Position numbers and translations under genes: made by a program
Shown here: one piece after another, positions 1 to 64,000 of the stretch
Position numbering within the stretch: the first letter of the stretch is position 1
Layout of the letters: each line of letters begins with the position of its first letter
The notes under the pieces: generated by a model
What the model was told of the DNA's origin: nothing
Database searches by the model: none
Seen by the model: the letters and a program-made list of their open reading frames with translations, nothing else
DNA from: Acidobacteriota bacterium
GTDB taxonomy: Bacteria > Acidobacteriota > Aminicenantia > Aminicenantales > Saccharicenantaceae
Reading direction: 5' to 3'
Length of the DNA: 64,000 bases
NCBI GenBank assembly: GCA_029569255.1
Contig: JAKQUO010000019.1
Coordinates: 273,175-337,174 of the forward strand

Positions 1-1
1 C

Positions 2-148
2 GAGGAACGGGGCTTCGATCTCAAGGCGGTCAACCCGAACCGCAAGGTCGTGGTCGACGAACGGACCCCCGACCAGATCCTCGACGAGATCGAGGCCAGA
101 GGCCGGGAGATCGCCGAGGCGCTGGCCATCCTCAGGCGCAAGCCCTAG
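2..148 (+). CDS. C-terminal end of a protein, possibly type I restriction DNA methylase (HsdM)
   Basis: An open frame entering from the left edge ends at TAG 146-148; only 48 residues are visible. They read as a charged, helical tail beginning EERGFDLKAVNPNRK and followed by a segment rich in Asp, Glu and Arg (RTPDQILDEIEARG). The 'DLKAVNPN' plus 'RTP..ILD.IE' pattern resembles the C-terminus of HsdM-type N6-adenine methylases, but that is recall of a family pattern and no catalytic motif lies in the window. What is certain is that a plus-strand gene ends here, about 110 bp before the next one. Confidence 0.45.
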   Translation, partial: EERGFDLKAVNPNRKVVVDERTPDQILDEIEARGREIAEALAILRRKP

Positions 149-261
149 GAAAGCCGCCCCGTCCCGCTTCCCGGCGGCGGCTTGATTTGCCGGGCCGGAA
201 CACGTACTCTGGATGGGTCCCGCAAAGCCGGGACCGGTCCCCGCATCCAAGGAGGAGCTTG

Positions 262-3200
262 ATGCCCAAAACCCCGAAAGCCCTGTTCGGTCTTTGCCTG
301 ATCGGCCTGCTCGCCGCCGCGGCCATCGCCGCCGACGAGGGCCGGTTCTTCACCTACCCGACCATCGCCGGCGACAAGATCGTTTTCACCTACGAGTCCG
401 ATCTCTGGTCCGCCCCGGCCCAGGGCGGCACGGCCACGCGCCTGACGACCTTCCCGGGGACCGAGAACTTCGCCAAGTTCTCGCCCGACGGCCGGTGGCT
501 GGCCTTCACGGCCGCCTACGACGGCGGCCCGGCCGTCTATCTCATGCCGGCCGAGGGCGGCGCCCCGACCCGCCTGACCTACAACCCCGGCGGGGCCCAG
601 GTCGTGGCCTGGACGCCCGACGGCGCCGAGGTCGTCTTCCGCTCGATGTTCGAGAACGTCATCGGCCGCGACCCCAACCTCTACAGCGTCGGCGTCACGG
701 GCGGCGCGCCCGTCCGCCTGCCCCTCGACCGCGGCGTCCTCGTCAGCTTCGTTTCCGGCAAGGACAAGTTCCTCTATTGCCGCCGCGGCAACGAGGAGTA
801 CTACTGGAAGCGCTACAAGGGCGGCCAGTACCAGGACATCTGGCTCTACGACGGCCAGGCCAAGACCTACACCCCTGTCACCGACTACGTCGGGAAGAAC
901 AGCTATCCCATGTGGGCCGGCGGCCTCATGTACTTCGTCTCCGACCGCACGAACGGCGTCGCCAACCTCTACGCCCAGAAGCTCGGCGCGAAGGAAGCCG
1001 TCCAGGTCACGCGATACGACGACTTCGACGTCATGTTCCCGGCGACCGACGGCAAGTCCATCGTCTACGTCCAGGACGGCCGCCTCCACGTCCTCGACGT
1101 GGCGACCGGCCGCGACACCCGCCTTTCCGTCAAGGTCCCGTCCGACCGCTGGGCCCTGCGCGACCGGGTCATCAACCCGCGCGACTACATCCAGACGGCC
1201 GGCGTCGCCAACGGAGGCGAGGCCGTCGTCCTGGCCGCCCGCGGCGACGTCTTCCGCGTCCCCGCCGGCCCCGGCCCGGCCCTCAACCTGTCCCAGACCC
1301 CCGGCACGCGCGAGATGTACCCCGCCCTCTCGCCCGACGGCAAGACGGTGGCCTTCTTCAGCGACAAGAGCGGCGGCTACCAGCTCTACACCCAGCCGGC
1401 CGCGGGCGGCGACTGGACCCAGGTCACGACGGCCCTCGACCGGACCGTCTACAAGCTCCTGTGGTCGCCCGACGGCAAGAAGATCCTGTTCGGCGACAAG
1501 GATTATTCGCTCTTCTGGGTCGACCTGGCCTCCAAGAAGCTGGTCAAATTCGATTCCTCCAACCAAATGAAGAACGACGAGTTCACCTGGGAGATCGCCG
1601 ACTACGTCTGGGCCCCCGACTCCAAGTGGGTCGCCTACAGCTTCGTCCAGGCCAACCGCAACAGCCAGATCTTCCTCTTCAACATCGAGACCGGGAAGAA
1701 GACGGCCGTGACGACGGACTTCTACGACAACCTCTACCCGGCCTTCGACGCGAACGGCGACTACCTCTACTACGTCTCGAGCCGCAACTTCGACCTGCTC
1801 ATGGACTTCTACGAGGACAACCACGTCTACGCCGCGCCCCAGCAGGTCATGGCCGTCCAGCTCCGGGCCGGCGAGGCCCCGCCGTTCGCCGGCGAGCCGG
1901 GGGACAAGGCCGACCCGAAGGCCGCCCCGGCCCCCTTCCGCGTCGACACCGACGGCCTCGTCGAGCGGACCTTCCCCCTGCCCGTGCCGCCCGGCAATTA
2001 CTTCCACCTCAAGGCCGGCAAGGGCAAGGTCCTGTGGCTGTCCGTCGACGCCTTCACCGAGGACGAGTACGAGGACATCTCCAAGCCCCAGGGCGCGACC
2101 AAGTGGTCGCTCCACGTCTTCGACGCGGCCGCCCGCAAGGACGCCGTCCTCGAGGGCAAGGTCCGCGATTTCTCCCTCTCGCCCGACGGCGGGACCCTCC
2201 TCGTCCGCCGCGACGGCGACATCCTGACGACCGCCGTCGACAAGGCCTTCGCCGCCAAGTCGGCCGGCGACAAGCTCGATCTCTCCGGCCTCGTCTACCG
2301 GGTCGAGCTCCGGAAGGAGTGGCGCCAGATCTTCGACGACGCCTGGCGCTGGTACCGCGACTTCTTCTACGACCCCGGCTTCCACGGCCGCGACTGGCAG
2401 GCCATGGGCGAGAAGTACCGGGCCTACCTTCCGGACCTCTCGTCGCGGGCCGAGCTGAACTGGGTCCTGTCCCAGATGGTCGGCGAGCTGTGCGTCTCCC
2501 ACACCTACATCGGCGGCGGCGACATGGGCCCCGGCGCGGCGCCGTCCTCGCCCGTCTTCACCGGCCTCCTCGGGGCCGACCTCGTCCCCGACAAGTCCTC
2601 CGGCCTCTACCGGCTGGCCCGCATCTACGGCCCGACCGACGTCAACCGGAACCTCCGCGGGCCGCTCGTCCGGCCCGACATCGCCGTCAAGGAGGGCGAC
2701 TTCCTCCTGGCCGTCAACGGCACGCCGCTCAAGGCCGGCGAGGATTACTTCAAGCTCCTCCAGACGACGCCCGGCAAGAAGGTCGCCGTCACGGTCAACG
2801 CGGCGCCTTCAACGGCGGGGGCCCGGACCTACGAGGTCGAGCCCCTCCGCAGCGACCAGCAGCTCCGCTATTTCCGCTGGATCGACGGAAACATCAAGGC
2901 CGTCGACAAGGCCACCGGCGGCCGGGTGGGCTACATGCACATCAACGCCATGGGCGGCGGCGGCATCGGCGAGTTCGACAAGTACTGGCGGGCCTTCCGC
3001 TACAAGGAGGGCGTCATCATCGACGTCCGGCGCAACTCGGGCGGCTGGACGGAGTACTTCCTCATCGACAAGCTCGAGCGCCGGCTCGTGGCCTTCAACA
3101 ACCTCCGCAACATGGTCCCGTTCCGCTACCCCGGATCGGCCGGCAACGGCAACTACGTCGTCATCTCCAACGAGAACAACGGCTCGGACGGCGAGGCCTT

Positions 3201-3519
3201 CGTCGAGCACTTCAAGGCCCGCAAGCTGGGCACGGTCGTCGGCGTGCCGTCCTGGGGCGGCCTGGTCGGCATCCTCAACGCCCAGCCGACCATCGACAAC
3301 GGCACCGTCCAGCAGTCCAACAACGCTTTCTACGGCCGGGAGGGGACCTGGCTGGTCGAGAACCACGGCGCCGACCCGGACATCCTGGTCGACAACGACC
3401 CCGGATCGGCCGCGGCCGGCCGCGACCTCCAGCTCGAGAAGGCCATCGAGGCCGTCCTCGAGAAGGTCCGGGCCAACCCGCTCGAGTTCCCCCCCAGGCC
3501 GGCCTATCCCAAGAAATGA
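262..3519 (+). CDS. Tricorn-type protease (S41 family), secreted
   Basis: A 1085-residue protein similar in length and order to archaeal tricorn: signal peptide (about residues 1-22), a long beta-propeller region with WD-like 'SPDG' repeats (residues 25-640), a mixed domain, a PDZ-like segment near 810-880 and a C-terminal S41 protease core. The serine nucleophile is likely Ser975 in NNGSDGEAF, and the His partner His747 in CVSHTY; spacing matches Thermoplasma tricorn (Ser965, His746). It should degrade peptides, here probably in the periplasm because of the signal peptide. The start at 262 was chosen because AAGGAGG lies just upstream and the signal peptide begins there; an open extension to 187 lacks both. 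Stands 24 bp before rubrerythrin. Confidence 0.88.
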   Translation: MPKTPKALFGLCLIGLLAAAAIAADEGRFFTYPTIAGDKIVFTYESDLWSAPAQGGTATRLTTFPGTENFAKFSPDGRWLAFTAAYDGGPAVYLMPAEGGAPTRLTYNPGGAQVVAWTPDGAEVVFRSMFENVIGRDPNLYSVGVTGGAPVRLPLDRGVLVSFVSGKDKFLYCRRGNEEYYWKRYKGGQYQDIWLYDGQAKTYTPVTDYVGKNSYPMWAGGLMYFVSDRTNGVANLYAQKLGAKEAVQVTRYDDFDVMFPATDGKSIVYVQDGRLHVLDVATGRDTRLSVKVPSDRWALRDRVINPRDYIQTAGVANGGEAVVLAARGDVFRVPAGPGPALNLSQTPGTREMYPALSPDGKTVAFFSDKSGGYQLYTQPAAGGDWTQVTTALDRTVYKLLWSPDGKKILFGDKDYSLFWVDLASKKLVKFDSSNQMKNDEFTWEIADYVWAPDSKWVAYSFVQANRNSQIFLFNIETGKKTAVTTDFYDNLYPAFDANGDYLYYVSSRNFDLLMDFYEDNHVYAAPQQVMAVQLRAGEAPPFAGEPGDKADPKAAPAPFRVDTDGLVERTFPLPVPPGNYFHLKAGKGKVLWLSVDAFTEDEYEDISKPQGATKWSLHVFDAAARKDAVLEGKVRDFSLSPDGGTLLVRRDGDILTTAVDKAFAAKSAGDKLDLSGLVYRVELRKEWRQIFDDAWRWYRDFFYDPGFHGRDWQAMGEKYRAYLPDLSSRAELNWVLSQMVGELCVSHTYIGGGDMGPGAAPSSPVFTGLLGADLVPDKSSGLYRLARIYGPTDVNRNLRGPLVRPDIAVKEGDFLLAVNGTPLKAGEDYFKLLQTTPGKKVAVTVNAAPSTAGARTYEVEPLRSDQQLRYFRWIDGNIKAVDKATGGRVGYMHINAMGGGGIGEFDKYWRAFRYKEGVIIDVRRNSGGWTEYFLIDKLERRLVAFNNLRNMVPFRYPGSAGNGNYVVISNENNGSDGEAFVEHFKARKLGTVVGVPSWGGLVGILNAQPTIDNGTVQQSNNAFYGREGTWLVENHGADPDILVDNDPGSAAAGRDLQLEKAIEAVLEKVRANPLEFPPRPAYPKK

Positions 3520-3543
3520 GCGAGGAACGAGGAGGGACACGCG

Positions 3544-4122
3544 ATGAGCGAGACGATCAAGGGCACCGAGACCGAGAGGAACCTGCTCAAGGCCTTCGCC
3601 GGGGAATCGCAGGCCCGCAACCGCTACACCTACTTCGCCGGCGCGGCCCGCAAGGCGGGCTTCGAGCAGATCGCCGCGGTCTTCCTGGAGACCGCCGAGA
3701 ACGAGAAGGAGCACGCCAAGGTCTTCTTCAAGCGCCTCGAGGGGGGCGACGTCGAGATCACGGCCGCCTACCCGGCCGGCGTGATCGGCGACACGCGGGC
3801 CAACCTCGAGGCCGCGGCCGACGGGGAGAGGATGGAGTGGAGCGACATCTACGCCAACTTCGAGAAGACGGCCCGGGCCGAGGGCTTCCCGGAGATCGCG
3901 GCCTCCTTCAAGGAGATCGCCGAGGTCGAGGAGTTCCACGAGAAGCGCTACCGGAAGCTCGCCGCCAACCTGGCGGCCGGCCAGGTCTTCAAGCGTCCGG
4001 CCGCCGTCAAGTGGCACTGCCGCAACTGCGGCTATGTCCACGAGGGCCCCGAGGCCCCGGCCGTCTGCCCGGCCTGTAAGCATCCCCGGGCCTATTACGA
4101 GCTCCTGGCCGAGAACTACTGA
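3544..4122 (+). CDS. rbr: Rubrerythrin
   Basis: A 192-residue rubrerythrin, a non-haem di-iron peroxidase that protects anaerobes by reducing hydrogen peroxide in the cytoplasm. The N-terminal four-helix ferritin-like domain carries the family's Glu/His ligands (GESQARNRY near the start, ETAENEKEH around residue 55, [13 protein letters not shown] around 125). The C-terminus is a rubredoxin-type Fe(SCys)4 site with CRNCGY and CPACKH pairs. Length is typical. SD sequence GAGGAG precedes ATG 3544. Its presence supports an anaerobic or microaerophilic life style. It is convergent with carB, 55 bp away. Confidence 0.96.
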
Positions 4123-4177
4123 GACCCGAGGCCGCGGCCGAGCCGGATTCGCCTCGAGACGGGCATGGACGGCCGGC

Positions 4178-7100
4178 CTATTCGTACTCGGCCCAGTGCT
4201 TGACCTGGAGGTCCGAAGGCCTCTTCGCGGCCAGGGCCTGGACGAAGAGGTCGGCGGCCTGGAGATTGGTCAGGATGGGGACCGAGAAGTCGACCGCCAG
4301 CCGCCGGAGCTTGTAGGCCGAGTTGTACTCGATCCTCTTGGCCGGGTTCGGGATGGAGATGACCAGGTCGATCTTCCGGCCGGCGATGTGATCCCTGATG
4401 TTCGGCCGCCGCCTCTCGTGGACCTTGAACAGGCGCGTGTTGGGGACGCCGTTCTCCTTGAGGAAGGCCGAGGTCTTGTCGGTGGCGAAGATGCGGTAGC
4501 CGAGCCCGGCCAGGGCCCGCGCCGAACCGAGGAACCGGCCCTTGGCGTCCTCGCCGCCGACCGTGAGGAGGACGGTCTTCTTCGGCAGGGTGAAGCCGGT
4601 GGCCAGGATGGCCTTGAGGTAGGCCTCGTGGACGTCCTCGCCCAGGCAGGCCACCTCTCCGGTCGAGGCCATCTCGACGCCCGACACCGGGTCGGCCCCC
4701 TTGAGCCGGGAGAACGAGAACTGCGGCGCCTTGACCCCGACGTAATTCAAGTCCAGGGTCGTCTTCCGGTTCGGTCCGCCCCGGCCCATGATCGCGGCCA
4801 CGGCCAGCTCGACGAAGTTCGCCCGGGCGACCTTGCTGACGAACGGGAAGGACCGCGAGGCCCGCAGGTTGCACTCGATGACCTTGATGGCGTTGTCCTT
4901 GGCGATGAACTGGATGTTGAACGGCCCGGTGATCTCCAGGGCCCGGGCGATCTCCCGGCCGATCCCGCGGACGCGGCGGATGGTCTCGATGTAGAGCTTC
5001 TGCGGCGGCAGGACCATGGTGGCGTCGCCGGAGTGGACGCCGGCGTTCTCGACGTGCTCGACGATGGCCGAGGCGACGACCTCGCCGCGGTCGGCCACGG
5101 CGTCGAGCTCGATCTCTTTCGCGTTCATGATGAACTTGGAGATGACGACCGGGTACTCGGGCGAGACCCGCGAGGCCCTCTCGAGGTAGCGGTCGAGGTG
5201 CCCCTGGCCGAAGACGACGCTCATGGCCGCCCCGCTCAGGACGTAGGACGGCCGGATGAGGACCGGGTAGCCGATCGTCCGGGCGAAGCGCTTGGCCTCG
5301 GCGACGCTCCGCAGCTCGCGCCACTCGGGCTGGTCGACGCCGATCTCGTCGAGGAGCTTCCCGAACTTGTAGCGGTCCTCGGCCCGGTCGATCGAGGCCG
5401 GCGGCGTGCCCAGGACGCGCACCCCCGCGTTGTGACAGCGCAGGGCGATGTTGTTCGGGATCTGGCCGCCCATCGAGAGGAGCACGCCGAGCGGCCTCTC
5501 CTTCTCGTAGATGTCGAGGACGCGCTCGAAGCTGAGCTCGTCGAAGTAGAGGCGGTCGCAGATGTCGTAGTCGGTCGAGACCGTTTCCGGGTTGTAGTTG
5601 ACCATGATCGTCCCGTAGCCCATCTTCTTCAGGGCCAGGGCGGCGTTGACGCAGCACCAGTCGAACTCGACCGACGAGCCGATGCTGTAGGAGCCCGAGC
5701 CGAGGACCATGACCTTGCCCGGGCCGCCGTCGCCGTTGCGGAAGGGGACGTCGTCCTCGCGGCCGTGGTAGGTCGCGTAGAGGTAGTTCGTCCGGGCCGG
5801 GTACTCGGCGGCCAGGGTGTCGATCTGCTTCACGGCCGGGACGAGCCGGGCCTCCTTCCGCCGGGCGCGGACCCGGAGCTCTGTCGAGCAGGTGAGCAGG
5901 GCGATCTGCTTGTCGGAGAAGCCCTTCTCCTTGGCCTCCCGGAGAAGGCCGGGCGGGACGGGGCGCGGGCGGCACGCCCGGAGGCGGGCCTCGCAGTCGA
6001 CGACCGACTTGATCTTGTGCAGGAACCAGCGGTCGATCCTGGTCAGCCGGTGGATGCGGTCCACGGAAAAGCCCTTCTTGAGGGCCTCGGCGATGCCGAA
6101 CAGCCGCTCGTCGGTCGGCTGGCGGAGCTCCTTCTCCAGGCTGCGGAAGGAGTAGTTCTCGTTGGCGACAAGGCCGTAGACGCCGACCTGGAGCATCCGG
6201 GCCGCCTTCTGGACGGCCTCCTCGAAGGACCGCCCGACGGCCATGACCTCGCCGACCGACTTCATCTCCGAGCCGATCTTCTTCGACACCCGGCCGAATT
6301 TCTTCAGGTCCCAGCGCGGGATCTTGACCACGAGGTAGTCGAGGGCCGGCTCGAAGCAGGCCGAGGTGACCTTGGTGATCGAGTTGGAAAGTTCGGGGAG
6401 GATGCGCCCGAGGGCGAGCTTGGCCGCGACGAAGGCCAGCGGGTACCCCGTGGCCTTGCTGGCCAGGGCCGAGCTCCGCGACAGCCGGGCGTTGACCTCG
6501 ATGACGCGGTAGTCGCCGTCGCGCGGGTTCAGGGCGTACTGGATGTTGCACTCGCCGACGACGCCGAGGTGGCCGACGGCCCGGATGGCGACGGCCCGCA
6601 GGCGGTTGGACTCCTCGTCCGTCAGCGTCTGGGACGGGGCGACGACGATGCTCTCCCCGGTGTGGATGCCCATCGGGTCGAAGTTCTCCATGTTGCAGAC
6701 GGCGACGCAGTTGCCGGCCCGGTCGCGGACGACCTCGTACTCGATCTCCTTCCAGCCTTCGAGGCACTCCTCGACCAGGACCTGCGGCGCGGCGGTGAAG
6801 GCCCGCCTCAGCGCGTCCCGGAGCTCGCGCGGCGAGCCGGCGATGCCGCTGCCCTTGCCGCCGAGGGCGTAGGCCGCCCGGGCCATGACCGGGTAGCCGA
6901 TCGAGGCCGCGGCCCGCAGCCCGGCCTCGACCGTCCGGACGGCGATGCCCCGCGGCGTCTTGAGCCCGATCTCGGCCAGGGCCCGGTTGAAGAGCCTGCG
7001 GTCCTCGGTCTTCTCGATGGCCTCGACCGGCGTCCCCAGGACCGGGAGGCGGTATCTCGCCAGGACGCCGTTCTTCCACAGGGCCACGCCGCAGTTGAGG

Positions 7101-7375
7101 GCGGTCTGACCGCCGAACGAGAGCAGGAGCGCCTGGGGCCTTTCCCGGGCGATGACCTTCTCGACGAAGGCCGGCGTCACGGGCAGGAAATAGACCCGGT
7201 CGGCCATGCCTTCGGAGGTCTGGATGGTGGCGATGTTGGGGTTGATGAGGACGACCTCCAGCCCCTCCTCCTTGAGGGCCTTGATGGCTTGGCTCCCGGA
7301 ATAGTCGAACTCGCCGGCCTCGCCGATCTTCAGGGCGCCGCTGCCGAGCAGGAGGGCCTTGCGGGGCCTGGTCAT
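4178..7375 (-). CDS. carB: Carbamoyl-phosphate synthase large subunit
   Basis: A 1065-residue CarB, the synthetase subunit that makes carbamoyl phosphate from bicarbonate, ammonia and two ATP for pyrimidine and arginine synthesis. The duplicated ATP-grasp layout is visible: first half with GEAGEFDYSGSQA and EVNARLSRSSALASKATGYPLA, second half with IGSSVEFDWCCVNAA and ECNLRASRSFPFVSKV, then an MGS-like allosteric domain (about residues 930-1065). Length agrees with E. coli CarB (1073). Start ATG 7375 overlaps the carA stop as ATGA, so the two are translationally coupled. I saw no lost catalytic residue in CarB, in contrast to CarA. Confidence 0.97.
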   Translation of the reverse strand: MTRPRKALLLGSGALKIGEAGEFDYSGSQAIKALKEEGLEVVLINPNIATIQTSEGMADRVYFLPVTPAFVEKVIARERPQALLLSFGGQTALNCGVALWKNGVLARYRLPVLGTPVEAIEKTEDRRLFNRALAEIGLKTPRGIAVRTVEAGLRAAASIGYPVMARAAYALGGKGSGIAGSPRELRDALRRAFTAAPQVLVEECLEGWKEIEYEVVRDRAGNCVAVCNMENFDPMGIHTGESIVVAPSQTLTDEESNRLRAVAIRAVGHLGVVGECNIQYALNPRDGDYRVIEVNARLSRSSALASKATGYPLAFVAAKLALGRILPELSNSITKVTSACFEPALDYLVVKIPRWDLKKFGRVSKKIGSEMKSVGEVMAVGRSFEEAVQKAARMLQVGVYGLVANENYSFRSLEKELRQPTDERLFGIAEALKKGFSVDRIHRLTRIDRWFLHKIKSVVDCEARLRACRPRPVPPGLLREAKEKGFSDKQIALLTCSTELRVRARRKEARLVPAVKQIDTLAAEYPARTNYLYATYHGREDDVPFRNGDGGPGKVMVLGSGSYSIGSSVEFDWCCVNAALALKKMGYGTIMVNYNPETVSTDYDICDRLYFDELSFERVLDIYEKERPLGVLLSMGGQIPNNIALRCHNAGVRVLGTPPASIDRAEDRYKFGKLLDEIGVDQPEWRELRSVAEAKRFARTIGYPVLIRPSYVLSGAAMSVVFGQGHLDRYLERASRVSPEYPVVISKFIMNAKEIELDAVADRGEVVASAIVEHVENAGVHSGDATMVLPPQKLYIETIRRVRGIGREIARALEITGPFNIQFIAKDNAIKVIECNLRASRSFPFVSKVARANFVELAVAAIMGRGGPNRKTTLDLNYVGVKAPQFSFSRLKGADPVSGVEMASTGEVACLGEDVHEAYLKAILATGFTLPKKTVLLTVGGEDAKGRFLGSARALAGLGYRIFATDKTSAFLKENGVPNTRLFKVHERRRPNIRDHIAGRKIDLVISIPNPAKRIEYNSAYKLRRLAVDFSVPILTNLQAADLFVQALAAKRPSDLQVKHWAEYE

Positions 7376-8451
7376 CGGGCCGCCTCGAGGAAAAGGTCGA
7401 AGAGGAACTCGGTGTCCGCGGGACCGGGACAGGCCTCGGGCTGGAACTGGACGCCGAAGACCGGCCGGCGCTTGTGGCGGAGGCCTTCGTTCGTGCCGTC
7501 GTTGGCGTTGCGGAACCAGCCGGCCCAGCCGGCCGGGAGGCTGGCCGCGTCGACGGCGAAGCCATGGTTCTGGGCGGTGATGCGGCAGCGCTTCGTGCCC
7601 TCCTCGAGGCAGGGCTGGCTCAGGCCGCGGTGGCCGGACTTGAGCTTGTAGGTCCGGCCTCCCGCGGCCAGGGCCAGGACCTGGTGGCCGAGGCCGATGC
7701 CGAAGAGGGGCAGGCCCTCGCCGAGGAGGCGGCGGACCGCGGCGATCGGGGCCGCGGCCCGCTCGGGGTCGCCCGGCCCGTTGGAGACGACGACGCCGCG
7801 CGGCGAGAAGGCGAGGACGCGGTCGGCGCCGGTGCCGGCCGGGACGCGGACGACGGCGACGCCTCGCCGGGTGAGCGAGCGGACGATGCCCATCTTGACG
7901 CCGCAGTCGATGAGGACGATCGTCCGACGGGCCTCGGGGTTGTAGATGCGGATCTCCGGCGTCGTGACCTCGGCCACGAGGTCGCGGCCGTTGGGGTCCG
8001 GGACCGCCCGGGCCTCGCGCCGGAGCCTGGCCGCGCCGAGCGGGCCGTCGGAGACGGCCAGCAGACCGGTCACGGCGCCCCGGGCCCGGAGCCTCTTCGT
8101 CAGGGCCCGGGTGTCGACGCCGGCGATCCCGGGAACGCCGTTCTCCTCGAGCCAGGCGCCGAGGGATTTCCGCGACGTCGCGTGGGAGGGATGGCCGCAG
8201 ACCTCCGAGACGACGTAGCCGGCGACGCGGGGCCGCTCGGACTCGAGAGAGCCGGGGTCGACGCCGCAGTTGCCGACGAGAGGGTAAGTCTGGCAGAGGA
8301 TCTGGCCGTGGTAGGACGGGTCGGTGAGGCTCTCCGGGAACCCCGCGGTCCCCGTATTGAAGACGACTTCCCCCCCGGCCCTGGCGGCCGCGCCGAACCC
8401 TAGGCCTTCGAGGACGGTCCCGTCCGCGAGGGCCAGTATCGCTCTTTTGAT
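7372..8451 (-). CDS. carA: Carbamoyl-phosphate synthase small subunit, glutaminase residues lost, unusual start
   Basis: A 359-residue CarA, counted from the best placed start. The small-subunit N-domain (VGNCGVDPGSLES, GVDTRALTKRLR) and class I glutamine amidotransferase fold (SNGPGDPE, QNHGFAVD) are intact in length. However the nucleophile motif GICLGHQ reads GIGLGHQ (Gly253, codon 7693-7695), and the catalytic HPEA reads QPEA (Gln337, codon 7441-7443); Glu339 remains. The substrate loop usually GHxGxNHP reads GHRGLSQP. It should not hydrolyse glutamine, so the enzyme may use free ammonia. No ATG, GTG or TTG lies behind the SD GGAGG (8460-8464); the codon at the right distance is ATC 8451, next to the CAT that aligns with E. 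coli's start Met. GTG 8490 lies inside the promoter. Confidence 0.9.
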   Translation of the reverse strand: MKRAILALADGTVLEGLGFGAAARAGGEVVFNTGTAGFPESLTDPSYHGQILCQTYPLVGNCGVDPGSLESERPRVAGYVVSEVCGHPSHATSRKSLGAWLEENGVPGIAGVDTRALTKRLRARGAVTGLLAVSDGPLGAARLRREARAVPDPNGRDLVAEVTTPEIRIYNPEARRTIVLIDCGVKMGIVRSLTRRGVAVVRVPAGTGADRVLAFSPRGVVVSNGPGDPERAAAPIAAVRRLLGEGLPLFGIGLGHQVLALAAGGRTYKLKSGHRGLSQPCLEEGTKRCRITAQNHGFAVDAASLPAGWAGWFRNANDGTNEGLRHKRRPVFGVQFQPEACPGPADTEFLFDLFLEAAR

Positions 8452-8459
8452 ATGTCCAT

Positions 8460-8509
8460 CCTCCGTCCGGATTTCGGAGCAGTATAGCACAGGCGCCGCC
8501 GGGCCACAA
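8460..8509 (-). promoter_or_regulatory. carAB promoter and SD
   Basis: Reading the minus strand: -35 TTGTGG (8504-8509), 17-bp spacer, -10 TATACT (8481-8486), predicted transcription start near 8474, then SD GGAGG (8460-8464). The in-frame GTG at 8490 overlaps the -10 box and would not be in this transcript. Confidence 0.65.
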
Positions 8510-8830
8510 ATCGAGGCGGGAGGTCCCCGTCTTACCGATAAGGCGGGGGCTTCACGGGATGAGCCCTTCCGGTCCGAGGTTTCAGTTGACCAACTCAGCC
8601 GCGACTTCCCTGGCCGTGATCCCCCTGGGGCGATGAGGTCCCAGGCTCGGCTTCCTGGATGAGAACGGTCTGTCGCTGAGCCGCGAGTTCCGGGAAGGGA
8701 GCGTGAGCGCCCAGAATGGGAGGCCTTGGCGTTCCTTGGCATTGTCCGGAGAATCCGAGCCGGCCACTTGGATCCCGACCCCCCTTGGAACATCGAGGGA
8801 GCTCAAAGACTTCTGGGTCAAAGATTTTTC
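8510..8830. other. Intergenic stretch without a recognised gene
   Basis: About 320 bp between the divergent carA and TonB-receptor promoters. Short open frames exist on both strands, but none has an SD sequence plus a recognisable product. I see no clear hairpin array, riboswitch-like core or mobile-element end. Confidence 0.5.
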
Positions 8831-8887
8831 TTGACAGGCATTTTATTATCGACTAGCATTTTCTCTTATGAGCATAAACGATTGTGC
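8831..8887 (+). promoter_or_regulatory. Promoter and LacI-type operator of the TonB receptor/GH172 operon
   Basis: Consensus -35 TTGACA (8831-8836), 17-bp spacer, -10 TAGCAT (8854-8859). Just downstream lies GCATAAACGATTGTGC (8872-8887), an imperfect palindrome centred on CG with the AAnCGnTT core typical of LacI-family operators. The position, about +7 to +22, suits blocking of transcription. The 9-mer AAACGATTG recurs at 18785-18793 (inverted) and 19887-19895. Confidence 0.65.
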
Positions 8888-8925
8888 CATCCTCAGCAGA
8901 ATCAACCCATTTCAAAGGAGGACAC

Positions 8926-11703
8926 TTGTATTTTAAAAAGACATTTTTGTCTGGCCTGTTGTTTCTTGGTTTTGTTTTGATTGTCGGCGCTCAGGTCCAA
9001 ACGGGGAACATGAGCGGCCTTGTCCTAGACAACAGCGACGGCGCTCCGTTGCCGGGCGTCGGGGTTGTCATCGCCTCCCCGGCTCTCATGACCCAACAAA
9101 TATCCACAGTAACATCGGACAAGGGCTACTATCGATTCCCCGCCTTGCCGCCCGGCGAATACAAGGTGACCTTCGAGCTCCAAGGGTTCAATGTCCTTGT
9201 CCGTGAGGGCATCCGCGTCGCCGTCGGGGAAACCACTCCCCTCAACGTGAAGCTCGAAGCGTCTGCTGTCGAGGAGCAGGTGGTCGTGACCGGCGAGGCC
9301 CCGACGCTCGATATCCAGAAGACCACGTTGACGCAGGGATACGCGAAGGAGGTCCTGATGGCCTTGCCGACCCAGCGGCAATTGCTTATCTCGTTCTTTT
9401 CCCTCGTCCCGGGCGTTATCAACGAGACCTATCACGGAGCGGCGACGAGCGACAATGCTTTCATGCTCGACGGCGTGAACATCTCCGATCCGCTGAGCGG
9501 CGGCCTTCTCGTCAGCTACGGCTTCGACATCATGGACGAGCTCTCGGTCGACACCGGGGCCCTCCGCGCCGAATACGGGAACGTGCGCGGCGCCGTCATC
9601 AACGCCGTCACGAAATCGGGCGGCAATACGGTCCACGGGCAGGCCAGCTACTATTTCCGCAACAAGGCCCTCCAGAGCGACAACACCGCGGGCACCCCGT
9701 TCGTGGGCCAGTACGTCGGGTTCAAGAACGAAACCGACTGGTCGTTCAACATCGGCGGCCCGATCGTCAAGAACAGGCTCTGGTTCTTCGGCAATATGTC
9801 CTATTACAGCCAGAACGCCTACATCAACGGCTTCCCCTGGGACGCGGCCCAGCCGTTGGCCGTGGACAACTGGCGCTATTATCCCTATGGGAAGTTGAGT
9901 TGGCAGATCAGTGACAGCGACAAGCTTGTTTTCTCCTACAACCATCAGAATATCCGGCGAACGAACCGCGACGCCACGATGTACCGGAACGTGGACTCGA
10001 CTCTCTTTCAGAACAATCCGACGAACACGTTCAACCTGCAGTGGACCCGGTTTTTCGGGAGCAACTTCTTCCTCAACGCCAAGATCGCCTATGTGACCCA
10101 CAAATTGGCGTTCATCGTGAAGAACGAGGAGATCGGGATTTACGACAGCATCACGCGCCTCTATTCGCAGAGCTACGGCTACAACAACATCTACAAGCGG
10201 CCGAAACTGCAGTTCAACCTGGATGGCACCCAGTTCGTGGACGACTGGCTGGGCCGCCATGAGTTCAAGGCCGGCGTCGAGGTCTGGTACGGCCGGGAAT
10301 CCGTCGACCAGCACTATTTCCGCGACCCCCGCTACGACCTCGGCTACCAGATTGTCCTCCGCAACGGCGTTCCCGATTACATCCAGCATCGGGAGGACTA
10401 TTTCCGGAAGGACAACAACCTCATGATCGGAGGGTTCGTCCAGGACAGCTGGAGCGTGAATTCGAAGCTCACCTTGAACCTCGGCGTCCGTTACGACCAC
10501 CAGGAAGGCATCGTGCCCAAGCAGGGGCTGGATCGTGAGCCCATCGAATACAACGGCGTGATTTACGACCAGCGCGTGCTCGAATCTTTCAAGCCCTTGA
10601 AATGGACCACTGTCTCGCCGAGGCTCGGGCTGGCCTACGTCCTGACGAACGACAATAAGACCGTGCTCAAGGCCAGCTTCGGCCGCTATTACGCTTCGGC
10701 TATCAGCAACTATTTCGTGGCCGCCAATCCAAACGGGCTGGTGTCGTGGCGGCAGCGGCTGAACCCGGATTGGACTCTGAGGGGAGGCCCGTATCTGTTC
10801 AGCGCCGCTTCGGCCACGGACATCGACCCCGACATGAGGACACCCCATATCGACGAGTTCACCGTGGGGCTGGAGCGGGAGATCATGAAGAACATGAGGC
10901 TCTCCCTCCGTTATATCGTCAAGCGTGACCGTGAACTCGTCGAGACAGTGGATAGGAACGCACTGGATATGGCGGCTTTCGCGAACGGCAATTTGGTCTG
11001 GACGAACTACGCGCCGCTCAACGTTCTGGATCCCTACAGCGGAGAGGCCGTTGCGTTCTACGGCGTCACCGACACCTCCGTCCCCACCTCGTTCTACATC
11101 ACGAACCCCCCCGGTTTGAAGAGGGACTACGACGCGCTCGAGGTGACGCTGACCAAGCGCTATTCGGACCGTTGGCAGTTGCTGGCCTCCTATGTCTATG
11201 CCAAGGCGAGAAACATGACCGGCTTGAGCAGCGGGTTCTCGACGAGCCTCTACGACAACCCGAACGCCATGGTCAACGCTTACGGGCGCGACCCGCTCGT
11301 TTCCCCCCATCAGGTCAAAATCCAGGGCTCTTATTCCGGCCCTTGGGGTCTCAGTTCGAGCGTTTTCGCGTCCTATCTGGCGGGACAGCCCTGGACCCGC
11401 ACCATCCGGAGCGCCGACCTGGGCCTGTCCCTGCCTCAGGGGAACGTGACGATCTATGCCGAAGAGAAGGGAGCGGAAGCTCTGCCGGATCTCTTCAACG
11501 TCGATCTGCGCCTCTCCAAAAGCGTCACCCTGCCCAGCCGGTTCGGCAAGGTCGAGTTGATGCTGGACGCCTTCAATCTCCTTAACGACAATACGGCCAC
11601 GAGCCTGGAGGCGGTTTCGAGCAGTCCATCGATCCTCTATCGAAACATTCTGAAGATCGTCAATCCGCGGATCCTCCGGATCGGCGCGCGCTGGGCCTTC
11701 TGA
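8926..11703 (+). CDS. TonB-dependent outer-membrane receptor with carboxypeptidase-regulatory-like N-domain
   Basis: A 925-residue outer-membrane receptor likely importing oligosaccharides with energy from TonB. Order: signal peptide ending near VGAQ, a carboxypeptidase regulatory-like beta-sandwich (GLVLDNSDGAPLPGV, then LPPGEYKVTFELQGF), plug domain (about residues 110-240), and a beta-barrel ending in the outer-membrane signature IGARWAF with terminal Phe. TTG 8926 was chosen as start because AAAGGAGG (8914-8921) lies four bases before it and the signal peptide begins there; ATG-like starts upstream add sequence unlike a signal peptide. It heads an operon with the GH172 lipoprotein 16 bp downstream, under a LacI-type operator. 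No SusD partner is nearby, so it resembles the SusD-less receptors of Acidobacteriota/Aminicenantes. Substrate is inferred only from the neighbours. Confidence 0.9.
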   Translation: MYFKKTFLSGLLFLGFVLIVGAQVQTGNMSGLVLDNSDGAPLPGVGVVIASPALMTQQISTVTSDKGYYRFPALPPGEYKVTFELQGFNVLVREGIRVAVGETTPLNVKLEASAVEEQVVVTGEAPTLDIQKTTLTQGYAKEVLMALPTQRQLLISFFSLVPGVINETYHGAATSDNAFMLDGVNISDPLSGGLLVSYGFDIMDELSVDTGALRAEYGNVRGAVINAVTKSGGNTVHGQASYYFRNKALQSDNTAGTPFVGQYVGFKNETDWSFNIGGPIVKNRLWFFGNMSYYSQNAYINGFPWDAAQPLAVDNWRYYPYGKLSWQISDSDKLVFSYNHQNIRRTNRDATMYRNVDSTLFQNNPTNTFNLQWTRFFGSNFFLNAKIAYVTHKLAFIVKNEEIGIYDSITRLYSQSYGYNNIYKRPKLQFNLDGTQFVDDWLGRHEFKAGVEVWYGRESVDQHYFRDPRYDLGYQIVLRNGVPDYIQHREDYFRKDNNLMIGGFVQDSWSVNSKLTLNLGVRYDHQEGIVPKQGLDREPIEYNGVIYDQRVLESFKPLKWTTVSPRLGLAYVLTNDNKTVLKASFGRYYASAISNYFVAANPNGLVSWRQRLNPDWTLRGGPYLFSAASATDIDPDMRTPHIDEFTVGLEREIMKNMRLSLRYIVKRDRELVETVDRNALDMAAFANGNLVWTNYAPLNVLDPYSGEAVAFYGVTDTSVPTSFYITNPPGLKRDYDALEVTLTKRYSDRWQLLASYVYAKARNMTGLSSGFSTSLYDNPNAMVNAYGRDPLVSPHQVKIQGSYSGPWGLSSSVFASYLAGQPWTRTIRSADLGLSLPQGNVTIYAEEKGAEALPDLFNVDLRLSKSVTLPSRFGKVELMLDAFNLLNDNTATSLEAVSSSPSILYRNILKIVNPRILRIGARWAF

Positions 11704-11719
11704 CCGGGGACACCGAATC

Positions 11720-13447
11720 ATGAATCAAAGCACTCATCACATGTCCTTGACGAAGGCCTTTTCCGGGGCCCTGGCGGCTCTGCTGCTCCTTGGCGGCCTG
11801 ACGCTCGCCGTGGGATGCAGCGACGGGAAATCTTCCGGTCCCCGGATGGGCGGCCGCCTCGGCGACCTGATCAAGCCGCAGGAGGGCCGCTCCATGCGGG
11901 CCACATCCGCCATGCGCCAGGGCGATTTGCGGCGGGGCCCGGACGGCAACCGCGAAACGGGCCCTCGCCATCACGACCCCACGGCCGATTTCAAGGGCGA
12001 TTCCGAGGTCCAGAGCAACTGGGACAATTTCAACGTCCCGCCGGGAGCGACCCATGTCCTCCTCGACGCTGCGGGTCCCGGCGTCATCACCCACATCTGG
12101 ATGACGTTCCTCGGGCCGGAACCGCACCGCTGGGCCGCGAAGGGTTCCGCCGACCATCAGGAGATGATGCTCCGGATGTATTGGGACGGGGAATCCAAGC
12201 CGTCCGTCGAGGCGCCGGTGGGCGACTTCTTCGCCAATTGCTTCGGCCTGCGAAGCGAGGTCATCTCGGTCCCCGTGGTCGTCGAAGACGGGGATTCCTA
12301 CAACTCCTACTGGCAGATGCCCTTCCGGAAATCGGCCCGGATCGAGATCGAAAACCAGAGCGACAAACCGATCAGCCTGCTCTACTACACCATAGACTGG
12401 ATCAAGCTCGACAAGATGTCCGCCGACACTCCCTATTTCCATGCCCAGTACCGGCAGGAATACCCGGTCGAGAACGGCCGGGATTACTTGATCCTCGAGA
12501 CGAGCGGCAAGGGCCATTACGTCGGCACCGTTCTGGCCGTGCGCATGCGCAGTCCGGCCTGGTTCGGCGAGGGCGACGAAAAGATCTATATCGACGGCGA
12601 AAAGAAAGCCTCGATCTGGGGAACGGGCACGGAGGATTATTTCCTTTCCGCGTGGGGACTGAAAATGGCCAGCACGCCCACGTTTGGGGTGCCCTTCTTC
12701 GATTTCCGGGGCGTTGGGGGCCACACGAGCGCGTATCGCTGGCATCTCGGCGATCCGATCGTCTTTCAAACCGGGATCAAGGTCACCATAGAACATATGG
12801 GTTGGATGTCTCCGGACGAGAATCCGGGATATAAGTCCAGCAGCTGGAACGAGCGCGAGGACGACTATTCCAGCGTGGCCTTCTGGTATCAGGCAGGCCC
12901 CTCGACTTTCTCCGCTCGCGCCCCCGGGGCAGCCGAACGGCGCCTGGCCAGCCTCGACCGCATCGTGTCTTTCGCCCTCGATCTGGACAAGGAGAAAAAA
13001 CTCCGGAAAGGCGACGCGCCTACCTTGGCCGACGGACGCGAAAACGCCCGAGCGCTTCATTACCGGCCCGTGCGGCAAGCCGGCGCCTGGCTGGAGTTCC
13101 CTTTCGAGGTCCAAACGAAGGAGCCGCTTCACTTGATCGTCAAGGGCGCCGGCCTTCCGGACGGCGGCCTCTACCAGGCGACGCTCAACGGCGTGACAAT
13201 CGGCCAGCCGATGGATTTTTTCATGGACTCCGATCAGCCCGTCGAACAGGAATTCCAACTCCTCGATTTCTGGCCGGATCCCGGCCCCTATAAGCTTCGG
13301 CTAGAATGCGTTGGCAAGAATGTCCGGAGCGGCGGTTTGGCCTGCGCCGTCGAATCCGTGCGGCTCATGGAGCGGCGGCCGAGGGTCGCGGCCTTCGGGC
13401 ACGACAAGGACAAGGACTGGAGAAAAGACCCGCTTCTATACCGCTGA
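11720..13447 (+). CDS. GH172 (DUF2961) family glycoside hydrolase, lipoprotein
   Basis: A 575-residue DUF2961 protein. Characterised GH172 members act on fructofuranosides, difructose anhydride or D-arabinofuranosides. The N-terminus is a signal with a lipobox-like LAVGC, so it should be membrane anchored outside the cytoplasm. Family motifs present: GPGVITHIWMT, YWDGESKPSVEAPVGDFF, SPAWFGEGDE and GTGTEDYF. Glu284 (in GEGDE) and Glu305 (in GTEDYF) are 21 residues apart, the same spacing I recall for the nucleophile and acid/base of the Bifidobacterium enzyme (E270/E291). A C-terminal beta-sandwich follows (about residues 430-560). It sits directly behind the TonB receptor, suggesting breakdown of the glycan recognised by that receptor. 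Exact substrate unknown. Confidence 0.85.
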   Translation: MNQSTHHMSLTKAFSGALAALLLLGGLTLAVGCSDGKSSGPRMGGRLGDLIKPQEGRSMRATSAMRQGDLRRGPDGNRETGPRHHDPTADFKGDSEVQSNWDNFNVPPGATHVLLDAAGPGVITHIWMTFLGPEPHRWAAKGSADHQEMMLRMYWDGESKPSVEAPVGDFFANCFGLRSEVISVPVVVEDGDSYNSYWQMPFRKSARIEIENQSDKPISLLYYTIDWIKLDKMSADTPYFHAQYRQEYPVENGRDYLILETSGKGHYVGTVLAVRMRSPAWFGEGDEKIYIDGEKKASIWGTGTEDYFLSAWGLKMASTPTFGVPFFDFRGVGGHTSAYRWHLGDPIVFQTGIKVTIEHMGWMSPDENPGYKSSSWNEREDDYSSVAFWYQAGPSTFSARAPGAAERRLASLDRIVSFALDLDKEKKLRKGDAPTLADGRENARALHYRPVRQAGAWLEFPFEVQTKEPLHLIVKGAGLPDGGLYQATLNGVTIGQPMDFFMDSDQPVEQEFQLLDFWPDPGPYKLRLECVGKNVRSGGLACAVESVRLMERRPRVAAFGHDKDKDWRKDPLLYR

Positions 13448-13523
13448 GCTGAGCGAGGCCGTCGGCGCCGCCCTGCTCCCAACCCGGCGCCTCGTCTGAT
13501 TGGCAGATATTGGTCGCGACGGG

Positions 13524-13557
13524 CCGCCCGCCCCGGCGCGGCTGCCGAGGCGGGCGG
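13524..13557. terminator. GC-rich hairpin between convergent genes, possible bidirectional terminator
   Basis: CCGCCCGCC (13524-13532) pairs perfectly with GGCGGGCGG (13549-13557) over a 16-nt loop, between two converging genes. No T-tract follows on either strand, so it may aid termination but is not a classical intrinsic terminator. Confidence 0.35.
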
Positions 13558-13593
13558 AGCACGAAACGATGTTCCGGAAGTCCGCGGCGTGAT

Positions 13594-15135
13594 CTACCTT
13601 GCGAACTTCAACTTGCGGCCGGCCTCGAGGTCAGCTGGCCTGATCTCATCATAGCATTCGAAGGGAAGGCCGAGTTCCGCAGCCAAGGCTTTGAGCCGTC
13701 CGAGATGGTCGCCCAAGGCCGTCATCGGGTGGTTGGTGTTAAGGCGCCATTCGATTCGGCCGCAAAGCCTGATATACCAGTGCGGCCATTGCGGATCGCA
13801 GCGGGCGGACCGCTCCCGGGCCTCGGATTCGGAGGCCGGGATGTCGGTGACGCCCCGCCCGGCCGCGAGATAGAGCTGATGATCGCGGTAGGAGAAACGG
13901 GCCCAGGTGACGACGCCCGGGACGCGGACGACGAGGGAACTCGTCCCGCCTCCCAGCTTGAAGTACATTTCGGCCTGACGTTCCGACCAGGAGCCTTCGA
14001 GGGAATCATGGCGGCCCCGTGCGAAGAACGGGGCCAGCGCGCCGGAATTGACGAACCAATACAAGCCCCGGTCCGTGTCCCAGTAGCGAAAATCGTTGAA
14101 CCCGACAGGTTCCCCGCCGGTCATGAGCTTGAGCGCCTGCATCGTGACAGCCGCCCCGTCGTCGGCTTCGGTGGCGGAAACGACGGTCTCCCCATCGCTC
14201 TCAGGCCGAAGACGGTTGTTCAACAGCCCGAGAGCAAGGTCGGTCGCCGGGTAATGCTCGATCCAATCCAGCTGGTCCTGGACGCCCAGAAACCCGAGGC
14301 CGAACCGGTCCTTGAGCTCGAGCAGAGCGAAATAGACCTTCATCTGGAAGAGGACCATATCCTTCGTCAAGGAGGTCTTCGGGTCGTCGCCGAACTCGAT
14401 GCGCATGCCGTTGTCGAGAAGGAAGCGAAGCGCCGCTTCCGCTCGGCGGTCGGGGACGGCCTCGGCCATCTTCAGGAGCCTGAGACCGTCGAAGCCCTCC
14501 CTAGCTATGCCGAACGTGCGCAAGAAATCGGCATCGGAGATCTTGTTCCACATCTGCATGGAGCGGGGGCCGACGGCGCCGTAGATGGAGCCGCGAAGCG
14601 CGGCCGCAACGGCCTGGGCCGCGCGCTTGTCCTCGGCCGTCACCGGCACTTCGATTTCCGGCGCCAGCAACGGCTCGTAGGACCCCGTCCGGAGGAATGT
14701 CTCAATGGCGCCGGCGTAGGACTTGTGGTCGGCGAAGTCTTCAACGAACAACCGCGAGGTCCTGATCCCGACATGGGACGTGCCCGACAACGCCGCTAGA
14801 AGGCCGACAGCGCCGGGATAATCCCGGCTGGCGCTGCCGAGCATCAGCTTGGGAACCGAGGCGGACAGCTGCCCCATCGGGCTGACCGAAAAATCGGGAT
14901 AGGCCCAGCCGGCTATGAAGTTAATGAAGCGGTCGCCGCGAGCGCGTCGGACGACCGAAAGGCCTTCGGCGACGCTCGAGACGAATCCATCAGCGTTCAG
15001 CAAATTCGGCTGGCCGCCGCAACGACGGATGACCTTGACCAGCTCGTTAAGCTGATGGACGGCGAGGGGCCGGATAATGGCGTTCGGCTCCGGCCGGGCA
15101 TCGAGAGGCAGATAGATATCGACAACAGGCTTCAT
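13594..15135 (-). CDS. Putative sugar isomerase, L-fucose/L-arabinose isomerase-like
   Basis: A 513-residue soluble protein without signal peptide or membrane segment. Parts suggest the L-fucose/L-arabinose isomerase fold: an N-terminal alpha/beta region, a middle region ending in a clustered acidic segment (MRIEFGDD), and a C-terminal domain with DTDRGLYWFVNSGALAPFFARG resembling the fucose-isomerase C-domain. I could not match every metal ligand, so function is tentative: interconversion of an aldose and ketose taken up by the adjacent transporter. Start ATG 15135 has AAAGGAA four bases upstream and leaves a 14-bp gap to the binding-protein gene; an upstream open extension would overlap that gene. 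Last gene of the ABC operon. Confidence 0.6.
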   Translation of the reverse strand: MKPVVDIYLPLDARPEPNAIIRPLAVHQLNELVKVIRRCGGQPNLLNADGFVSSVAEGLSVVRRARGDRFINFIAGWAYPDFSVSPMGQLSASVPKLMLGSASRDYPGAVGLLAALSGTSHVGIRTSRLFVEDFADHKSYAGAIETFLRTGSYEPLLAPEIEVPVTAEDKRAAQAVAAALRGSIYGAVGPRSMQMWNKISDADFLRTFGIAREGFDGLRLLKMAEAVPDRRAEAALRFLLDNGMRIEFGDDPKTSLTKDMVLFQMKVYFALLELKDRFGLGFLGVQDQLDWIEHYPATDLALGLLNNRLRPESDGETVVSATEADDGAAVTMQALKLMTGGEPVGFNDFRYWDTDRGLYWFVNSGALAPFFARGRHDSLEGSWSERQAEMYFKLGGGTSSLVVRVPGVVTWARFSYRDHQLYLAAGRGVTDIPASESEARERSARCDPQWPHWYIRLCGRIEWRLNTNHPMTALGDHLGRLKALAAELGLPFECYDEIRPADLEAGRKLKFAR

Positions 15136-15149
15136 GACGTTCCTTTCAT

Positions 15150-16115
15150 TCAATTGTCCCTCAGCCATTCCCCCCCCGCCTCGACATTCTCAGGCGTGTA
15201 TACCCTCGAGGACAGGGTGATCTCCCTGGGGACGGCTTCACCGGAGAGGATCTTCAGAGCCGTCTCGACGGCCTCTCGCCCGCCGGTCGGGTATTCAAAG
15301 CTCGCCGCTAAGATGCCCCGCTTGACGTAAACCTGGCCCTCGTGGGGCAGCCCGTCTATCCCGACAAAAAGGATGTCCTTCTCGCGGCCGGCGGCCTGGG
15401 CGGCCAAGAAAGCGCCGTGGGCCCCAGGATCGTTGTGCGCATAGACAAGATCGATGCGGGGAAAGCGGGAGAGAGCGGATTCCATTTCCCGGCGTGCGTC
15501 GGGCTCCAGCCATTTCATGTCGGCCTCGAAGACGATCTCGAGCCCGGAGCCTTCGATCCCCTCCCGAAACCCGGCATGCCGGTCTTGGCCCGGCGTCGAG
15601 GTCATCAGGCCCTCGAGCTCGACGATCTTGCCCGATCCGCCGAGCTTGCGGAGGGCCCAGTGGCCGGCGGCTTTTCCGATCCTGACGTTGTCGGCGCCGA
15701 TGAAACAGGTATACTCTGTCCCCAGCACCCGGCGGTCCAGAACGATCACGGGGATGCCCTGCCGATAGGCGGCCGCGATGGGAGCGGTCAGCGGCGCCGC
15801 TTCCTTGGGGGAAACGATGATCAGGTCGACGCCCGCACTGGCGTATTCCTCGATCTGGGACCTCTGCCGGAGGGAATCGTTTTGAGAGTCCTTGTAGATG
15901 ACCTTGATCTCCGGATGGCCCTCGGCGGCGCTTCTGATGTCCTGGTTCATCTGGACGCGCCAAGGTTCGCCCAGATTGCACTGGCTCACTCCGATAGTCC
16001 ACTTGGGGGGGGCCGCGGAAGACGCAGGCGAGCCATGGTCCTTGCCGCAGGCGACGGAGAACGCGGCCAGGAATGCCAGCCCGGCCGCCGGCAGCAGGAT
16101 GGTTTTTGTCTTCAT
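15150..16115 (-). CDS. ABC transporter sugar-binding lipoprotein, ribose-binding (RbsB) type
   Basis: A 321-residue periplasmic binding protein of the ribose/galactose type (peripla_BP_4 fold). The N-terminus is a lipoprotein signal (FSVACGKD), so it should be tethered to the membrane. The mature part begins WTIGVSQCNLGEPWR, and shows the usual YKDSQND and GVDLIIVSPKEAAPL strand-turns and the IVLDRRV segment. Start ATG 16115 has AAAGGAG five bases upstream. It follows the permease by 26 bp; in many related operons the binding protein comes first. It captures a monosaccharide, probably the furanose product of the GH172 enzymes (inference). Confidence 0.9.
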   Translation of the reverse strand: MKTKTILLPAAGLAFLAAFSVACGKDHGSPASSAAPPKWTIGVSQCNLGEPWRVQMNQDIRSAAEGHPEIKVIYKDSQNDSLRQRSQIEEYASAGVDLIIVSPKEAAPLTAPIAAAYRQGIPVIVLDRRVLGTEYTCFIGADNVRIGKAAGHWALRKLGGSGKIVELEGLMTSTPGQDRHAGFREGIEGSGLEIVFEADMKWLEPDARREMESALSRFPRIDLVYAHNDPGAHGAFLAAQAAGREKDILFVGIDGLPHEGQVYVKRGILAASFEYPTGGREAVETALKILSGEAVPREITLSSRVYTPENVEAGGEWLRDN

Positions 16116-16141
16116 GTGACTCCTTTCCGACCGAGGGACTT

Positions 16142-17146
16142 TCACTTCCGATGTTTCTGGAAGAGCACCGCACCGACGATGATCAGGCCCGTCAGCATAA
16201 GGCGGGTGGCTTCTCCGACGGCGTTGAGGCTCAAAATCTTCTCCAGGTAGCCGATGGCCATGGCGCCGTTCAGCGTCAGGCCCATGCCGCCCTTCCCCCC
16301 GAGCATGCTGGTCCCGCCGATGACGACGATGGCGATAGCCGTAAGCTCATAGCCCGCTCCGGCCTCGGGGTCTCCCTGCTGTTCTTGGACGGCGTGGCAG
16401 ATTCCGGCCGCCGCCGAAAGGAGGCCGCAGAGGCCATAGGCGAGAAGTTTGGCCGCGGAAACGGGGACGCCCGAGAGCCTGGCCGCCTCCTCGTTGCCGC
16501 CGATGGCGAAAAGCTGGCGCCCGAGGCGGAGACGGGCTAGAAGGACATAGCAGACGAGAGCGCAGGCCAAGAAAATCAGGGTGACGACAGCGATGTTCCC
16601 GCCGAAGAGCTTGGATCCAAGGATTCTGAAGACGCCGGGCGCTTCCCGGTACTCGAAGCTCCCGTCTGCCAACTGGACCGCCGTGGAGATCTTCCGGCCG
16701 CCGGAAACCCATTTGGCCAGGCCTCGGGCGAAGACCATCATGGCCAGCGTGGCGATGAACGGCTGGATCTTGAACCTCGCGATCAGGCCGCCGGAGGTCA
16801 GGCCGCAGGCCGCCCCGGCCGTCAGGCAGGTGGGGACGGCCAGCCAGGCTGGCCAGCCCAGCTGAAGCGAGAAGAGAGAGAACAGGACCGCTGAGAGGCC
16901 CAAAACGCTGCCTACAGCAAGATCGATGCCCGAAGTGATGATGACCAGGGTCATGCCGCAGGCCAGGATGCCGAAAACCGAGATGTGGCGAAGCATGTCC
17001 CGGTGGGTATGCCAGCGGAAGAAGGTCCCCTCGGCGTTGAAAACGCAGCCGATAGCGATGACCAGGGCCAGGGCGGCCAGGGCCCGGAAGGAAGGCGAAC
17101 GGAACAGCCGTGAGACCCGTGACTTGGGAGAGATGCCTAGATTCAT
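16142..17146 (-). CDS. ABC sugar transporter permease, RbsC type
   Basis: A 334-residue inner-membrane permease of the ribose/xylose/galactose class. About eight to ten hydrophobic segments are visible, starting with FRALAALALVIAIGCVF. The typical signatures ITSGIDLAVGSVLGLSAV and VVIGGTSMLGGKGG (the loop contacting the ATPase) are clear. ATG 17146 overlaps the ATPase stop as ATGA, giving tight coupling. Together with the ATPase and binding protein it forms a complete importer. Confidence 0.93.
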   Translation of the reverse strand: MNLGISPKSRVSRLFRSPSFRALAALALVIAIGCVFNAEGTFFRWHTHRDMLRHISVFGILACGMTLVIITSGIDLAVGSVLGLSAVLFSLFSLQLGWPAWLAVPTCLTAGAACGLTSGGLIARFKIQPFIATLAMMVFARGLAKWVSGGRKISTAVQLADGSFEYREAPGVFRILGSKLFGGNIAVVTLIFLACALVCYVLLARLRLGRQLFAIGGNEEAARLSGVPVSAAKLLAYGLCGLLSAAAGICHAVQEQQGDPEAGAGYELTAIAIVVIGGTSMLGGKGGMGLTLNGAMAIGYLEKILSLNAVGEATRLMLTGLIIVGAVLFQKHRK

Positions 17147-18693
17147 GCCTGGTTCTCCATGCCCATGGCCGCCTTGATAACGCGCTCCTGCGTCGCTTCG
17201 CCGCGGTCGAACTCATCGATGAACCGGCCCCGGTGCAGGACCATGACGCGGTCCGAGAGGGCCAAGAGTTCCGGAAGCTCCGAGGTGATCAGGAGGACGC
17301 CTTTGCCCTCGGAGGTCCATATGTCGAGCAGGCGGTAGATCTCGTTTTTGGCCCCGATGTCGATGCCGGATGTCGGTTCGTCAAGGAGGAGGACTTTGGG
17401 GCTGGTCTCGAGCCAGCGAGCCAGAAGGACTTTCTGTTGATTCCCGCCAGACAGGTTCGCGACCACCTCGTCGGCCGCGCCGGCCTTGATGCCCAGGGTC
17501 TCGATGAGGCGGCCGGCCGCGGCCGCTTCCCGCCCGGTCTTGATCCAGCCCCACGGTGAGAACCTGCCCAACGAGGCCAGCGAGATATTCCGGCCCACGC
17601 TCATCGTAGGGACGAGCCCTGACGATTTCCGGTCGTTGGTCAGCAAGGCCAGCCCGCGACGGATGGCGCAGCCCGGGGACTGGGGGACATAAGCTTCCCC
17701 GGCCAGCCGGATCCGGCCTCGCACCCGTTTCCCGAACGACCCGAAAAGCCCGTGGACCAGCTCGCTCGCGCCCCCGCCTCGGAGACCGGCCAGGCCGAGG
17801 ATCTCGCCTGCACGGAGCCGGAAGTCCAAGCCCTCGACGGCCCAAGGCTTGATTCCGGAGGGATCGGGAACGGAAACGCCTTCGGCCTGAAGCAGAAGGC
17901 CGCCAAGCTTTGCCGTCCGCGGCGGGAAGAGGCGGTCAACAGCCCGGCCGACCATGAGCTCGACAAGCCGGTCGGGAGGGAGTTCTGCCGCAGGAAATGT
18001 GCCGACGGCCCGCCCGTCCCTCAGCACGGTGATCGTCTGCCCGACCCGGTAGATCTCCTCGAGCCGGTGGGAGATGAAGACGATGGCCCGGCCCTGGCTT
18101 CTTAGATCGCCGACTATTTTAAAGAGGCGGCTCGCCTCGACCTCATTGAGGGCGCTGGTCGGCTCGTCCATGACGATGATCCGGGCATCATGGACGAGAG
18201 CCTTGGCGATTTCGACCATCTGCCGGACGGAAACGGGGAAATCCTCAAGAAGCCGGGACGAATCGATATCGAGGCCGAGACGCCCGAGGACCGCCCGGGC
18301 TCTGTCCCTCTCGGCGCGGAAACAGACCCGGTGGCCCCGCACGATTTCACGGCCGAGGAAAATATTGTCGCGAACGCTCATCGAGGGCACAACGGCGATG
18401 TCCTGATGAATGACCGCGATTCCATGGCCGGCGGCGTCCTGGGGACCGCGAAACCTTACCGGCTTGCCTGAGAGGGTTATCGTGCCGCTGAAATCCGAGT
18501 GAACGCCGGCCAGGATCTTGATCAAAGTCGTCTTCCCGGCCCCGTTCTCGCCGGCCAGGATATGGACCTCGCCGGCCCGGAGCGCCCAATCGACGCCTAT
18601 GAGAACGGCGACGCCGGAGAACGATTTCTTGATGCCGGTCATGCGCAGGACCGGGGCGGAGAGGCGGGGGGCGGTCTGTTGAGCGGCCGTCAT
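17143..18693 (-). CDS. ABC sugar transporter ATPase, RbsA type (two nucleotide-binding domains)
   Basis: A 516-residue fused double ATPase energising the ribose-type importer. Domain 1: Walker A GENGAGKTT, Walker B IIVMDEPTS. Domain 2 has the family's degenerate Walker A region (GLRGGGASE), an intact signature LSGGNQQKV and Walker B VLLLDEPTSG. First gene of the minus-strand operon, transcribed away from lacI from a promoter whose -35 box overlaps a LacI-type operator, so it is probably induced by the imported sugar. Confidence 0.95.
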   Translation of the reverse strand: MTAAQQTAPRLSAPVLRMTGIKKSFSGVAVLIGVDWALRAGEVHILAGENGAGKTTLIKILAGVHSDFSGTITLSGKPVRFRGPQDAAGHGIAVIHQDIAVVPSMSVRDNIFLGREIVRGHRVCFRAERDRARAVLGRLGLDIDSSRLLEDFPVSVRQMVEIAKALVHDARIIVMDEPTSALNEVEASRLFKIVGDLRSQGRAIVFISHRLEEIYRVGQTITVLRDGRAVGTFPAAELPPDRLVELMVGRAVDRLFPPRTAKLGGLLLQAEGVSVPDPSGIKPWAVEGLDFRLRAGEILGLAGLRGGGASELVHGLFGSFGKRVRGRIRLAGEAYVPQSPGCAIRRGLALLTNDRKSSGLVPTMSVGRNISLASLGRFSPWGWIKTGREAAAAGRLIETLGIKAGAADEVVANLSGGNQQKVLLARWLETSPKVLLLDEPTSGIDIGAKNEIYRLLDIWTSEGKGVLLITSELPELLALSDRVMVLHRGRFIDEFDRGEATQERVIKAAMGMENQA

Positions 18694-18726
18694 CGATCTC
18701 GTCTTCCCTTCCCTCCGTCAAGGACC

Positions 18727-18818
18727 TTGACAAGAAGCTGGCGAAGGGCTAGAAATGAATATATCATAGTTGTGTCAGACGCGCCAATCGTTTGTTCTGA
18801 TCGTTTCCAGGGAAAGGA
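18727..18818. promoter_or_regulatory. Divergent promoters of lacI and the ABC operon with LacI-type operator
   Basis: Minus strand: -35 TTGGCG (18782-18787), 18-bp spacer, -10 TATATT (18758-18763), driving the ABC operon. Plus strand: -35 TTGACA (18727-18732), 17-bp spacer, weak -10 TAGAAA (18750-18755), then SD GGAAAGGA (18811-18818) for lacI. CAATCGTTTGTTC (18785-18797) contains the inverted AAACGATTG core and overlaps the ABC -35 box; a partial second copy ATCGTTT follows at 18800-18806. This layout fits repression of the ABC operon and autoregulation. Confidence 0.6.
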
Positions 18819-18824
18819 TTGTCT

Positions 18825-19865
18825 ATGAGCATCAAGCAAATTCAGGAAAAGACGGGCTTCTCCTATTCGACGATTTCGCGCGTGCTCAACGGAAAAGCCA
18901 AGGAATTCCGCATTTCTGATAAAACGCGCGATTCCATCATGACAGCGGTCAAAGCGCTCGGCTACAGGCCCAATCTTGTTGCCCGGGGCCTTCGGATGCA
19001 GAAGACCAATACCATCGGGCTCATTGTGCCTGACATCCAGAACCCCTTCTTCGGGGAACTGGCCTGGCGGATGGAACGCAAGCTCCGCGGTTTCGGCTAC
19101 AGCACCATCCTCTGCAACACCGACGAGATAGCGGACAACGAGGAATATTACCTTCAAGTTCTCATTGACCGGCGGGTCGACGGCGTCATCCTCGCCCCGG
19201 TCCATACCCGGGAGTGGAAAGGCCTGGAGGAGATACGCTGGAAGAAGCCCGTCGTCCTCATCGACCGGATCTTCTTCAAAACGGACCTCCCTTGGGTCAC
19301 GGGCAGCAACGAGCAGGCCGCGGACCAGATGGTCACGACTCTCTTCCGGTTAGGCCACTCGCGCATCGCCTTCCTCGGCGGCGTGCCCCGGACTTATATG
19401 AACACGATGCGCTTCCGCGGATTCAGAAAGGCCTTCGCGCGCCGAGGCATAGCGGTAGAGTCCGGCCTCGTTTTCAACGAAGGCTACTCTCCGGCGGCCG
19501 GGAAGAAGATGATGGCCGACCTCCTCGCCAGATGCCCGGAGATCGAGGCGGTGTTCTGCGTCAACAACCTCGTCTTTTTAGGCGCCATGGCGCACGTCCA
19601 GAAGCACGAGATCGAGACCGGGCGCCGAATACTGATGGCCGCGTTCGACATCGCGCCCTACTGCGATATGTTCAAGAGACCCCTTGTCTGCGCTACCCAG
19701 GACAGGGAAAAGTTGGCCGACACGGCGGTGTCGCTGCTCATCAAAGGCATTCAGGACCCCCATCTCTCAAGAGAGCACGTCATGCTCCCGATCGACCTCT
19801 CTCTCCTCCGGATTCCCAGAACGGAGGGGGGGGGAGCATGGCAAAAAAGACTTGACAAGGGCTGA
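18825..19865 (+). CDS. LacI-family transcriptional regulator
   Basis: A 346-residue regulator. The N-terminal LacI helix-turn-helix (IKQIQEKTGFSYSTISRVLN) and hinge helix (YRPNLVARGLR) are typical, followed by a periplasmic-binding-protein-like effector domain (TIGLIVPDIQNPFFGELA). The effector is likely a sugar or sugar phosphate from the pathway encoded on both sides. ATG 18825 has SD GGAAAGGA; a TTG two codons upstream is less well placed. The three AAACGATTG sites flanking the TonB/GH172, ABC and second GH172 transcription units are its probable targets (inference from position and motif). Confidence 0.95.
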   Translation: MSIKQIQEKTGFSYSTISRVLNGKAKEFRISDKTRDSIMTAVKALGYRPNLVARGLRMQKTNTIGLIVPDIQNPFFGELAWRMERKLRGFGYSTILCNTDEIADNEEYYLQVLIDRRVDGVILAPVHTREWKGLEEIRWKKPVVLIDRIFFKTDLPWVTGSNEQAADQMVTTLFRLGHSRIAFLGGVPRTYMNTMRFRGFRKAFARRGIAVESGLVFNEGYSPAAGKKMMADLLARCPEIEAVFCVNNLVFLGAMAHVQKHEIETGRRILMAAFDIAPYCDMFKRPLVCATQDREKLADTAVSLLIKGIQDPHLSREHVMLPIDLSLLRIPRTEGGGAWQKRLDKG

Positions 19866-19899
19866 TTGCATCAAATAGACTTGAACAAACGATTGCTCT
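19852..19899 (+). promoter_or_regulatory. Promoter and LacI-type operator upstream of the second GH172 gene
   Basis: -35 TTGACA (19852-19857) lies in the last codons of lacI, with an 18-bp spacer and -10 TAGACT (19876-19881). GAACAAACGATTGCTC (19884-19899) overlaps the expected transcription start and shares AAACGATTG (19887-19895) with the other two sites. Confidence 0.6.
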
Positions 19900-20109
19900 T
19901 CCGCAATCGCGACAGGCTTAGTGAGTTTGGCGATCGTGAAACCCTCACCATCTATTCCAGTTTCGGCTTGTCCCCACGCGGCCCTCGTCGCCGGGATTGC
20001 AAATGAGTCCCTGACGCTTGGCGGGAACAACGGCCTCATCCCTCGATTGACGTTCGACATCGGCTCAATCGTCCGCGCTTCGATACATAAAAAGGAGAAC
20101 GATCCTGCC

Positions 20110-20259
20110 ATGTCTATCGTCGAGGCCGAGCTCAAAGACGCGTCCTCCAGGCTGGAGGGTTATGCCATCGGCCCGCTGAAGGGCGCGGTACGCCCCAAGG
20201 GCCGCCTGCCCGTCGGCGTCGCGGCAGATCTTCCCGTAGGGACAGGGGCCGTCCATTGA
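20110..20259 (+). pseudogene. Small ORF, possible remnant of a GH3-type hydrolase C-terminus
   Basis: Between lacI and the second GH172 gene are 460 bp without a normal gene. The most gene-like part starts at ATG 20110 with AAAGGAG 12 bases upstream and gives 49 residues. Its end, KGAVRPKGRLPVGVAADLPVG, resembles the closing 'G.v.P.GrLPV......G.G' segment of GH3 beta-N-acetylglucosaminidases. The frame is open upstream to 19921, but that part matches nothing I know. It may be a decayed gene end or the spurious translation of a long 5' leader; I favour a remnant, weakly. Confidence 0.3.
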
Positions 20260-20325
20260 CGGCGTCCTGCCGCCGGAGCTTGGCACAGGGAGAGAGCTCC
20301 GGTTCTTCAGCCAAGGAGGGATGTC

Positions 20326-22014
20326 ATGGATACTCACCCCGCTTCCGGCGCGAAACGACGACGCCGTCGGCAGTTGCCCGTCATCGTCTTGGCCGTCACG
20401 ACCGTGCTCCTGGCCTTCGCCGCCGGGCGCCAGGCTGAGCGCCGGGCCGGACGGCCTCCCGCTCCGCCGTTCCATGCCGGCGGCGAGCTGTTCCCAGAAC
20501 CCGCGCCGGCGCCGCCTCCGCCGAACGCGGTGACGGCCGACAATCCCATGATGCTCCTGGCCAGGCCGAAATATTTTTCCGCGGCCCGGGTGAGCTCATT
20601 CGCGAGGAACGGCCTCAATCTGGACACCGTCTCCGTCCCGCCCGACGGCCAAGAGGCGGTCCTGGCCGACCTCAAGGGGCCGGGGGCGATCACCCACATC
20701 TGGATGACCTATCGGGGCGGGAGCGAAAACCTCGTCCTCCGGATCTACTGGGATGGCCAGGCCGACCCGAGCGTCGAAGCGCCCCTGGGCGATTTCTTCG
20801 GGGTGGCCATGGGCTTGACCGCTCCCGTATCCAGCCTGCCCGTCCAATGCACGTCGGATGGCCAGTCGAAGAACGCCTGGTGGCACATGCCCTTCAACTC
20901 GTCCGCCCGGGTGACCCTGACGAACCTGCGCCCGCCGGACCATTTCGAGGGCACCGATGTGCCCGTCCGTCACCGGGACCGTTTCTATTATCACCTGGAC
21001 TACCAGTCCTACAGCCGGCCGCTGAAAGACCTGCGCTACTTTCACGCCCGTTTTCGAGAGACTGATCCGGCCGAGCGCGGGAAAGCGGTCACGCTCCTCG
21101 ATCTCGAGGGCGAAGGGCACTTCGTCGGCCTCGTCCTGGGCAACCGGTCCCGGACCCCGGGCTGGTTTGGCGAGGGCGATGACATCATCACGGTGGACGG
21201 CCGCCTGGCCATGGTCGGGACGGGGACCGAGGACTATTTCTGCGACGCCTGGGGGCTTCGTGTGTTCAGCGAGGCCCATTTCGGTTGCCCGGTCTTCGAG
21301 GGGCGCGAGATCGGCGACCGGACCAGCCTGTACCGTTTTCACGTCAATGATCCCATCCCTTTCCGCCGGACGTTCAAATTCGAGATCGAGCACTGGCCTT
21401 GGATCAGCGAATTCCCGAACACCGGCCGCGACTATTTTTCATGCTTGGGATTCTGGTATCAGAAGGGCTTCCACCGGCCTTGGCCGCGCCTGGGCCGGCT
21501 CATCCAAGCGGAGCCTTGGGACCCGGCCAAAGGTCGCTGGCGCGTCGCCGGCGCCCTGGAAGCCGAGGACTTGGGGGTCGTCGGCTTCAGAAGCCTCAAG
21601 GGCGAGGCAGGAAGGCCCGAGCGCGTCTTCCTCATGCCCAACCAGAGCGGCGATCACCTGCTCGAGTTCGATTCCGGAGGCGACGGCGAGCTCACTTTGG
21701 CCTTGCCCGCGGAGGCCGACGGGACCTACGATCTGAAGATACATTTCCTCCGGGCCCCCGACTACGGCATCGTCCGCTTGGCGGTCAACGGCCGCCCCTT
21801 AGGCGAAGCCGTCGACCTCTATCGGGCTTTCGTCGAGATGTTCCCTCGCCCCGTTTGGCCGCCCAAGGAATACGTTTTTCCCGGCGTCTCCCTTCATGCC
21901 GGCGTGAACACGCTGACCTTCATCGTCGACGGCAAGAACCCGGAGTCGGAAGGGGCCCGGATCGGGATCGATTGCCTGGTCTTGGAAAGAAAGCCACCGC
22001 TCTCCTCTTCCTGA
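20326..22014 (+). CDS. GH172 (DUF2961) family glycoside hydrolase, membrane-anchored or secreted
   Basis: A 562-residue second member of the family. After a basic N-terminus (KRRRRR) comes one hydrophobic segment (about residues 17-31) that acts as signal anchor or signal peptide, then a Pro-rich linker. Motifs: GPGAITHIWMT, YWDGQADPSVEAPLGDFF, WFGEGDD and GTGTEDYF. The presumed catalytic pair Glu283 and Glu302 is 19 apart, two shorter than in the other copy, so the active-site loop differs and substrate preference may too. SD AAGGAGGG (20313-20320) precedes ATG 20326. It lies behind a LacI-type operator and is the last gene of the locus. Confidence 0.85.
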   Translation: MDTHPASGAKRRRRRQLPVIVLAVTTVLLAFAAGRQAERRAGRPPAPPFHAGGELFPEPAPAPPPPNAVTADNPMMLLARPKYFSAARVSSFARNGLNLDTVSVPPDGQEAVLADLKGPGAITHIWMTYRGGSENLVLRIYWDGQADPSVEAPLGDFFGVAMGLTAPVSSLPVQCTSDGQSKNAWWHMPFNSSARVTLTNLRPPDHFEGTDVPVRHRDRFYYHLDYQSYSRPLKDLRYFHARFRETDPAERGKAVTLLDLEGEGHFVGLVLGNRSRTPGWFGEGDDIITVDGRLAMVGTGTEDYFCDAWGLRVFSEAHFGCPVFEGREIGDRTSLYRFHVNDPIPFRRTFKFEIEHWPWISEFPNTGRDYFSCLGFWYQKGFHRPWPRLGRLIQAEPWDPAKGRWRVAGALEAEDLGVVGFRSLKGEAGRPERVFLMPNQSGDHLLEFDSGGDGELTLALPAEADGTYDLKIHFLRAPDYGIVRLAVNGRPLGEAVDLYRAFVEMFPRPVWPPKEYVFPGVSLHAGVNTLTFIVDGKNPESEGARIGIDCLVLERKPPLSSS

Positions 22015-22055
22015 ACGGCGACAAGCCCATCGGTCGCGGGCCCCCGTTTCACCCC

Positions 22056-22085
22056 TTGAATCACCCGTCCCGGGCATGGTATTTT
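22056..22085 (+). promoter_or_regulatory. Promoter of the helical-repeat/HD-GYP gene pair
   Basis: -35 TTGAAT (22056-22061), 18-bp spacer, -10 TATTTT (22080-22085), about 50 bp before the ATG at 22136. Confidence 0.45.
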
Positions 22086-22135
22086 CCCCGTGAGAGAGGA
22101 CAATGTCAGCCGTCTTCGAGAGGCACAGGTGAACC

Positions 22136-24142
22136 ATGCCCCAGGACCGACCTGACGCCCCGGCCGAGAGGGCGCCGGTCTACGTCCCGCCGTCCCCCGG
22201 CCCCTCGGCCATCCCGGCCGGCAAGGAGGACCTCGTCGGGTCCATGGCCCGGGCCCTGCGCGTCGCCTTCAAGATGGCCTCGATGTACAACCCCGAGCAC
22301 CCGGCCTTCAAGAGCAGCGTCAACGACCTCCTGGCCAAGCTCGAGGCCCTCTTCACCTATCTCAACCCCGTCTCCATCGGCTTCTCGCCCCACGCCCTGC
22401 TCATCGACGGCCGCTTCTGGGAGGGCGAGCGGACCTACATGGAGCTGGCCCAGCTCTTCCATTTCCGCAAGATCAAGCGCCTGGAGATCCGGCCGGGCAT
22501 CCCCCAGGCCGAGATCATGCGCTTCGCCTCCAAGATCATGCTGCCGGTCAAGCTGTTCATCCGCGAGGGCGGCGCCCAAGCCATCGTCAAGAACGAGAGC
22601 TGCCTCCACATCGCCGTCGAGACGCTCGACTACGCCGTCCTCCTCCACGGCGAGGGCGAGGAGATCAAGGACATCTGGCCCTACCTCCTCATGGAGGCCG
22701 TCGAGGAGGACGACAGCGCCAAGTACGAGGAGCTGGCCGGGAGCTTCGAGAAGGTCGTCGGCAAGTTCAACACCGAGGACCTCATCCAGAACGAGGAGCT
22801 GCACAAGAACTTCGCCAAGTTCTTCAGCTATCTCAAGGAGACCTCGGAGGAGAAGCACCGGGTCGCCGCCAAGCAGCTCCTGAAGACCATCGCTTCGGCC
22901 CGCAAGACCCCGACCGAGTCGAAGTTCGAGAACCTCAAGCTCCTCATCTCCGACCTCAGCGAGGCGGACCTGGCCTCGACGCTCTGGGAGGAGATCATCG
23001 GCAACGAGAAGTTCGACTCCCTGAGCTTCAGCATCTTCTCCCGGATCGTCGACAAGGAGCGGCACAAGAAGATCGCCACGTCCCTCCACGCCCTCTTCCA
23101 CACCGACGATCCCGCCAACCGGCGGGCCGAGACCGAATCCAAGATCCGCATCCTCCTCTCGGGGGCCTCCTCGCAGCTGCACTCCGAGATCTACCGCCAG
23201 ACCCTGTCGAACCTCCTCAGCGAGATCGCCTTCGACAAGAAGCTCGCCCTGGACCATGCCCAGGTCCAGCGGAACTACCGCTTCCTCCTCCTCACCCTCC
23301 TGTCGCAGGAGGAGAAGGCGGAAACGGCCATGGCCGACATCGCCCGCGTCGGCGAGGAGTGGCCGCGGATCGTCGACGAGGCCGATTTCGAGTTCCTGCT
23401 GGCCTACGAGGAGGTCCTGGCGAACAGGATCGGCGCCTTCGGCGCGGAGTCGGCCTACGAGCAGGCCCGGATCTCCATCGCCGAGCACGTCGAGGGCTGC
23501 CTCCTGCGCGGCGAAACCCGGCCCGAGCTCGACCTCTTCGTCGAACGCCTCGGCCGGAGCCTCCACCCCTGGGAGGCCTACCAGGCGACGGTGTTCAAGG
23601 ACCGCATCGTCACCTCGTCGCTGCTCTCGGCCTGTTTCCGCTTCTTCCCCGGCGAGATCGAGGCGGTCCGGGCCGGGATCCGGAAGAAGGGCCGCGATGG
23701 CGATCTCCTCGGCCGGATGGCCGACGCCCTCAAGCTCATCGACACGCCCCTGTCGCTCGACCTGCTCGAGGAGATCTACGAGGCCGGCGACGACGGGGTC
23801 AAGGTCAAGGCCCTCCAGGCCATGCAGGGCCTCAAGGAGTTCGACGAGGCCTTCCTGTTCAAGGTCCTGGAAAAGAAGAACGAGCTCGTCCAGGCCGAGG
23901 CCCTGATCCTGCTCATGCGGAACCCCCGGACGAAGCACGTCGCCTTCACCAAGCTCCTGGGCCTGGCTTCCCCCTACGGCCTGCGCAACAAGGCCCTGCT
24001 CCGCAACATCGGCATCGCCGAGCGCTACGGCCTCGTCGAGGCCGCCCCCTATATCGAGACCCTGGCCGAGCGGAAGGACTTCTGGAACCGCCGCGTCCGG
24101 CAGGAGGCCGGGCGCGTCCTGGAGGCCTGGCGTGCGCGATAA
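22136..24142 (+). CDS. Large helical-repeat protein of unknown function, coupled to an HD-GYP protein
   Basis: A 668-residue soluble protein that I cannot assign to a named family. It starts with a Pro/Ala-rich stretch (residues 1-30), followed by an approximately 140-residue domain containing YNPEHPAFK, then a long all-helical body. The last 150 residues have HEAT-like repeats (VKALQAMQGL, AEALILLMRN, LRNKALLRNIG). The N-domain looks like the N-domain of the next protein, which has YTGDHPKFK at the same place and similar spacing to a 'FxFRKIKRLEI/FLEKNGVERII' strand. The stop overlaps the HD-GYP start by 11 bp, so the two are made together and probably form a complex. No catalytic motif is seen; a scaffold or regulatory role is inference. 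Confidence 0.8.
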   Translation: MPQDRPDAPAERAPVYVPPSPGPSAIPAGKEDLVGSMARALRVAFKMASMYNPEHPAFKSSVNDLLAKLEALFTYLNPVSIGFSPHALLIDGRFWEGERTYMELAQLFHFRKIKRLEIRPGIPQAEIMRFASKIMLPVKLFIREGGAQAIVKNESCLHIAVETLDYAVLLHGEGEEIKDIWPYLLMEAVEEDDSAKYEELAGSFEKVVGKFNTEDLIQNEELHKNFAKFFSYLKETSEEKHRVAAKQLLKTIASARKTPTESKFENLKLLISDLSEADLASTLWEEIIGNEKFDSLSFSIFSRIVDKERHKKIATSLHALFHTDDPANRRAETESKIRILLSGASSQLHSEIYRQTLSNLLSEIAFDKKLALDHAQVQRNYRFLLLTLLSQEEKAETAMADIARVGEEWPRIVDEADFEFLLAYEEVLANRIGAFGAESAYEQARISIAEHVEGCLLRGETRPELDLFVERLGRSLHPWEAYQATVFKDRIVTSSLLSACFRFFPGEIEAVRAGIRKKGRDGDLLGRMADALKLIDTPLSLDLLEEIYEAGDDGVKVKALQAMQGLKEFDEAFLFKVLEKKNELVQAEALILLMRNPRTKHVAFTKLLGLASPYGLRNKALLRNIGIAERYGLVEAAPYIETLAERKDFWNRRVRQEAGRVLEAWRAR

Positions 24143-25529
24143 GATCAAGATCTGCTTCATCTACCTGATGAACGCCATCCAGGCCGGCAAGATCTACACC
24201 GGCGACCACCCCAAGTTCAAGGAGTACCTCAACCGCCTCTACGGCGTCGTCCAGGAGATCCTCGAGGACCGCAAGGAGCTCGTCCTCGGCGTCGTCGGCG
24301 GCGAGGCGGCCTGGGAGGACGAGATCTTCTTCAACCTCCGGGGCAAGCTCGGCCTGCTCATCGACTTCCTGGAGAAGAACGGCGTCGAGCGGATCATCTT
24401 CCAGCAGGGCCTGCGCTTCGACGAGCTCCGCGAGTTCATCATCTTCCTGACCCGGGTCAAGCGCCAGGAGAAGATCAGCGAGCAGGAGTATTTCAGCCTC
24501 CACGGCATCCAGAACATCCGGGCCGGGAAGCTGAGGACGATGGCCAAGGACGAGGGCGCGGCCGCGGCGGCCGAGGAGACGCGGACCCGCTACGCGTCGT
24601 CGGTCCAGACGGTCAGCCACGCCCTCAACGTCGTCCTGGAGAAGGAGGAGGTCGACTACCTCGACCTGCGCTTCAACATCCTCGGCATCATGGAGGACTT
24701 CGTCGGCCGCCACCAGGAGCTCCTCAACCTCGTCTCGGTCAAGCGGCGCGACCTGGTGACCTTCGTCCACCTCCTCAACGTCGCCCTCCTGTCCATGTTC
24801 TTCGCTTCCAAGCTCCAGTTCGCCAAGGACGACGTCCTCGACCTGGGCATCGCCGCCCTCTACCACGACGTCGGCAAGCTCTACATCTCGCTCAAGGTCA
24901 TCCAGAAGAAGGACAAGCTCGACGAGAGCGAGTTCCTCCAGGTCCGCAACCACCCCCTGCTCGGGGCCCGCATCCTCGACGGCTACAAGGACGCCCTGGG
25001 CGTCCTGCCCATCATCGTCGCCTACGAGCACCACCTGCGCTACGACATGACGGGCTATCCCCGCTCGCCCTACGCCCGCAAGCCCCACGCGGCCTCGATG
25101 ATGGTCTCGATCTGCGACGTCTACGACGCCCTGGCCCTGAAGCGGTCCTACAAGAAGGACTATCCGCCCGAGAAGATCCACGAGCTGATGATGCTCGAGC
25201 GGGGCAAGATCTTCGACCCCCTGCTCCTGGACAGGTTCTTCCAGTTCGTGGGCGTCTGGCCGGTCGGGACGCTCGTCCGGATGAGCGACGACCGGGTCGG
25301 GGTCGTCCGGGCGACCAACGAGGCCGCGATCGACCGGCCGTCGGTCCAGGTCCTGGCCCCGGAGAACGCCGGGGAGGTCGTCGACCTGGCCCAGAAAACC
25401 GGCGTCCGCATCGTCGAGTCCCTCAACCCCCACGCCGAGGGCGGGCGGTACCTGCCGCTCATCGGCTGCCCGGCGCCCCTCTCGGACGGGGACGAGGCGG
25501 ACGGCGAGGGTCCGGAGATCGACCTGTAA
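24132..25529 (+). CDS. HD-GYP domain protein, probable cyclic-di-nucleotide phosphodiesterase or variant
   Basis: A 465-residue protein beginning at GTG 24132 inside the preceding gene. Residues 1-150 form an N-domain shared with the upstream protein. Residues about 185-385 form an HD-GYP domain: HD pair His245-Asp246 in YHDVGK, then HPLLGA, EHHLRYDMTGYP and CDVYDALALKRSYK. HD-GYP enzymes hydrolyse c-di-GMP or related nucleotides using a two- or three-metal centre. The usual HHE..DG.GYP motif is altered: the Glu after HH is Leu and the DG is DM, though GYP stays. Activity may therefore be changed. A C-terminal segment (about 385-455) has the small beta domain common after HD-GYP. No membrane segment or receiver domain. 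Confidence 0.88.
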   Translation: MRDKIKICFIYLMNAIQAGKIYTGDHPKFKEYLNRLYGVVQEILEDRKELVLGVVGGEAAWEDEIFFNLRGKLGLLIDFLEKNGVERIIFQQGLRFDELREFIIFLTRVKRQEKISEQEYFSLHGIQNIRAGKLRTMAKDEGAAAAAEETRTRYASSVQTVSHALNVVLEKEEVDYLDLRFNILGIMEDFVGRHQELLNLVSVKRRDLVTFVHLLNVALLSMFFASKLQFAKDDVLDLGIAALYHDVGKLYISLKVIQKKDKLDESEFLQVRNHPLLGARILDGYKDALGVLPIIVAYEHHLRYDMTGYPRSPYARKPHAASMMVSICDVYDALALKRSYKKDYPPEKIHELMMLERGKIFDPLLLDRFFQFVGVWPVGTLVRMSDDRVGVVRATNEAAIDRPSVQVLAPENAGEVVDLAQKTGVRIVESLNPHAEGGRYLPLIGCPAPLSDGDEADGEGPEIDL

Positions 25530-25544
25530 GGACGGGGAAAGGCC

Positions 25545-25724
25545 ATGTGCGGCATCAGCGGTTGCGTCGGCGCCCGCGACATCGCGCCCGTCCTCGTCGA
25601 AGGCCTGCGCCGACTCGAATACCGCGGCTACGGCTCGGCCGGCGTCGCCGTGGAGCGACAGGGGGACATGTCCCTGGCACGTGTCCCCGTTATTGCCGGG
25701 CGAGGCCGCATTGGAGTATCCTGA
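25545..25724 (+). pseudogene. glmS: Truncated 5' end of glmS (glucosamine-6-phosphate synthase)
   Basis: ATG 25545 follows GGGGAAAGG and opens [20 protein letters not shown], the unmistakable N-terminus of GlmS with the nucleophile Cys2. The next conserved segment reads [14 protein letters not shown] where functional enzymes have GYDSAG. Homology stops after about 38 residues, at roughly 25660, where a palindromic GGGGACATGTCCC begins; the frame then ends at TGA 25722. Intact GlmS is about 600 residues, so this is a remnant, 15 bp downstream of the HD-GYP gene. It lacks both the rest of the glutaminase and the isomerase domains. Confidence 0.8.
25661..25689. repeat. Palindromic sequence at the glmS truncation point
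   Basis: GGGACATGTCCC is a perfect 12-bp palindrome, followed six bases later by CGTGTCCCCG, which repeats the TGTCCC end. It coincides with the point where glmS homology stops, which suggests a rearrangement scar or a short REP-like element. I see no other copy in the window. Confidence 0.4.
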
Positions 25725-25741
25725 GAACCGAGGAGTACCCG

Positions 25742-26524
25742 ATGAACGATCGAACGCTCCGGCGCTCCGGCGCCGTCCTCGCCGCCGCCGTCCTTCTGGC
25801 CGCGGCCGGGCTGGCCCAGGGGGGGAAGCCCAAGGCCGTCTTCAAAGCGGTCTCCCACGATTTCGGACAGGTCAAGCAGGGCGACGTCGTCAGCCACGAG
25901 TTCGTCTTCAAGAACGAGGGCGGAGCCCCGCTCGTCGTCGAGAGCGTCGAGACGACCTGCGGCTGCACGGCCGCGCTCGTCTCCGAGAAGAGGATCGATC
26001 CGGGCATGGAGGGGCGGATCAAGGCCACCTTCGACACCCGGGGCTACTCCGGGCGCATGACGCGCTATCTCTACCTCGTCTCCAACGACGCCGCGGCCCC
26101 CCGGCGGGAGCTCAGCCTCAGCGTCGACATCCAGGTCCCGCCGTCGGCCCGCATCGACGTCGACCGCTACAACGTCGACATGGGCATCGTCCTCGAGGGC
26201 GAGGCGCCGGCGGCGAAGATCAGGATCTCGAGCGTCGGACAGCGCGGGCTCCGGGTCGAGATGGCCCACGAGAACGTCAAGTTCTTCTCCGGCGGCCGGC
26301 CCCTGGCCTCGCCGTTCACCCTGCCGGTCGGCGAGTCGCGCGAGGTCGAGCTGCGCTTCCCGCCCCAGCCCCAGGCCGGCCTCCAGCGCGACTACGTCGT
26401 CATCAGGTCGAACGACCCGGTCCGCGCGACGCTGTCCATCTACGTCGGCCGCTACGTCGTCACCCGCCAGGAGCTCCGCGAGCTCTTCGACAAGTACGGC
26501 AAGGTCCTCAAGGACAAGGATTAG
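25742..26524 (+). CDS. DUF1573 family exported protein
   Basis: A 260-residue protein with signal peptide (residues 1-25, cleavage near LAQG) and two Ig-like beta-sandwich domains. The DUF1573 hallmarks are clear: HDFGQVKQGDVVSHEFVFKNEG, then VETTCGCTAAL and PGMEGRIKATFDT. The family is common in Bacteroidota, Acidobacteriota and relatives, with no settled function; a periplasmic structural or binding role is usual speculation. ATG 25742 has GAGGAG six bases upstream; a weak promoter (TTGCCG, 18 bp, TATCCT ending at 25722) lies just before. Confidence 0.85.
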   Translation: MNDRTLRRSGAVLAAAVLLAAAGLAQGGKPKAVFKAVSHDFGQVKQGDVVSHEFVFKNEGGAPLVVESVETTCGCTAALVSEKRIDPGMEGRIKATFDTRGYSGRMTRYLYLVSNDAAAPRRELSLSVDIQVPPSARIDVDRYNVDMGIVLEGEAPAAKIRISSVGQRGLRVEMAHENVKFFSGGRPLASPFTLPVGESREVELRFPPQPQAGLQRDYVVIRSNDPVRATLSIYVGRYVVTRQELRELFDKYGKVLKDKD

Positions 26525-26560
26525 GAGGGACGGCGCCGGCCCGCCGGCGCCCGGGGAGGC

Positions 26561-26788
26561 ATGGCCCGCATCCTGACGGTCAAGGTCCAGGCCCGCTCCA
26601 GGGCGCCGGGCGTCGAGGCGGCCGGCCCCGACGAGTTCCGGGTCCGGGTCCGGGCCGCCCCGGAGAAGGGGCGGGCCAACAAGGAGGCGGCCGAGCGGCT
26701 GGCCGCGCACCTCGGCCTTCCGCCCTCGCGCTTGACGCTCGTCGGGGGCGCGGCCTCGTCCCGCAAGCGGTTCCGGGTCGAGGGCTGA
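26561..26788 (+). CDS. DUF167 (YggU-like) protein
   Basis: A 75-residue protein of the small conserved YggU/DUF167 family. Visible motifs are VKVQARSRAPGV, RVRAAPEKGRANKEAAERLA and LVGGAASSRKRFRV. Cytoplasmic; biochemical role unknown. ATG 26561 follows GGGGAGG; 11 bp before the transporter gene, likely one operon with DUF1573. Confidence 0.9.
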   Translation: MARILTVKVQARSRAPGVEAAGPDEFRVRVRAAPEKGRANKEAAERLAAHLGLPPSRLTLVGGAASSRKRFRVEG

Positions 26789-26798
26789 GGGGGGGAGC

Positions 26799-28109
26799 AT
26801 GACGGCCTACAACCTGGTCAGCTTCGCGGGCGTCTTCGTCCTGGCCGGCGTCGCCTGGCTCTTCTCGTCCGACCGCAGGACCGTCAACGTCCGGGCCGTC
26901 GCCTGGGGCATCGGGCTCCAGCTCCTCGTCGCGGCCTTCATCTTCGTCGTCCCGGCCGGGGCCCGCGTCTTCCTCTGGGCGAACGGCGCGGTCACGGCCG
27001 TCCTCGAAACGTCCATGGCCGGGGTGAGGTTCGTCTTCGGGCGGCTGGCCCTGCCGCCGGGCGCCGTGAGCGAGGCCGGCGAGCCGTCGCTCGGCTATTT
27101 CCTGGCCTTCCAGGGCCTGCCGACGATCGTTTTCTTCGCCGCCCTGCTCGGCGCGCTGTATTATCTCCGGGTCATGCCCTTCTTCGTCCGGCTGTTCGCC
27201 CGGGTCTTCTCCCGCTCGATGAGGATCAGCGGGGCCGAGGCCCTGTCGGTCTCGGCCAACATCTTCGTCGGCGTCGAGTCGGCGCTGGTCGTCCGGCCCC
27301 ACCTCGAGGGCATGACCGTGTCGGAGCTGGGGACGATCATCACCGCCGGCATGGGCACCATCGCCTCGACCGTCCTGGCCATGTACGTCCTGATGCTCCA
27401 GAAAGCCATCCCGACGATCGCCGGCCACCTCGTCTCGGCCTCGTTCATCTCGGCCCCGGCCTGCGTCGTCATGGCCAAGCTCGTCATGCCCGAGACCGGC
27501 AAGCCCCCGACCCTCGGCGTCGACATCAAGCCCCACTACGAGCGCGAGGACAACCTCATCATGGCCGTCATCAACGGGGCGGGGGAGGGCCTGAGGCTCC
27601 TCGGCGGCATCGTCACCCTGCTCATCGCCTTCCTGGGCCTCCTGGCCCTGGCCAACCTCGGGCTCGGCTGGGCCGGCGGCCTCGTCAACGGGCTCTTCGG
27701 CTGGCGCGTCGAGTGGTCGATCGAGGCCTTCCTCGGCTACCTCTTCTATCCCCTGACCCTGGCCATGGGCGTCGCGCCCGCCGACGCCCTCCCCGTCGCC
27801 AAGATCCTCGGCGACCGGACCGTCCTGACCGAGGTCTTCTCCTACGGGCGCCTGGCCGACCTCCTGGCCGCCGGCGCGCTCAAAGACCCGCGCTCGGCCA
27901 TCATCGCCTCCTACGCCCTCTGCGGCTTCGCCCACGTCGCCTCCCTGGCCATCTTCGTCGGCGGCACGGGGGCGCTCGTCCCGACCCGGGTCAAGGACCT
28001 GTCCCGGATCGGCTTCCGGGCCCTCCTCGCCGCCACCCTGGCCTGCCTCATGACCGGGGCGGTGGCGGGGACGTTCTACACCGGGTCGTCCGTGCTCTTC
28101 GGCCGCTGA
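26799..28109 (+). CDS. Concentrative nucleoside transporter (CNT/NupC family)
   Basis: A 436-residue inner-membrane protein with about ten hydrophobic segments. CNT signatures are present: GLPTIVFFAALLGALYYL, SANIFVGVESALVVRP (substrate-binding loop; usually G.tEsp), and ITAGMGTIASTVLAMYV. CNT proteins import nucleosides with sodium or proton symport. Length is slightly above NupC (400). ATG 26799 has GGGGGG upstream, 11 bp after the DUF167 gene. Confidence 0.93.
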   Translation: MTAYNLVSFAGVFVLAGVAWLFSSDRRTVNVRAVAWGIGLQLLVAAFIFVVPAGARVFLWANGAVTAVLETSMAGVRFVFGRLALPPGAVSEAGEPSLGYFLAFQGLPTIVFFAALLGALYYLRVMPFFVRLFARVFSRSMRISGAEALSVSANIFVGVESALVVRPHLEGMTVSELGTIITAGMGTIASTVLAMYVLMLQKAIPTIAGHLVSASFISAPACVVMAKLVMPETGKPPTLGVDIKPHYEREDNLIMAVINGAGEGLRLLGGIVTLLIAFLGLLALANLGLGWAGGLVNGLFGWRVEWSIEAFLGYLFYPLTLAMGVAPADALPVAKILGDRTVLTEVFSYGRLADLLAAGALKDPRSAIIASYALCGFAHVASLAIFVGGTGALVPTRVKDLSRIGFRALLAATLACLMTGAVAGTFYTGSSVLFGR

Positions 28110-28176
28110 CCGGCCGCGGCGGCGCGAGTGAGCGGATCGGGCGGCCCCGGTCGTCCTTCTCTCACGGAGAACCGCC

Positions 28177-29280
28177 ATGGACGACCGCGCCCTGTGTTGG
28201 CTGGCCCTGCACCTCCAGTTCCGCGGCCCGAGCGCCGCGGCCCGGCGCGTCCTCGGCCGCTTCGGCCGGGTCGAGGACGCCTTCCGGGCCGCGCCGGCCG
28301 ACTTCGACGGCCTCCGCCTGGACCGGGGCGCCGTCGAGGCCGTCGTCTCGGGCCGGGCCCTGGAGCGGGCCCGGTCGGAATTGGAAAAAATCGAGAGGAA
28401 GGCGTATACTCTCTTGACCTTCGACGGCCCCGGGTATCCGGGGTACTTGCGAGAGATCTTCGATCCTCCGTTCGTCCTCACCTGCGAGGGCGACGCGGAG
28501 GCGCTTCGAAATCCCGCGGTGGCGATCGTCGGCGCCCGGCGGCCCAGCCCCTACGGGCGGGCCGTGGCCGAGAGGCTGGCCGCCGACCTGGCCGGCCGCG
28601 GCTGCGTCGTCGCCAGCGGCCTGGCCGCGGGCATCGACGCCTGCGCGCATCGGGGGGCTCTCCGGGAGGGAAGGACGGTGGCCGTGCTCGGTTCCGGGTT
28701 GGACGTGCCGTATCCGTGGGAGAACCGCGCCCTCCAGCGCGAGATCGCCGGCCGCGGCGCGGTCGTGTCGGAGTTCCCCCTGGGGACGCCGCCGCTCGCG
28801 GAGAACTTCCCGGTCCGCAACCGGATCATCAGCGGCCTTTCGCTGGCCCTGGTCGTCGTCGAGGGGGCCCTGAAGAGCGGCTCGCTCATCACGGCCAAGC
28901 TGGCCCTCAGCCAGGACCGCGAGGTCATGGCCGTGCCGGGCAACGTGACCTCGCCGCTGAGCGCCGGCCCGAACGGCCTGATCAAGGACGGGGCCCGGCC
29001 GGTCGGGTCGTGGGAGGACGTGGCCGAGGGCCTGCCGTCCCCGTGGCGGGAGGGCCTCCTTGCGCGCCGCGACGCAAAAGAGGAGAATAACGGCGCTTCT
29101 CTGAGCCCGGACGAGCGCCGCCTGCTCGGCGAGCTGGCCGTCGACGAGGCCCGGCCCATCGACGAGCTGGCCGAGGCGACCGGCCTGTCGGTCTCGGCGC
29201 TCCTGGCGCTTCTGCTCGGCCTCGAGCTGAAGGGGGCCGTCGTCCAGCGCCCCGGGAAAGAGTTCCAGAGGAGAATGTAA
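28177..29280 (+). CDS. dprA: DNA-processing protein DprA
   Basis: A 367-residue DprA, which loads RecA on incoming single-stranded DNA during natural transformation. N-terminal helical (SAM-like) part, then the Rossmann-like domain with LTFDGPGYPGYLREI, VGARRPSPYGR, SGLAAGIDACAHRGAL and NFPVRNRIISGLS, and a C-terminal winged helix (about residues 305-367). Supported by comEA and comF nearby, so the organism may be competent. It ends at 29280 with topA beginning at the next base, a common dprA-topA-xer order. Confidence 0.97.
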   Translation: MDDRALCWLALHLQFRGPSAAARRVLGRFGRVEDAFRAAPADFDGLRLDRGAVEAVVSGRALERARSELEKIERKAYTLLTFDGPGYPGYLREIFDPPFVLTCEGDAEALRNPAVAIVGARRPSPYGRAVAERLAADLAGRGCVVASGLAAGIDACAHRGALREGRTVAVLGSGLDVPYPWENRALQREIAGRGAVVSEFPLGTPPLAENFPVRNRIISGLSLALVVVEGALKSGSLITAKLALSQDREVMAVPGNVTSPLSAGPNGLIKDGARPVGSWEDVAEGLPSPWREGLLARRDAKEENNGASLSPDERRLLGELAVDEARPIDELAEATGLSVSALLALLLGLELKGAVVQRPGKEFQRRM

Positions 29281-31581
29281 GTGGCGAAATCGCTCGTCAT
29301 CGTCGAATCGCCGGCCAAGGCGAAAACGGTCAACCGCTATCTCGGCCCGGACTACGTGGTCAAGGCCTCGATGGGACACGTCCGCGACCTGCCCAAGAAG
29401 AACATGGGGGTCGACATCGCCGCCGGATTCGCCCCGACCTACGAGGTCATCCCCGAGAAGAAGAAGACCGTGGCCGATCTGCGCAGGGCGGCCAAGGAGA
29501 GCGAGCGGGTCATCCTGGCCGCCGACCCCGACCGGGAAGGCGAGGCCATCTCCTGGCACCTCGGCGAGCTCCTCGCGGACGTCAACCCGAGGATCTTCCG
29601 GGCGGCCTTCAACGAGATCACCGAGGAGGGCGTCCGGGCGGCCTTCGAGAACCTCGGCCAGATCGACCTCGACCTCTTCGACGCCCAGCAGTCGCGCCGC
29701 GTCCTCGACCGGCTGGCCGGCTACCTCATCAGCCCGCTCCTCTGGAAGAAGATCGCCCGGGGACTGTCCGCGGGCCGGGTCCAGTCCGTGGCCCTGCGCC
29801 TCATCGTCGACCGGGAGAAGGACATCAAGGCCTTCAAGCCCGAGGAGTACTGGACCGTCGCGGCCAGGCTGGAGGCTCCCGCGCCGCCGCCCTTCAGGGC
29901 CGTCCTGGCCAAGATCGACGGCAAGAAGGCCAAGGTCGCCAACGAGGACGAGGCCCGGATCGTCCGTGAGGAGTGCGGGCGGGCGCCCTTCGTCCTGGCG
30001 GACGTCAAGGTCAAGCCGAAGCAGAAGCACCCCGGCCCGCCCTACATCACCAGCACGCTCCAGCAGGACGCCTTCCGGCTCCTGCGCTTCCCGGTCAAGA
30101 AGACCATGTTCGTGGCCCAGAAGCTCTACGAGGGCCTGGCCATAGGCGAGCTCGGCCAGACCGGCCTCATCACCTACATGCGCACGGACTCGTTCCGGGT
30201 TTCCGAGGCCGCCCAGGCGGCCGCCCGGGCCTACATCGCCGCGGCGTTCTCGCCGGCCCACGCGCCGGCCAAGCCGAACGTCTACGCCAGCAAGAAGAAG
30301 ACCCAGGACGCCCACGAGGCCGTCCGGCCGGCCCACATCGAGCTGACGCCCGAGAAGGTCAAGCCCTACCTCAAGAAGGAAGAATACGACCTCTACAAGC
30401 TCATCTGGCGCCGGTTCATGGCCTCGCAGATGGCCGCGGCCCGGATCGAGGAGACGGTCTTCGACATCACGGCCGGCCGCTATCTCTTCCAGGCCAAGGG
30501 CGAGGCGGTCAAATTCGACGGCTTCCTGGCCGTCTGGCCCAACGGCGGCGGCGAGAAGGAGGAGCTGCCGAAGGCCGCGGCCGGCGACCCCCTCAAGCTC
30601 CTCGAGCTCGAGACCAAGCAGAAGTTCACCGAGCCGCCGGCCCGCTACACCGAGGGGACGCTGGTCAAGGAGCTCGAGGCCCGGGGCATCGGCCGGCCGT
30701 CGACCTACGCGCCGACGATCGCCACGATCCAGAGCCGGACCTACGTCGTCAAGGAGGAGGGCAAGTTCCGGCCCACGGAGCTGGGCGTCTACGTCACCGA
30801 CTTCCTGGTCAAGCACTTCGCCCGGCTCCTGGACTACAAGTTCACCGCCCGCATGGAGGAGGAGCTCGACGAGATCTCCGAGGGGGCGCGGAAGGGGGCC
30901 GAGAGCCTCAAGGAGTTCTACGCCCTGCTCGAGGGCTATCTCGAGACGGCCGGCGCGGCCGAGGGGGTCAAGCAGACAGGCATCCCGCTCGAGGAGAAAT
31001 GCCCGAAGTGCGGCGCGCCGCTGGTCGTCAAGAGCGGCCGCTTCGGCCAGTTCAAGGCCTGCTCGTCCTACCCGGCCTGCAGGTTCCGCGAGAGCCTGGA
31101 CAAGAAGGAGGCCAAGCCCCTCGACGAGACGTGCCCCGACTGCGGCGCCCAGCTCGAGCAGAAGTTCGGCCGCTTCGGCCCCTTCGTCGCCTGCTCGAGC
31201 TACCCGAAGTGCAAGTTCATCAAGAAGAACAAGCCCGTCGAGACGGGGATCGACTGCCCGCTCGGCTGCGGCGGACAGGTCCTGAAGCGCAAGACCAAGC
31301 GGGGGAAGTTCTTCTTCGGCTGCAGCCGCTACCCGAAGTGCCACTTCGCCTCCTGGGACGACCCCATAGCCCGGCCCTGCCCTCTCTGCGGGGCCAAGGT
31401 CGTCTACAGGAAGAACCTCATCAAGGGCGAGCCCTACATCTACTGCAAGAACGAGGTCAAGGGCGAGAAATGCGCCTTCAGGGAAGCGGCCCCCCGGGAG
31501 AAGATCTGGGAGGCGGCCGCGGCGGCGGGGGACGGCGCCGCCGGCGCCGCCGGCGGCACCGATGAACAAGGACATCGCTGA
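29281..31581 (+). CDS. topA: DNA topoisomerase I
   Basis: A 766-residue type IA topoisomerase that relaxes negative supercoils. GTG start 29281 is immediately after the dprA stop, with GAGGAG upstream. The TOPRIM domain starts LVIVESPAKAKT and includes the acidic ADPDREGEA triad; the active-site Tyr299 is in GLITYMRTDS. Four C-terminal zinc-ribbon repeats follow: CPKCGAPL, CPDCGAQL, CPLGCGGQV and CPLCGAKV, each with a later Cys pair. The last 20 residues are Gly/Ala-rich and overlap the start of xer by 20 bp in another frame. Confidence 0.97.
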   Translation: MAKSLVIVESPAKAKTVNRYLGPDYVVKASMGHVRDLPKKNMGVDIAAGFAPTYEVIPEKKKTVADLRRAAKESERVILAADPDREGEAISWHLGELLADVNPRIFRAAFNEITEEGVRAAFENLGQIDLDLFDAQQSRRVLDRLAGYLISPLLWKKIARGLSAGRVQSVALRLIVDREKDIKAFKPEEYWTVAARLEAPAPPPFRAVLAKIDGKKAKVANEDEARIVREECGRAPFVLADVKVKPKQKHPGPPYITSTLQQDAFRLLRFPVKKTMFVAQKLYEGLAIGELGQTGLITYMRTDSFRVSEAAQAAARAYIAAAFSPAHAPAKPNVYASKKKTQDAHEAVRPAHIELTPEKVKPYLKKEEYDLYKLIWRRFMASQMAAARIEETVFDITAGRYLFQAKGEAVKFDGFLAVWPNGGGEKEELPKAAAGDPLKLLELETKQKFTEPPARYTEGTLVKELEARGIGRPSTYAPTIATIQSRTYVVKEEGKFRPTELGVYVTDFLVKHFARLLDYKFTARMEEELDEISEGARKGAESLKEFYALLEGYLETAGAAEGVKQTGIPLEEKCPKCGAPLVVKSGRFGQFKACSSYPACRFRESLDKKEAKPLDETCPDCGAQLEQKFGRFGPFVACSSYPKCKFIKKNKPVETGIDCPLGCGGQVLKRKTKRGKFFFGCSRYPKCHFASWDDPIARPCPLCGAKVVYRKNLIKGEPYIYCKNEVKGEKCAFREAAPREKIWEAAAAAGDGAAGAAGGTDEQGHR

Positions 31582-32449
31582 GTTCCTGGCCTTCCTCGAG
31601 CACGAGAAGAACGCCTCGCCCCATACCGTCGCCGCCTACGGCCGCGACCTCCGCGAGGTCGCGGCCTACCTGAGGGAGCGCGAGGTCCGCTGGGACCGGG
31701 CCACGGCCGTCGTCCTGCGCGGCTACCTGGCCGGGCTCCACGAGAAGAAGAGGGCGAAGACGACCATCGGCCGCAAGCTGGCCGCCCTGCGCGCCTTCTA
31801 CGACCACGGCGTCCGGACGAAGCGCGTCGCCGGGAACCCGGCCAAGGCGCTGGCGACGCCGCGCCCGGACAAGCGCGTGCCGTCCTTCCTGACCGAGGCC
31901 GAAGCGGCTGAGCTTCTGGACCTGCCGCGGACGTCGAAGCCGCTGGACCTCCGCGACAGGGCCGTGCTGGAGCTTTTCTACGCGACGGGCATCCGCGTCT
32001 CCGAGCTGGTCGGCATCGAGGCGGCCGACCTCCACTTCGGGGAGCGCCTGGTCCGGGTCCGGGGCAAGGGCCGGAAGGAGCGGATCGTGCCCTTCGGCGG
32101 CAAGGCCCTCGAGGCCCTCGAGGCCTACGCCCGGGCCCGGGGCGGCCTGGCCGGGAAGGGGGGCGGCGGGGAGACGGCCTTCTTCGTCAACTGCCGGGGC
32201 GGGCGGCTGACCGCGCGGTCGGTCCAGAGGATGGTCGGCAGGTGCATCCGGCGGACGGCCGTCCGGAGGAAGATCAGCCCCCACTCGCTCCGCCACTCCT
32301 TCGCCTCGCACCTCCTCGGCCGCGGCGCGGACCTGCGCGTCATCCAGGAGCTCCTCGGGCACGCCAGCCTGGCCACGACCGAGAAGTACACCCACGTCGA
32401 GCTCCGGCAGCTCCTCGGCGTCTACAGGAAGAGCCACCCGCGGTCATAG
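31562..32449 (+). CDS. xerC: Tyrosine recombinase XerC/XerD
   Basis: A 295-residue tyrosine recombinase resolving chromosome dimers at dif. N-terminal SAM-like domain (residues 1-85), catalytic domain with TGIRVSEL (Arg), the Lys hairpin GKGRKERIVPF, HSLRHSFASHLL (His-x-x-Arg), LGHASLATTEKYTH (His and nucleophile Tyr). Length and the topA-xer adjacency fit a housekeeping Xer rather than a phage integrase. Whether it is XerC or XerD cannot be decided from this window. ATG 31562 lies inside topA. Confidence 0.93.
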   Translation: MNKDIAEFLAFLEHEKNASPHTVAAYGRDLREVAAYLREREVRWDRATAVVLRGYLAGLHEKKRAKTTIGRKLAALRAFYDHGVRTKRVAGNPAKALATPRPDKRVPSFLTEAEAAELLDLPRTSKPLDLRDRAVLELFYATGIRVSELVGIEAADLHFGERLVRVRGKGRKERIVPFGGKALEALEAYARARGGLAGKGGGGETAFFVNCRGGRLTARSVQRMVGRCIRRTAVRRKISPHSLRHSFASHLLGRGADLRVIQELLGHASLATTEKYTHVELRQLLGVYRKSHPRS

Positions 32450-32455
32450 GGGGCC

Positions 32456-32610
32456 GTCCCCGCGCGAGGGAAGCCGGGACGGCCTCTCTCCGGCTTGGCC
32501 CGGGGAGGGCCTCCGGCTCCCCGGCCCCCTTCTCCGGCGACGTCGGTCTTCGAGGCGAATTCCCCCGCCGCCTCGCGAGGGCCTGCCCGGTTTCCTGATC
32601 GCGCGGGGAC
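32456..32610. repeat. Inverted-repeat element after xer (MITE-like), copy 1
   Basis: A 155-bp non-coding element bounded by perfect 12-bp inverted repeats, GTCCCCGCGCGA (32456-32467) and TCGCGCGGGGAC (32599-32610). Its interior, from CCTCTCTCCGGCTTGGCCC onwards (about 32483-32580), aligns with 62233-62340 after comF, including GCTCCCCGGCCCCC and a CCGCCTCG.GAGGG stretch. A shorter direct repeat, TTCTCCGGCGA followed by C/T and GTC, occurs at about 32530 and 32613. No ORF of note. From 32611 to 32778 I see only the comEA leader. Confidence 0.6.
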
Positions 32611-32778
32611 GCTTCTCCGGCGATGTCAACGGGAGTTCCGCGGGCCCGGGGGGCAGTGTCTACGCGCCTTGACGTCCGAGCTGCGGGAATCGACGCAACC
32701 TCAACATAAAGAACAACGAAGGAGCCGGCGGGAAATGGCACCGGGGTTGCATTCAAGGCGGGTGAAAGGAGATGCAGC

Positions 32779-33090
32779 ATGATCAATTCCCGACAGGGGC
32801 TCGTGGCGGTCGCGCTCGTCGCGGCCCTGGCCGTCCTCGGCCTGGCCTCGGCCTACGCCCAGGCGCCCGCGCCGAAGGCGAAGGTCAACATCAACTCGGC
32901 CTCGGTGCCGGAGCTCGAGACGCTGCCCCGGATCGGCCCCGTGGTCGCCCAGCGGATCGTCGACTTCCGGACGAAGAACGGCGCCTTCAAGCGGATCGAG
33001 GACATCATGAAGGTCCAGGGGATCGGGGAGAAGGTCTACGAGACGCTCAAGGACCTGATCACGGTCGGCGGCGAGACCGCGGCGAAGTGA
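32779..33090 (+). CDS. comEA: ComEA-type helix-hairpin-helix DNA-binding protein
   Basis: A 103-residue exported protein: signal peptide or anchor (residues 1-27, ASAYAQ), then a ComEA helix-hairpin-helix domain with VNINSASVPELETLPRIGP, FKRIEDIMKVQGIGEKVYE. ComEA binds incoming double-stranded DNA at the membrane during transformation. ATG 32779 has GAAAGGAG seven bases upstream. Its last 32 bp overlap, in antisense, the 3' end of rdgB. Confidence 0.9.
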   Translation: MINSRQGLVAVALVAALAVLGLASAYAQAPAPKAKVNINSASVPELETLPRIGPVVAQRIVDFRTKNGAFKRIEDIMKVQGIGEKVYETLKDLITVGGETAAK

Positions 33091-33727
33091 GGACGGGGGC
33101 CCTGTCCGGCGACGGTCCGGGCAGGGCCCCCGGGGCCCGTTCCAGGAACCGCCGCAGCTTGCGCGCGGCCCGGCCGCGGTGGCTGACGCCGTCCTTGACC
33201 TCGGCCGGAAGCTCGGCGAAGGTCCGGCGCAGGCGCGGGTGGTAGAACACCGGGTCGTAACCGAAGCCCGAATCGCCCCGGGGCGCGGGGGCGATCCGCC
33301 CCCGGACCTCGCCGCGGAACTCCCGGACGACGCGGCCGCCCTCGACCAGGGCCATGACGCAGACGAACCGGGCCCCCCGTTCGGAGGGAGGGGCGGACCC
33401 GAGGAGGCCGAGGAGCTTGCGGATGTTCTTGGCGTCCGTGGGCCGGGGGGACGAGAACCGGGCCGAACGGACGCCCGGCGCGCCGCCGAGCCGGTCGACC
33501 TCGAGGCCCGAATCCTCGGCCAGCGTCCAACCGGGCCGGCCGCGGCCGTAGCGGAGGGCCTTGGCCCGGGCGTTCTCGGCGAACGTCCGCCCCGTTTCCC
33601 GGGGGACGGGGACGGCCGGGACGCCGTCCAGCCCGACGACCTCGAGAGGCAGGCCTTCGAGGGCCCGGCGGAGCTCGCGGAGCTTGCCCGGGTTCCGGGT
33701 CGCCAGCAGGAGGCGGCGGTCAGTCAA
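33059..33727 (-). CDS. rdgB: Non-canonical purine NTP pyrophosphatase (RdgB/HAM1)
   Basis: A 222-residue house-cleaning enzyme removing dITP/XTP. Motifs: LATRNPGKLRE, AEDSGLEVDRLGGAPGVRSARF, GFGYDPVF and SHRGRAARKL. TTG 33727 is the best start because it begins directly before LTDRRLLLATRN and overlaps the mgtC end by 8 bp, indicating coupling; open sequence upstream has no family similarity. The C-terminus extends about 25 residues past the usual end and runs 32 bp into comEA on the opposite strand. Confidence 0.93.
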   Translation of the reverse strand: MTDRRLLLATRNPGKLRELRRALEGLPLEVVGLDGVPAVPVPRETGRTFAENARAKALRYGRGRPGWTLAEDSGLEVDRLGGAPGVRSARFSSPRPTDAKNIRKLLGLLGSAPPSERGARFVCVMALVEGGRVVREFRGEVRGRIAPAPRGDSGFGYDPVFYHPRLRRTFAELPAEVKDGVSHRGRAARKLRRFLERAPGALPGPSPDRAPVLTSPRSRRRP

Positions 33728-34367
33728 TCTTGAGCTCTTCGATGTCGGCCAGCTCGAGAAGGCCCTGGTTGAACTCCTGCTCCTTCTCCTCGGAGGCGGA
33801 GAAGGCGAAGCCAAGAAGATACGACGTCCCTTCCTGCCTCATCGTCAGCCGCTCGAGCCGGACGCCGTGGTGAAGGGCGAGCTTGCGCAGGCTGGCCAGG
33901 ATGTACGGCCTCGCCTTGGCCTTGAGGTTGTAGCGGAACTGGGACCGGTGGAGATAGGCGCTCTCGATCCTGCGGAAGAGGAACAGGGCCGCGATGGTCA
34001 GGGCGGCGAAGACGAGGGCCGGAACGTAGTAGCCCGCCCCGATGACGAGCCCCAGGCCGGCCGCGAGCCACAGGGTGGCCGCCGTCGTCAGGCCGGCGAT
34101 CGCCCCCCGGGCCTGGAAGATCGCCCCGGCGCCGAGGAAGCCCGCGCCGGTGACGACGCCGGCGGCCATGCGGACGACCGTGTCGGCGCCGCCGCCCCCG
34201 GACCGGGCGAGGAGGACGGCCAGGGTCGCCATCATGGCCGAGGCGACGCAGACCAGGACGTTGGTCCGGAACCCGGCCGGCTTCTGGCCGGCCTCCCGTT
34301 CGATCCCGACGAGTCCGCCGAGCGCGACGGCCATGACGAGCTTGAGCAGGACCTCGAGGATCTCCAT
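33720..34367 (-). CDS. MgtC/SapB family membrane protein
   Basis: A 215-residue protein with four to five N-terminal membrane segments: LLKLVMAVALGGLVGIEREA, RTNVLVCVASAMMATLAV, GVVTGAGFLGAGAIF and LTTAATLWLAAGLGLVIG, all MgtC hallmarks, then a cytoplasmic C-domain (about residues 140-215). MgtC proteins are linked to magnesium limitation and ATP-synthase or phosphate control in other bacteria. ATG 34367 has GGAGG 11 bases before it; an in-frame ATG nine codons upstream has the SD inside its own coding region. First gene of a pair with rdgB. Confidence 0.92.
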   Translation of the reverse strand: MEILEVLLKLVMAVALGGLVGIEREAGQKPAGFRTNVLVCVASAMMATLAVLLARSGGGGADTVVRMAAGVVTGAGFLGAGAIFQARGAIAGLTTAATLWLAAGLGLVIGAGYYVPALVFAALTIAALFLFRRIESAYLHRSQFRYNLKAKARPYILASLRKLALHHGVRLERLTMRQEGTSYLLGFAFSASEEKEQEFNQGLLELADIEELKID

Positions 34368-34406
34368 GGCGGTTTTCGCCTCCTTTATTAACATCGGCGG
34401 GGGAGG

Positions 34407-35750
<1,344 letters not shown>

Positions 35751-35823
35751 TCGCTTTAGAAAAAAGCTCGCCGGGGGAGAGGCCTTTTCTCGGCGTCACC
35801 CGAAAAAACACCCGAAAAACAAC

Positions 35824-35877
35824 TTGACAGAGGCGTTGGGGAGGTGTTAAATGACTTAGTCTATTGACATAGTCAAT
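35824..35877 (+). promoter_or_regulatory. Promoter and paired palindromic operator before the Rrf2-pst operon
   Basis: -35 TTGACA (35824-35829), 17-bp spacer, -10 TTAAAT (35847-35852). Downstream lie two related palindromes: GACTTAGTC (35853-35861) and the perfect ATTGACATAGTCAAT (35863-35877), both of the form GACnTAGTC. The GAC..AGTC arms recall IscR/Rrf2 type sites. The stretch is strongly AT-rich against the local background, as expected for a regulated promoter. Confidence 0.6.
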
Positions 35878-35926
35878 TAACCTCGGGGGCCGCTCCCGCG
35901 ACGGGGCCCCCCGGGACGGAGGCGGC

Positions 35927-36370
35927 ATGAGGCTCTCGACCAAAGGCGAGTACGCCAGCCGGGCCATGCTGGAGCTCTCCCTCCGCTACGGGGACGGGCC
36001 GCTCCACAGCCGGGAGATCTCGGAGGCCCAGGCGGTCCCCCAGAGGTTCCTCGAGCAGATCCTCCTGCTCCTCAAAAGGGCGGGTTACGTCAAGAGCCGC
36101 AAGGGCCGGGCGGGCGGCTACGCCCTGGCCAAGCCGCCCGGCGAGATCAGCGTCGCCGAGGTCATCCGGGTCATGGACGGCCCGCTCGCCCCCATCGACT
36201 GCGTCAGCGTCATCGCCCACCAGCCCTGCCCCCTGGAGAAGAGCTGCGGGCTGCGCTGGCTGTGGAAGGACGTCCGGGACGCCGTCGCCGGGATCCTGGA
36301 GAAGACGACCTTCGCCGACCTCGTCCGCGAGAGCCGCCGGGCCGCGGGCCGGAAGAGGGGCCTCCCGTGA
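35927..36370 (+). CDS. Rrf2-family transcriptional regulator with three Fe-S-type cysteines
   Basis: A 147-residue winged-helix regulator: MRLSTKGEYASRAMLELS, the recognition region AVPQRFLEQILLLLKRAGYVKSRKG, and RAGGYALAKPP. Between residues about 91 and 106 lie three cysteines in the pattern C-x8-C-x5-C, like the [2Fe-2S]-binding loop of IscR and relatives. It may thus sense iron-sulfur status, oxygen or nitric oxide. The gene leads pstSCAB and overlaps pstS (GTGA), so it is co-transcribed with the transporter, and the tandem palindromes upstream suggest autoregulation. Confidence 0.9.
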   Translation: MRLSTKGEYASRAMLELSLRYGDGPLHSREISEAQAVPQRFLEQILLLLKRAGYVKSRKGRAGGYALAKPPGEISVAEVIRVMDGPLAPIDCVSVIAHQPCPLEKSCGLRWLWKDVRDAVAGILEKTTFADLVRESRRAAGRKRGLP

Positions 36371-37341
36371 AGCGGGTCGCCTGGGCCGCGCTCCTGTTCC
36401 TGGCGGCGGCCGGGCTCGTCCCGGCCGGGCCCCAGAAGACGAAGGCGGCGCCCGCCGCCGCCGGCCGCCTGACCCTGTCCGGGGCCTGGGCGCTCTACCC
36501 CCTGGCCGTCCGCTGGCAGGAGGAGTTCGAGAAGGGCCATCCCGGCGCCAACATCGACGTCCAGGCGGGCGGGGCGGGCAAGGGCGTCGCCGACGCCCTG
36601 GCCGGCGTCGCCGACATCGGCATGGTCTCGCGCGAGGTCCTGCCGGCCGAGGTCGAAAAGGGCGCCGTCGCCCTGGCCGTGGCCAGAGACGCCGTCGTCG
36701 TCACGGTCAGCCGGAAGAACCCCCATCTCGAAACGCTCCTCCGCCGCGGCCTGCGGAAAGAGGACGCGGCCGCGCTCTGGCTGCGGAAGGCCCCGAGGAC
36801 ATGGGAGGAGCTCGTCGGCGGGGCCGGCCGGACGCCCGTCCACGTCTACACCCGTTCCGACGCCTGCGGCGCCGCCGAGACCTGGGCCGCTTACCTGGGC
36901 GGGCACCAGGAGGACCTCGGCGGCGTCGGCGTTTACGGCGATCCCGGGCTGGCCGAGGCCGTCCGCCGCGACCCGCTCGCGATCGGCTTCAACAACGTCA
37001 ACTTCGCCTACGACGCCAAGACGCTCGGGCCCCTGAGCGGGCTCGCCGTCTGCCCTCTCGACCTCGACGGGAGCGGGGCGGTCGAGGCGCGCGAGGCGGT
37101 CTACGCCACGCGCGACGACCTGACCCGGGCCATCGCCGCGGGCGTCTATCCCTCGCCCCCGGCCCGCGATCTCTACTTCGTCGTCAAGGGGCGGCCCGGC
37201 CGGCCGCTCCTCGCGGAGTTCCTGGAGTGGGTCCTCGTCGAGGGCCAGAAGTTCGTCGCCGAGATGGGCTACATCGCCGTCGGGCCGGACCGGCTCGCCG
37301 CCGGCCTGGCCGCCGTGAGAGGGGCGGCGGAGAGGATATGA
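36367..37341 (+). CDS. pstS: Phosphate ABC transporter substrate-binding protein
   Basis: A 324-residue PstS-type periplasmic protein with signal peptide (residues 1-22). The mature start LTLSGAWALYPLAVRW and the loop VQAGGAGKGVADALAGVADIGMVSRE are typical of PstS-like binding proteins, as is YTRSDACGAAETWAAYL. GTG 36367 overlaps the Rrf2 stop. Phosphate is the expected ligand by family and by neighbours; molybdate or tungstate is unlikely because the permeases are PstC/PstA-like. Confidence 0.88.
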   Translation: MKRVAWAALLFLAAAGLVPAGPQKTKAAPAAAGRLTLSGAWALYPLAVRWQEEFEKGHPGANIDVQAGGAGKGVADALAGVADIGMVSREVLPAEVEKGAVALAVARDAVVVTVSRKNPHLETLLRRGLRKEDAAALWLRKAPRTWEELVGGAGRTPVHVYTRSDACGAAETWAAYLGGHQEDLGGVGVYGDPGLAEAVRRDPLAIGFNNVNFAYDAKTLGPLSGLAVCPLDLDGSGAVEAREAVYATRDDLTRAIAAGVYPSPPARDLYFVVKGRPGRPLLAEFLEWVLVEGQKFVAEMGYIAVGPDRLAAGLAAVRGAAERI

Positions 37342-38222
37342 GGCCGCTCAAGGACGCCCTGGCCCGCCGGGCGATGGGCCTCACCGCGGCCCTGCCGGCC
37401 GCGCTCGTCGTCCTCATCGTCGCCGGCCTCTTCCTCCGCTCCCGGGCCATCGTCGCCGTCGAGCCCCTGTCGAAGCTCCTGTTCTCCTCGGCCTGGCAGC
37501 CCCTCCAGGGCAAGTTCGGGCTCCTCCCGTTCATCGCCGGGACCGTCTGGGTGACCGCGACCGCCCTCGCCCTGGCCCTGCCCGTGTCGATCCTCGCGGC
37601 CATCTATCTCTCGGAGTACGCCCCGGGCTGGGTCCGGAAGGCGGCCAAGCCGGTCGTCGACCTCCTGGCCGGGCTCCCCTCGGTCGTCTACGGCGTCTGG
37701 GGCGTCATCCTGGTCGTGCCGTTCGTCGGGAACGTCCTCGCCCCTCTGGCCGGGGCCGCGTCGTCGGGCTACAGCGTCCTCGCCGGCGGCATCGTCCTGG
37801 CCATCATGACCTTCCCGACGATCATCCACGTCACGCTCGAGGTCTTCGCCGCGGTGCCGCGCTCGCTCCGCGAGGCCTCCCTGTCGCTCGGGGCGACGAA
37901 ATGGGAGACGACGCGCCACGTCGTCCTGCGGAAAGGCGCCCAGGGCATCCTGGCCGCCTCCGTCCTCGGCTTCTCCCGCGCCTTCGGCGAGACCATGGCC
38001 GTGCTCATGGTCGTCGGCAACGTCCCGGCCGTGCCCCGCTCGCTCTTCGACGCCGGCTACCCGCTGCCCGCGCTCATCGCCAACAACTACGGCGAGATGA
38101 TGTCGGTCCCCCGCTACGACGCCGCGCTCATGGCGGCCGCCCTCGTCCTGACGCTGATCGTCCTGTTCTTCAACGTCCTGGCCCGGCGGACCCTCGTTCG
38201 GGCCGAGCGGAGGGGCCGATGA
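37338..38222 (+). CDS. pstC: Phosphate ABC transporter permease PstC
   Basis: A 294-residue permease with six membrane segments. Signatures: AIYLSEYAP, LLAGLPSVVYGVWGV, the ABC-contact loop EASLSLGATKWETTRHVVLRKG, and SRAFGETMAVLMVVGN. ATG 37338 overlaps the pstS stop (ATGA). Pairs with PstA to form the channel. Confidence 0.93.
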   Translation: MRPLKDALARRAMGLTAALPAALVVLIVAGLFLRSRAIVAVEPLSKLLFSSAWQPLQGKFGLLPFIAGTVWVTATALALALPVSILAAIYLSEYAPGWVRKAAKPVVDLLAGLPSVVYGVWGVILVVPFVGNVLAPLAGAASSGYSVLAGGIVLAIMTFPTIIHVTLEVFAAVPRSLREASLSLGATKWETTRHVVLRKGAQGILAASVLGFSRAFGETMAVLMVVGNVPAVPRSLFDAGYPLPALIANNYGEMMSVPRYDAALMAAALVLTLIVLFFNVLARRTLVRAERRGR

Positions 38223-39094
38223 ACGGGCCGGCCGGCCGCTCGCTCGGCCGCCGCAAGCGGGCCGACCTGTTCTTCCGCGCCCTGGCCGCGGCCTCGGCCG
38301 CGGCCGTCATCCTGGCGCTCCTGCTCATCCTCGGGACCATCCTCTGGAAGGCGGTCCCGGCCCTGAGCCTTTCGATGCTCACCCGGACGCCCAAGGGCGG
38401 CTTCTATCTCGGCCGGGAGGGCGGCATCCTCAACGCCATCGTCGGCTCGCTCGAGCTCGCCCTCGGGGCCACGGCCCTGGCCTTCCTCCTCAGCCTGCCC
38501 CTGGCCCTCTATCTCAATCTCTACAAGGACAGGAGCTCGAAGACCGCCGCCTGGACGCGCTTCTCCCTGGACGTCCTCTGGGGCGTGCCGTCGATCGTCT
38601 ACGGCGCCTTCGGCTTCATCGTCATGCTGGCCCTGGGCCTGCGGGCCTCGCTGCTCGCCGGGATCCTGACGGTCGCCCTGCTCGAGTTCCCGATCATGTG
38701 CCGGGCCATCGACGAGGTGCTGCGCCTCGTCCCCCGGGAGCTCCGCGAGGCCTCGGACTCGCTCGGGGCGACGCGTTTCGAGACGGCCTTCAGGGTCTTC
38801 ACCCGCCAGGCCGCGCCGGGCATCCTGACCGGCGTCCTCCTGGCCTTCGGCCGGGGCATCGGCGACGCCGCCTCGGTCCTGTTCACGGCCGGGTTCGCGG
38901 ACCGCGTCCCGGCCTCGCTCGGCGACCCCGCCGCGACCCTGCCGCTGGCCATCTTCTTCCAGCTGGGGACCCCGTTCCCCGAGGTCCAGCAGCGGGCCTA
39001 CGCCTCCGCGGCCGTCCTGACCCTGATCATCCTCCTCGTCAGCCTGGCCGGCCGGACGGCCGGCCGGAAGGCGGACCGGAACGTCGTCAAATAA
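38219..39094 (+). CDS. pstA: Phosphate ABC transporter permease PstA
   Basis: A 291-residue permease of the PstA type. Segments: LLLILGTILWKAVPALSLS, GGILNAIVGSLELALGATAL, VPSIVYGAFGFIVML, and the loop EASDSLGATRFETAFRVF, then GIGDAASVLFTAGF. ATG 38219 overlaps the pstC stop (ATGA). About six membrane segments. Confidence 0.93.
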   Translation: MNGPAGRSLGRRKRADLFFRALAAASAAAVILALLLILGTILWKAVPALSLSMLTRTPKGGFYLGREGGILNAIVGSLELALGATALAFLLSLPLALYLNLYKDRSSKTAAWTRFSLDVLWGVPSIVYGAFGFIVMLALGLRASLLAGILTVALLEFPIMCRAIDEVLRLVPRELREASDSLGATRFETAFRVFTRQAAPGILTGVLLAFGRGIGDAASVLFTAGFADRVPASLGDPAATLPLAIFFQLGTPFPEVQQRAYASAAVLTLIILLVSLAGRTAGRKADRNVVK

Positions 39095-39106
39095 AGGACC
39101 GACCCC

Positions 39107-39871
39107 ATGGCCAACGGCGAAGCGCCCATCCGAGTCCGGAACCTCAGCGTCTTCTACGGCGGCCTCCAGGTCCTCCGGGACGTCAGCCTCGACATCCCGG
39201 CCAAGAGGATCACGGTCATCGTCGGGCCCTCGGGCTGCGGCAAGACGACCCTGCTCAAGTCGCTGAACCGGCTCCTCGATGCGGCCGAGGGCGTCCGCGT
39301 CCGCGGCCAGGTCCTCGTCGACGGCGAGGACATCTACGCCCCCCGGACCGAGGTCACCCGGGTCCGGAAGAAGATGGGCCTGCTCTCGCAGAAGCCCCAG
39401 GTCCTGCCCATGTCGATCTACGAGAACGTCGCCTACGGGCCCCGGATCCACGGCCTCCGGTCGAGGAAAGACCTCGACGGCCGCGTCGAGCGCTACCTCC
39501 GGCTGGCCGGCCTCTGGGACGAGGTCCGGGACCGCCTCCGCGAACCGGCCTCGGCGCTCTCGGTCGGGCAGCAGCAGCGCCTCTGCCTGGCCCGCGGCCT
39601 GGCCGTCGAGCCGGAGATCATCCTCGGCGACGAACCCACCTCGGCCCTCGACCCCCCGTCGAGCCAGAACGTCGAGCGGCGGCTCATGGAGCTCAAGCGG
39701 GACTATACGGTGGTCGTCGTCACCCACATCCTGCGCCAGGCCCGCCGCATCGCCGACCACCTGGCCTTCCTCTTCCTCGGCGAGCTCGTCGAGCAAGGGC
39801 CCGCCGCCGAGGTCTTCGCCGGCCCCCGCGACCCGCGCACGCGGGCCTATCTCAGCGGCGAGATCAGCTGA
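39107..39871 (+). CDS. pstB: Phosphate ABC transporter ATP-binding protein
   Basis: A 254-residue PstB. Walker A GPSGCGKTTL with KSLNRL following (typical of PstB), Q-loop LLSQKPQVLPMSIYENV, signature LSVGQQQRLCLAR, Walker B IILGDEPTSALDP. Lies 12 bp after pstA. No phoU follows; the next gene is an Lrp-type regulator with its own promoter. Confidence 0.95.
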   Translation: MANGEAPIRVRNLSVFYGGLQVLRDVSLDIPAKRITVIVGPSGCGKTTLLKSLNRLLDAAEGVRVRGQVLVDGEDIYAPRTEVTRVRKKMGLLSQKPQVLPMSIYENVAYGPRIHGLRSRKDLDGRVERYLRLAGLWDEVRDRLREPASALSVGQQQRLCLARGLAVEPEIILGDEPTSALDPPSSQNVERRLMELKRDYTVVVVTHILRQARRIADHLAFLFLGELVEQGPAAEVFAGPRDPRTRAYLSGEIS

Positions 39872-39890
39872 TGCCCCGAAGCGATTTCGC

Positions 39891-39920
39891 TTGACATCGA
39901 GCTTTCGGACGGAATATTAT
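39891..39920 (+). promoter_or_regulatory. Strong promoter for a leaderless Lrp-type regulator gene
   Basis: -35 TTGACA (39891-39896), 18-bp spacer, -10 TATTAT (39915-39920). Transcription should start near 39927, only about four bases before the ATG at 39931, and no SD lies between: a probable leaderless mRNA. Confidence 0.65.
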
Positions 39921-39930
39921 TCCTCATAGA

Positions 39931-40557
39931 ATGATTTATGACGAATATGATAAGGGGATATTGCGGATCCTGTATGAGGACGGCAAGGTCTCGAACGCCG
40001 CCCTGGCCCGGAGGATCAGCCTCTCCCCGCCGGCCACCCTCGAGCGGGTCCGCAAGCTCCGGACGAACGGCGTCATCCGGGGGCAGAGAGCCGTCCTCGA
40101 CAAGACGAAGCTCGGCCGGGGCCTGACCTGCTTCCTCGCCCTGCAGATCAAGCACCTCCGCCGCCGGGAGGATTACCGGCGCGTCGAGGCGCAGCTCAAG
40201 CAGCTCGAGGAGATCGAGGAGATCTATTTCCTCACCGGCCGGATCGACTACCTCATCAAGGTCAACATCCGGGACATCGACGAGTTCCGGGAGTTCTTCA
40301 TGGCCAAGCTCTCGAAGGTCCCGATGATCGAGCGGGCCGAGACCTTCGTCGCGGTCTCCTCCGCCGTCAATCCGCGCTACGACCCGATCAATGTCGATAC
40401 GGCACGAGGGCCCTCGGAAGGACCCCGTCAAGGAGGTTGGATGAGGATAGGCGCGAAGACACGCTCACCAAGGGCGCGGCCGGCCGCGGCGCGGACCGGC
40501 CGCAGCGAACGGGGGAATGGCGCTTCGGACCACACGGAAGGGAGAAAGATCGAATGA
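39931..40557 (+). CDS. Lrp/AsnC-family regulator with an extra C-terminal tail
   Basis: A 208-residue protein whose first 155 residues are a normal Lrp/AsnC regulator: helix-turn-helix (DKGILRILYEDGKVSNAALARRISLSPPATLERVRKL, split over residues 6-45) and a RAM ligand-binding domain (IYFLTGRIDYLIKVNIRDIDEF). The last 50 residues are basic and low in complexity; this tail covers the 5' leader of the TonB receptor gene, and the stop overlaps its start as ATGA. The tail is probably not functional protein but may couple translation of the two genes. Amino acids are common effectors for the family; the real one is unknown. Confidence 0.88.
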   Translation: MIYDEYDKGILRILYEDGKVSNAALARRISLSPPATLERVRKLRTNGVIRGQRAVLDKTKLGRGLTCFLALQIKHLRRREDYRRVEAQLKQLEEIEEIYFLTGRIDYLIKVNIRDIDEFREFFMAKLSKVPMIERAETFVAVSSAVNPRYDPINVDTARGPSEGPRQGGWMRIGAKTRSPRARPAAARTGRSERGNGASDHTEGRKIE

Positions 40558-43500
40558 CAAAACGATTCCTCACACTCGTCTTCGTCTCGGCCTTCGTCAT
40601 CGCCGGGACGGCGTTCGCCCAGCTCACGCCGGCCGGGCGGATCAACGGCAGGGTCGCCGATCCGCAGGGGGGCCCCCTCCCCGGCGTGAGCGTCGAGGCC
40701 GTCAGCCCCAAGCTGATCGGCAAGGCCGCCGCGGTGACGGACGCCAACGGCGTCTACCGCCTGATGGCCCTGCCTTCCGGCGTCTACGACATCACCTTCT
40801 CGCTCCAGGGCTTCAAGACCCTGGTCCGCAAGGGCATCCAGCTCGAGCTGTCGCAGACCCTGAACCTGAACGTGACGCTCGAGACCGCGGCCATCGAGGA
40901 GCAGGTCACGGTCGTCGGCCAAGCCCCGCTGATCGACGTCAAGAGCACGGTCAAGGGCCAGGTCATGACCCGGGAGGTCTTCCTGTCCCTGCCCCGGGGC
41001 CGGTCGTTCGATTCGCTGATCAGCACCATCCCCGGCGTCCAGAAGGAGTCCAACACCGCCGGGATCTCCGTCGACGGCGCGACGGGGCCCGAGAACATGT
41101 TCTACGTCGACGGCGCGGACATCTCGGACTTCCACTACGGCGGCGACCCGCAGAACATCGTCCTCGAGCTCCTGGAAGAGGTCAAGGTCACCGCCTCGGG
41201 CTACAACGCGGAATTCGGCGGCTCGATGGGCGGCGTCGTCAACGTCATCACCCGGGCCGGCAGCAACGAGTTCCACGGCGACATCATGGGCTACTACGAG
41301 AACAACCGCCAGTACATGAGGGGGCCGTCCCGGACCTTCCTGCGGCGCGACCCCGCGCGCAGCGGCTACTGGTACGAGTACGTCAACTACGACGAGCTCT
41401 ATTTCAACGGCGGCAAGGACCGCGACCGCTACAACCGGTACGAGGGGGTCGTCAGCCTCGGCGGCTACATCGTCAAGGACAGGCTGTGGTTCTTCGGCTC
41501 GTTCAACCCCACCTTGAGCCAGACGGCCGCCTCGCGGGACTTCGACGCCCGGAGAGGGCCCTTCGCCACGTTCAAAACCAAGGACAACCAGTGGGGCGGG
41601 TCCCTCCGCGTCTCGGCCGCTCCCCTCTCCGGCCTCCGCCTGTCGGCGAGCTACATCAACAGCTTTTCGAGATACCGGGGGGCCATCCCCGGGATCCTCG
41701 GCGACAGCTCGGCGACCTACGATTGGGCGCGCGAAGGCTACGATTACCCCGACCAGAGCGCTTCCCTGACCGCCGATCTTTCGCTCGGGAACAACCTGCT
41801 CATCAGCTACCGCGGCGGCTGGCGCGAGCGGGACACGACCAACGAGCAGATCGCCCCCCCCGACGCCTCCTACTACTATTTCGGGACCTCGAACTCGTCC
41901 TTTTCCGGCGATCCGTTCTTCGCCGCGCACCCGACCCTGCTCCACAACTCCGGCTGGGCCAGCAACCCCCTCAACCAGACGACGCTCTACTACAAGCGGG
42001 GCAAGATCGGCAACAACCTCGACCTGACCTACTACCTGAACTGGGCCGGCGAGCACGCGCTCAAAGCCGGCGTCGGCTTCAACTACCTCTACGACAACCG
42101 CTTCACCGGCGCCCCGCACCCGTGCGTCTACATCTACTGGGGCCAGACCAACACGCAGCTCGATTTCCCCGTCGGCCCGGCCGCCGATCCATTGAGCCCC
42201 TATTACGGCGCCTACGGCTACTACTTCATCCGGGGCTCGTTCACGTCCGCCTACGGCAGCGTCTGGGACAGCTCCAGCAACAACCTGTCGGCCTACGTCC
42301 AGGATTCCTGGACCATCAACAACAAGCTGACCATCAATCTCGGGCTGCGCGCCGAGAGCCAGTACATGCCGGCCTTCACGGACGAATCGACCTGGCCCGG
42401 CTACGCGCCCAAGCCCATCAAGTTCAACATGTGGCAGTCGCTGGCCCCGCGGGTCGGCGTCGTCTACGACGTCTTCGGGGACTCCGGCCTGAAGGTCTTC
42501 GGCAGCTTCGGGATCTACTACGACATCATGAAGCTCTACCTGGGCCAGCTGACCTTCGGCGGCTCGAAGCGCGTCGAGGACATCTACGCCCTTCAGGACC
42601 CGGACTGGACCAAGATCGCCTCGAACGGCCTGCTCGACGACGCCGCCAACCAGAAAGCCGGCAACGCCTACGCCGGGTCCATGTACTACCTGCCGCCCTC
42701 TTTCGACCGGGTCGACCCCGACCTGAAGCCGACGGCCCAGCGGGAGATCTCCCTGGGCGTCGAGAAGAAGCTGGCGGAGGACCTGTCCCTGTCCGTCCGT
42801 CTCGTCAACAAGCACCTCCTCCGGACGATCGAGGACGTCGGCGTGTACAACACGGAAGTGAACCCGGACGGGAGCATCCGCGTTTACCAGGACTTCTGGG
42901 TCACCAACCCCGGCTACGGCGTCTCGCGGCCCATCTCCAAGGGCGGCGAGTTCATCGAGACCTGGACCGATCCCGGCCCCGACGGCCGGTTCGGCACGGC
43001 GGACGACGGCGCCACCTACGACCTCTGGCCTTGCCCCAAGCCCAGGCGCGAGTACTACGGCCTCAACGTCTCCTTCGAGAAGAGGTTCAGCAACAACTGG
43101 CAGGGCGGGGCCAACTGGACCTGGAGCCGCGTCTACGGGAACTACTCCGGCCTCGGCAGCTCCGATGAAGGCGGCCGGCTCGGCCCGGGCGTCGAGCAGG
43201 ATTACGACCGCTGGTTCATGGGCTACGACGCCTGGGGCCGCGAGCTCAACGGCCCTCTGCCCCAGGACCGGACCCACTATTTCAAGGCCTACGGCTCCTA
43301 TACCTTCCCCTTCGGGCTGACCGTGGGCGCGGTCGCCTACGGCCGGACCGGCTTCCCCATGACGACCAAGGTCCTGTTCAACTCCAAGTACTTCTATCCC
43401 GAGGGCCGCGGCGACATGGGCCGGATGCCGTTCACCTGGTGGGCCGATCTCTATCTGGACTATGCCCTCAAGATCGGGGGACGGTACAAGGCCTCCATCA

Positions 43501-43733
43501 ACCTCCAGGTCAACAACATCACCAACACGCGCACCCCGCAGAGCTACATCATGACCTACAACCGCAGCACCTACTCCGGGAATCCCTATTTCGTCAAGAT
43601 CCTGGCGGGCACGTACTTGGACAGCTACAAGGCCGACATCGGCTCTCTGGGCATCAAGCACCAGATGTACGGCCAGTGGGACAGCCTGTTCAGCACCTGG
43701 TCGTCCCGCCTCGGCTTCAAGTTCTCCTTCTGA
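40554..43733 (+). CDS. TonB-dependent outer-membrane receptor, second copy
   Basis: A 1059-residue receptor. Signal peptide (residues 1-22, AFAQ), carboxypeptidase regulatory-like domain (INGRVADPQGGPLPGVSVEA, LPSGVYDITFSLQGFKTLVR), plug with MFYVDGADISDFHYGG and GVVNVITRAG, and a long barrel ending LGFKFSF with terminal Phe. ATG 40554 was chosen for the signal peptide and the GGGAGAAAG upstream. Translation is linked to the Lrp gene by overlap, so the regulator may control it. It is about 130 residues larger than the first receptor and has no SusD or enzyme next to it; substrate unknown. Confidence 0.9.
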   Translation: MTKRFLTLVFVSAFVIAGTAFAQLTPAGRINGRVADPQGGPLPGVSVEAVSPKLIGKAAAVTDANGVYRLMALPSGVYDITFSLQGFKTLVRKGIQLELSQTLNLNVTLETAAIEEQVTVVGQAPLIDVKSTVKGQVMTREVFLSLPRGRSFDSLISTIPGVQKESNTAGISVDGATGPENMFYVDGADISDFHYGGDPQNIVLELLEEVKVTASGYNAEFGGSMGGVVNVITRAGSNEFHGDIMGYYENNRQYMRGPSRTFLRRDPARSGYWYEYVNYDELYFNGGKDRDRYNRYEGVVSLGGYIVKDRLWFFGSFNPTLSQTAASRDFDARRGPFATFKTKDNQWGGSLRVSAAPLSGLRLSASYINSFSRYRGAIPGILGDSSATYDWAREGYDYPDQSASLTADLSLGNNLLISYRGGWRERDTTNEQIAPPDASYYYFGTSNSSFSGDPFFAAHPTLLHNSGWASNPLNQTTLYYKRGKIGNNLDLTYYLNWAGEHALKAGVGFNYLYDNRFTGAPHPCVYIYWGQTNTQLDFPVGPAADPLSPYYGAYGYYFIRGSFTSAYGSVWDSSSNNLSAYVQDSWTINNKLTINLGLRAESQYMPAFTDESTWPGYAPKPIKFNMWQSLAPRVGVVYDVFGDSGLKVFGSFGIYYDIMKLYLGQLTFGGSKRVEDIYALQDPDWTKIASNGLLDDAANQKAGNAYAGSMYYLPPSFDRVDPDLKPTAQREISLGVEKKLAEDLSLSVRLVNKHLLRTIEDVGVYNTEVNPDGSIRVYQDFWVTNPGYGVSRPISKGGEFIETWTDPGPDGRFGTADDGATYDLWPCPKPRREYYGLNVSFEKRFSNNWQGGANWTWSRVYGNYSGLGSSDEGGRLGPGVEQDYDRWFMGYDAWGRELNGPLPQDRTHYFKAYGSYTFPFGLTVGAVAYGRTGFPMTTKVLFNSKYFYPEGRGDMGRMPFTWWADLYLDYALKIGGRYKASINLQVNNITNTRTPQSYIMTYNRSTYSGNPYFVKILAGTYLDSYKADIGSLGIKHQMYGQWDSLFSTWSSRLGFKFSF

Positions 43734-43764
43734 CCGGGGAGGACCGGCAGCGTTCGACACGGAG

Positions 43765-43803
43765 AGGGCCCGCCTCCCGCGGGGGGGCGGGCCCTCGTTT
43801 TCT
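43765..43803 (+). terminator. Rho-independent terminator of the TonB receptor gene
   Basis: AGGGCCCGCC (43765-43774) pairs perfectly with GGCGGGCCCT (43786-43795) over an 11-nt loop and is followed by CGTTTTCTT. Confidence 0.8.
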
Positions 43804-43840
43804 TGACCTCTTCCCGGGAATCCCATAGTCTGGAGGCGCC

Positions 43841-46057
43841 ATGGCCAGCCAGCGCCGCAAGGCCTCGCCGAAGCGCCGGTCCGGGGAGACCGGGCCGCCG
43901 CCGGCCGGGCCCGCCCGCCGGAGGCCGTCGCCCCTCCTCGTCATCGCCGCGGCCCTCGTCGTTCTCGGCCTGCTGGCCTTCGCCCTTCTCGTCCGGCCCG
44001 GGCGAGGCGGCATCGACCTCGCGGCCGCGGCCTCGCACAACGTCCTCCTCGTCACCCTCGACACGACCCGGGCCGACCGCTTGGGCTGTTACGGCTATCC
44101 GGCCGCGAGGACGCCGCGGCTCGACGCCCTCGCGGCCGGCGGCGTCCGCTTCGCCCGGGCCTACGCCCCGGCCCCGCTGACCCTGCCGTCCCACGCCTCG
44201 ATCATGTCCGGCCTCCAGCCGGTCGCCCACGGCGTCCGCAACAACGGCCACGACCTCCCGGCCGGGATCGGGACTCTGGCCACGATCCTGAAGGCCAAGG
44301 GCTTCGCCACGGCGGCCTTCGTCTCCTCGTTCTCGGTCGATTCCCGGTTCGGGCTCGACCGGGGCTTCGACGTCTACGACGACACCTTCGACGCCGACCA
44401 GCCGCTCAAGGGCGCCAACGCGGAGCGGCGGGCCGAGCGGACGTTCGCCCGGTTCTCGGCCTGGCTGGACGGCCTCGGCCCGAAGCGCTTCTTCGCCTGG
44501 GTCCACTATTACGACCCGCACCTGCCCTACGACCCGCCGCCGGCCTTCCGGCAGGGGCATCCCTACGACGGCGAGATCGCCTACATGGACCATTACGTCG
44601 GGGCCGTCGTGGACCTGCTCGAGGAGCGGGGCCTTCTCGCGAAGACCCTGATCGTCGCCGCGGGCGACCACGGCGAGGGCCTCGGCGACAAGGACGAGGA
44701 GGGCCACGGCGTCTTCCTCTACGAGGAAACCCTCCGCGTCCCGCTCATCCTCCACGACCGGGCCGTCTTCCGCCGGCCCGGGGTCGTCGACAGCGCGGTC
44801 CGGCTCGTTGACGTCGCTCCGACCGTCCTGGAGACGATCGGCCTCGGGCGCGAGGCCGCGGCCATGCAGGGGACGAGCCTCGTCCCCTGGGTGAGAGGCC
44901 GGAACGCCGGGGACCTCGACGCCCTGGTCGAGACGTTCTATCCCCGCGAGAACTTCGGCTGGTCGGAGCTCGTCGGACTGGTGTCCGGCCGCTGGAAGCT
45001 CATCCAGTCGCCCCGGCCCGAGCTGTTCGATCTCGCGGCCGACCCCGGCGAGAGGACGAACCTCTACGCCGAAGCCGCGGCCGAGGCCGAGGAGCTCGGG
45101 AAGAAGCTGGAGAGGGAGATCCTCCGGTCGGGCCCGGCCCCGGGCGCCGCGGCGGGGGCGTCCCCGGCCCGGGCCGGGGACAGGGAGCGGCTCCGGTCCC
45201 TGGGCTACGTCAACCTCGCCCCGGCCCGCCCGGGCGAGGCCGCGCCGGACCCGAAAGACAGGATCGGCCTGCTCCGGCTCGTCCAGAAGGCCCAGCGCCT
45301 CGAGTCCGAGGGGGACTTCGGCGCCGCCGAGCGGGCCCACCTCGAGGTCCTCGCGGAGCTCCCCGATTCCCCGGAGGCCTACGTCAACCTGGCCCTGGTC
45401 CAGGCCCGGCAGAAGGCCTTCGACCGGGCCGTCGCCACCCTGGCCCGCGGCGTCGCGAGGCTGCCCGATTCCGAGGCCCTGCAGGTGCGGCTGGGCCACA
45501 CCTATCTCGTCTCCGGCAGGCCGGGCGAGGCCTTGGCCGCGATGGACAAGGCGCTGGCCCTGAACCCCCGCAACATCGACGCCCTGACCGTGCGGGCCGG
45601 CATCCTCGACGCGTCGGGACGGAAGGAGGAGGCCCGTCAGGCCTACGAGCGGGCCCTCGAGGCCGAGCCCGAGAGCCGGTTCCTGCGGATGAGCCTGGCC
45701 GCGAACCTCGGCTCGACCGGCCGGTTCGAGGAGGCGGCCGCCGCCTACGAGGGCTTGATCGCCGACTTCCCGGACGAGCAGGGGTTCTACCAGTACGCCG
45801 GGATCGCCTATTCCTACCTCGGCCGCTACGACCAGGCCATCGCCCGGCTGCGCCAGGCGGTGGCCATCCGGCCGACGCCGACGGGCGTCTTCAACCTGGC
45901 CGTGGCCTACGGCAAGGGCGGCCGCCTCAAAGAGGCCGCCGAGACCTTCGCCCTCTACCTCCGGAACTCGGAGGGCGAGAAGGAGGAGGACGTCCGCCGG
46001 GCCCGGGCCGAGCTGGAGCGCCTGAAGAAGCTCCTCGGCGCCTCCCCGTCCCGCTGA
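43841..46057 (+). CDS. Membrane-anchored sulfatase/alkaline-phosphatase-fold protein fused to TPR repeats
   Basis: A 738-residue fusion. After a basic N-terminus comes one membrane helix (about residues 32-48), then a sulfatase-type domain (about 65-450): NVLLVTLDTTRADRLGCYGY (metal Asp ligands), the nucleophile loop LTLPSHASIMSG, HYYDPHLPYDPP and AAGDHGEGLGDKDEEGHG. The usual Cys/Ser of C-x-P-S-R, converted to formylglycine in sulfatases, is Thr114 and the Arg is His118, so it is more likely a phosphotransferase or phosphatase-like member. Residues about 480-730 form at least six TPR repeats (e.g. EAYVNLALVQARQKAFDRAV). This combination is common in Acidobacteriota-like genomes. Cell-surface or glycan modification is inference. 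Confidence 0.82.
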   Translation: MASQRRKASPKRRSGETGPPPAGPARRRPSPLLVIAAALVVLGLLAFALLVRPGRGGIDLAAAASHNVLLVTLDTTRADRLGCYGYPAARTPRLDALAAGGVRFARAYAPAPLTLPSHASIMSGLQPVAHGVRNNGHDLPAGIGTLATILKAKGFATAAFVSSFSVDSRFGLDRGFDVYDDTFDADQPLKGANAERRAERTFARFSAWLDGLGPKRFFAWVHYYDPHLPYDPPPAFRQGHPYDGEIAYMDHYVGAVVDLLEERGLLAKTLIVAAGDHGEGLGDKDEEGHGVFLYEETLRVPLILHDRAVFRRPGVVDSAVRLVDVAPTVLETIGLGREAAAMQGTSLVPWVRGRNAGDLDALVETFYPRENFGWSELVGLVSGRWKLIQSPRPELFDLAADPGERTNLYAEAAAEAEELGKKLEREILRSGPAPGAAAGASPARAGDRERLRSLGYVNLAPARPGEAAPDPKDRIGLLRLVQKAQRLESEGDFGAAERAHLEVLAELPDSPEAYVNLALVQARQKAFDRAVATLARGVARLPDSEALQVRLGHTYLVSGRPGEALAAMDKALALNPRNIDALTVRAGILDASGRKEEARQAYERALEAEPESRFLRMSLAANLGSTGRFEEAAAAYEGLIADFPDEQGFYQYAGIAYSYLGRYDQAIARLRQAVAIRPTPTGVFNLAVAYGKGGRLKEAAETFALYLRNSEGEKEEDVRRARAELERLKKLLGASPSR

Positions 46058-46060
46058 CTC

Positions 46061-46591
46061 TCAGCCGGCCCCGATCCGGCCGAGCCCGGCCTCGATCCTC
46101 CGCCGGAGCGCGGCGACCTCGGCGGGAGAGACGGCCCCGGTCCTCCCGCCTTTCCGCGTCCAACCGAAGACGACGCCGTTGCGGGCGTGCCGGTAGCGGA
46201 GGTCCACGCCGGGGTGTCCGAAAGCGAGGGCCAGCAGGGTTTCGGCGATCCGGGTCAAGGGCGGCCGGTCGACGTGGCTCAAGCGGAACCTGGCCGTGAT
46301 CCGGGCCCCCCGCCCCGGCGCCGATTCGAGGCGGATCCGCCCCCCGCTCTGGGCGGCGGTCTGGGCCAGGAGCGGCAGGCCGAGGCCGGTCCTCTTGCGG
46401 CCCGTCGTGAAGAAGGGATCGAAGGCCCGCCGCCGCTCCTCCCGCGTCATGCCCCGCCCGTTGTCGGTCACCCGGAGCGCCAGCAGGTCACGGGCGGAGT
46501 TCTCGTCGACGGCGATCGAGACCCGGGTCGCGCCGGCGGCGACCGCGTTCTCGACGATGTCGAGGATGTGGAGGGAGAGGTCTTCCATCAT
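46061..46591 (-). CDS. Histidine-kinase-type ATPase (HATPase_c) without phosphorylation domain
   Basis: A 176-residue stand-alone GHKL ATPase: N box LHILDIVENAVAAGATR, G1 VTDNGRGM, F-box DPFFTTGRKRTGLGLPLL, then RIRLESAPGRGARI. There is no dimerisation/His box, so it is not a normal sensor kinase. It overlaps the PHP gene by 4 bp and is the last gene of the hydrogenase block; similar small ATPases accompany sensory [FeFe]-hydrogenase genes in Thermotoga and Clostridia. A signalling role tied to H2 is inference. Confidence 0.82.
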   Translation of the reverse strand: MMEDLSLHILDIVENAVAAGATRVSIAVDENSARDLLALRVTDNGRGMTREERRRAFDPFFTTGRKRTGLGLPLLAQTAAQSGGRIRLESAPGRGARITARFRLSHVDRPPLTRIAETLLALAFGHPGVDLRYRHARNGVVFGWTRKGGRTGAVSPAEVAALRRRIEAGLGRIGAG

Positions 46592-47334
46592 GGCGGGAGG
46601 ACCTTCCGGCCGGCCCGGCCGGCCAGGGCCAGGCGGAGCTCCGCGAGAGTCGGGGCGGCCATGAGGAAGTCCGTCGCCGCCGCGCCGATCTCCTCGGGCC
46701 TGTGGGCGTCCGAAAAGCGGACGATCGCGAGGTCCGCCGCGACGCCGAAGGCCTCCCGGGCCGCGGCCGCGTCGGCCCGCGGCGAGACCTCGACGGCCTC
46801 GATCCCCAGGCCGGGCGGGATGAACCCGAGCTGGGAGACGAGGCTGAAGGCCTCGCGGTCGATGTGGCTGGCGACGGCCAGGCCCCCGAAGGCGCGGATC
46901 AGGTCGACGGCCTCCCGGGCCGCGAGCTCCGTTGCGCCGAACAGGCAGCGCGGGCTGAAGCCGACGACGCGGTCCTCCGCGTCGGCCAGGACCTGGTCCT
47001 TGATGAATTTCCGTTTCGACGGCGCTTGAGGGAGACGGAGGAAGACCTCGGCCTGGAACGGGGCGAGGTCGGCCCCGGCCTCGAACAGCCCGAGGATGTG
47101 GGCCTCCTCGGCCGTCGTCAGCTCGATGCCCGGCAGGACCGCGGGCCCGGCGCCCGCGGCCGCCCGGGCGACCGCGGCGGCGTTCTCCGTCGTGTTGTGG
47201 TCGGTCACGGCGATGAGGTCGAGCCCGGCCGCCCGGGCCGCCTCGACGACGGCCCGCGGCGACATGGCCAGCTCGCCGCAGGGGGAGAGACAGGTGTGGA
47301 TGTGGAGGTCGGCCCGGAGGCGCCGGAGCTCCAT
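46588..47334 (-). CDS. PHP-domain phosphoesterase
   Basis: A 248-residue PHP protein with metal-binding ADLHIHTCLSPCGE, AVTDHNTTENA, PGIELTTAEEAHILG and VASHIDR and SDAHRPEE. Stand-alone PHP proteins are phosphoesterases, often with trinuclear metal sites. ATG 47334 overlaps the preceding DRTGG-like gene as ATGA. In other anaerobes a PHP protein is a regular neighbour of [FeFe]-hydrogenase-like sensors; its substrate is unknown and may be a nucleotide or a phosphorylated protein. Confidence 0.88.
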   Translation of the reverse strand: MELRRLRADLHIHTCLSPCGELAMSPRAVVEAARAAGLDLIAVTDHNTTENAAAVARAAAGAGPAVLPGIELTTAEEAHILGLFEAGADLAPFQAEVFLRLPQAPSKRKFIKDQVLADAEDRVVGFSPRCLFGATELAAREAVDLIRAFGGLAVASHIDREAFSLVSQLGFIPPGLGIEAVEVSPRADAAAAREAFGVAADLAIVRFSDAHRPEEIGAAATDFLMAAPTLAELRLALAGRAGRKVLPP

Positions 47335-47675
47335 CAACCCCCCCGGAGGCCCATCCCGTAAAGCCTGCCGCAGAGCTCGAAGGTCCCCGTCTCCGCGCCC
47401 AGGAGCGGGACCTTCTCCCGCTCCGCCCGGGCCAGCGCCTCGGGCGCCGGCCGCCGGCCGCCGACGAGGACGACGGCGGCCAGCTCCTTGAGGACGGCCA
47501 CGGCGACGATGTTCGGATGGACCTGCATGGTCACCCAGAGGGCGTCCTTGCGGGCGTGGCCGATGACGTCCGAGAGGAGGTCGCTCGCGTAGCCGCAGCC
47601 GACGGGCCGGCCGAGGGGGAGGCCGGGCGTGAAGACGGTGAGCTCGAGGCGCGCGGCGAGATCGGCGAGGGTCAT
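47334..47675 (-). CDS. DRTGG-domain-like small protein, copy A
   Basis: A 113-residue protein, ATG 47675 overlapping the [FeFe]-hydrogenase-like gene stop by 4 bp. Its pattern GCGYASDLLSDVIGHARKDA, then AVAVLKELAAVVLVGGRRP and EKVPLLGAETGTFELCGRL, fits the DRTGG fold, an accessory domain found with CBS and phosphotransacetylase-type proteins. It is clearly paralogous to the gene at 49445-49801 (both have ASDL.SDV, LAAVV.V.G.RP and PLL). Likely binds a small molecule or nucleotide in the hydrogenase signalling module; function not known. Confidence 0.75.
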   Translation of the reverse strand: MTLADLAARLELTVFTPGLPLGRPVGCGYASDLLSDVIGHARKDALWVTMQVHPNIVAVAVLKELAAVVLVGGRRPAPEALARAEREKVPLLGAETGTFELCGRLYGMGLRGG

Positions 47676-49015
47676 CTCTTCTCCTCCTTCTTCTCCTTCG
47701 GTTTTCGGGCGGGCGCGGCCCCGGCCGGCGGGGCCGCCGCTTCCGCGGGCGCGACGAACGGGCAATCCTCGAGGCGGGCGAGGCCGCGGGCGATGTCGTC
47801 GGCCAGGGTCCGGCAATCGGGCGCGCCGCAGACCCCGCAGTCCCTGCGGGGCAGCCGGGCGAACATCGCTTCCCTGAGCCGGGCCTTGCGGATGGCCCGG
47901 ACGGGGTCGGGATCGAGGGGCCGCGGCTCGGCGGGCTCGACGGGATGGCCGAACGACAGGAAGTCCCGGTGATACAGCCGGAGGGCGTCTTCCTGGTCCA
48001 CGACCGCCTGGTCGCCGGTGTCGGCCAGGAGCTTCAGGATGCGGCTCTTGGCCAGGAAGCGGTTCTCGACCGCGAGCGGCCCGCCGACGCAGCCGTCGGG
48101 GCAGACCATGCACTCGAGCAGGTCGATGTCCTGGAGCAGGCCGGCCTCGACCTCGTCGAGGACCCGCATGGTGTCCCGGATGCCCGAGACGGCCACGGCC
48201 CGGTGGTTCTTGAGCCCGCGGGCCTCGCCGCCGCTGAGGGGCCAGCCCATGCCGACCCCGCTGAAGAGCGCCGTGGAGAAGAAGTGGCCCGCCGGGGCGT
48301 CCTCGCCGCCCTGGCGCAGGGCCTGGCGGACCTGCGGGAAGATGTCCCGGACGGAGATGGCGCCGTCGAGATAGGAGCGGGCCAGCGAGGCCGGGCTGTT
48401 GATGGAGACCATCTTGGCCGGGCAGGGGGTGATGTGGACGATCCCGATCCTCCCGGAAGGAAGGCCCAGGGACTCGGGCAAGCGGGTCCGCAGGATCTTG
48501 GCCGCGATCTCCCGCGGCGGTTCGATGGGCAGGATCTGCCCGCAGAGCGCGGGGTAGCGGCGCTGGATGAGGCGGACGACGACGGGGCAGGTCGAGGTGA
48601 TGAACGGCCGGGGCCGGGGATGCTCGTTGAGGTATTCCCCGGTCGCGGCGGTGTTGAGCTCGGAGACGGCGCTGACGTCGTAGGCCTCGTCGAAGCCGGC
48701 CCGGCGCAGGGCCGAGAGGATCTCGTGCGGCGTGGCGGGCGGGCCGAACTGGCAGTAGACGACCGTCGAGGGGATGGCCACCTTGTAGTCGAAGGCCTCC
48801 AGGGCGTCGAACGAGGTCGTCCGGGAATGGATGGCGCCGTAGGGGCAGACGCGCAGGCACTCGGCGCAGTCGATGCAGAGACTGTCGATGATGCGGGCCT
48901 TGCCGTCGACGACCCGGATGGCCCGGGTCGGGCAGGCCTGCATGCAGTGGACGCAGCCGATGCACTTGTCCCGGACGATGTGGATGGAGTGGAAGGTCCG
49001 CCCGGGCGCGGTCAT
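47672..49015 (-). CDS. [FeFe]-hydrogenase-like protein (putative H2 sensor), degenerate H-cluster site
   Basis: A 447-residue protein: two ferredoxin-type [4Fe-4S] motifs (CIGCVHCMQACP, CIDCAECLRVCP), an [FeFe]-hydrogenase large-subunit C-domain, then an Fe-S domain with CGVCGAPDC near residue 390 and a charged Lys/Glu tail. H-cluster motifs are recognisable but altered: TSCCP reads TSTCP, MPCxxK reads TPCPAK, and MACPGGCxxGG reads MVCPDGCVGG. Such proteins, also known in Thermotoga next to hydABC, are thought to sense rather than turn over H2. It overlaps both neighbours by 4 bp, within a block of small ATPases, DRTGG-like and PHP genes. Confidence 0.85.
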   Translation of the reverse strand: MTAPGRTFHSIHIVRDKCIGCVHCMQACPTRAIRVVDGKARIIDSLCIDCAECLRVCPYGAIHSRTTSFDALEAFDYKVAIPSTVVYCQFGPPATPHEILSALRRAGFDEAYDVSAVSELNTAATGEYLNEHPRPRPFITSTCPVVVRLIQRRYPALCGQILPIEPPREIAAKILRTRLPESLGLPSGRIGIVHITPCPAKMVSINSPASLARSYLDGAISVRDIFPQVRQALRQGGEDAPAGHFFSTALFSGVGMGWPLSGGEARGLKNHRAVAVSGIRDTMRVLDEVEAGLLQDIDLLECMVCPDGCVGGPLAVENRFLAKSRILKLLADTGDQAVVDQEDALRLYHRDFLSFGHPVEPAEPRPLDPDPVRAIRKARLREAMFARLPRRDCGVCGAPDCRTLADDIARGLARLEDCPFVAPAEAAAPPAGAAPARKPKEKKEEKR

Positions 49016-49458
49016 GGCGCGCGTCCGTCCGGCCGGATGGCGATGTCGAGCCGGGTCCCGCGGCCGACCTCCGTGTCGATGTCGAAGGCGTCGGCGTTCC
49101 TCCGGATGTTCGGCAGGCCCATGCCGGCCCCGAACCCGAGCTCGCGCATCTCGGCCGTGGCCGTCGAGAAGCCCTCGGACAGGGCCATCCCGACGTCGGG
49201 GATGCCCGGGCCGCGGTCGTCCACCGTGAGGCGGACCTCGCCGGGGGTGACGGTCAGGTCCAGGCGGGCCTCCCGGGCGTACATGATGACGTTCATCTCG
49301 GCCTCGTAGGAGACGATGGCCGTCCGGCGGATGGTCGCCGCGTCGAACCCGAGCTCCTTGAGCAGCTCCTTGATCTCGCAGGCCGCGGCCCCGGCCTTGG
49401 CGAAGTCCCCGCCCCTGACGAGGAACCAGCGGCGGTAGGCGGGCTCAGCGTCCCGCAT
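49012..49458 (-). CDS. RsbW-like ATPase (anti-sigma/serine kinase type)
   Basis: A 148-residue GHKL ATPase of the RsbW/SpoIIAB type: helix ACEIKELLKELGFDAATIRR, N-box SYEAEMNVIMYAR, G1 VDDRGPGIPD, G2 LGFGAGMGLPNI, and GRGTRLDI. It is distinct from the second ATPase at 46061. RsbW proteins phosphorylate a partner on Ser and bind sigma factors; here the partner is unknown, as no anti-anti-sigma gene is in the window. It overlaps the [FeFe]-like gene (4 bp) and the DRTGG-like gene (14 bp). Confidence 0.88.
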   Translation of the reverse strand: MRDAEPAYRRWFLVRGGDFAKAGAAACEIKELLKELGFDAATIRRTAIVSYEAEMNVIMYAREARLDLTVTPGEVRLTVDDRGPGIPDVGMALSEGFSTATAEMRELGFGAGMGLPNIRRNADAFDIDTEVGRGTRLDIAIRPDGRAP

Positions 49459-49801
49459 GGCCGCCGTCCTCGATGAACCGGGCGATCCTCGAACAGGCCT
49501 CGAACATGCTCAGCTTCGTGGCCAGGAGGGGGAGGCCGCGCGACAGGGCCTGGGCGACGACGCCGGGGTCCGGGCGCTTGCCCTGGACGAAAACGACCGC
49601 GGCCAGGTCGGCGACGGAGCAGGCGCTGACGACGTGGGCGTTGGCCAGGCCCGTGAGGAGGAGCGACCCGGCCTCGGCCGAGGCCAGGACGTCGCTCATG
49701 AGGTCGGAGGCGAAGACGCCGCGGCAGGGCGCCTCGGGGGACGCCTTCGGGGTCAGCAGCTCGGCCTCGAGAAGGGCGAGAACGTCCTTGAGAACGATCA
49801 T
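49445..49801 (-). CDS. DRTGG-domain-like small protein, copy B
   Basis: A 118-residue paralogue of copy A: GVFASDLMSDVLASAEAGSL, then VADLAAVVFVQGKRPDP and LPLLATKLSMFEACSRIARF. ATG 49801 has GGGAGG upstream. It begins a run of genes to 46061 joined by overlaps, with a 78-bp gap to the [2Fe-2S] gene upstream. Two copies flanking the RsbW-like ATPase and [FeFe]-like sensor suggest a heterodimer or two related ligand sensors; inference only. Confidence 0.75.
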   Translation of the reverse strand: MIVLKDVLALLEAELLTPKASPEAPCRGVFASDLMSDVLASAEAGSLLLTGLANAHVVSACSVADLAAVVFVQGKRPDPGVVAQALSRGLPLLATKLSMFEACSRIARFIEDGGHAGR

Positions 49802-49879
49802 CGGGGCCTCCCGGCCCGCCGGTCCGTCCGGGGGCCTCATTATATCCCGAACCCCGGAGGAAGGGAAGGCGCGCCCCGC

Positions 49880-50272
49880 TCAGCCCATCGTCTCGCTGCC
49901 GACGGCCAGGACGTGGTCGGCCACCATCTTCCCGCCCAGGACGTGCTTGGCGAAGATCTCCCGCATCTTGGCCGGGGTGAGGCCGCCGTACTTGACCGGG
50001 GGCCGGCCGGCGAGCTCGACGGTGGCCATGGGCTCCTTGTTGCAGAGCCCGGCGCAGCCGGAGGTCGTCACGACGACGTCCGTGACCCCGGACCGGCCGA
50101 TCTCGTCGAGCAGGGCGGTCATGATCTCGCGGGCCCCGGCGGCGATGCCGCAGGTGCCCATGTGCACGGTCACCCGGGCCCGGCCTTGCCCCTCCCGGAC
50201 GGTCATCCGGGACCTGGCGGCCTCCCGGATCCTGGCCAGGTCCTGGACGCGCAGCTTCTTTCGCTCGGCCAT
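49880..50272 (-). CDS. Thioredoxin-like [2Fe-2S] ferredoxin (NuoE/HydB N-domain type)
   Basis: A 130-residue protein with the thioredoxin-like ferredoxin fold: RVTVHMGTCGIAAGAREIM and TTSGCAGLCNKEPMATVEL. Three cysteines fit the expected cluster loop, with the fourth position unclear; similar 'GTCGIAAGA' sequences occur at the N-terminus of HydB-type NADH-hydrogenase subunits. It probably carries electrons to or from the Hox diaphorase or the [FeFe]-like sensor. ATG 50272; 21 bp after hypA. Confidence 0.85.
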   Translation of the reverse strand: MAERKKLRVQDLARIREAARSRMTVREGQGRARVTVHMGTCGIAAGAREIMTALLDEIGRSGVTDVVVTTSGCAGLCNKEPMATVELAGRPPVKYGGLTPAKMREIFAKHVLGGKMVADHVLAVGSETMG

Positions 50273-50293
50273 GGCTTCCCCCTTTCCCCTCGT

Positions 50294-50638
50294 TCAGGCC
50301 TCGAGGTCGATCTTTTCGATGACGAGCTCGCGGCCGGCGACGATCTCGACCCGGCGCGAGCCGCAGGCGGCGCAGGAGAAATCGGCCTCCTCGCGGACGG
50401 CCCCGCCGCCGCAGTCCGGGCAGCGGACCTTGACGGGAACGGCCGCGATCTCGAGGCGGGCCTCCTCGGCGATCGTCCCTTTCTTGTAGGAGTCGAACGC
50501 CGACACGAGGAGGTCGGGGACGACCCCGGACATGACCCCGACCGAGAGGACGACCCGCGTCACCCGGCGCGCGCCGTGCTCCCGGGCCTTCTCCTCGAGG
50601 ACCTCGAAGGCGGAGGCGACGAGGGAGAGCTCATGCAC
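50294..50638 (-). CDS. hypA: Hydrogenase nickel-incorporation protein HypA
   Basis: A 114-residue HypA that delivers Ni to the [NiFe] site together with HypB. The Ni-binding N-terminus MHELSL is exact, with the zinc-ribbon CPDC (about residue 74) and CAAC (about 91). It overlaps hypB by 8 bp. No hypCDEF are in the window. Confidence 0.96.
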   Translation of the reverse strand: MHELSLVASAFEVLEEKAREHGARRVTRVVLSVGVMSGVVPDLLVSAFDSYKKGTIAEEARLEIAAVPVKVRCPDCGGGAVREEADFSCAACGSRRVEIVAGRELVIEKIDLEA

Positions 50639-51302
50639 GGCCGGACCTCAGGCGGTCGAGGGATGCGACGAGGAAGCCGGCCACGCCGTCGACCCCCTCG
50701 CCCCGGAGGGCCGAAACGGTGAAGATCTCGAGGCCGGGCTTGATGGCCAGGGCCTCGGCCCGGGCCCGCTCCGGGTCGAACGGCAGGTGCGGCGCGAGGT
50801 CGGCCTTGGTCAGGATGACCGCGTCGGCCGAAAGGAAGGCGGCCGGGTATTTGGCCGGCTTGTCGTCGCCCTCGGGCGCCGAGAGCAGGACGAAGCGGAG
50901 GTCCTCGCCGAGATCGTAGGAGGCCGGGCAGACGAGGTTGCCGACGTTCTCGATGAACAGGAAATCGATGTCCGCCGGGACCTCGCCGATGACCTTGCCG
51001 ATCATGCGGGCCTCGAGGTGGCAGGCCCCGCCGGTCGTGATCTGCCAGGCGGGGACGCCCTTGCGGCGGATGCGCTCGGCGTCCCGCTCGGTCTCGACGT
51101 CGCCCTCGATGACGGCCATCCGGTGGCGCCCGCGGAAGAGGTCGGCCAGGGCCTCGAGGAGCGCCGTCTTGCCCGAGCCCGGCGAGCTCAGCAGGTTGAC
51201 GCCGAGGATGCCGCGCCGCCGGAGCTCGGCCCGGATGGCCTCCGCGGCCTGCTTGTTCGTGGCCAGGAGGTCCCTGGCGACGGTGAGCGTCTTCACGGTC
51301 AC
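50631..51302 (-). CDS. hypB: Hydrogenase nickel-incorporation GTPase HypB
   Basis: A 223-residue HypB: P-loop SSPGSGKTALLE, metal site TGGACHLEARMI (Cys and His), FIENVGNLVCPASYDLGED, and TKADLAPHLPFD for guanine. It lacks the His-rich N-terminal nickel store of some HypB. GTG start 51302 overlaps the protease stop (GTGA). Confidence 0.96.
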   Translation of the reverse strand: MTVKTLTVARDLLATNKQAAEAIRAELRRRGILGVNLLSSPGSGKTALLEALADLFRGRHRMAVIEGDVETERDAERIRRKGVPAWQITTGGACHLEARMIGKVIGEVPADIDFLFIENVGNLVCPASYDLGEDLRFVLLSAPEGDDKPAKYPAAFLSADAVILTKADLAPHLPFDPERARAEALAIKPGLEIFTVSALRGEGVDGVAGFLVASLDRLRSGRA

Positions 51303-51763
51303 GATCGGGCCTCCTTCAGGAACGAGACCAGGAACTCCAGGGCCGCGGCCAGGTCCCTCTCGGCCCGCGCCGTGAGCCCCTCGCCGACCGCGAAGCTGTG
51401 GCCGCGGACGGCCAGGAGCCGGGCCTTCGGGCGCTTGCCGGTGAGCCCGGCGGCGACGGCCAGGACCTGGGCCGGGCCCAGGGCGTGGCTCAGGGCCGGC
51501 ACGGCCGGGTCGGGCTCGACCGGCTCGAAGGTGAACGGCCGGCCCAGCCGGCGGGCGGCGTCGACGAAGACGACGGTGTCGTGGCCGGCGCAGTCCAGGG
51601 CGTCCTCGACGTTGAGCTGGTAGTTGGCGTCGCAGGCGACGCCGGGGAGGCGGAGCTTTTCCAGGCGCTCGACGAGAGAGCCCCCCAGGCCGTCGTCGCG
51701 GCGGCCGGGGTTGCCGATGCCCAGGACGAGGACCGACGGCCGTTCGCGGCGCCGCGCGGTCAG
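51299..51763 (-). CDS. [NiFe]-hydrogenase maturation protease, CTG start
   Basis: A 154-residue endopeptidase of the HyaD/HybD/HoxW type that trims the large subunit C-terminus after Ni insertion. The translation from CTG 51763 reads LTARRRERPSVLVLGIGNPG, then RRDDGLGGSLVERL with an Asp metal ligand, DTVVFVDAARR, and LSHALGPAQVLAVA with the His ligand. All of these precede the first ordinary start codon, so a start at GTG 51502 would remove every nickel ligand but the His. No ATG, GTG or TTG lies in frame upstream before the hydrogenase-gene overlap; CTG overlaps the hoxH stop (CTGA) and has AGAGGAAAG about seven bases upstream. Confidence 0.82.
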   Translation of the reverse strand: MTARRRERPSVLVLGIGNPGRRDDGLGGSLVERLEKLRLPGVACDANYQLNVEDALDCAGHDTVVFVDAARRLGRPFTFEPVEPDPAVPALSHALGPAQVLAVAAGLTGKRPKARLLAVRGHSFAVGEGLTARAERDLAAALEFLVSFLKEARS

Positions 51764-53208
51764 CGGACTTTCCTCTGGAGGACCCGGCCGCCCGGGCCGA
51801 CGAGCGTGACCTCGAGCGGCATCCGGCCCAGGGCGTGGGTGGCGCAGCTCAGGCAGGGATCGTAGGCCCGGATGGCCACCTCGACGCGGTTGAGCATGCC
51901 CTCCGTGATCTCGGGCTTCTCCGACAGCGTGTTCACGGCCACCCAGTGGACGGCCCGGTTCATGGGCTCGTTGTTGTTGGTCGTCGAGACGATGAGGTTG
52001 GCCATGGTGATCTGGTCGTTGCCGTCGACGCGGTAGTGGTGGAAGAGCGTCCCCCGCGGGGCCTCGACGAGGCCGACCCCCTCCGGGGCCCGGCGGCCCT
52101 TCTCGACCAGCCTCGGGCCCTGGAGGTCCTTGTCGAGCAGGAGCTCCTTGACGACCTCGGCGGCGTGGAGGAGCTCGATGAGCCGGGCCCAGTGGGTGTG
52201 GAGGGACATGTTGTTGGGCTTGCCGTCGGTGTAGGCCTTGTAGGCCTCGAACTCCTTCTGGGCCAGGGGCGAGGGGATGTAGTCGCAGGTGTTCAGCCGG
52301 GCCAGGGGCCCGACGCGGTACCAGCCGTCCGCCTTGCCGAGCGAGCGGAGGTAGGGGAACTTCATGTAGCTCCAGGTCCGGACCTCCTCGCCGATGTGGT
52401 CGAGGTAGTCCCGGTAATCGACGTCGTCGAGGACCTTGCGGCCCTCGGCGTCGACGGCCCGGAGGACGCCGTGGTAGAAGTCGAGCGCCCCGTCCTTGCG
52501 GACGAGGCTGAGGTGGTTGGAGGGGAAGGCGGCGAAGCCGTCGACGACGTCTTTGTTCTTCCGCTGGTAGTCCTTGAACAGCTCGACGCCGGCCAGCGCC
52601 CAGTCGATGGCCAGGCCGGCGTTCACGGCCGCGGCCCCGTCGAGGAGGCGGTCGCGGTCCTCGGGGGCGAGGCCCTTGTTGACGCCCCCGGGGATGGCGC
52701 CGGTGCCGTGGATCTTCTTGCCGGCCGTGGCCAGGATGACCTCCTGGCCGAACTTGCGCAGGAGGACGGCCCGCGTCGCCAGGTCCTTGTCGAGGGCGAT
52801 GAGGCCGATGACGTTCCGGACGGCCGGGTCGGCGTCCATGCCCAGCAGGAAGTCGGGGGCCGAGAGATGGAAGAAGTGCAGGGCGTGCGACTGGAGCATC
52901 TGGCCGTAGTGCATCAGCCGGCGCACCTTCTCGGCCGTGGCCGTGAGCTTCCCCGGCCCGGCGCCGACGACGACGTCCATGGCCTTGGCCGCCGCCAGGT
53001 GGTGGCTGACCGGGCAGATGCCGCAGAGCCGCTGGACGAGCACGGGGGCCTCCCAGTAGGGGCGGCCCTGGACGAAGCGCTCGAAGCCGCGGAACTCGAC
53101 GATGTGGAAGCGGGACTGGGTCACCCGGCCGGCGTCGTCGAGGCGGATGGTGACCTTGCCGTGTCCTTCGATCCGGGTGACGGGCTCGATGGTGATCTTT
53201 CTACCCAT
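51760..53208 (-). CDS. hoxH: [NiFe]-hydrogenase large subunit, HoxH type (group 3)
   Basis: A 482-residue catalytic subunit that splits or forms H2. N-terminal ligands Cys62 and Cys65 in RLCGICPVSHH, C-terminal ligands Cys452 and Cys455 in DPCLSCATH. The 24 residues after His458 are the tail removed by the maturation protease, whose gene is next. RIEGHGKVTI at residues 12-21 is typical. With hoxEF, hoxU and hoxY directly upstream this is a group 3d-like NAD-linked soluble hydrogenase; it has no signal peptide. Confidence 0.94.
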   Translation of the reverse strand: MGRKITIEPVTRIEGHGKVTIRLDDAGRVTQSRFHIVEFRGFERFVQGRPYWEAPVLVQRLCGICPVSHHLAAAKAMDVVVGAGPGKLTATAEKVRRLMHYGQMLQSHALHFFHLSAPDFLLGMDADPAVRNVIGLIALDKDLATRAVLLRKFGQEVILATAGKKIHGTGAIPGGVNKGLAPEDRDRLLDGAAAVNAGLAIDWALAGVELFKDYQRKNKDVVDGFAAFPSNHLSLVRKDGALDFYHGVLRAVDAEGRKVLDDVDYRDYLDHIGEEVRTWSYMKFPYLRSLGKADGWYRVGPLARLNTCDYIPSPLAQKEFEAYKAYTDGKPNNMSLHTHWARLIELLHAAEVVKELLLDKDLQGPRLVEKGRRAPEGVGLVEAPRGTLFHHYRVDGNDQITMANLIVSTTNNNEPMNRAVHWVAVNTLSEKPEITEGMLNRVEVAIRAYDPCLSCATHALGRMPLEVTLVGPGGRVLQRKVR

Positions 53209-53221
53209 TGCGGTTCACCCT

Positions 53222-53767
53222 TCAGTCGAATTTTATCAGATCGTAGGCCAGGTTGAGCGGCCGCCCCTCGATGATGGCCGTCAGGGCCTCCCAGATGAGG
53301 TCGGCCGAGGGCGGGCAGCCCGGCAGGAAGCAGTCGATCTTGACGACCTCGTGGCAGGGATAGACCTTGTCCAGGATGACCGGCAGGTCCTCGTCGTTGG
53401 GGATGACGCGCTCTCCGGGGTCGACCGTGGGCGAGTTGAGGTAGGCCTCCTCGAGGCACTCCTTGAGGGGGATGCTGTTGCGCAGGGCGGGCAGGCCGCC
53501 CATGACGGCGCACTCGCCGAGGGAGACGAGGACCCGGCAGTTCTTGCGGAAGTCGCGCAGGACCGCGACGTTCTCGCTGTTGCTGCAGCCGCCCTCGATG
53601 AGGCCGATGTCGGCGGGCTTGGTGAACCGCTTGATGTCGTCGATCGGCGACTTGTTGAACTCGACGAGCTCGACGAGCCGGAGGATGCGCTCGTCGATGT
53701 CGAGGATGGACATGTGGCAGCCGAAGCAGCCGGCGAGCGAAGCGGTGGCGATGACGGGTTTGCCCAT
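53222..53767 (-). CDS. hoxY: [NiFe]-hydrogenase small subunit, HoxY type
   Basis: A 181-residue small subunit carrying the proximal [4Fe-4S] cluster. Ligands are seen in GCFGCHMS, GECAVMGG and FLPGCPPS. The short form without a second domain or twin-arginine signal fits cytoplasmic group 3 enzymes. ATG 53767 lies 3 bp after hoxU and its stop 13 bp before hoxH. Confidence 0.93.
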   Translation of the reverse strand: MGKPVIATASLAGCFGCHMSILDIDERILRLVELVEFNKSPIDDIKRFTKPADIGLIEGGCSNSENVAVLRDFRKNCRVLVSLGECAVMGGLPALRNSIPLKECLEEAYLNSPTVDPGERVIPNDEDLPVILDKVYPCHEVVKIDCFLPGCPPSADLIWEALTAIIEGRPLNLAYDLIKFD

Positions 53768-53770
53768 GGC

Positions 53771-54475
53771 CTACCTCCCGGCGCCTTTCTCGACGTCGCT
53801 GCCGATGGGCGCCCCGTCGTACTTGCGCTTCCCGATGGGGACGGCGAAGCCGGTCTCCTTGCGCAGGATGGCGCCCACCGGGCAGATGTCCATGGCCCGG
53901 CGGGCCTCCGCGTCGGAGAGGCCCGCGGCCAGCCTCTGGTCGATCTCGATGGTCACGCGGGGGCCCCGCTCGACGGCGGCGAAGACCTTCCGGCCGTCCT
54001 TGGCCCGGATGCCGCGGACGCACCGGAGGCACTGGATGCAGCGGTTCCGTTCGAGCATGAGGCGGGGGGCCCGGGCGTCGAGGGCCCGGCCGGGCCAGAG
54101 GTAGGGGAACCGCGGGACCATCATCCGGTAGCGGTAGGCCAGGGCCTGGAGCTCGCAATTGCCGCTCTTCTCGCAGGACGGGCAGAAGTGGTTCCCCTCG
54201 ACGAAGAGCATCTCGATGAGGGACTTGCGCATGTCCTCGAGGTCGGGGGCCGTGTTCTCGACGGCCATCCCCTCGGTCACCGGCTGGGTGCAGGCGGCCA
54301 TGTACCGGCCGGCGACGCGGACCGTGCAGATCCGGCAGCTGCCCACGGGCTTGAGCCCTTCGTAATGGCAAAGGACGGGGATCCAGACGCCGTTGGCCTT
54401 GGCCGCCTCGACGATCGTCTGGCCCGCCCGGGCGACGCAGGGCCGGCCGTCGATGGTGAAGCGTATCTCACTCAT
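53771..54475 (-). CDS. hoxU: Hydrogenase diaphorase subunit HoxU (NuoG N-terminal type)
   Basis: A 234-residue electron-transfer subunit: [2Fe-2S] ferredoxin domain (CHYEGLKPVGSCRICTV), the His-Cys [4Fe-4S] motif HFCPSCEKSGNCELQ, and a ferredoxin-like [4Fe-4S] motif CIQCLRCVRG with a later CPVGAI. It bridges the diaphorase HoxF and hydrogenase HoxY. Overlaps hoxEF by 8 bp. Confidence 0.93.
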   Translation of the reverse strand: MSEIRFTIDGRPCVARAGQTIVEAAKANGVWIPVLCHYEGLKPVGSCRICTVRVAGRYMAACTQPVTEGMAVENTAPDLEDMRKSLIEMLFVEGNHFCPSCEKSGNCELQALAYRYRMMVPRFPYLWPGRALDARAPRLMLERNRCIQCLRCVRGIRAKDGRKVFAAVERGPRVTIEIDQRLAAGLSDAEARRAMDICPVGAILRKETGFAVPIGKRKYDGAPIGSDVEKGAGR

Positions 54476-56276
54476 GGAGGGACTCCTTGCACTCCGGCCG
54501 GCGGCCGGCCGCCTCGCAGCCGGTCCGGAGGGCGGCCTCGAGGTCGAATTCGGGGACGAAGTCCTCGCCCTTGCGGACCTTGGCCGCGTAGAGCTCGGGG
54601 AAGCTCTTCATGGTCGTCAGGATGGGATTGGGCGAGGTCTGGCCCAGCCCGCACCGGCTCGTGGCCTTGACCAGCTTGCCCCAGGCCTCGAGGTCGCGGA
54701 GGTCGGCCTCGGTGCCGAGCCCCCGGACGACCTTCTCGAGCTTTTTTTTGAGCAGGACGTTGCCGGCCCGGCAGGGGACGCACCAGCCGCAGGACTCCTC
54801 GACGAAGAAGTCCATGAAGTTCCCGACGATCTCGAAGATGTCGCGCTCCGGGCCGAAGACGATGACCGAGCCGCCCGTGGCCAGGTCGGAGAAGCAGATC
54901 TTCCGGCCGAACCCGTCCTGGGCCACGCACGTTCCGGAGGGCCCGCCGACCTGGACGGCCTTGGCCCCGGCGCCGCCGGCCATCTCCAGGAGCGCGGCGA
55001 GGGTCAGGCCGTACTCGACCTCGTAGACCCCGGGCCGGCCGCAGTCGCCGGAAACGCTCAGGAGCTTGGTCCCCGCCGACTGGGGCGTGCCCATGGCCTT
55101 GAACCAGGCCGCGCCCTCGACGAGGATGCGGGCCGCGGTGGCCAGGGTCTCGACGTTGTTGACGGTCGTGGGCAGGTTCCGGTAGCCGCTCGAGACCGGG
55201 AAAGGCGGCCGGTCGCGCGGCTCGCCCCGCTTGCCCTCGGCCGACTCGAGAAGGGCCGATTCCTCGCCGCAGATATAGGCCCCGGCGCCCGACTTGATGA
55301 CGATGTCGAAGGAGAAGCCCTCGGAGCCGGCCGCGGCCCGGCCGAGGAGGCCGTCCTGCCGCATCGCCTCCAGGGCGGCCTCGAGGTGGGCCCGGAGATA
55401 GGCGTATTCCGAGCGGAGGTAGAGGACGCCCGTCCGGGCCCCGACGGCGTAGCCGGCCACGGCCATGCCCTCGAAGAGGAGGCGGGGGAGCTCCGTCAGG
55501 ATGACCCTGTCCTTGAACGTCCCGGGCTCGCCCTCGTCGGCGTTGCAGACGACGAAGCGCTCGACGGCCTTTTCGCGGCGGCAGAACTCCCACTTGAGGC
55601 CCGTCGGGAAGCCGGCCCCGCCCCGCCCGAGGAGGCCCGCCCTCTTGATCTCCTCGATGACCTTCTCGGGGGTCGTGCCGACGGCCTTGCGCAGGGCGGC
55701 GCCGCTCTCGTGGGCGCCGAAGAGGACCGGCCCTCGCTCGCGGATGTTGTTGGCGACCATGGCCCGGACGAGCTCCGACTGGTTGGCCCCGTCGCCGAGC
55801 TCGGCGACCTGGCTCGCGGCCGGCCGCCCCTCGCGGAGGCCCCGGACGAGGGCCCGGGCGCTCTCGGGGGTGAGGCGGGTGAAGACGACGCCGTCGACGA
55901 TGGCCGACGGCTCCTGGTCGTTCATGCCGATGCAGGAGGTCGGGAACAGGCCGATCCGGCCGTCGCCGGAGACCCGGCCGAAGGCGCAGCCGGCCTCGTC
56001 CTCGAAGGCCTTGGCGACGGCCGCGCGCCCCTTCATCCGCGACGTGATGGAGTCGTTGAGATAGACGGTCGACGCGCCGCGGGGGTCGGCCGAGAAGAAG
56101 TGGTAGAAGGTGACCGCGCCGCGGACCTCGGCCTCGGAGAGCTTGAGATGGGCGGCGATGCGGGCCACGGCCTCGTCGGGGACGTGGCCGAAGGCGGCCT
56201 GGACGTCGCGGACGACGTCCAGGAGGGCCGCCGGGTCCTTGGGATGCCGGTGAACGATGTCCTTCGCTTTGGCCAT
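54468..56276 (-). CDS. hoxF: Hydrogenase diaphorase HoxE-HoxF fusion (NuoE + NuoF type)
   Basis: A 602-residue flavoprotein oxidising NAD(P)H or reducing NAD(P)+. Residues 1-150 are NuoE-like, then a NuoF-like core: LLGRGGAGFPTG, NADEGEPGTFKDR (FMN/NAD sites), SGAGAYICGEESALLESAEG, and ESCGWCVPCR with a later TSRCGLGQ for the N3-type [4Fe-4S] cluster. In the NuoE part only two cysteines remain (GCAFG, and TSCIGMND where a Cys is usual in place of Asn), so its [2Fe-2S] cluster is probably absent. First gene of the hox operon. Confidence 0.92.
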   Translation of the reverse strand: MAKAKDIVHRHPKDPAALLDVVRDVQAAFGHVPDEAVARIAAHLKLSEAEVRGAVTFYHFFSADPRGASTVYLNDSITSRMKGRAAVAKAFEDEAGCAFGRVSGDGRIGLFPTSCIGMNDQEPSAIVDGVVFTRLTPESARALVRGLREGRPAASQVAELGDGANQSELVRAMVANNIRERGPVLFGAHESGAALRKAVGTTPEKVIEEIKRAGLLGRGGAGFPTGLKWEFCRREKAVERFVVCNADEGEPGTFKDRVILTELPRLLFEGMAVAGYAVGARTGVLYLRSEYAYLRAHLEAALEAMRQDGLLGRAAAGSEGFSFDIVIKSGAGAYICGEESALLESAEGKRGEPRDRPPFPVSSGYRNLPTTVNNVETLATAARILVEGAAWFKAMGTPQSAGTKLLSVSGDCGRPGVYEVEYGLTLAALLEMAGGAGAKAVQVGGPSGTCVAQDGFGRKICFSDLATGGSVIVFGPERDIFEIVGNFMDFFVEESCGWCVPCRAGNVLLKKKLEKVVRGLGTEADLRDLEAWGKLVKATSRCGLGQTSPNPILTTMKSFPELYAAKVRKGEDFVPEFDLEAALRTGCEAAGRRPECKESLHE

Positions 56277-56368
56277 GGTCGAACCCCTGGATCTAGGTTT
56301 TCGAGCGGGTTAGTTTACCACAAAAAAGGCCGTAAAAAAAACCCCCGCCGCCGGGCCGGAAAAAGGGC

Positions 56369-56398
56369 TTGATTTCAGCCCCCCGTTCGCGATAAGAT
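56369..56398 (+). promoter_or_regulatory. Promoter of the coiled-coil lipoprotein gene
   Basis: -35 TTGATT (56369-56374), 18-bp spacer, -10 TAAGAT (56393-56398). The intergenic region also holds A-runs at 56321-56327 and 56333-56341 with no hairpin. Confidence 0.5.
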
Positions 56399-56439
56399 GC
56401 GGCCAAAGAGGTATCGACAACCATCAGGAAGGAGGAGAC

Positions 56440-57132
56440 ATGAGGAAAAAGACACTGGCCGTGGCGGGCGTTTTCGTCGCCTTCTTGGTCGTCCAGGGCT
56501 GCACCTCCGCGCCCGAGAAGACCCTCCTCAAGAAATACTTCAATGCCGTCGCGATGAACGACAACGACACCATGTCGAGCATGGCCCTCGATCCCCTCCA
56601 GCCCGATATGACCTCGTGGAGCATCGTCAGCATCGGCGCGGAGAAGGTCGAGCCGGCCTCTCTCCCCGCCCTCAACGCCGCCGAGGCCGAGGCCAAGAAG
56701 GCCCAGGACGCCCAGATCGGGCCGACTCTCGACGCCGACTCGGCCCTCAAGGACGCCCAGTACGAGAAGGAGCTGGCCCGCACCGCCGCCGGCAAGGCCG
56801 CCGCCCAGAGGAACATCGACAAGTTCCAGGCCGCTTACGACGTCGAGAACGCCAAGATGCAGGAGTTCAAGAGGGTCTACAACGCGGCCAAGAAGGCCGC
56901 CGCCGACGAGGAGGAGATGACGATGTTCTCCCTCGGCCAGCGGGACCTGCCGGTGGTCCGCTCCCTGACGGGGGACGTCCACTCGAAGGACGTCGAGATC
57001 GCCATCGTCCTCAAGAACGGCCAGACCAAGAACTACAAGCTCATGATGAGGCAGTACCTGCTCCGGGACGAGGCCATCAACCTCCCCCACCGCGGCCGCT
57101 GGGTCATCATCAAGTTCGAGCCCCTCTCCTAA
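56440..57132 (+). CDS. Lipoprotein with a central coiled coil, function unknown
   Basis: A 230-residue exported protein: signal with lipobox VVQGC (Cys about residue 21), then EKTLLKKYFNAVAMNDNDTM, a segment known from other small lipoproteins of this group but of no known function. Residues about 75-170 are rich in Ala, Lys and Glu and should form coiled coil. The C-terminal 55 residues alternate beta strands (DVEIAIVLKNGQ, RWVIIKFEPLS). SD AGGAAGGAGG before ATG 56440, its own promoter upstream, and it ends before the tRNA genes. Confidence 0.75.
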   Translation: MRKKTLAVAGVFVAFLVVQGCTSAPEKTLLKKYFNAVAMNDNDTMSSMALDPLQPDMTSWSIVSIGAEKVEPASLPALNAAEAEAKKAQDAQIGPTLDADSALKDAQYEKELARTAAGKAAAQRNIDKFQAAYDVENAKMQEFKRVYNAAKKAAADEEEMTMFSLGQRDLPVVRSLTGDVHSKDVEIAIVLKNGQTKNYKLMMRQYLLRDEAINLPHRGRWVIIKFEPLS

Positions 57133-57159
57133 GGGACCCGGGGCCCAGGCCCGACGCGA

Positions 57160-57187
57160 TTGACTCCGTCCCCCCCGTCACTATAAT
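57160..57187 (+). promoter_or_regulatory. Promoter of the tRNA-Lys/tRNA-Glu genes
   Basis: -35 TTGACT (57160-57165), 16-bp spacer, -10 TATAAT (57182-57187), ending 13 bp before tRNA-Lys. Confidence 0.75.
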
Positions 57188-57200
57188 AGTGTTCTTTTCG

Positions 57201-57272
57201 GGGCCGTTAGCTCAGTGGCAGAGCACCGGCCTTTTAAGCCGGGTGTCGCTGGTTCGAATCCAGCACGGCTCA
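57201..57272 (+). tRNA. tRNA-Lys (anticodon TTT)
   Basis: Acceptor arms GGGCCGT and ACGGCTC pair with one G-T; anticodon loop CTTTTAA gives TTT; T-arm GGTTCGAATCC is standard. CCA is not encoded. Confidence 0.95.
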
Positions 57273-57281
57273 CAGGTTCTC

Positions 57282-57354
57282 GCCCCTGTCGTCTAGAGGC
57301 CCAGGACACTGCCCTTTCAAGGCGGCAACACGGGTTCGAATCCCGTCGGGGGCG
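57282..57354 (+). tRNA. tRNA-Glu (anticodon TTC)
   Basis: Acceptor arms GCCCCTG and CGGGGGC; anticodon loop CTTTCAA gives TTC; T-arm ACGGGTTCGAATCCCGT. Nine bases after tRNA-Lys, same transcript. Confidence 0.95.
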
Positions 57355-57384
57355 CTTCCTTAGAACACCTACTCAGATATCTCG

Positions 57385-57421
57385 CAGAAACCGGGCTCCG
57401 TGAATCTCCGCCCGGTTTCTG
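57385..57421. terminator. Hairpin after tRNA genes, likely terminator
   Basis: CAGAAACCGGGC (57385-57396) pairs perfectly with GCCCGGTTTCTG (57410-57421) over a 13-nt loop, between convergent tRNA genes. The T-tract after it is weak, but TTTCTG belongs to the stem end. Confidence 0.55.
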
Positions 57422-57454
57422 CCTCCTCCGCTCCGCTATCGCTCCGCTACGGGA

Positions 57455-57526
57455 TGGGCGGTGCAGGGTTCGAACCTGCGGCCCCCGGCTTGTAAAACCG
57501 ATGCTCTACCGCTGAGCTAACCGCCC
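57455..57526 (-). tRNA. tRNA-Val (anticodon TAC)
   Basis: On the minus strand acceptor arms GGGCGGT and ACCGCCC pair fully; anticodon loop TTTACAA gives TAC; T-arm CAGGTTCGAACCCTG. Convergent to the Lys/Glu pair. Confidence 0.93.
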
Positions 57527-57602
57527 GTCCGCGGTCTCTAGCGTAGGTAAAGCCCCCCGGGCTGTCAAGGCGAAGGCCCCCCGGCCTTCCAGGGGCGGTC
57601 AT

Positions 57603-57631
57603 TTGACTTCCGGCGCCCCCTATGTTAGATT
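57603..57631 (+). promoter_or_regulatory. rplU operon promoter
   Basis: -35 TTGACT (57603-57608), 17-bp spacer, -10 TAGATT (57626-57631), leaving a short leader of about 35 bases before rplU. Confidence 0.65.
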
Positions 57632-57673
57632 TGCTGTTCCATTCGAGCATCCCAATCTAAGGGTAGGCCCACA

Positions 57674-58210
57674 ATGCACGCAGTGATCCTGACAGGCGGC
57701 CGGCAGTACCGCGTCAAGGAAGGCGATGTCATCTCGATCGAGAAGCTCGGCTTGGCCCCGGGGCGGAAGGCCCATTTCGACCAGGTCCTCCTCATCGAGG
57801 ACGGCGAGAAGATCCAGGTCGGGACCCCGGTCCTCGGCAACGCCATGGTCCTCGGCCTCGTCCTCGAGAACTACCGCGACGAGAAGGTCATCGTCTTCAA
57901 GAAGAAGCGGAGGAAGCAGTACCGCCGGACCCGCGGCCACCGCCAGTCGCTGACCAAGGTCCGCGTCACCCGGATCGCGGCCGACCGGGCCCTGATCACG
58001 GCGGAGGACCTGGCCGAGGAGAAGCCGGCCCCGGCCGAGAAGCCCGCTCCGCCCGCCAAGCCCAAGCCGGCGCCCGTCCCGGCCCCGGCGCCAGCGAAGG
58101 CCGCGGCCAAGCCCAAGCCGGCCGGAAAGGAAGCGGCCGGGAAGGAGCCCGCCAAGGCCAAGGCGGCCAAGAAGCCGGCTTCCCCGAAGAAGAGAACGAC
58201 CAAGGAGTGA
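57674..58210 (+). CDS. rplU: Ribosomal protein bL21 with a long Ala/Pro/Lys tail
   Basis: A 178-residue bL21. The first 103 residues are the normal protein (VILTGGRQYRVKEGDVISIE, KKKRRKQYRRTRGHRQSLT). The other 75 residues are low complexity, built of Pro-Ala-Lys repeats, unlike the usual 103-residue bL21. Such tails occur in some phyla and probably extend from the ribosome surface. First gene of rplU-rpmA-obg-nadD-rsfS. Confidence 0.95.
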   Translation: MHAVILTGGRQYRVKEGDVISIEKLGLAPGRKAHFDQVLLIEDGEKIQVGTPVLGNAMVLGLVLENYRDEKVIVFKKKRRKQYRRTRGHRQSLTKVRVTRIAADRALITAEDLAEEKPAPAEKPAPPAKPKPAPVPAPAPAKAAAKPKPAGKEAAGKEPAKAKAAKKPASPKKRTTKE

Positions 58211-58213
58211 GCC

Positions 58214-58468
58214 ATGGCCAGCAAGAAATCGGGCGGCGCCGGGAAGAACGGCCGCGACAGCTGCGGGAAGCGCCTCGGCGTCAAGCGCCATGGCGGCCAG
58301 GCCGTCAAGGCCGGCTCGATCATCGTCCGCCAGAGGGGCACGCCGATCAAACCCGGCCCGAACGTCGGCCGGGGCCAGGACGACACCCTGTTCGCCACGG
58401 TCGCCGGGACGGTCCGGTTCGCCGACAAGGGGCGCAAGGGGAAGTTCGTCTCCGTCGTGCCCGCCTAG
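58214..58468 (+). CDS. rpmA: Ribosomal protein bL27
   Basis: An 84-residue bL27: [20 protein letters not shown] and [21 protein letters not shown] are diagnostic. The N-terminus is [15 protein letters not shown] with no cleavable leader as in Firmicutes. Three bases after rplU. Confidence 0.98.
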
Positions 58469-58486
58469 GGAAGGTCCCCGTCCCCG

Positions 58487-59514
<1,028 letters not shown>

Positions 59515-59515
<1 letters not shown>

Positions 59516-60171
59516 TGGAGGCGCTCGGCCTCTTCGGCGGCACGTTCGACCCCGTCCATCTCGGCCACCTGCGGGCCGCGGCGGAGGTCCGCCGCAAGGC
59601 CGGGCTCGACCGGGTCCTGCTCATCCCGTCCTACCTCCCGCCGCACAAGGCCCCGGGGGCCGCGGCCCCGGCGGCCGACCGGCTGCGGATGGTCGAGCTG
59701 GCCGTCCGGCGCCGGGCCGGCCTCGAGCCCTCGGCCGTCGAGGTCGAGGCCGGGGAGACGTCGTATTCCTTCCTGACCCTGCGCAAGGTCCGGGCGCTCC
59801 GCCCCCGGGCCCGCCTGTTCTTCATCCTCGGCGTCGACGCCTTCCTCGAGATCGGGACCTGGCGCGAATACCGGCGCCTCCTCGGGGAGTGCCTCTTCAT
59901 CGTCACCGGCCGGCCGGGCTTCGAGCTCGAGCGGGCCCGGGACGTCCTCGGCGGCCGCCTCCGGGACGCCATCGGCCCGTTCCCGCCGGGCGCGAGGGCG
60001 GGAGGGCGCCTGCCGCCGGGGCGCCGCGTCTTCCTCATGCCCATCCGGGCCCTGGACGTGTCCTCGACCGCCATCCGGGAGAAGGCCCGCCGCGGCCTCT
60101 CCGTCGAGGGGCTCGTCCCCCGGGCCGTCGCCGCCTATATCCGCGAGCGCGGACTCTACCGAGGTCGATAG
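59515..60171 (+). CDS. nadD: Nicotinate-nucleotide adenylyltransferase
   Basis: A 218-residue NadD, making nicotinate adenine dinucleotide in NAD synthesis. GLFGGTFDPVHLGHL carries the nucleotide-binding HxGH motif; LIPSYLPPHK binds the substrate; FILGVDAFLEIGTWREY and VSSTAIREKARRG are typical. ATG 59515 overlaps the obg stop by one base (TGATG). Confidence 0.96.
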
Positions 60172-60176
60172 GAGCC

Positions 60177-60548
60177 ATGGCCGAAGACAAGAGAAAACGG
60201 TTCACCAAGCGCGGCCTGCCGGCGAACGTCCGGCTGGCCGTCGAGGCCTCGATGGCCCGCAAGGCCGAGGACGTCTGCGTCCTCGACCTGCGCGAGATCT
60301 CCTCGTTCACCGACTTCTTCCTCGTCATGCACGGGAACTCGTCGCGCCAGAACCTGGCCGTCGCCGAGGCCGTCGAGGCCGCCCTCAGGCCGGCCGGGCT
60401 GCGGCCGCTGAGCGTCGAGGGCCGGGAGAAGGCCGAATGGGTCCTCCTCGACTACGGCTCGCTCGTCGTCCACGTGTTCTCCCGGGCCGCTCGGGACCAC
60501 TACGGCCTCGAGTCGCTCTGGGGCGACGCCCCCCGCCTGGACTTCTGA
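60177..60548 (+). CDS. rsfS: Ribosome silencing factor RsfS
   Basis: A 123-residue RsfS/YbeB: DVCVLDLREISSFTDFFLVMHG, NSSRQNLAVAEAV, EWVLLDYGSLVVHVFSRAARDHYGLESLWGD across the last 45 residues. It binds L14 and blocks subunit joining when starved. AGGAG five bases before ATG 60177, following nadD by five bp. Confidence 0.97.
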   Translation: MAEDKRKRFTKRGLPANVRLAVEASMARKAEDVCVLDLREISSFTDFFLVMHGNSSRQNLAVAEAVEAALRPAGLRPLSVEGREKAEWVLLDYGSLVVHVFSRAARDHYGLESLWGDAPRLDF

Positions 60549-60558
60549 GCCGGAGGGG

Positions 60559-60587
60559 TTGACAAGCCCCGGTCGAATCGCTATTGT
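60559..60587 (+). promoter_or_regulatory. rlmH promoter
   Basis: -35 TTGACA (60559-60564), 17-bp spacer, -10 TATTGT (60582-60587), 18 bp before rlmH. It may follow rsfS readthrough. Confidence 0.65.
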
Positions 60588-60605
60588 ATCGGCGCGTTTC
60601 CGGCG

Positions 60606-61073
60606 ATGCGGCTGAAATTCCTCTGGCCCGGACGGACGAGGAGCCCTGAGCTCCGGGGGTTGCAGGCTCTCTACGAGACGCGCATCGGGGCCCTGGCGGC
60701 CTGCGAGGTCATCGAGACCCGCGAGGCCCGCGGGCTCGAGGAAAGGCACGCCGGGAGGATCAAGGACCTCGAGGCGCGGGGGTTGGAGAAGCACCTCGAA
60801 GGGGCCTGCGTGATCTGTCTCGACGACCGCGGGAAGGAGATGACGTCCGATGAGCTGGCCGCGTTCCTGCGCCGCAAGTCGATGGAGGCGGGCAAGCCGA
60901 TGGTCTTCGTCGTCGGCGGGTTCCTCGGCCTCGCGGACCGCGTCTTGGAGAGGGCCGACATGAGGCTCGCGCTGTCGCGGCTGACCCTCTCCCACGAGCT
61001 CGCCCGCGTCGTGCTGCTCGAGCAGGTCTACCGGGCCCTGACCGTCATCGGGGGCCGGCACTACGCCAAGTGA
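60606..61073 (+). CDS. rlmH: 23S rRNA (pseudouridine-1915-N3) methyltransferase RlmH
   Basis: A 155-residue SPOUT methyltransferase acting on 70S ribosomes. The knot region FVVGGFLGLADRV and LSRLTLSHELARVVLLEQVYRAL, ending GGRHYAK (usually HYH/NxK), are diagnostic. ATG 60606 has little SD and lies 18 bases after the -10, so the leader is very short. Confidence 0.95.
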   Translation: MRLKFLWPGRTRSPELRGLQALYETRIGALAACEVIETREARGLEERHAGRIKDLEARGLEKHLEGACVICLDDRGKEMTSDELAAFLRRKSMEAGKPMVFVVGGFLGLADRVLERADMRLALSRLTLSHELARVVLLEQVYRALTVIGGRHYAK

Positions 61074-61083
61074 GAGGATTGCC

Positions 61084-61455
61084 ATGGCCAAGAAGCTGAG
61101 CAAGAAGGACCAGGACAAGTTCCGGGCGGTGCTCGCCGCGAAGAGGGAGAGCATCACCGACAAGCTCACCAAGACCATCTCGGAGAGCAAGGAGATGGAG
61201 GTCAACGTCGCCCAGGACGTGGTGGACAAGGCCGAGACGTCCTATAGCAAGGAGTTCCTTCTCAGCCTCTCGGACGGCGAGCGCAGGCAGCTCCTGCTCA
61301 TCGACGAGGCCCTGAAGCGGCTCGAGCGCGGCGGGTTCGGCGTCTGCCAGGTCTGCGGCAAGGAGATCGGGGCCAAGCGGATCGCGGCCATCCCCTGGAC
61401 GCCCCTCTGCATCGAATGCCAGGAGAAGGCCGAGGCCGAGCAGCGGACCGCGTGA
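61084..61455 (+). CDS. DksA/TraR family zinc-finger protein
   Basis: A 123-residue DksA-like protein that binds RNA polymerase through its secondary channel. Coiled-coil N-part (about residues 1-85), then zinc finger CQVCGKEIGAKRIAAIPWTPLCIEC with four Cys. Shorter than E. coli DksA (151). SD GAGGATT before ATG 61084; overlaps comF by GTGA. Confidence 0.92.
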   Translation: MAKKLSKKDQDKFRAVLAAKRESITDKLTKTISESKEMEVNVAQDVVDKAETSYSKEFLLSLSDGERRQLLLIDEALKRLERGGFGVCQVCGKEIGAKRIAAIPWTPLCIECQEKAEAEQRTA

Positions 61456-62198
61456 CCGGTCCCGTCCGGGCCGGCGCGCGGGCCCTGGCCAAGCTGGCCG
61501 AGCTCCTCGTCTTCCCCTCCTCCTGCCGGCTGTGCGGCGCCCTCCTGGAGCGCCCCGGCGAGAGGATCGTCTGCCGCGACTGCCTCGGCCGCCTCTCGCC
61601 GCGCCGCGGTCCCGCCTGCCCGGCCTGCGGCCGGTTCTTCGAAGGCGAGGCCGGAGACCGCCTCTGCGGGCGCTGCCTCGCCGGCCGCCCGGCTTTCTCG
61701 GCCCACCGCTCCTGCGCCGCCTACGGCGGCCCGCTCAAGGACGTCATCCTGCTGTTCAAGTACCGGCGCTGCGCCCCGCTGGCCGTTCCCTTGGCCCGGT
61801 TCGCCGAGGCCGCGCTCGGGGGAGAGGCGGCGCTGTGGGAGGGGGCGGACGCCCTCGTGCCGGTGCCGCTCCACCGGGCCCGGCGGCGCGAGCGGGGCTT
61901 CAACCAGGCCCTGCTCCTGGCCCGCGAGCTGGGACGGCGGCGGGGCCTCGAGGTCCTGCGGGGCTCGCTCGTCAAGGTCCGCAACGTCGCCGCCCAGGCC
62001 GGCCTGCGCGCCGCCGAGCGGGAGCGGAACGTCGTCGGGGCCTACGCCGTGAGGCGGCGGGAGAAGGTGCGCGGCCGGGTCCTCGTCCTCGTCGACGACG
62101 TCACGACGACCGGGGCCACTCTCCGCGAGTGCGCCCGGGCGCTCGCCGAGGCCGGGGCGAAGGACGTCCGGGCCCTCACCCTCGCCCAAGCCCTCTGA
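61452..62198 (+). CDS. comF: ComF family phosphoribosyltransferase-like protein
   Basis: A 248-residue ComF needed for DNA uptake in transformable bacteria. Zinc-binding N-part with CRLCGALL, CRDCLGRL, CPACGRF and CGRCLAG; phosphoribosyltransferase-like core with VPVPLHRARRRERGFNQALLLA, VLVLVDDVTTTGATL. GTG 61452 overlaps dksA stop (GTGA). Goes with dprA and comEA in the same window. Confidence 0.93.
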   Translation: MTGPVRAGARALAKLAELLVFPSSCRLCGALLERPGERIVCRDCLGRLSPRRGPACPACGRFFEGEAGDRLCGRCLAGRPAFSAHRSCAAYGGPLKDVILLFKYRRCAPLAVPLARFAEAALGGEAALWEGADALVPVPLHRARRRERGFNQALLLARELGRRRGLEVLRGSLVKVRNVAAQAGLRAAERERNVVGAYAVRRREKVRGRVLVLVDDVTTTGATLRECARALAEAGAKDVRALTLAQAL

Positions 62199-62208
62199 GC
62201 GAAACAAA

Positions 62209-62350
62209 GTCCTTCCCCGGATCCCGGGGAATCCCTCTCTCGGGCTTTGGCCCGGGGATGTCCTCTTGCTCCCCGGCCCCCCTCCTCCCGCAGCGGGGAT
62301 CCGCGAGGACGATCCCCTCACCGCCTCGAGAGGGGATCCCGGGAATGGGA
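62209..62350. repeat. Inverted-repeat element after comF, copy 2
   Basis: About 140 bp: CCCGGGGAATCCCTCTCTCG near 62224 matches the reverse complement of CGAGAGGGGATCCCGGGAAT ending at about 62346, so the whole stretch can fold as a long hairpin. The interior CTCTCTCGGGCTTTGGCCC, GCTCCCCGGCCCCC and CCGCCTCGAGAGGG aligns with 32483-32580. Non-coding. Confidence 0.55.
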
Positions 62351-62356
62351 GATGAA

Positions 62357-62388
62357 CAAAAAAAGGGCGGCTCCCGGAGGAGCCGCCC
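62357..62388 (-). terminator. Rho-independent terminator of hsp20
   Basis: GGGCGGCTCC (62365-62374) pairs perfectly with GGAGCCGCCC (62379-62388); on the minus strand seven T follow (62358-62364). It lies 25 bp beyond the hsp20 stop. Confidence 0.9.
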
Positions 62389-62413
62389 GAAAAAGAGCTG
62401 TCGGGCGCGCCCG

Positions 62414-62893
62414 CTACTTCTTGTTCTTGTCGGCCTGGGGCGCGGCGGTCGGCTTGAGGATCTTGACCTTGCGGGGCTTGAGCTCGGCCCGCTTGGGCAT
62501 GCGGATCTTGAGGACGCCGTTTTCGTGCTCGGCCTCGATCCTGTCCTGGTCGATGTAGCTCGGCAGGGCGAAGGACCGGAAGAAGGAGCCGTAGGACCGC
62601 TCGATGCGATGGTAGTTCTCCTCCTTGGTCTCCTTCTCGAACTTCCGCTCGCCGCGCAGGGTCAGATTGTTGTCCTCGACCTTGATCTCGACGTCCTTCT
62701 CGTCGACGCCGGGGATCTCGGCGGCCAGCACGACCTCGTTCTCCGTCTCGTAGATGTCGACGGACGGGGCCCAGGCGCCCGGGATGAGGTCCTTCTCTTC
62801 GGACTTGGCGCCGGTCATGTCCTCGAAGAGCCGGTTCATCCTGTCCCTGAGGGTGATCATGTCCCTGTAGGGATCCCATCTGATGATAGCCAT
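62414..62893 (-). CDS. Small heat-shock protein Hsp20 (alpha-crystallin type)
   Basis: A 159-residue sHsp: N-arm AIIRWDPYRDMITLRDRMNRLFED, alpha-crystallin domain (APSVDIYETENEVVLAAEIPGV, then the ENGVLKIRMPK signature), and a Lys-rich C-terminus. It holds unfolding proteins in the cytoplasm. Strong promoter with an AT-rich leader and SD GGAGG lie upstream, and a clear terminator follows: a single-gene unit. Confidence 0.95.
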   Translation of the reverse strand: MAIIRWDPYRDMITLRDRMNRLFEDMTGAKSEEKDLIPGAWAPSVDIYETENEVVLAAEIPGVDEKDVEIKVEDNNLTLRGERKFEKETKEENYHRIERSYGSFFRSFALPSYIDQDRIEAEHENGVLKIRMPKRAELKPRKVKILKPTAAPQADKNKK

Positions 62894-62929
62894 ATCCTAC
62901 CTCCGTGAGTTAAATCTTAGTACGGTTAT

Positions 62930-62958
62930 AATATAATATCTTAGCGTTGATTTGTCAA
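62930..62958 (-). promoter_or_regulatory. hsp20 promoter
   Basis: On the minus strand -35 TTGACA (62953-62958), 17-bp spacer, -10 TATATT (62930-62935). No CIRCE element (TTAGCACTC repeat) is seen, although the leader is very AT-rich. Confidence 0.7.
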
Positions 62959-62998
62959 GCATTGGGCAAAATTTTTTTGTAAGTTCATAATCAACAAC

Positions 62999-63670
62999 TT
63001 ATGCGCCTTCGACGAGGACCGTCGCCTCGCCTTTCGGCGGCCGGCCGGCCAGAGAGGAGGCCAGTTCGCCGGCCCGGCCCCGCAGGAACTCCTCGTGGAC
63101 CTTGGTCAGCTCCCGGGCGACGACCACCCTGCGGTCGCCCAGGACCTCGGCCACGGCGGCCAGGAAGTCCGGGAGCCGGCGGGTCGGCAGGTAGAACACG
63201 AGGGTGGCCTCCGCCGCCGCGAGGGCCCGGAGGGCCTTCCTCAGGCCGGCCGCCTTGGGCGGCGCGAAGCCGGCGAAGAGGAAGCGGTGGGTCGGCAGCC
63301 CGGCCGCGGAGAGCGCGGCCGTGACGGCCGAGGGGCCCGGGACGGGCACGACAGCCAGGCCCTCCTCGAGGGCCGCCCGGATGAGGGGGAAGCCCGGGTC
63401 GGAGATCCCCGGGGTCCCCGCGTCCGAGACCAGCGCGACGTCGCGGCCTTCCTTGAGCATCCGGACGAGCTCGGGGACGCGCCGCCCCTCCCGCGGCTGG
63501 TAATAGCTGATGAGCGGTTTCCGGATCCCGTACCTGTTCAGGAGCTTGAGCGTCTGCCGGGTGTCCTCGCAGGCGACGGCCGCGACCTCGCCGAGGACGC
63601 GCAGGGCCCGGAGCGTGATGTCCTCGAGGTTGCCGATGGGCGTCGCGACGACGAAGAGGCGGCCGGCCAC
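62999..63670 (-). CDS. rsmI: 16S rRNA 2'-O-methyltransferase RsmI
   Basis: A 223-residue RsmI acting on C1402. Motifs: VVATPIGNLEDITLRALRVL, ACEDTRQTLKLLNRYGI, SDAGTPGISDPGFPLIRAA and VPGPSAVTAALSAAGLP. GTG start 63670, 9 bp after nadE. Slightly shorter at the C-terminus than E. coli RsmI (286). Confidence 0.95.
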   Translation of the reverse strand: MAGRLFVVATPIGNLEDITLRALRVLGEVAAVACEDTRQTLKLLNRYGIRKPLISYYQPREGRRVPELVRMLKEGRDVALVSDAGTPGISDPGFPLIRAALEEGLAVVPVPGPSAVTAALSAAGLPTHRFLFAGFAPPKAAGLRKALRALAAAEATLVFYLPTRRLPDFLAAVAEVLGDRRVVVARELTKVHEEFLRGRAGELASSLAGRPPKGEATVLVEGA

Positions 63671-63679
63671 GTCCGCGCC

Positions 63680-64000
63680 CTAGCGGCCCCAGTCGTAGGG
63701 ATAGAGGAAGTCGTGGCCGACGGAGCGCGGCGAGAGCTTGGCGACCGGCGGCAGGTGGCGCTTGAACTCCGAGGCCTTGATCCTCCGCAGGACCAGGTCG
63801 ACGGCGGCCGGCCGGTGCCCCGCGGCGACGATCTCCTTGCGCGTCTTGCGGCCCTCGACCCGGGCGTGGAGGATCTCGTCGAGCTCCTCGTAGGGCAGGC
63901 CGATCTCGCCCTCGTCGGTCTGGCCGGGCCAGAGGCCGGCCGTCGGGGCCTTGCGGCGGATCGCCGCCGGGATGCCGAGGCGGGCGGCCATGGCCCGGAC
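63680..64000 (-). CDS. nadE: NAD synthetase, C-terminal part (5' end outside window)
   Basis: About 107 residues visible, entering from the right edge: VRAMAARLGIPAAI, KAPTAGLWPGQTDEGEIGLPYEELDEIL is the conserved C-terminal segment of the NH3-dependent NadE (PTA.LWPGQTDE). The catalytic P-loop lies outside. Close linkage to rsmI on one strand; nadD, for the preceding step, is at 59515. Confidence 0.9.
   Translation of the reverse strand, partial: VRAMAARLGIPAAIRRKAPTAGLWPGQTDEGEIGLPYEELDEILHARVEGRKTRKEIVAAGHRPAAVDLVLRRIKASEFKRHLPPVAKLSPRSVGHDFLYPYDWGR

Follow-up and report, generated by a model that had tools for sequence, protein, structure and literature searches.

The 64,000-nucleotide stretch of DNA analysed here (the window) carries six intact minus-strand genes at positions 46061-49801, which overlap their neighbours by 14, 4, 4, 4 and 4 bp. 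These overlaps bear out the initial annotation, which had read the six genes as one translational unit. In order of transcription, the genes encode a DRTGG protein (DRTGG1), an RsbW-like ATPase, an [FeFe]-hydrogenase-like protein, a further DRTGG protein (DRTGG2), a PHP protein and a HATPase_c protein. A gene for a thioredoxin-like [2Fe-2S] protein lies 78 bp upstream of the set, followed by genes of a [NiFe] hydrogenase and its maturation.

49445-49801, minus strand: DRTGG1, upstream of the RsbW-like gene (Pfam PF07085, conservation, AlphaFold model)
49012-49458, minus strand: RsbW/SpoIIAB-like GHKL ATPase, putative serine kinase (Pfam HATPase_c_2, NCBIfam spIIAB, PDB)
47672-49015, minus strand: group D (M2e)-type [FeFe]-hydrogenase-like iron-sulfur protein, 447 aa (Pfam, motifs, AF2 model, tree)
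47334-47675, minus strand: DRTGG2, after the [FeFe]-like gene (Pfam PF07085, conservation)
46588-47337, minus strand: PHP-family metallo-phosphoesterase (Pfam PHP and PHP_C, conservation, PDB)
46061-46591, minus strand: HATPase_c protein without a DHp domain (Pfam, conservation)
49880-50272, minus strand: thioredoxin-like [2Fe-2S] protein, recurrent seventh member of the cassette
50294-51302, minus strand: hypA and hypB, [NiFe] maturation
51760-56276, minus strand: hoxH, hoxY, hoxU and hoxEF, NAD-linked [NiFe] hydrogenase

The nearest solved structures to HoxH are those of an NAD-reducing enzyme (5xf9) and a [NiFe] hydrogenase (7t2r), and the adjacent Hox enzyme is most likely the client of the cassette in the window. 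Between hoxH and hypB (51299-51760) lies a frame for a HybD-like hydrogenase maturation protease that has no ATG, GTG or TTG start in its N-terminal part, and an unusual start codon is likely. In three genus-mates (L046-L048), genes for NuoE, a NuoF-GltD protein and a HoxU-like protein are found between the cassette and hypAB, with an additional glutamate-synthase-like gene in L046. Only the [2Fe-2S] gene is left of this stretch in the window.

Both DRTGG families contain an invariant Asp and Ser in an SDxxSD motif (D33 and S36 in DRTGG1; D32 and S35 in DRTGG2, where T49 is also invariant). The AlphaFold model of DRTGG1 folded alone (pLDDT 94.8) has 2ioj and the CBS-DRTGG region of the C. perfringens pyrophosphatase (3l31/3l2b) as its nearest matches, followed by HPr kinase; as modelled, DRTGG1 is a nucleotide-binding DRTGG fold. 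In the RsbW-like ATPase, the N, G1 and G2 boxes are intact, with invariant E52, N56, D81xGxGI and GFGAGMGLPN. Its best PDB match is anti-sigma F (1tid/1th8), and its NCBIfam spIIAB score of 34 bits is under the 135-bit equivalog cut-off. DRTGG1 and RsbW are fused in six loci (in L110 also according to Pfam), which fall in one clade and represent one event. The PHP protein has a complete set of metal ligands (HxH, DH, E, H and SDAH), of which D10, H12, H14, D46, H47, E72, H80, H158, D210 and H212 are 97-100% conserved, and its best PDB matches are the phosphoesterases 7ug9 and 3e0f.

The [FeFe]-like protein and its missing maturases

The [FeFe]-like protein consists of an Fe_hyd_lg_C domain and a C-terminal FeS domain (Pfam). 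It contains two N-terminal [4Fe-4S] motifs and a C-terminal Cx2Cx4Cx16C cluster motif (C393-C396-C401-C418), and Pfam detects no PAS domain. The AlphaFold (AF2) model shows an [FeFe] hydrogenase fold (pLDDT 91.6) with group A [FeFe] hydrogenases as best PDB matches. In a tree of 107 rows, 102 group D rows, including that of Thermoanaerobacter L133, are set apart from group C with a support of 100. Judged by its sequence, from the tree position, the Cx2Cx4Cx16C motif, a Thr for Met353 and the lack of both Cys299 and a PAS domain, the protein is a member of group D (M2e). In many [NiFe]-partnered relatives (L049, L051, L053-L055, L058 and others), Arg takes the place of C21, which is the second cysteine in the first of the two N-terminal [4Fe-4S] motifs.

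The initial annotation regarded the H-cluster motifs ITSTCP, TPCPAK and ECMVCPDGCVGG as altered. The motif sequences are as it gave them, but all four ligand cysteines (C143, C198, C305 and C309) are kept, as is K201, the equivalent of the CN-binding Lys358, so that the motifs are near the usual group D ones and do not indicate a broken site. A degenerate H-cluster motif was rejected on the same grounds. T196 replaces Met353, and T142 stands in place of the proton-transfer Cys. The fold and the sequence relation would be compatible with an ordinary catalytic [FeFe] hydrogenase, an assignment that T142, the group D position and the maturase data below allow us practically to discount.

No [NiFe]-partnered member has lost K201 or any of the four cysteines. 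Among members associated with formate dehydrogenase (FDH), the Lys is lost in some and kept in half, and C305 is lost in two; in L067 and L068 it is replaced by His although their genomes contain HydG. A link between K201 loss and HydG was rejected, as FDH-type members have lost the Lys both where HydG is present and where it is absent, and a link with the FDH client is incomplete, as half of these members retain the Lys. In two relatives a TGA codon was considered as selenocysteine, but the frames end there and ordinary stops are likelier. The CxGGC motif, which holds the bridging Cys, has Asp in place of its first Gly (Gly307) in the window protein. Gly307 is lost in 37 of the 40 sequences of a clade (support 100) that comprises all [NiFe]- and FDH-partnered members and is kept in 52 of the 62 sequences outside it; all 34 catalytic HydA proteins have CPGGC. 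In these sequences, the loss of Gly307 appears to correlate with a loss of diiron binding, which is no proof of it.

The host genome is a 2.74-Mb draft, 94% complete, in which we found no HydG, no HydF above the cut-off and no other [FeFe] protein. With HydG and HydF absent, the diiron site cannot be made by the known route in this host. Homologues of the [FeFe]-like protein were collected from 247 genomes of the phylum and by a scan of GTDB genomes. HydG and HydF are both absent from all 16 genomes of the phylum set that have group D as their only [FeFe] protein, and in the GTDB set full-length HydG is found in 0 of 16 such genomes, one of which contains a fragment. HydG is present in 35 of the 39 phylum genomes with other [FeFe] types (p = 1.6e-10) and in 26 of 34 in the GTDB set (p = 5e-6, with the fragment counted as present); the p-values assume independent genomes, an assumption that relatedness among them violates, and one genome belongs to both sets. 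As HydG was missed in 8 of these 34 other-type GTDB genomes, single absences are weak evidence. False negatives as a general explanation are countered by the phylum set, where genomes at least 90% complete contain HydG in 33 of 34 other-type cases against 0 of 16 with group D only, and HydF agrees.

The initial annotation proposed that the protein senses H2. This finds no support in the present host, because its genome lacks HydG, HydF and other [FeFe] proteins. For the protein to be a genuine H2 sensor whose H-cluster is complete, its diiron subsite would have to come from an unknown route independent of HydG and HydF. The retained cysteines and Lys358 equivalent speak for such a sensor, as does TamHydS, the group D protein of Thermoanaerobacter mathranii and the one relative that has been characterised. 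Its apoprotein was produced in E. coli and artificially matured by means of a synthetic diiron complex (PMC8163306, PMC13104023), whereupon it turns over H2 (PMC8163306). The absence of both maturases from every group-D-only genome of the phylum, the loss of Gly307 and the occasional loss of the Lys and of C305 argue against it.

Client enzymes and exchange of the input

The cassette recurs widely and in several phyla. Among 69 loci with enough flanking sequence, DRTGG1 is present in 66, RsbW in 66, DRTGG2 in 65, PHP in 49 and HATPase in 45, far more often than chance would allow. The separation of the genes in relatives, which the initial annotation had named as refuting its proposal, was seen in part: the [FeFe] gene is sometimes absent, and in four loci (L170, L171, L174 and L175) PHP and HATPase form a pair without the rest of the cassette nearby and with varied neighbours.

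The client enzyme is exchanged between lineages. In Firmicutes the order is DRTGG1-RsbW-FeFe-DRTGG2-PHP-hydC-HATPase-2Fe2S-hydB-hydA, for example in Thermoanaerobacter wiegelii (L133), which supports the statement in the initial annotation that related genes elsewhere adjoin a catalytic [FeFe] enzyme. The neighbours in Aminicenantes, Ignavibacteria and Chlorobi are NuoE/F, an HdrA-like protein and a [NiFe] hydrogenase (L049, L083, L084). NuoE/F with formate dehydrogenase is found in L052, L064, L090 and L092, and Rnf in L093, L139, L143, L200, L201 and L202; the Firmicutes Rnf loci have the cassette either immediately in front of rnfCD(GEAB) or a few kilobases upstream of it. The [NiFe] Hox neighbour noted at the outset is real and not unusual, as 20 of 105 tabulated relatives have a [NiFe] neighbour. 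These client families have in common that they couple ferredoxin to NAD(H). With HydABC, HdrA/[NiFe], FDH and Rnf as clients, the common theme is ferredoxin/NAD(H)-coupling enzymes and not H2. One contig labelled Clostridiales (L089) carries an Aminicenantes-like cassette and [NiFe] operon and is either misbinned or transferred.

Client choice also bears on H2 sensing. Of the hydrogenase-partnered loci counted, all 37 contain PHP and 36 contain HATPase, while PHP is missing from all 11 with an FDH partner. This speaks for an H2 sensor, but many members serve FDH or Rnf. On balance we regard a complete, H2-binding H-cluster in these proteins as unlikely.

The position of the Firmicutes HATPase gene between hydC and hydB homologues could alternatively point to a module that assembles or repairs iron-sulfur flavoprotein complexes of the NuoEF type, with the GHKL ATPases as chaperones. 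The HATPase protein HydE of Acetobacterium woodii, which is no part of the active enzyme, 'may be involved in assembly or signalling' (PMC3315566). This reading is decidedly improbable given that CBS and DRTGG are nucleotide-sensing regulatory domains and that Rnf clients contain no NuoE. HydABC and Hox enzymes have, moreover, been purified in active form without the cassette.

In a number of otherwise similar cassettes the [FeFe] gene is missing, and in its place the RsbW-like ATPase carries a CBS pair as an N-terminal fusion. This is seen in five loci of the present phylum:

L167, 8131-9102: CBS-RsbW fusion
L169, 1536-2459: CBS-RsbW fusion
L172, 9249-10163: CBS-RsbW fusion
L176, 1694-2608: CBS-RsbW fusion
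L177, 1463-2368: CBS-RsbW fusion

The same replacement occurs in Firmicutes (L199, L201, L202 and L203), where the HydABC operon of L203 contains the CBS form in place of HydS. L200 and L204 have both inputs, CBS-RsbW and the [FeFe] protein, and L168 has neither. A group D protein is absent genome-wide from G132, G101, G062, G070, G081, G091, G385, G411 and G444. At the level of gene content, the exchange with a CBS pair points to an exchangeable signal input, and it is the strongest evidence for a signalling role. It also weighs against the idea that the hydrogenase has additional electron-transfer subunits in the [FeFe]-like and [2Fe-2S] proteins, with the ATPases incidental. Such subunits would fit the N- and C-terminal cluster motifs and the co-transcription with NuoE/NuoF. 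The idea is nevertheless highly unlikely, since a CBS pair can stand in for the [FeFe]-like protein, which accompanies RsbW in 66 of 69 loci regardless of the client and is found also beside Rnf.

A putative control circuit and its closest relatives

We consider it somewhat probable that the six genes form a regulatory cassette for enzymes coupling ferredoxin, NAD(H), H2 or formate, with an iron-sulfur input in this organism. The hub would be the RsbW-like ATPase, which we infer to phosphorylate the DRTGG proteins in the manner of SpoIIAB-type serine kinases, with the invariant Ser36/Ser35 of the SDxxSD motif as candidate phosphate acceptor. The DRTGG domains may report the adenine-nucleotide state, and the PHP protein would reverse the modification. 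Output to the client enzyme could run through the second HATPase, a counterpart of A. woodii HydE. The [FeFe]-like protein would serve as redox input. In this lineage it most likely holds [4Fe-4S] clusters only, including a bare H-domain cubane, and may read ferredoxin-level reduction rather than bind H2; in other lineages this input would be swapped for, or combined with, the CBS pair fused to the ATPase. Of the H2-responsive phospho-signalling proposed in the initial annotation, the regulatory role is supported by the kinase-like ATPases, the CBS domain replacing or joining the [FeFe] protein and the DRTGG-RsbW fusions. The H2 response is not supported in this host.

Some observations stand against this regulatory reading. 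The main one is the conservation of K201 and the four cysteines in [NiFe]-partnered members, which is unexpected if nothing H2-related is bound and would allow for a cofactor that binds H2 and is produced in an unknown way. TamHydS, moreover, accepts its synthetic diiron complex, and the DRTGG-RsbW fusions count as a single event. Somewhat more tentatively, and at a little under even chances, we suggest that a widespread, undescribed cassette of a GHKL hub, two DRTGG proteins, PHP and a second ATPase controls ferredoxin/NAD(H)-coupling enzymes through interchangeable inputs, either a CBS pair or the [FeFe] fold, the latter being a diiron-free redox sensor in many lineages.

Group D proteins have been called putative H2 sensors, and a common cofactor of the [FeFe] groups has been assumed from the conservation of HydEFG (PMC8163306). 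A hydrogenase-like protein in a genome without the known active-site machinery casts doubt on the assumed sensor role. Here, lineages keep the protein and its signalling partners while the maturases are missing, which makes the question of what HydS senses directly testable. The swapped sensor, together with Rnf, formate dehydrogenase and [NiFe] clients, suggests that anaerobes, among them organisms used for biofuels, have a general circuit that controls their main electron-coupling enzymes. The proximity of group D proteins to kinases and bifurcating hydrogenases has been noted before (PMC3561251). We found no literature on group D proteins without maturases, most subscription papers being outside the search, and nothing relevant that connects DRTGG to hydrogenase or Rnf. 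Nor did we find a description of the lineages without maturases, of the CBS replacement or of Rnf, FDH and [NiFe] enzymes as clients, all of which appear to be new.

The closest known proteins are the putative group D sensors TamHydS (PMC8163306, PMC13104023) and Cthe_0335 (PMC3561251), which have the same domain plan, the Cx2Cx4Cx16C motif, Thr or Ser for Met353, neither Cys299 nor PAS, and ATPase neighbours. In EPR, the C-terminal cluster of TamHydS is unresponsive to H2 (PMC13104023). The window protein differs from both in its host genome without HydG and HydF, the Asp for the first Gly of CxGGC and the [NiFe] Hox client. Group C (M2f) sensory hydrogenases (TmHydS, HfsB) have a related H-domain and C-terminal FeS domain, but contain a PAS domain, and the sampled group C genomes mostly have HydG. 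Two genomes with group C-like [FeFe] proteins (L072 in G022 and L074 in G035; 93% and 80% complete) are without detectable HydG.

The A. woodii hydCEBDA operon contains HydE among its hydrogenase genes, not as an enzyme subunit, and the window HATPase_c protein fits the same description (PMC3315566). In contrast to the cassette, no DRTGG, group D [FeFe] or PHP gene is part of the operon as described. SpoIIAB/RsbW anti-sigma serine kinases share the GHKL signature and ATP-binding motifs with the hub ATPase, but there is no sigma factor or STAS partner in the window operon or in recurrent positions of its relatives, where DRTGG proteins are found instead. The CBS-DRTGG region of the C. perfringens family II pyrophosphatase has the same DRTGG fold accompanied by CBS, as in the variant cassettes, whereas here the DRTGG domains are separate small proteins that would act with GHKL ATPases.
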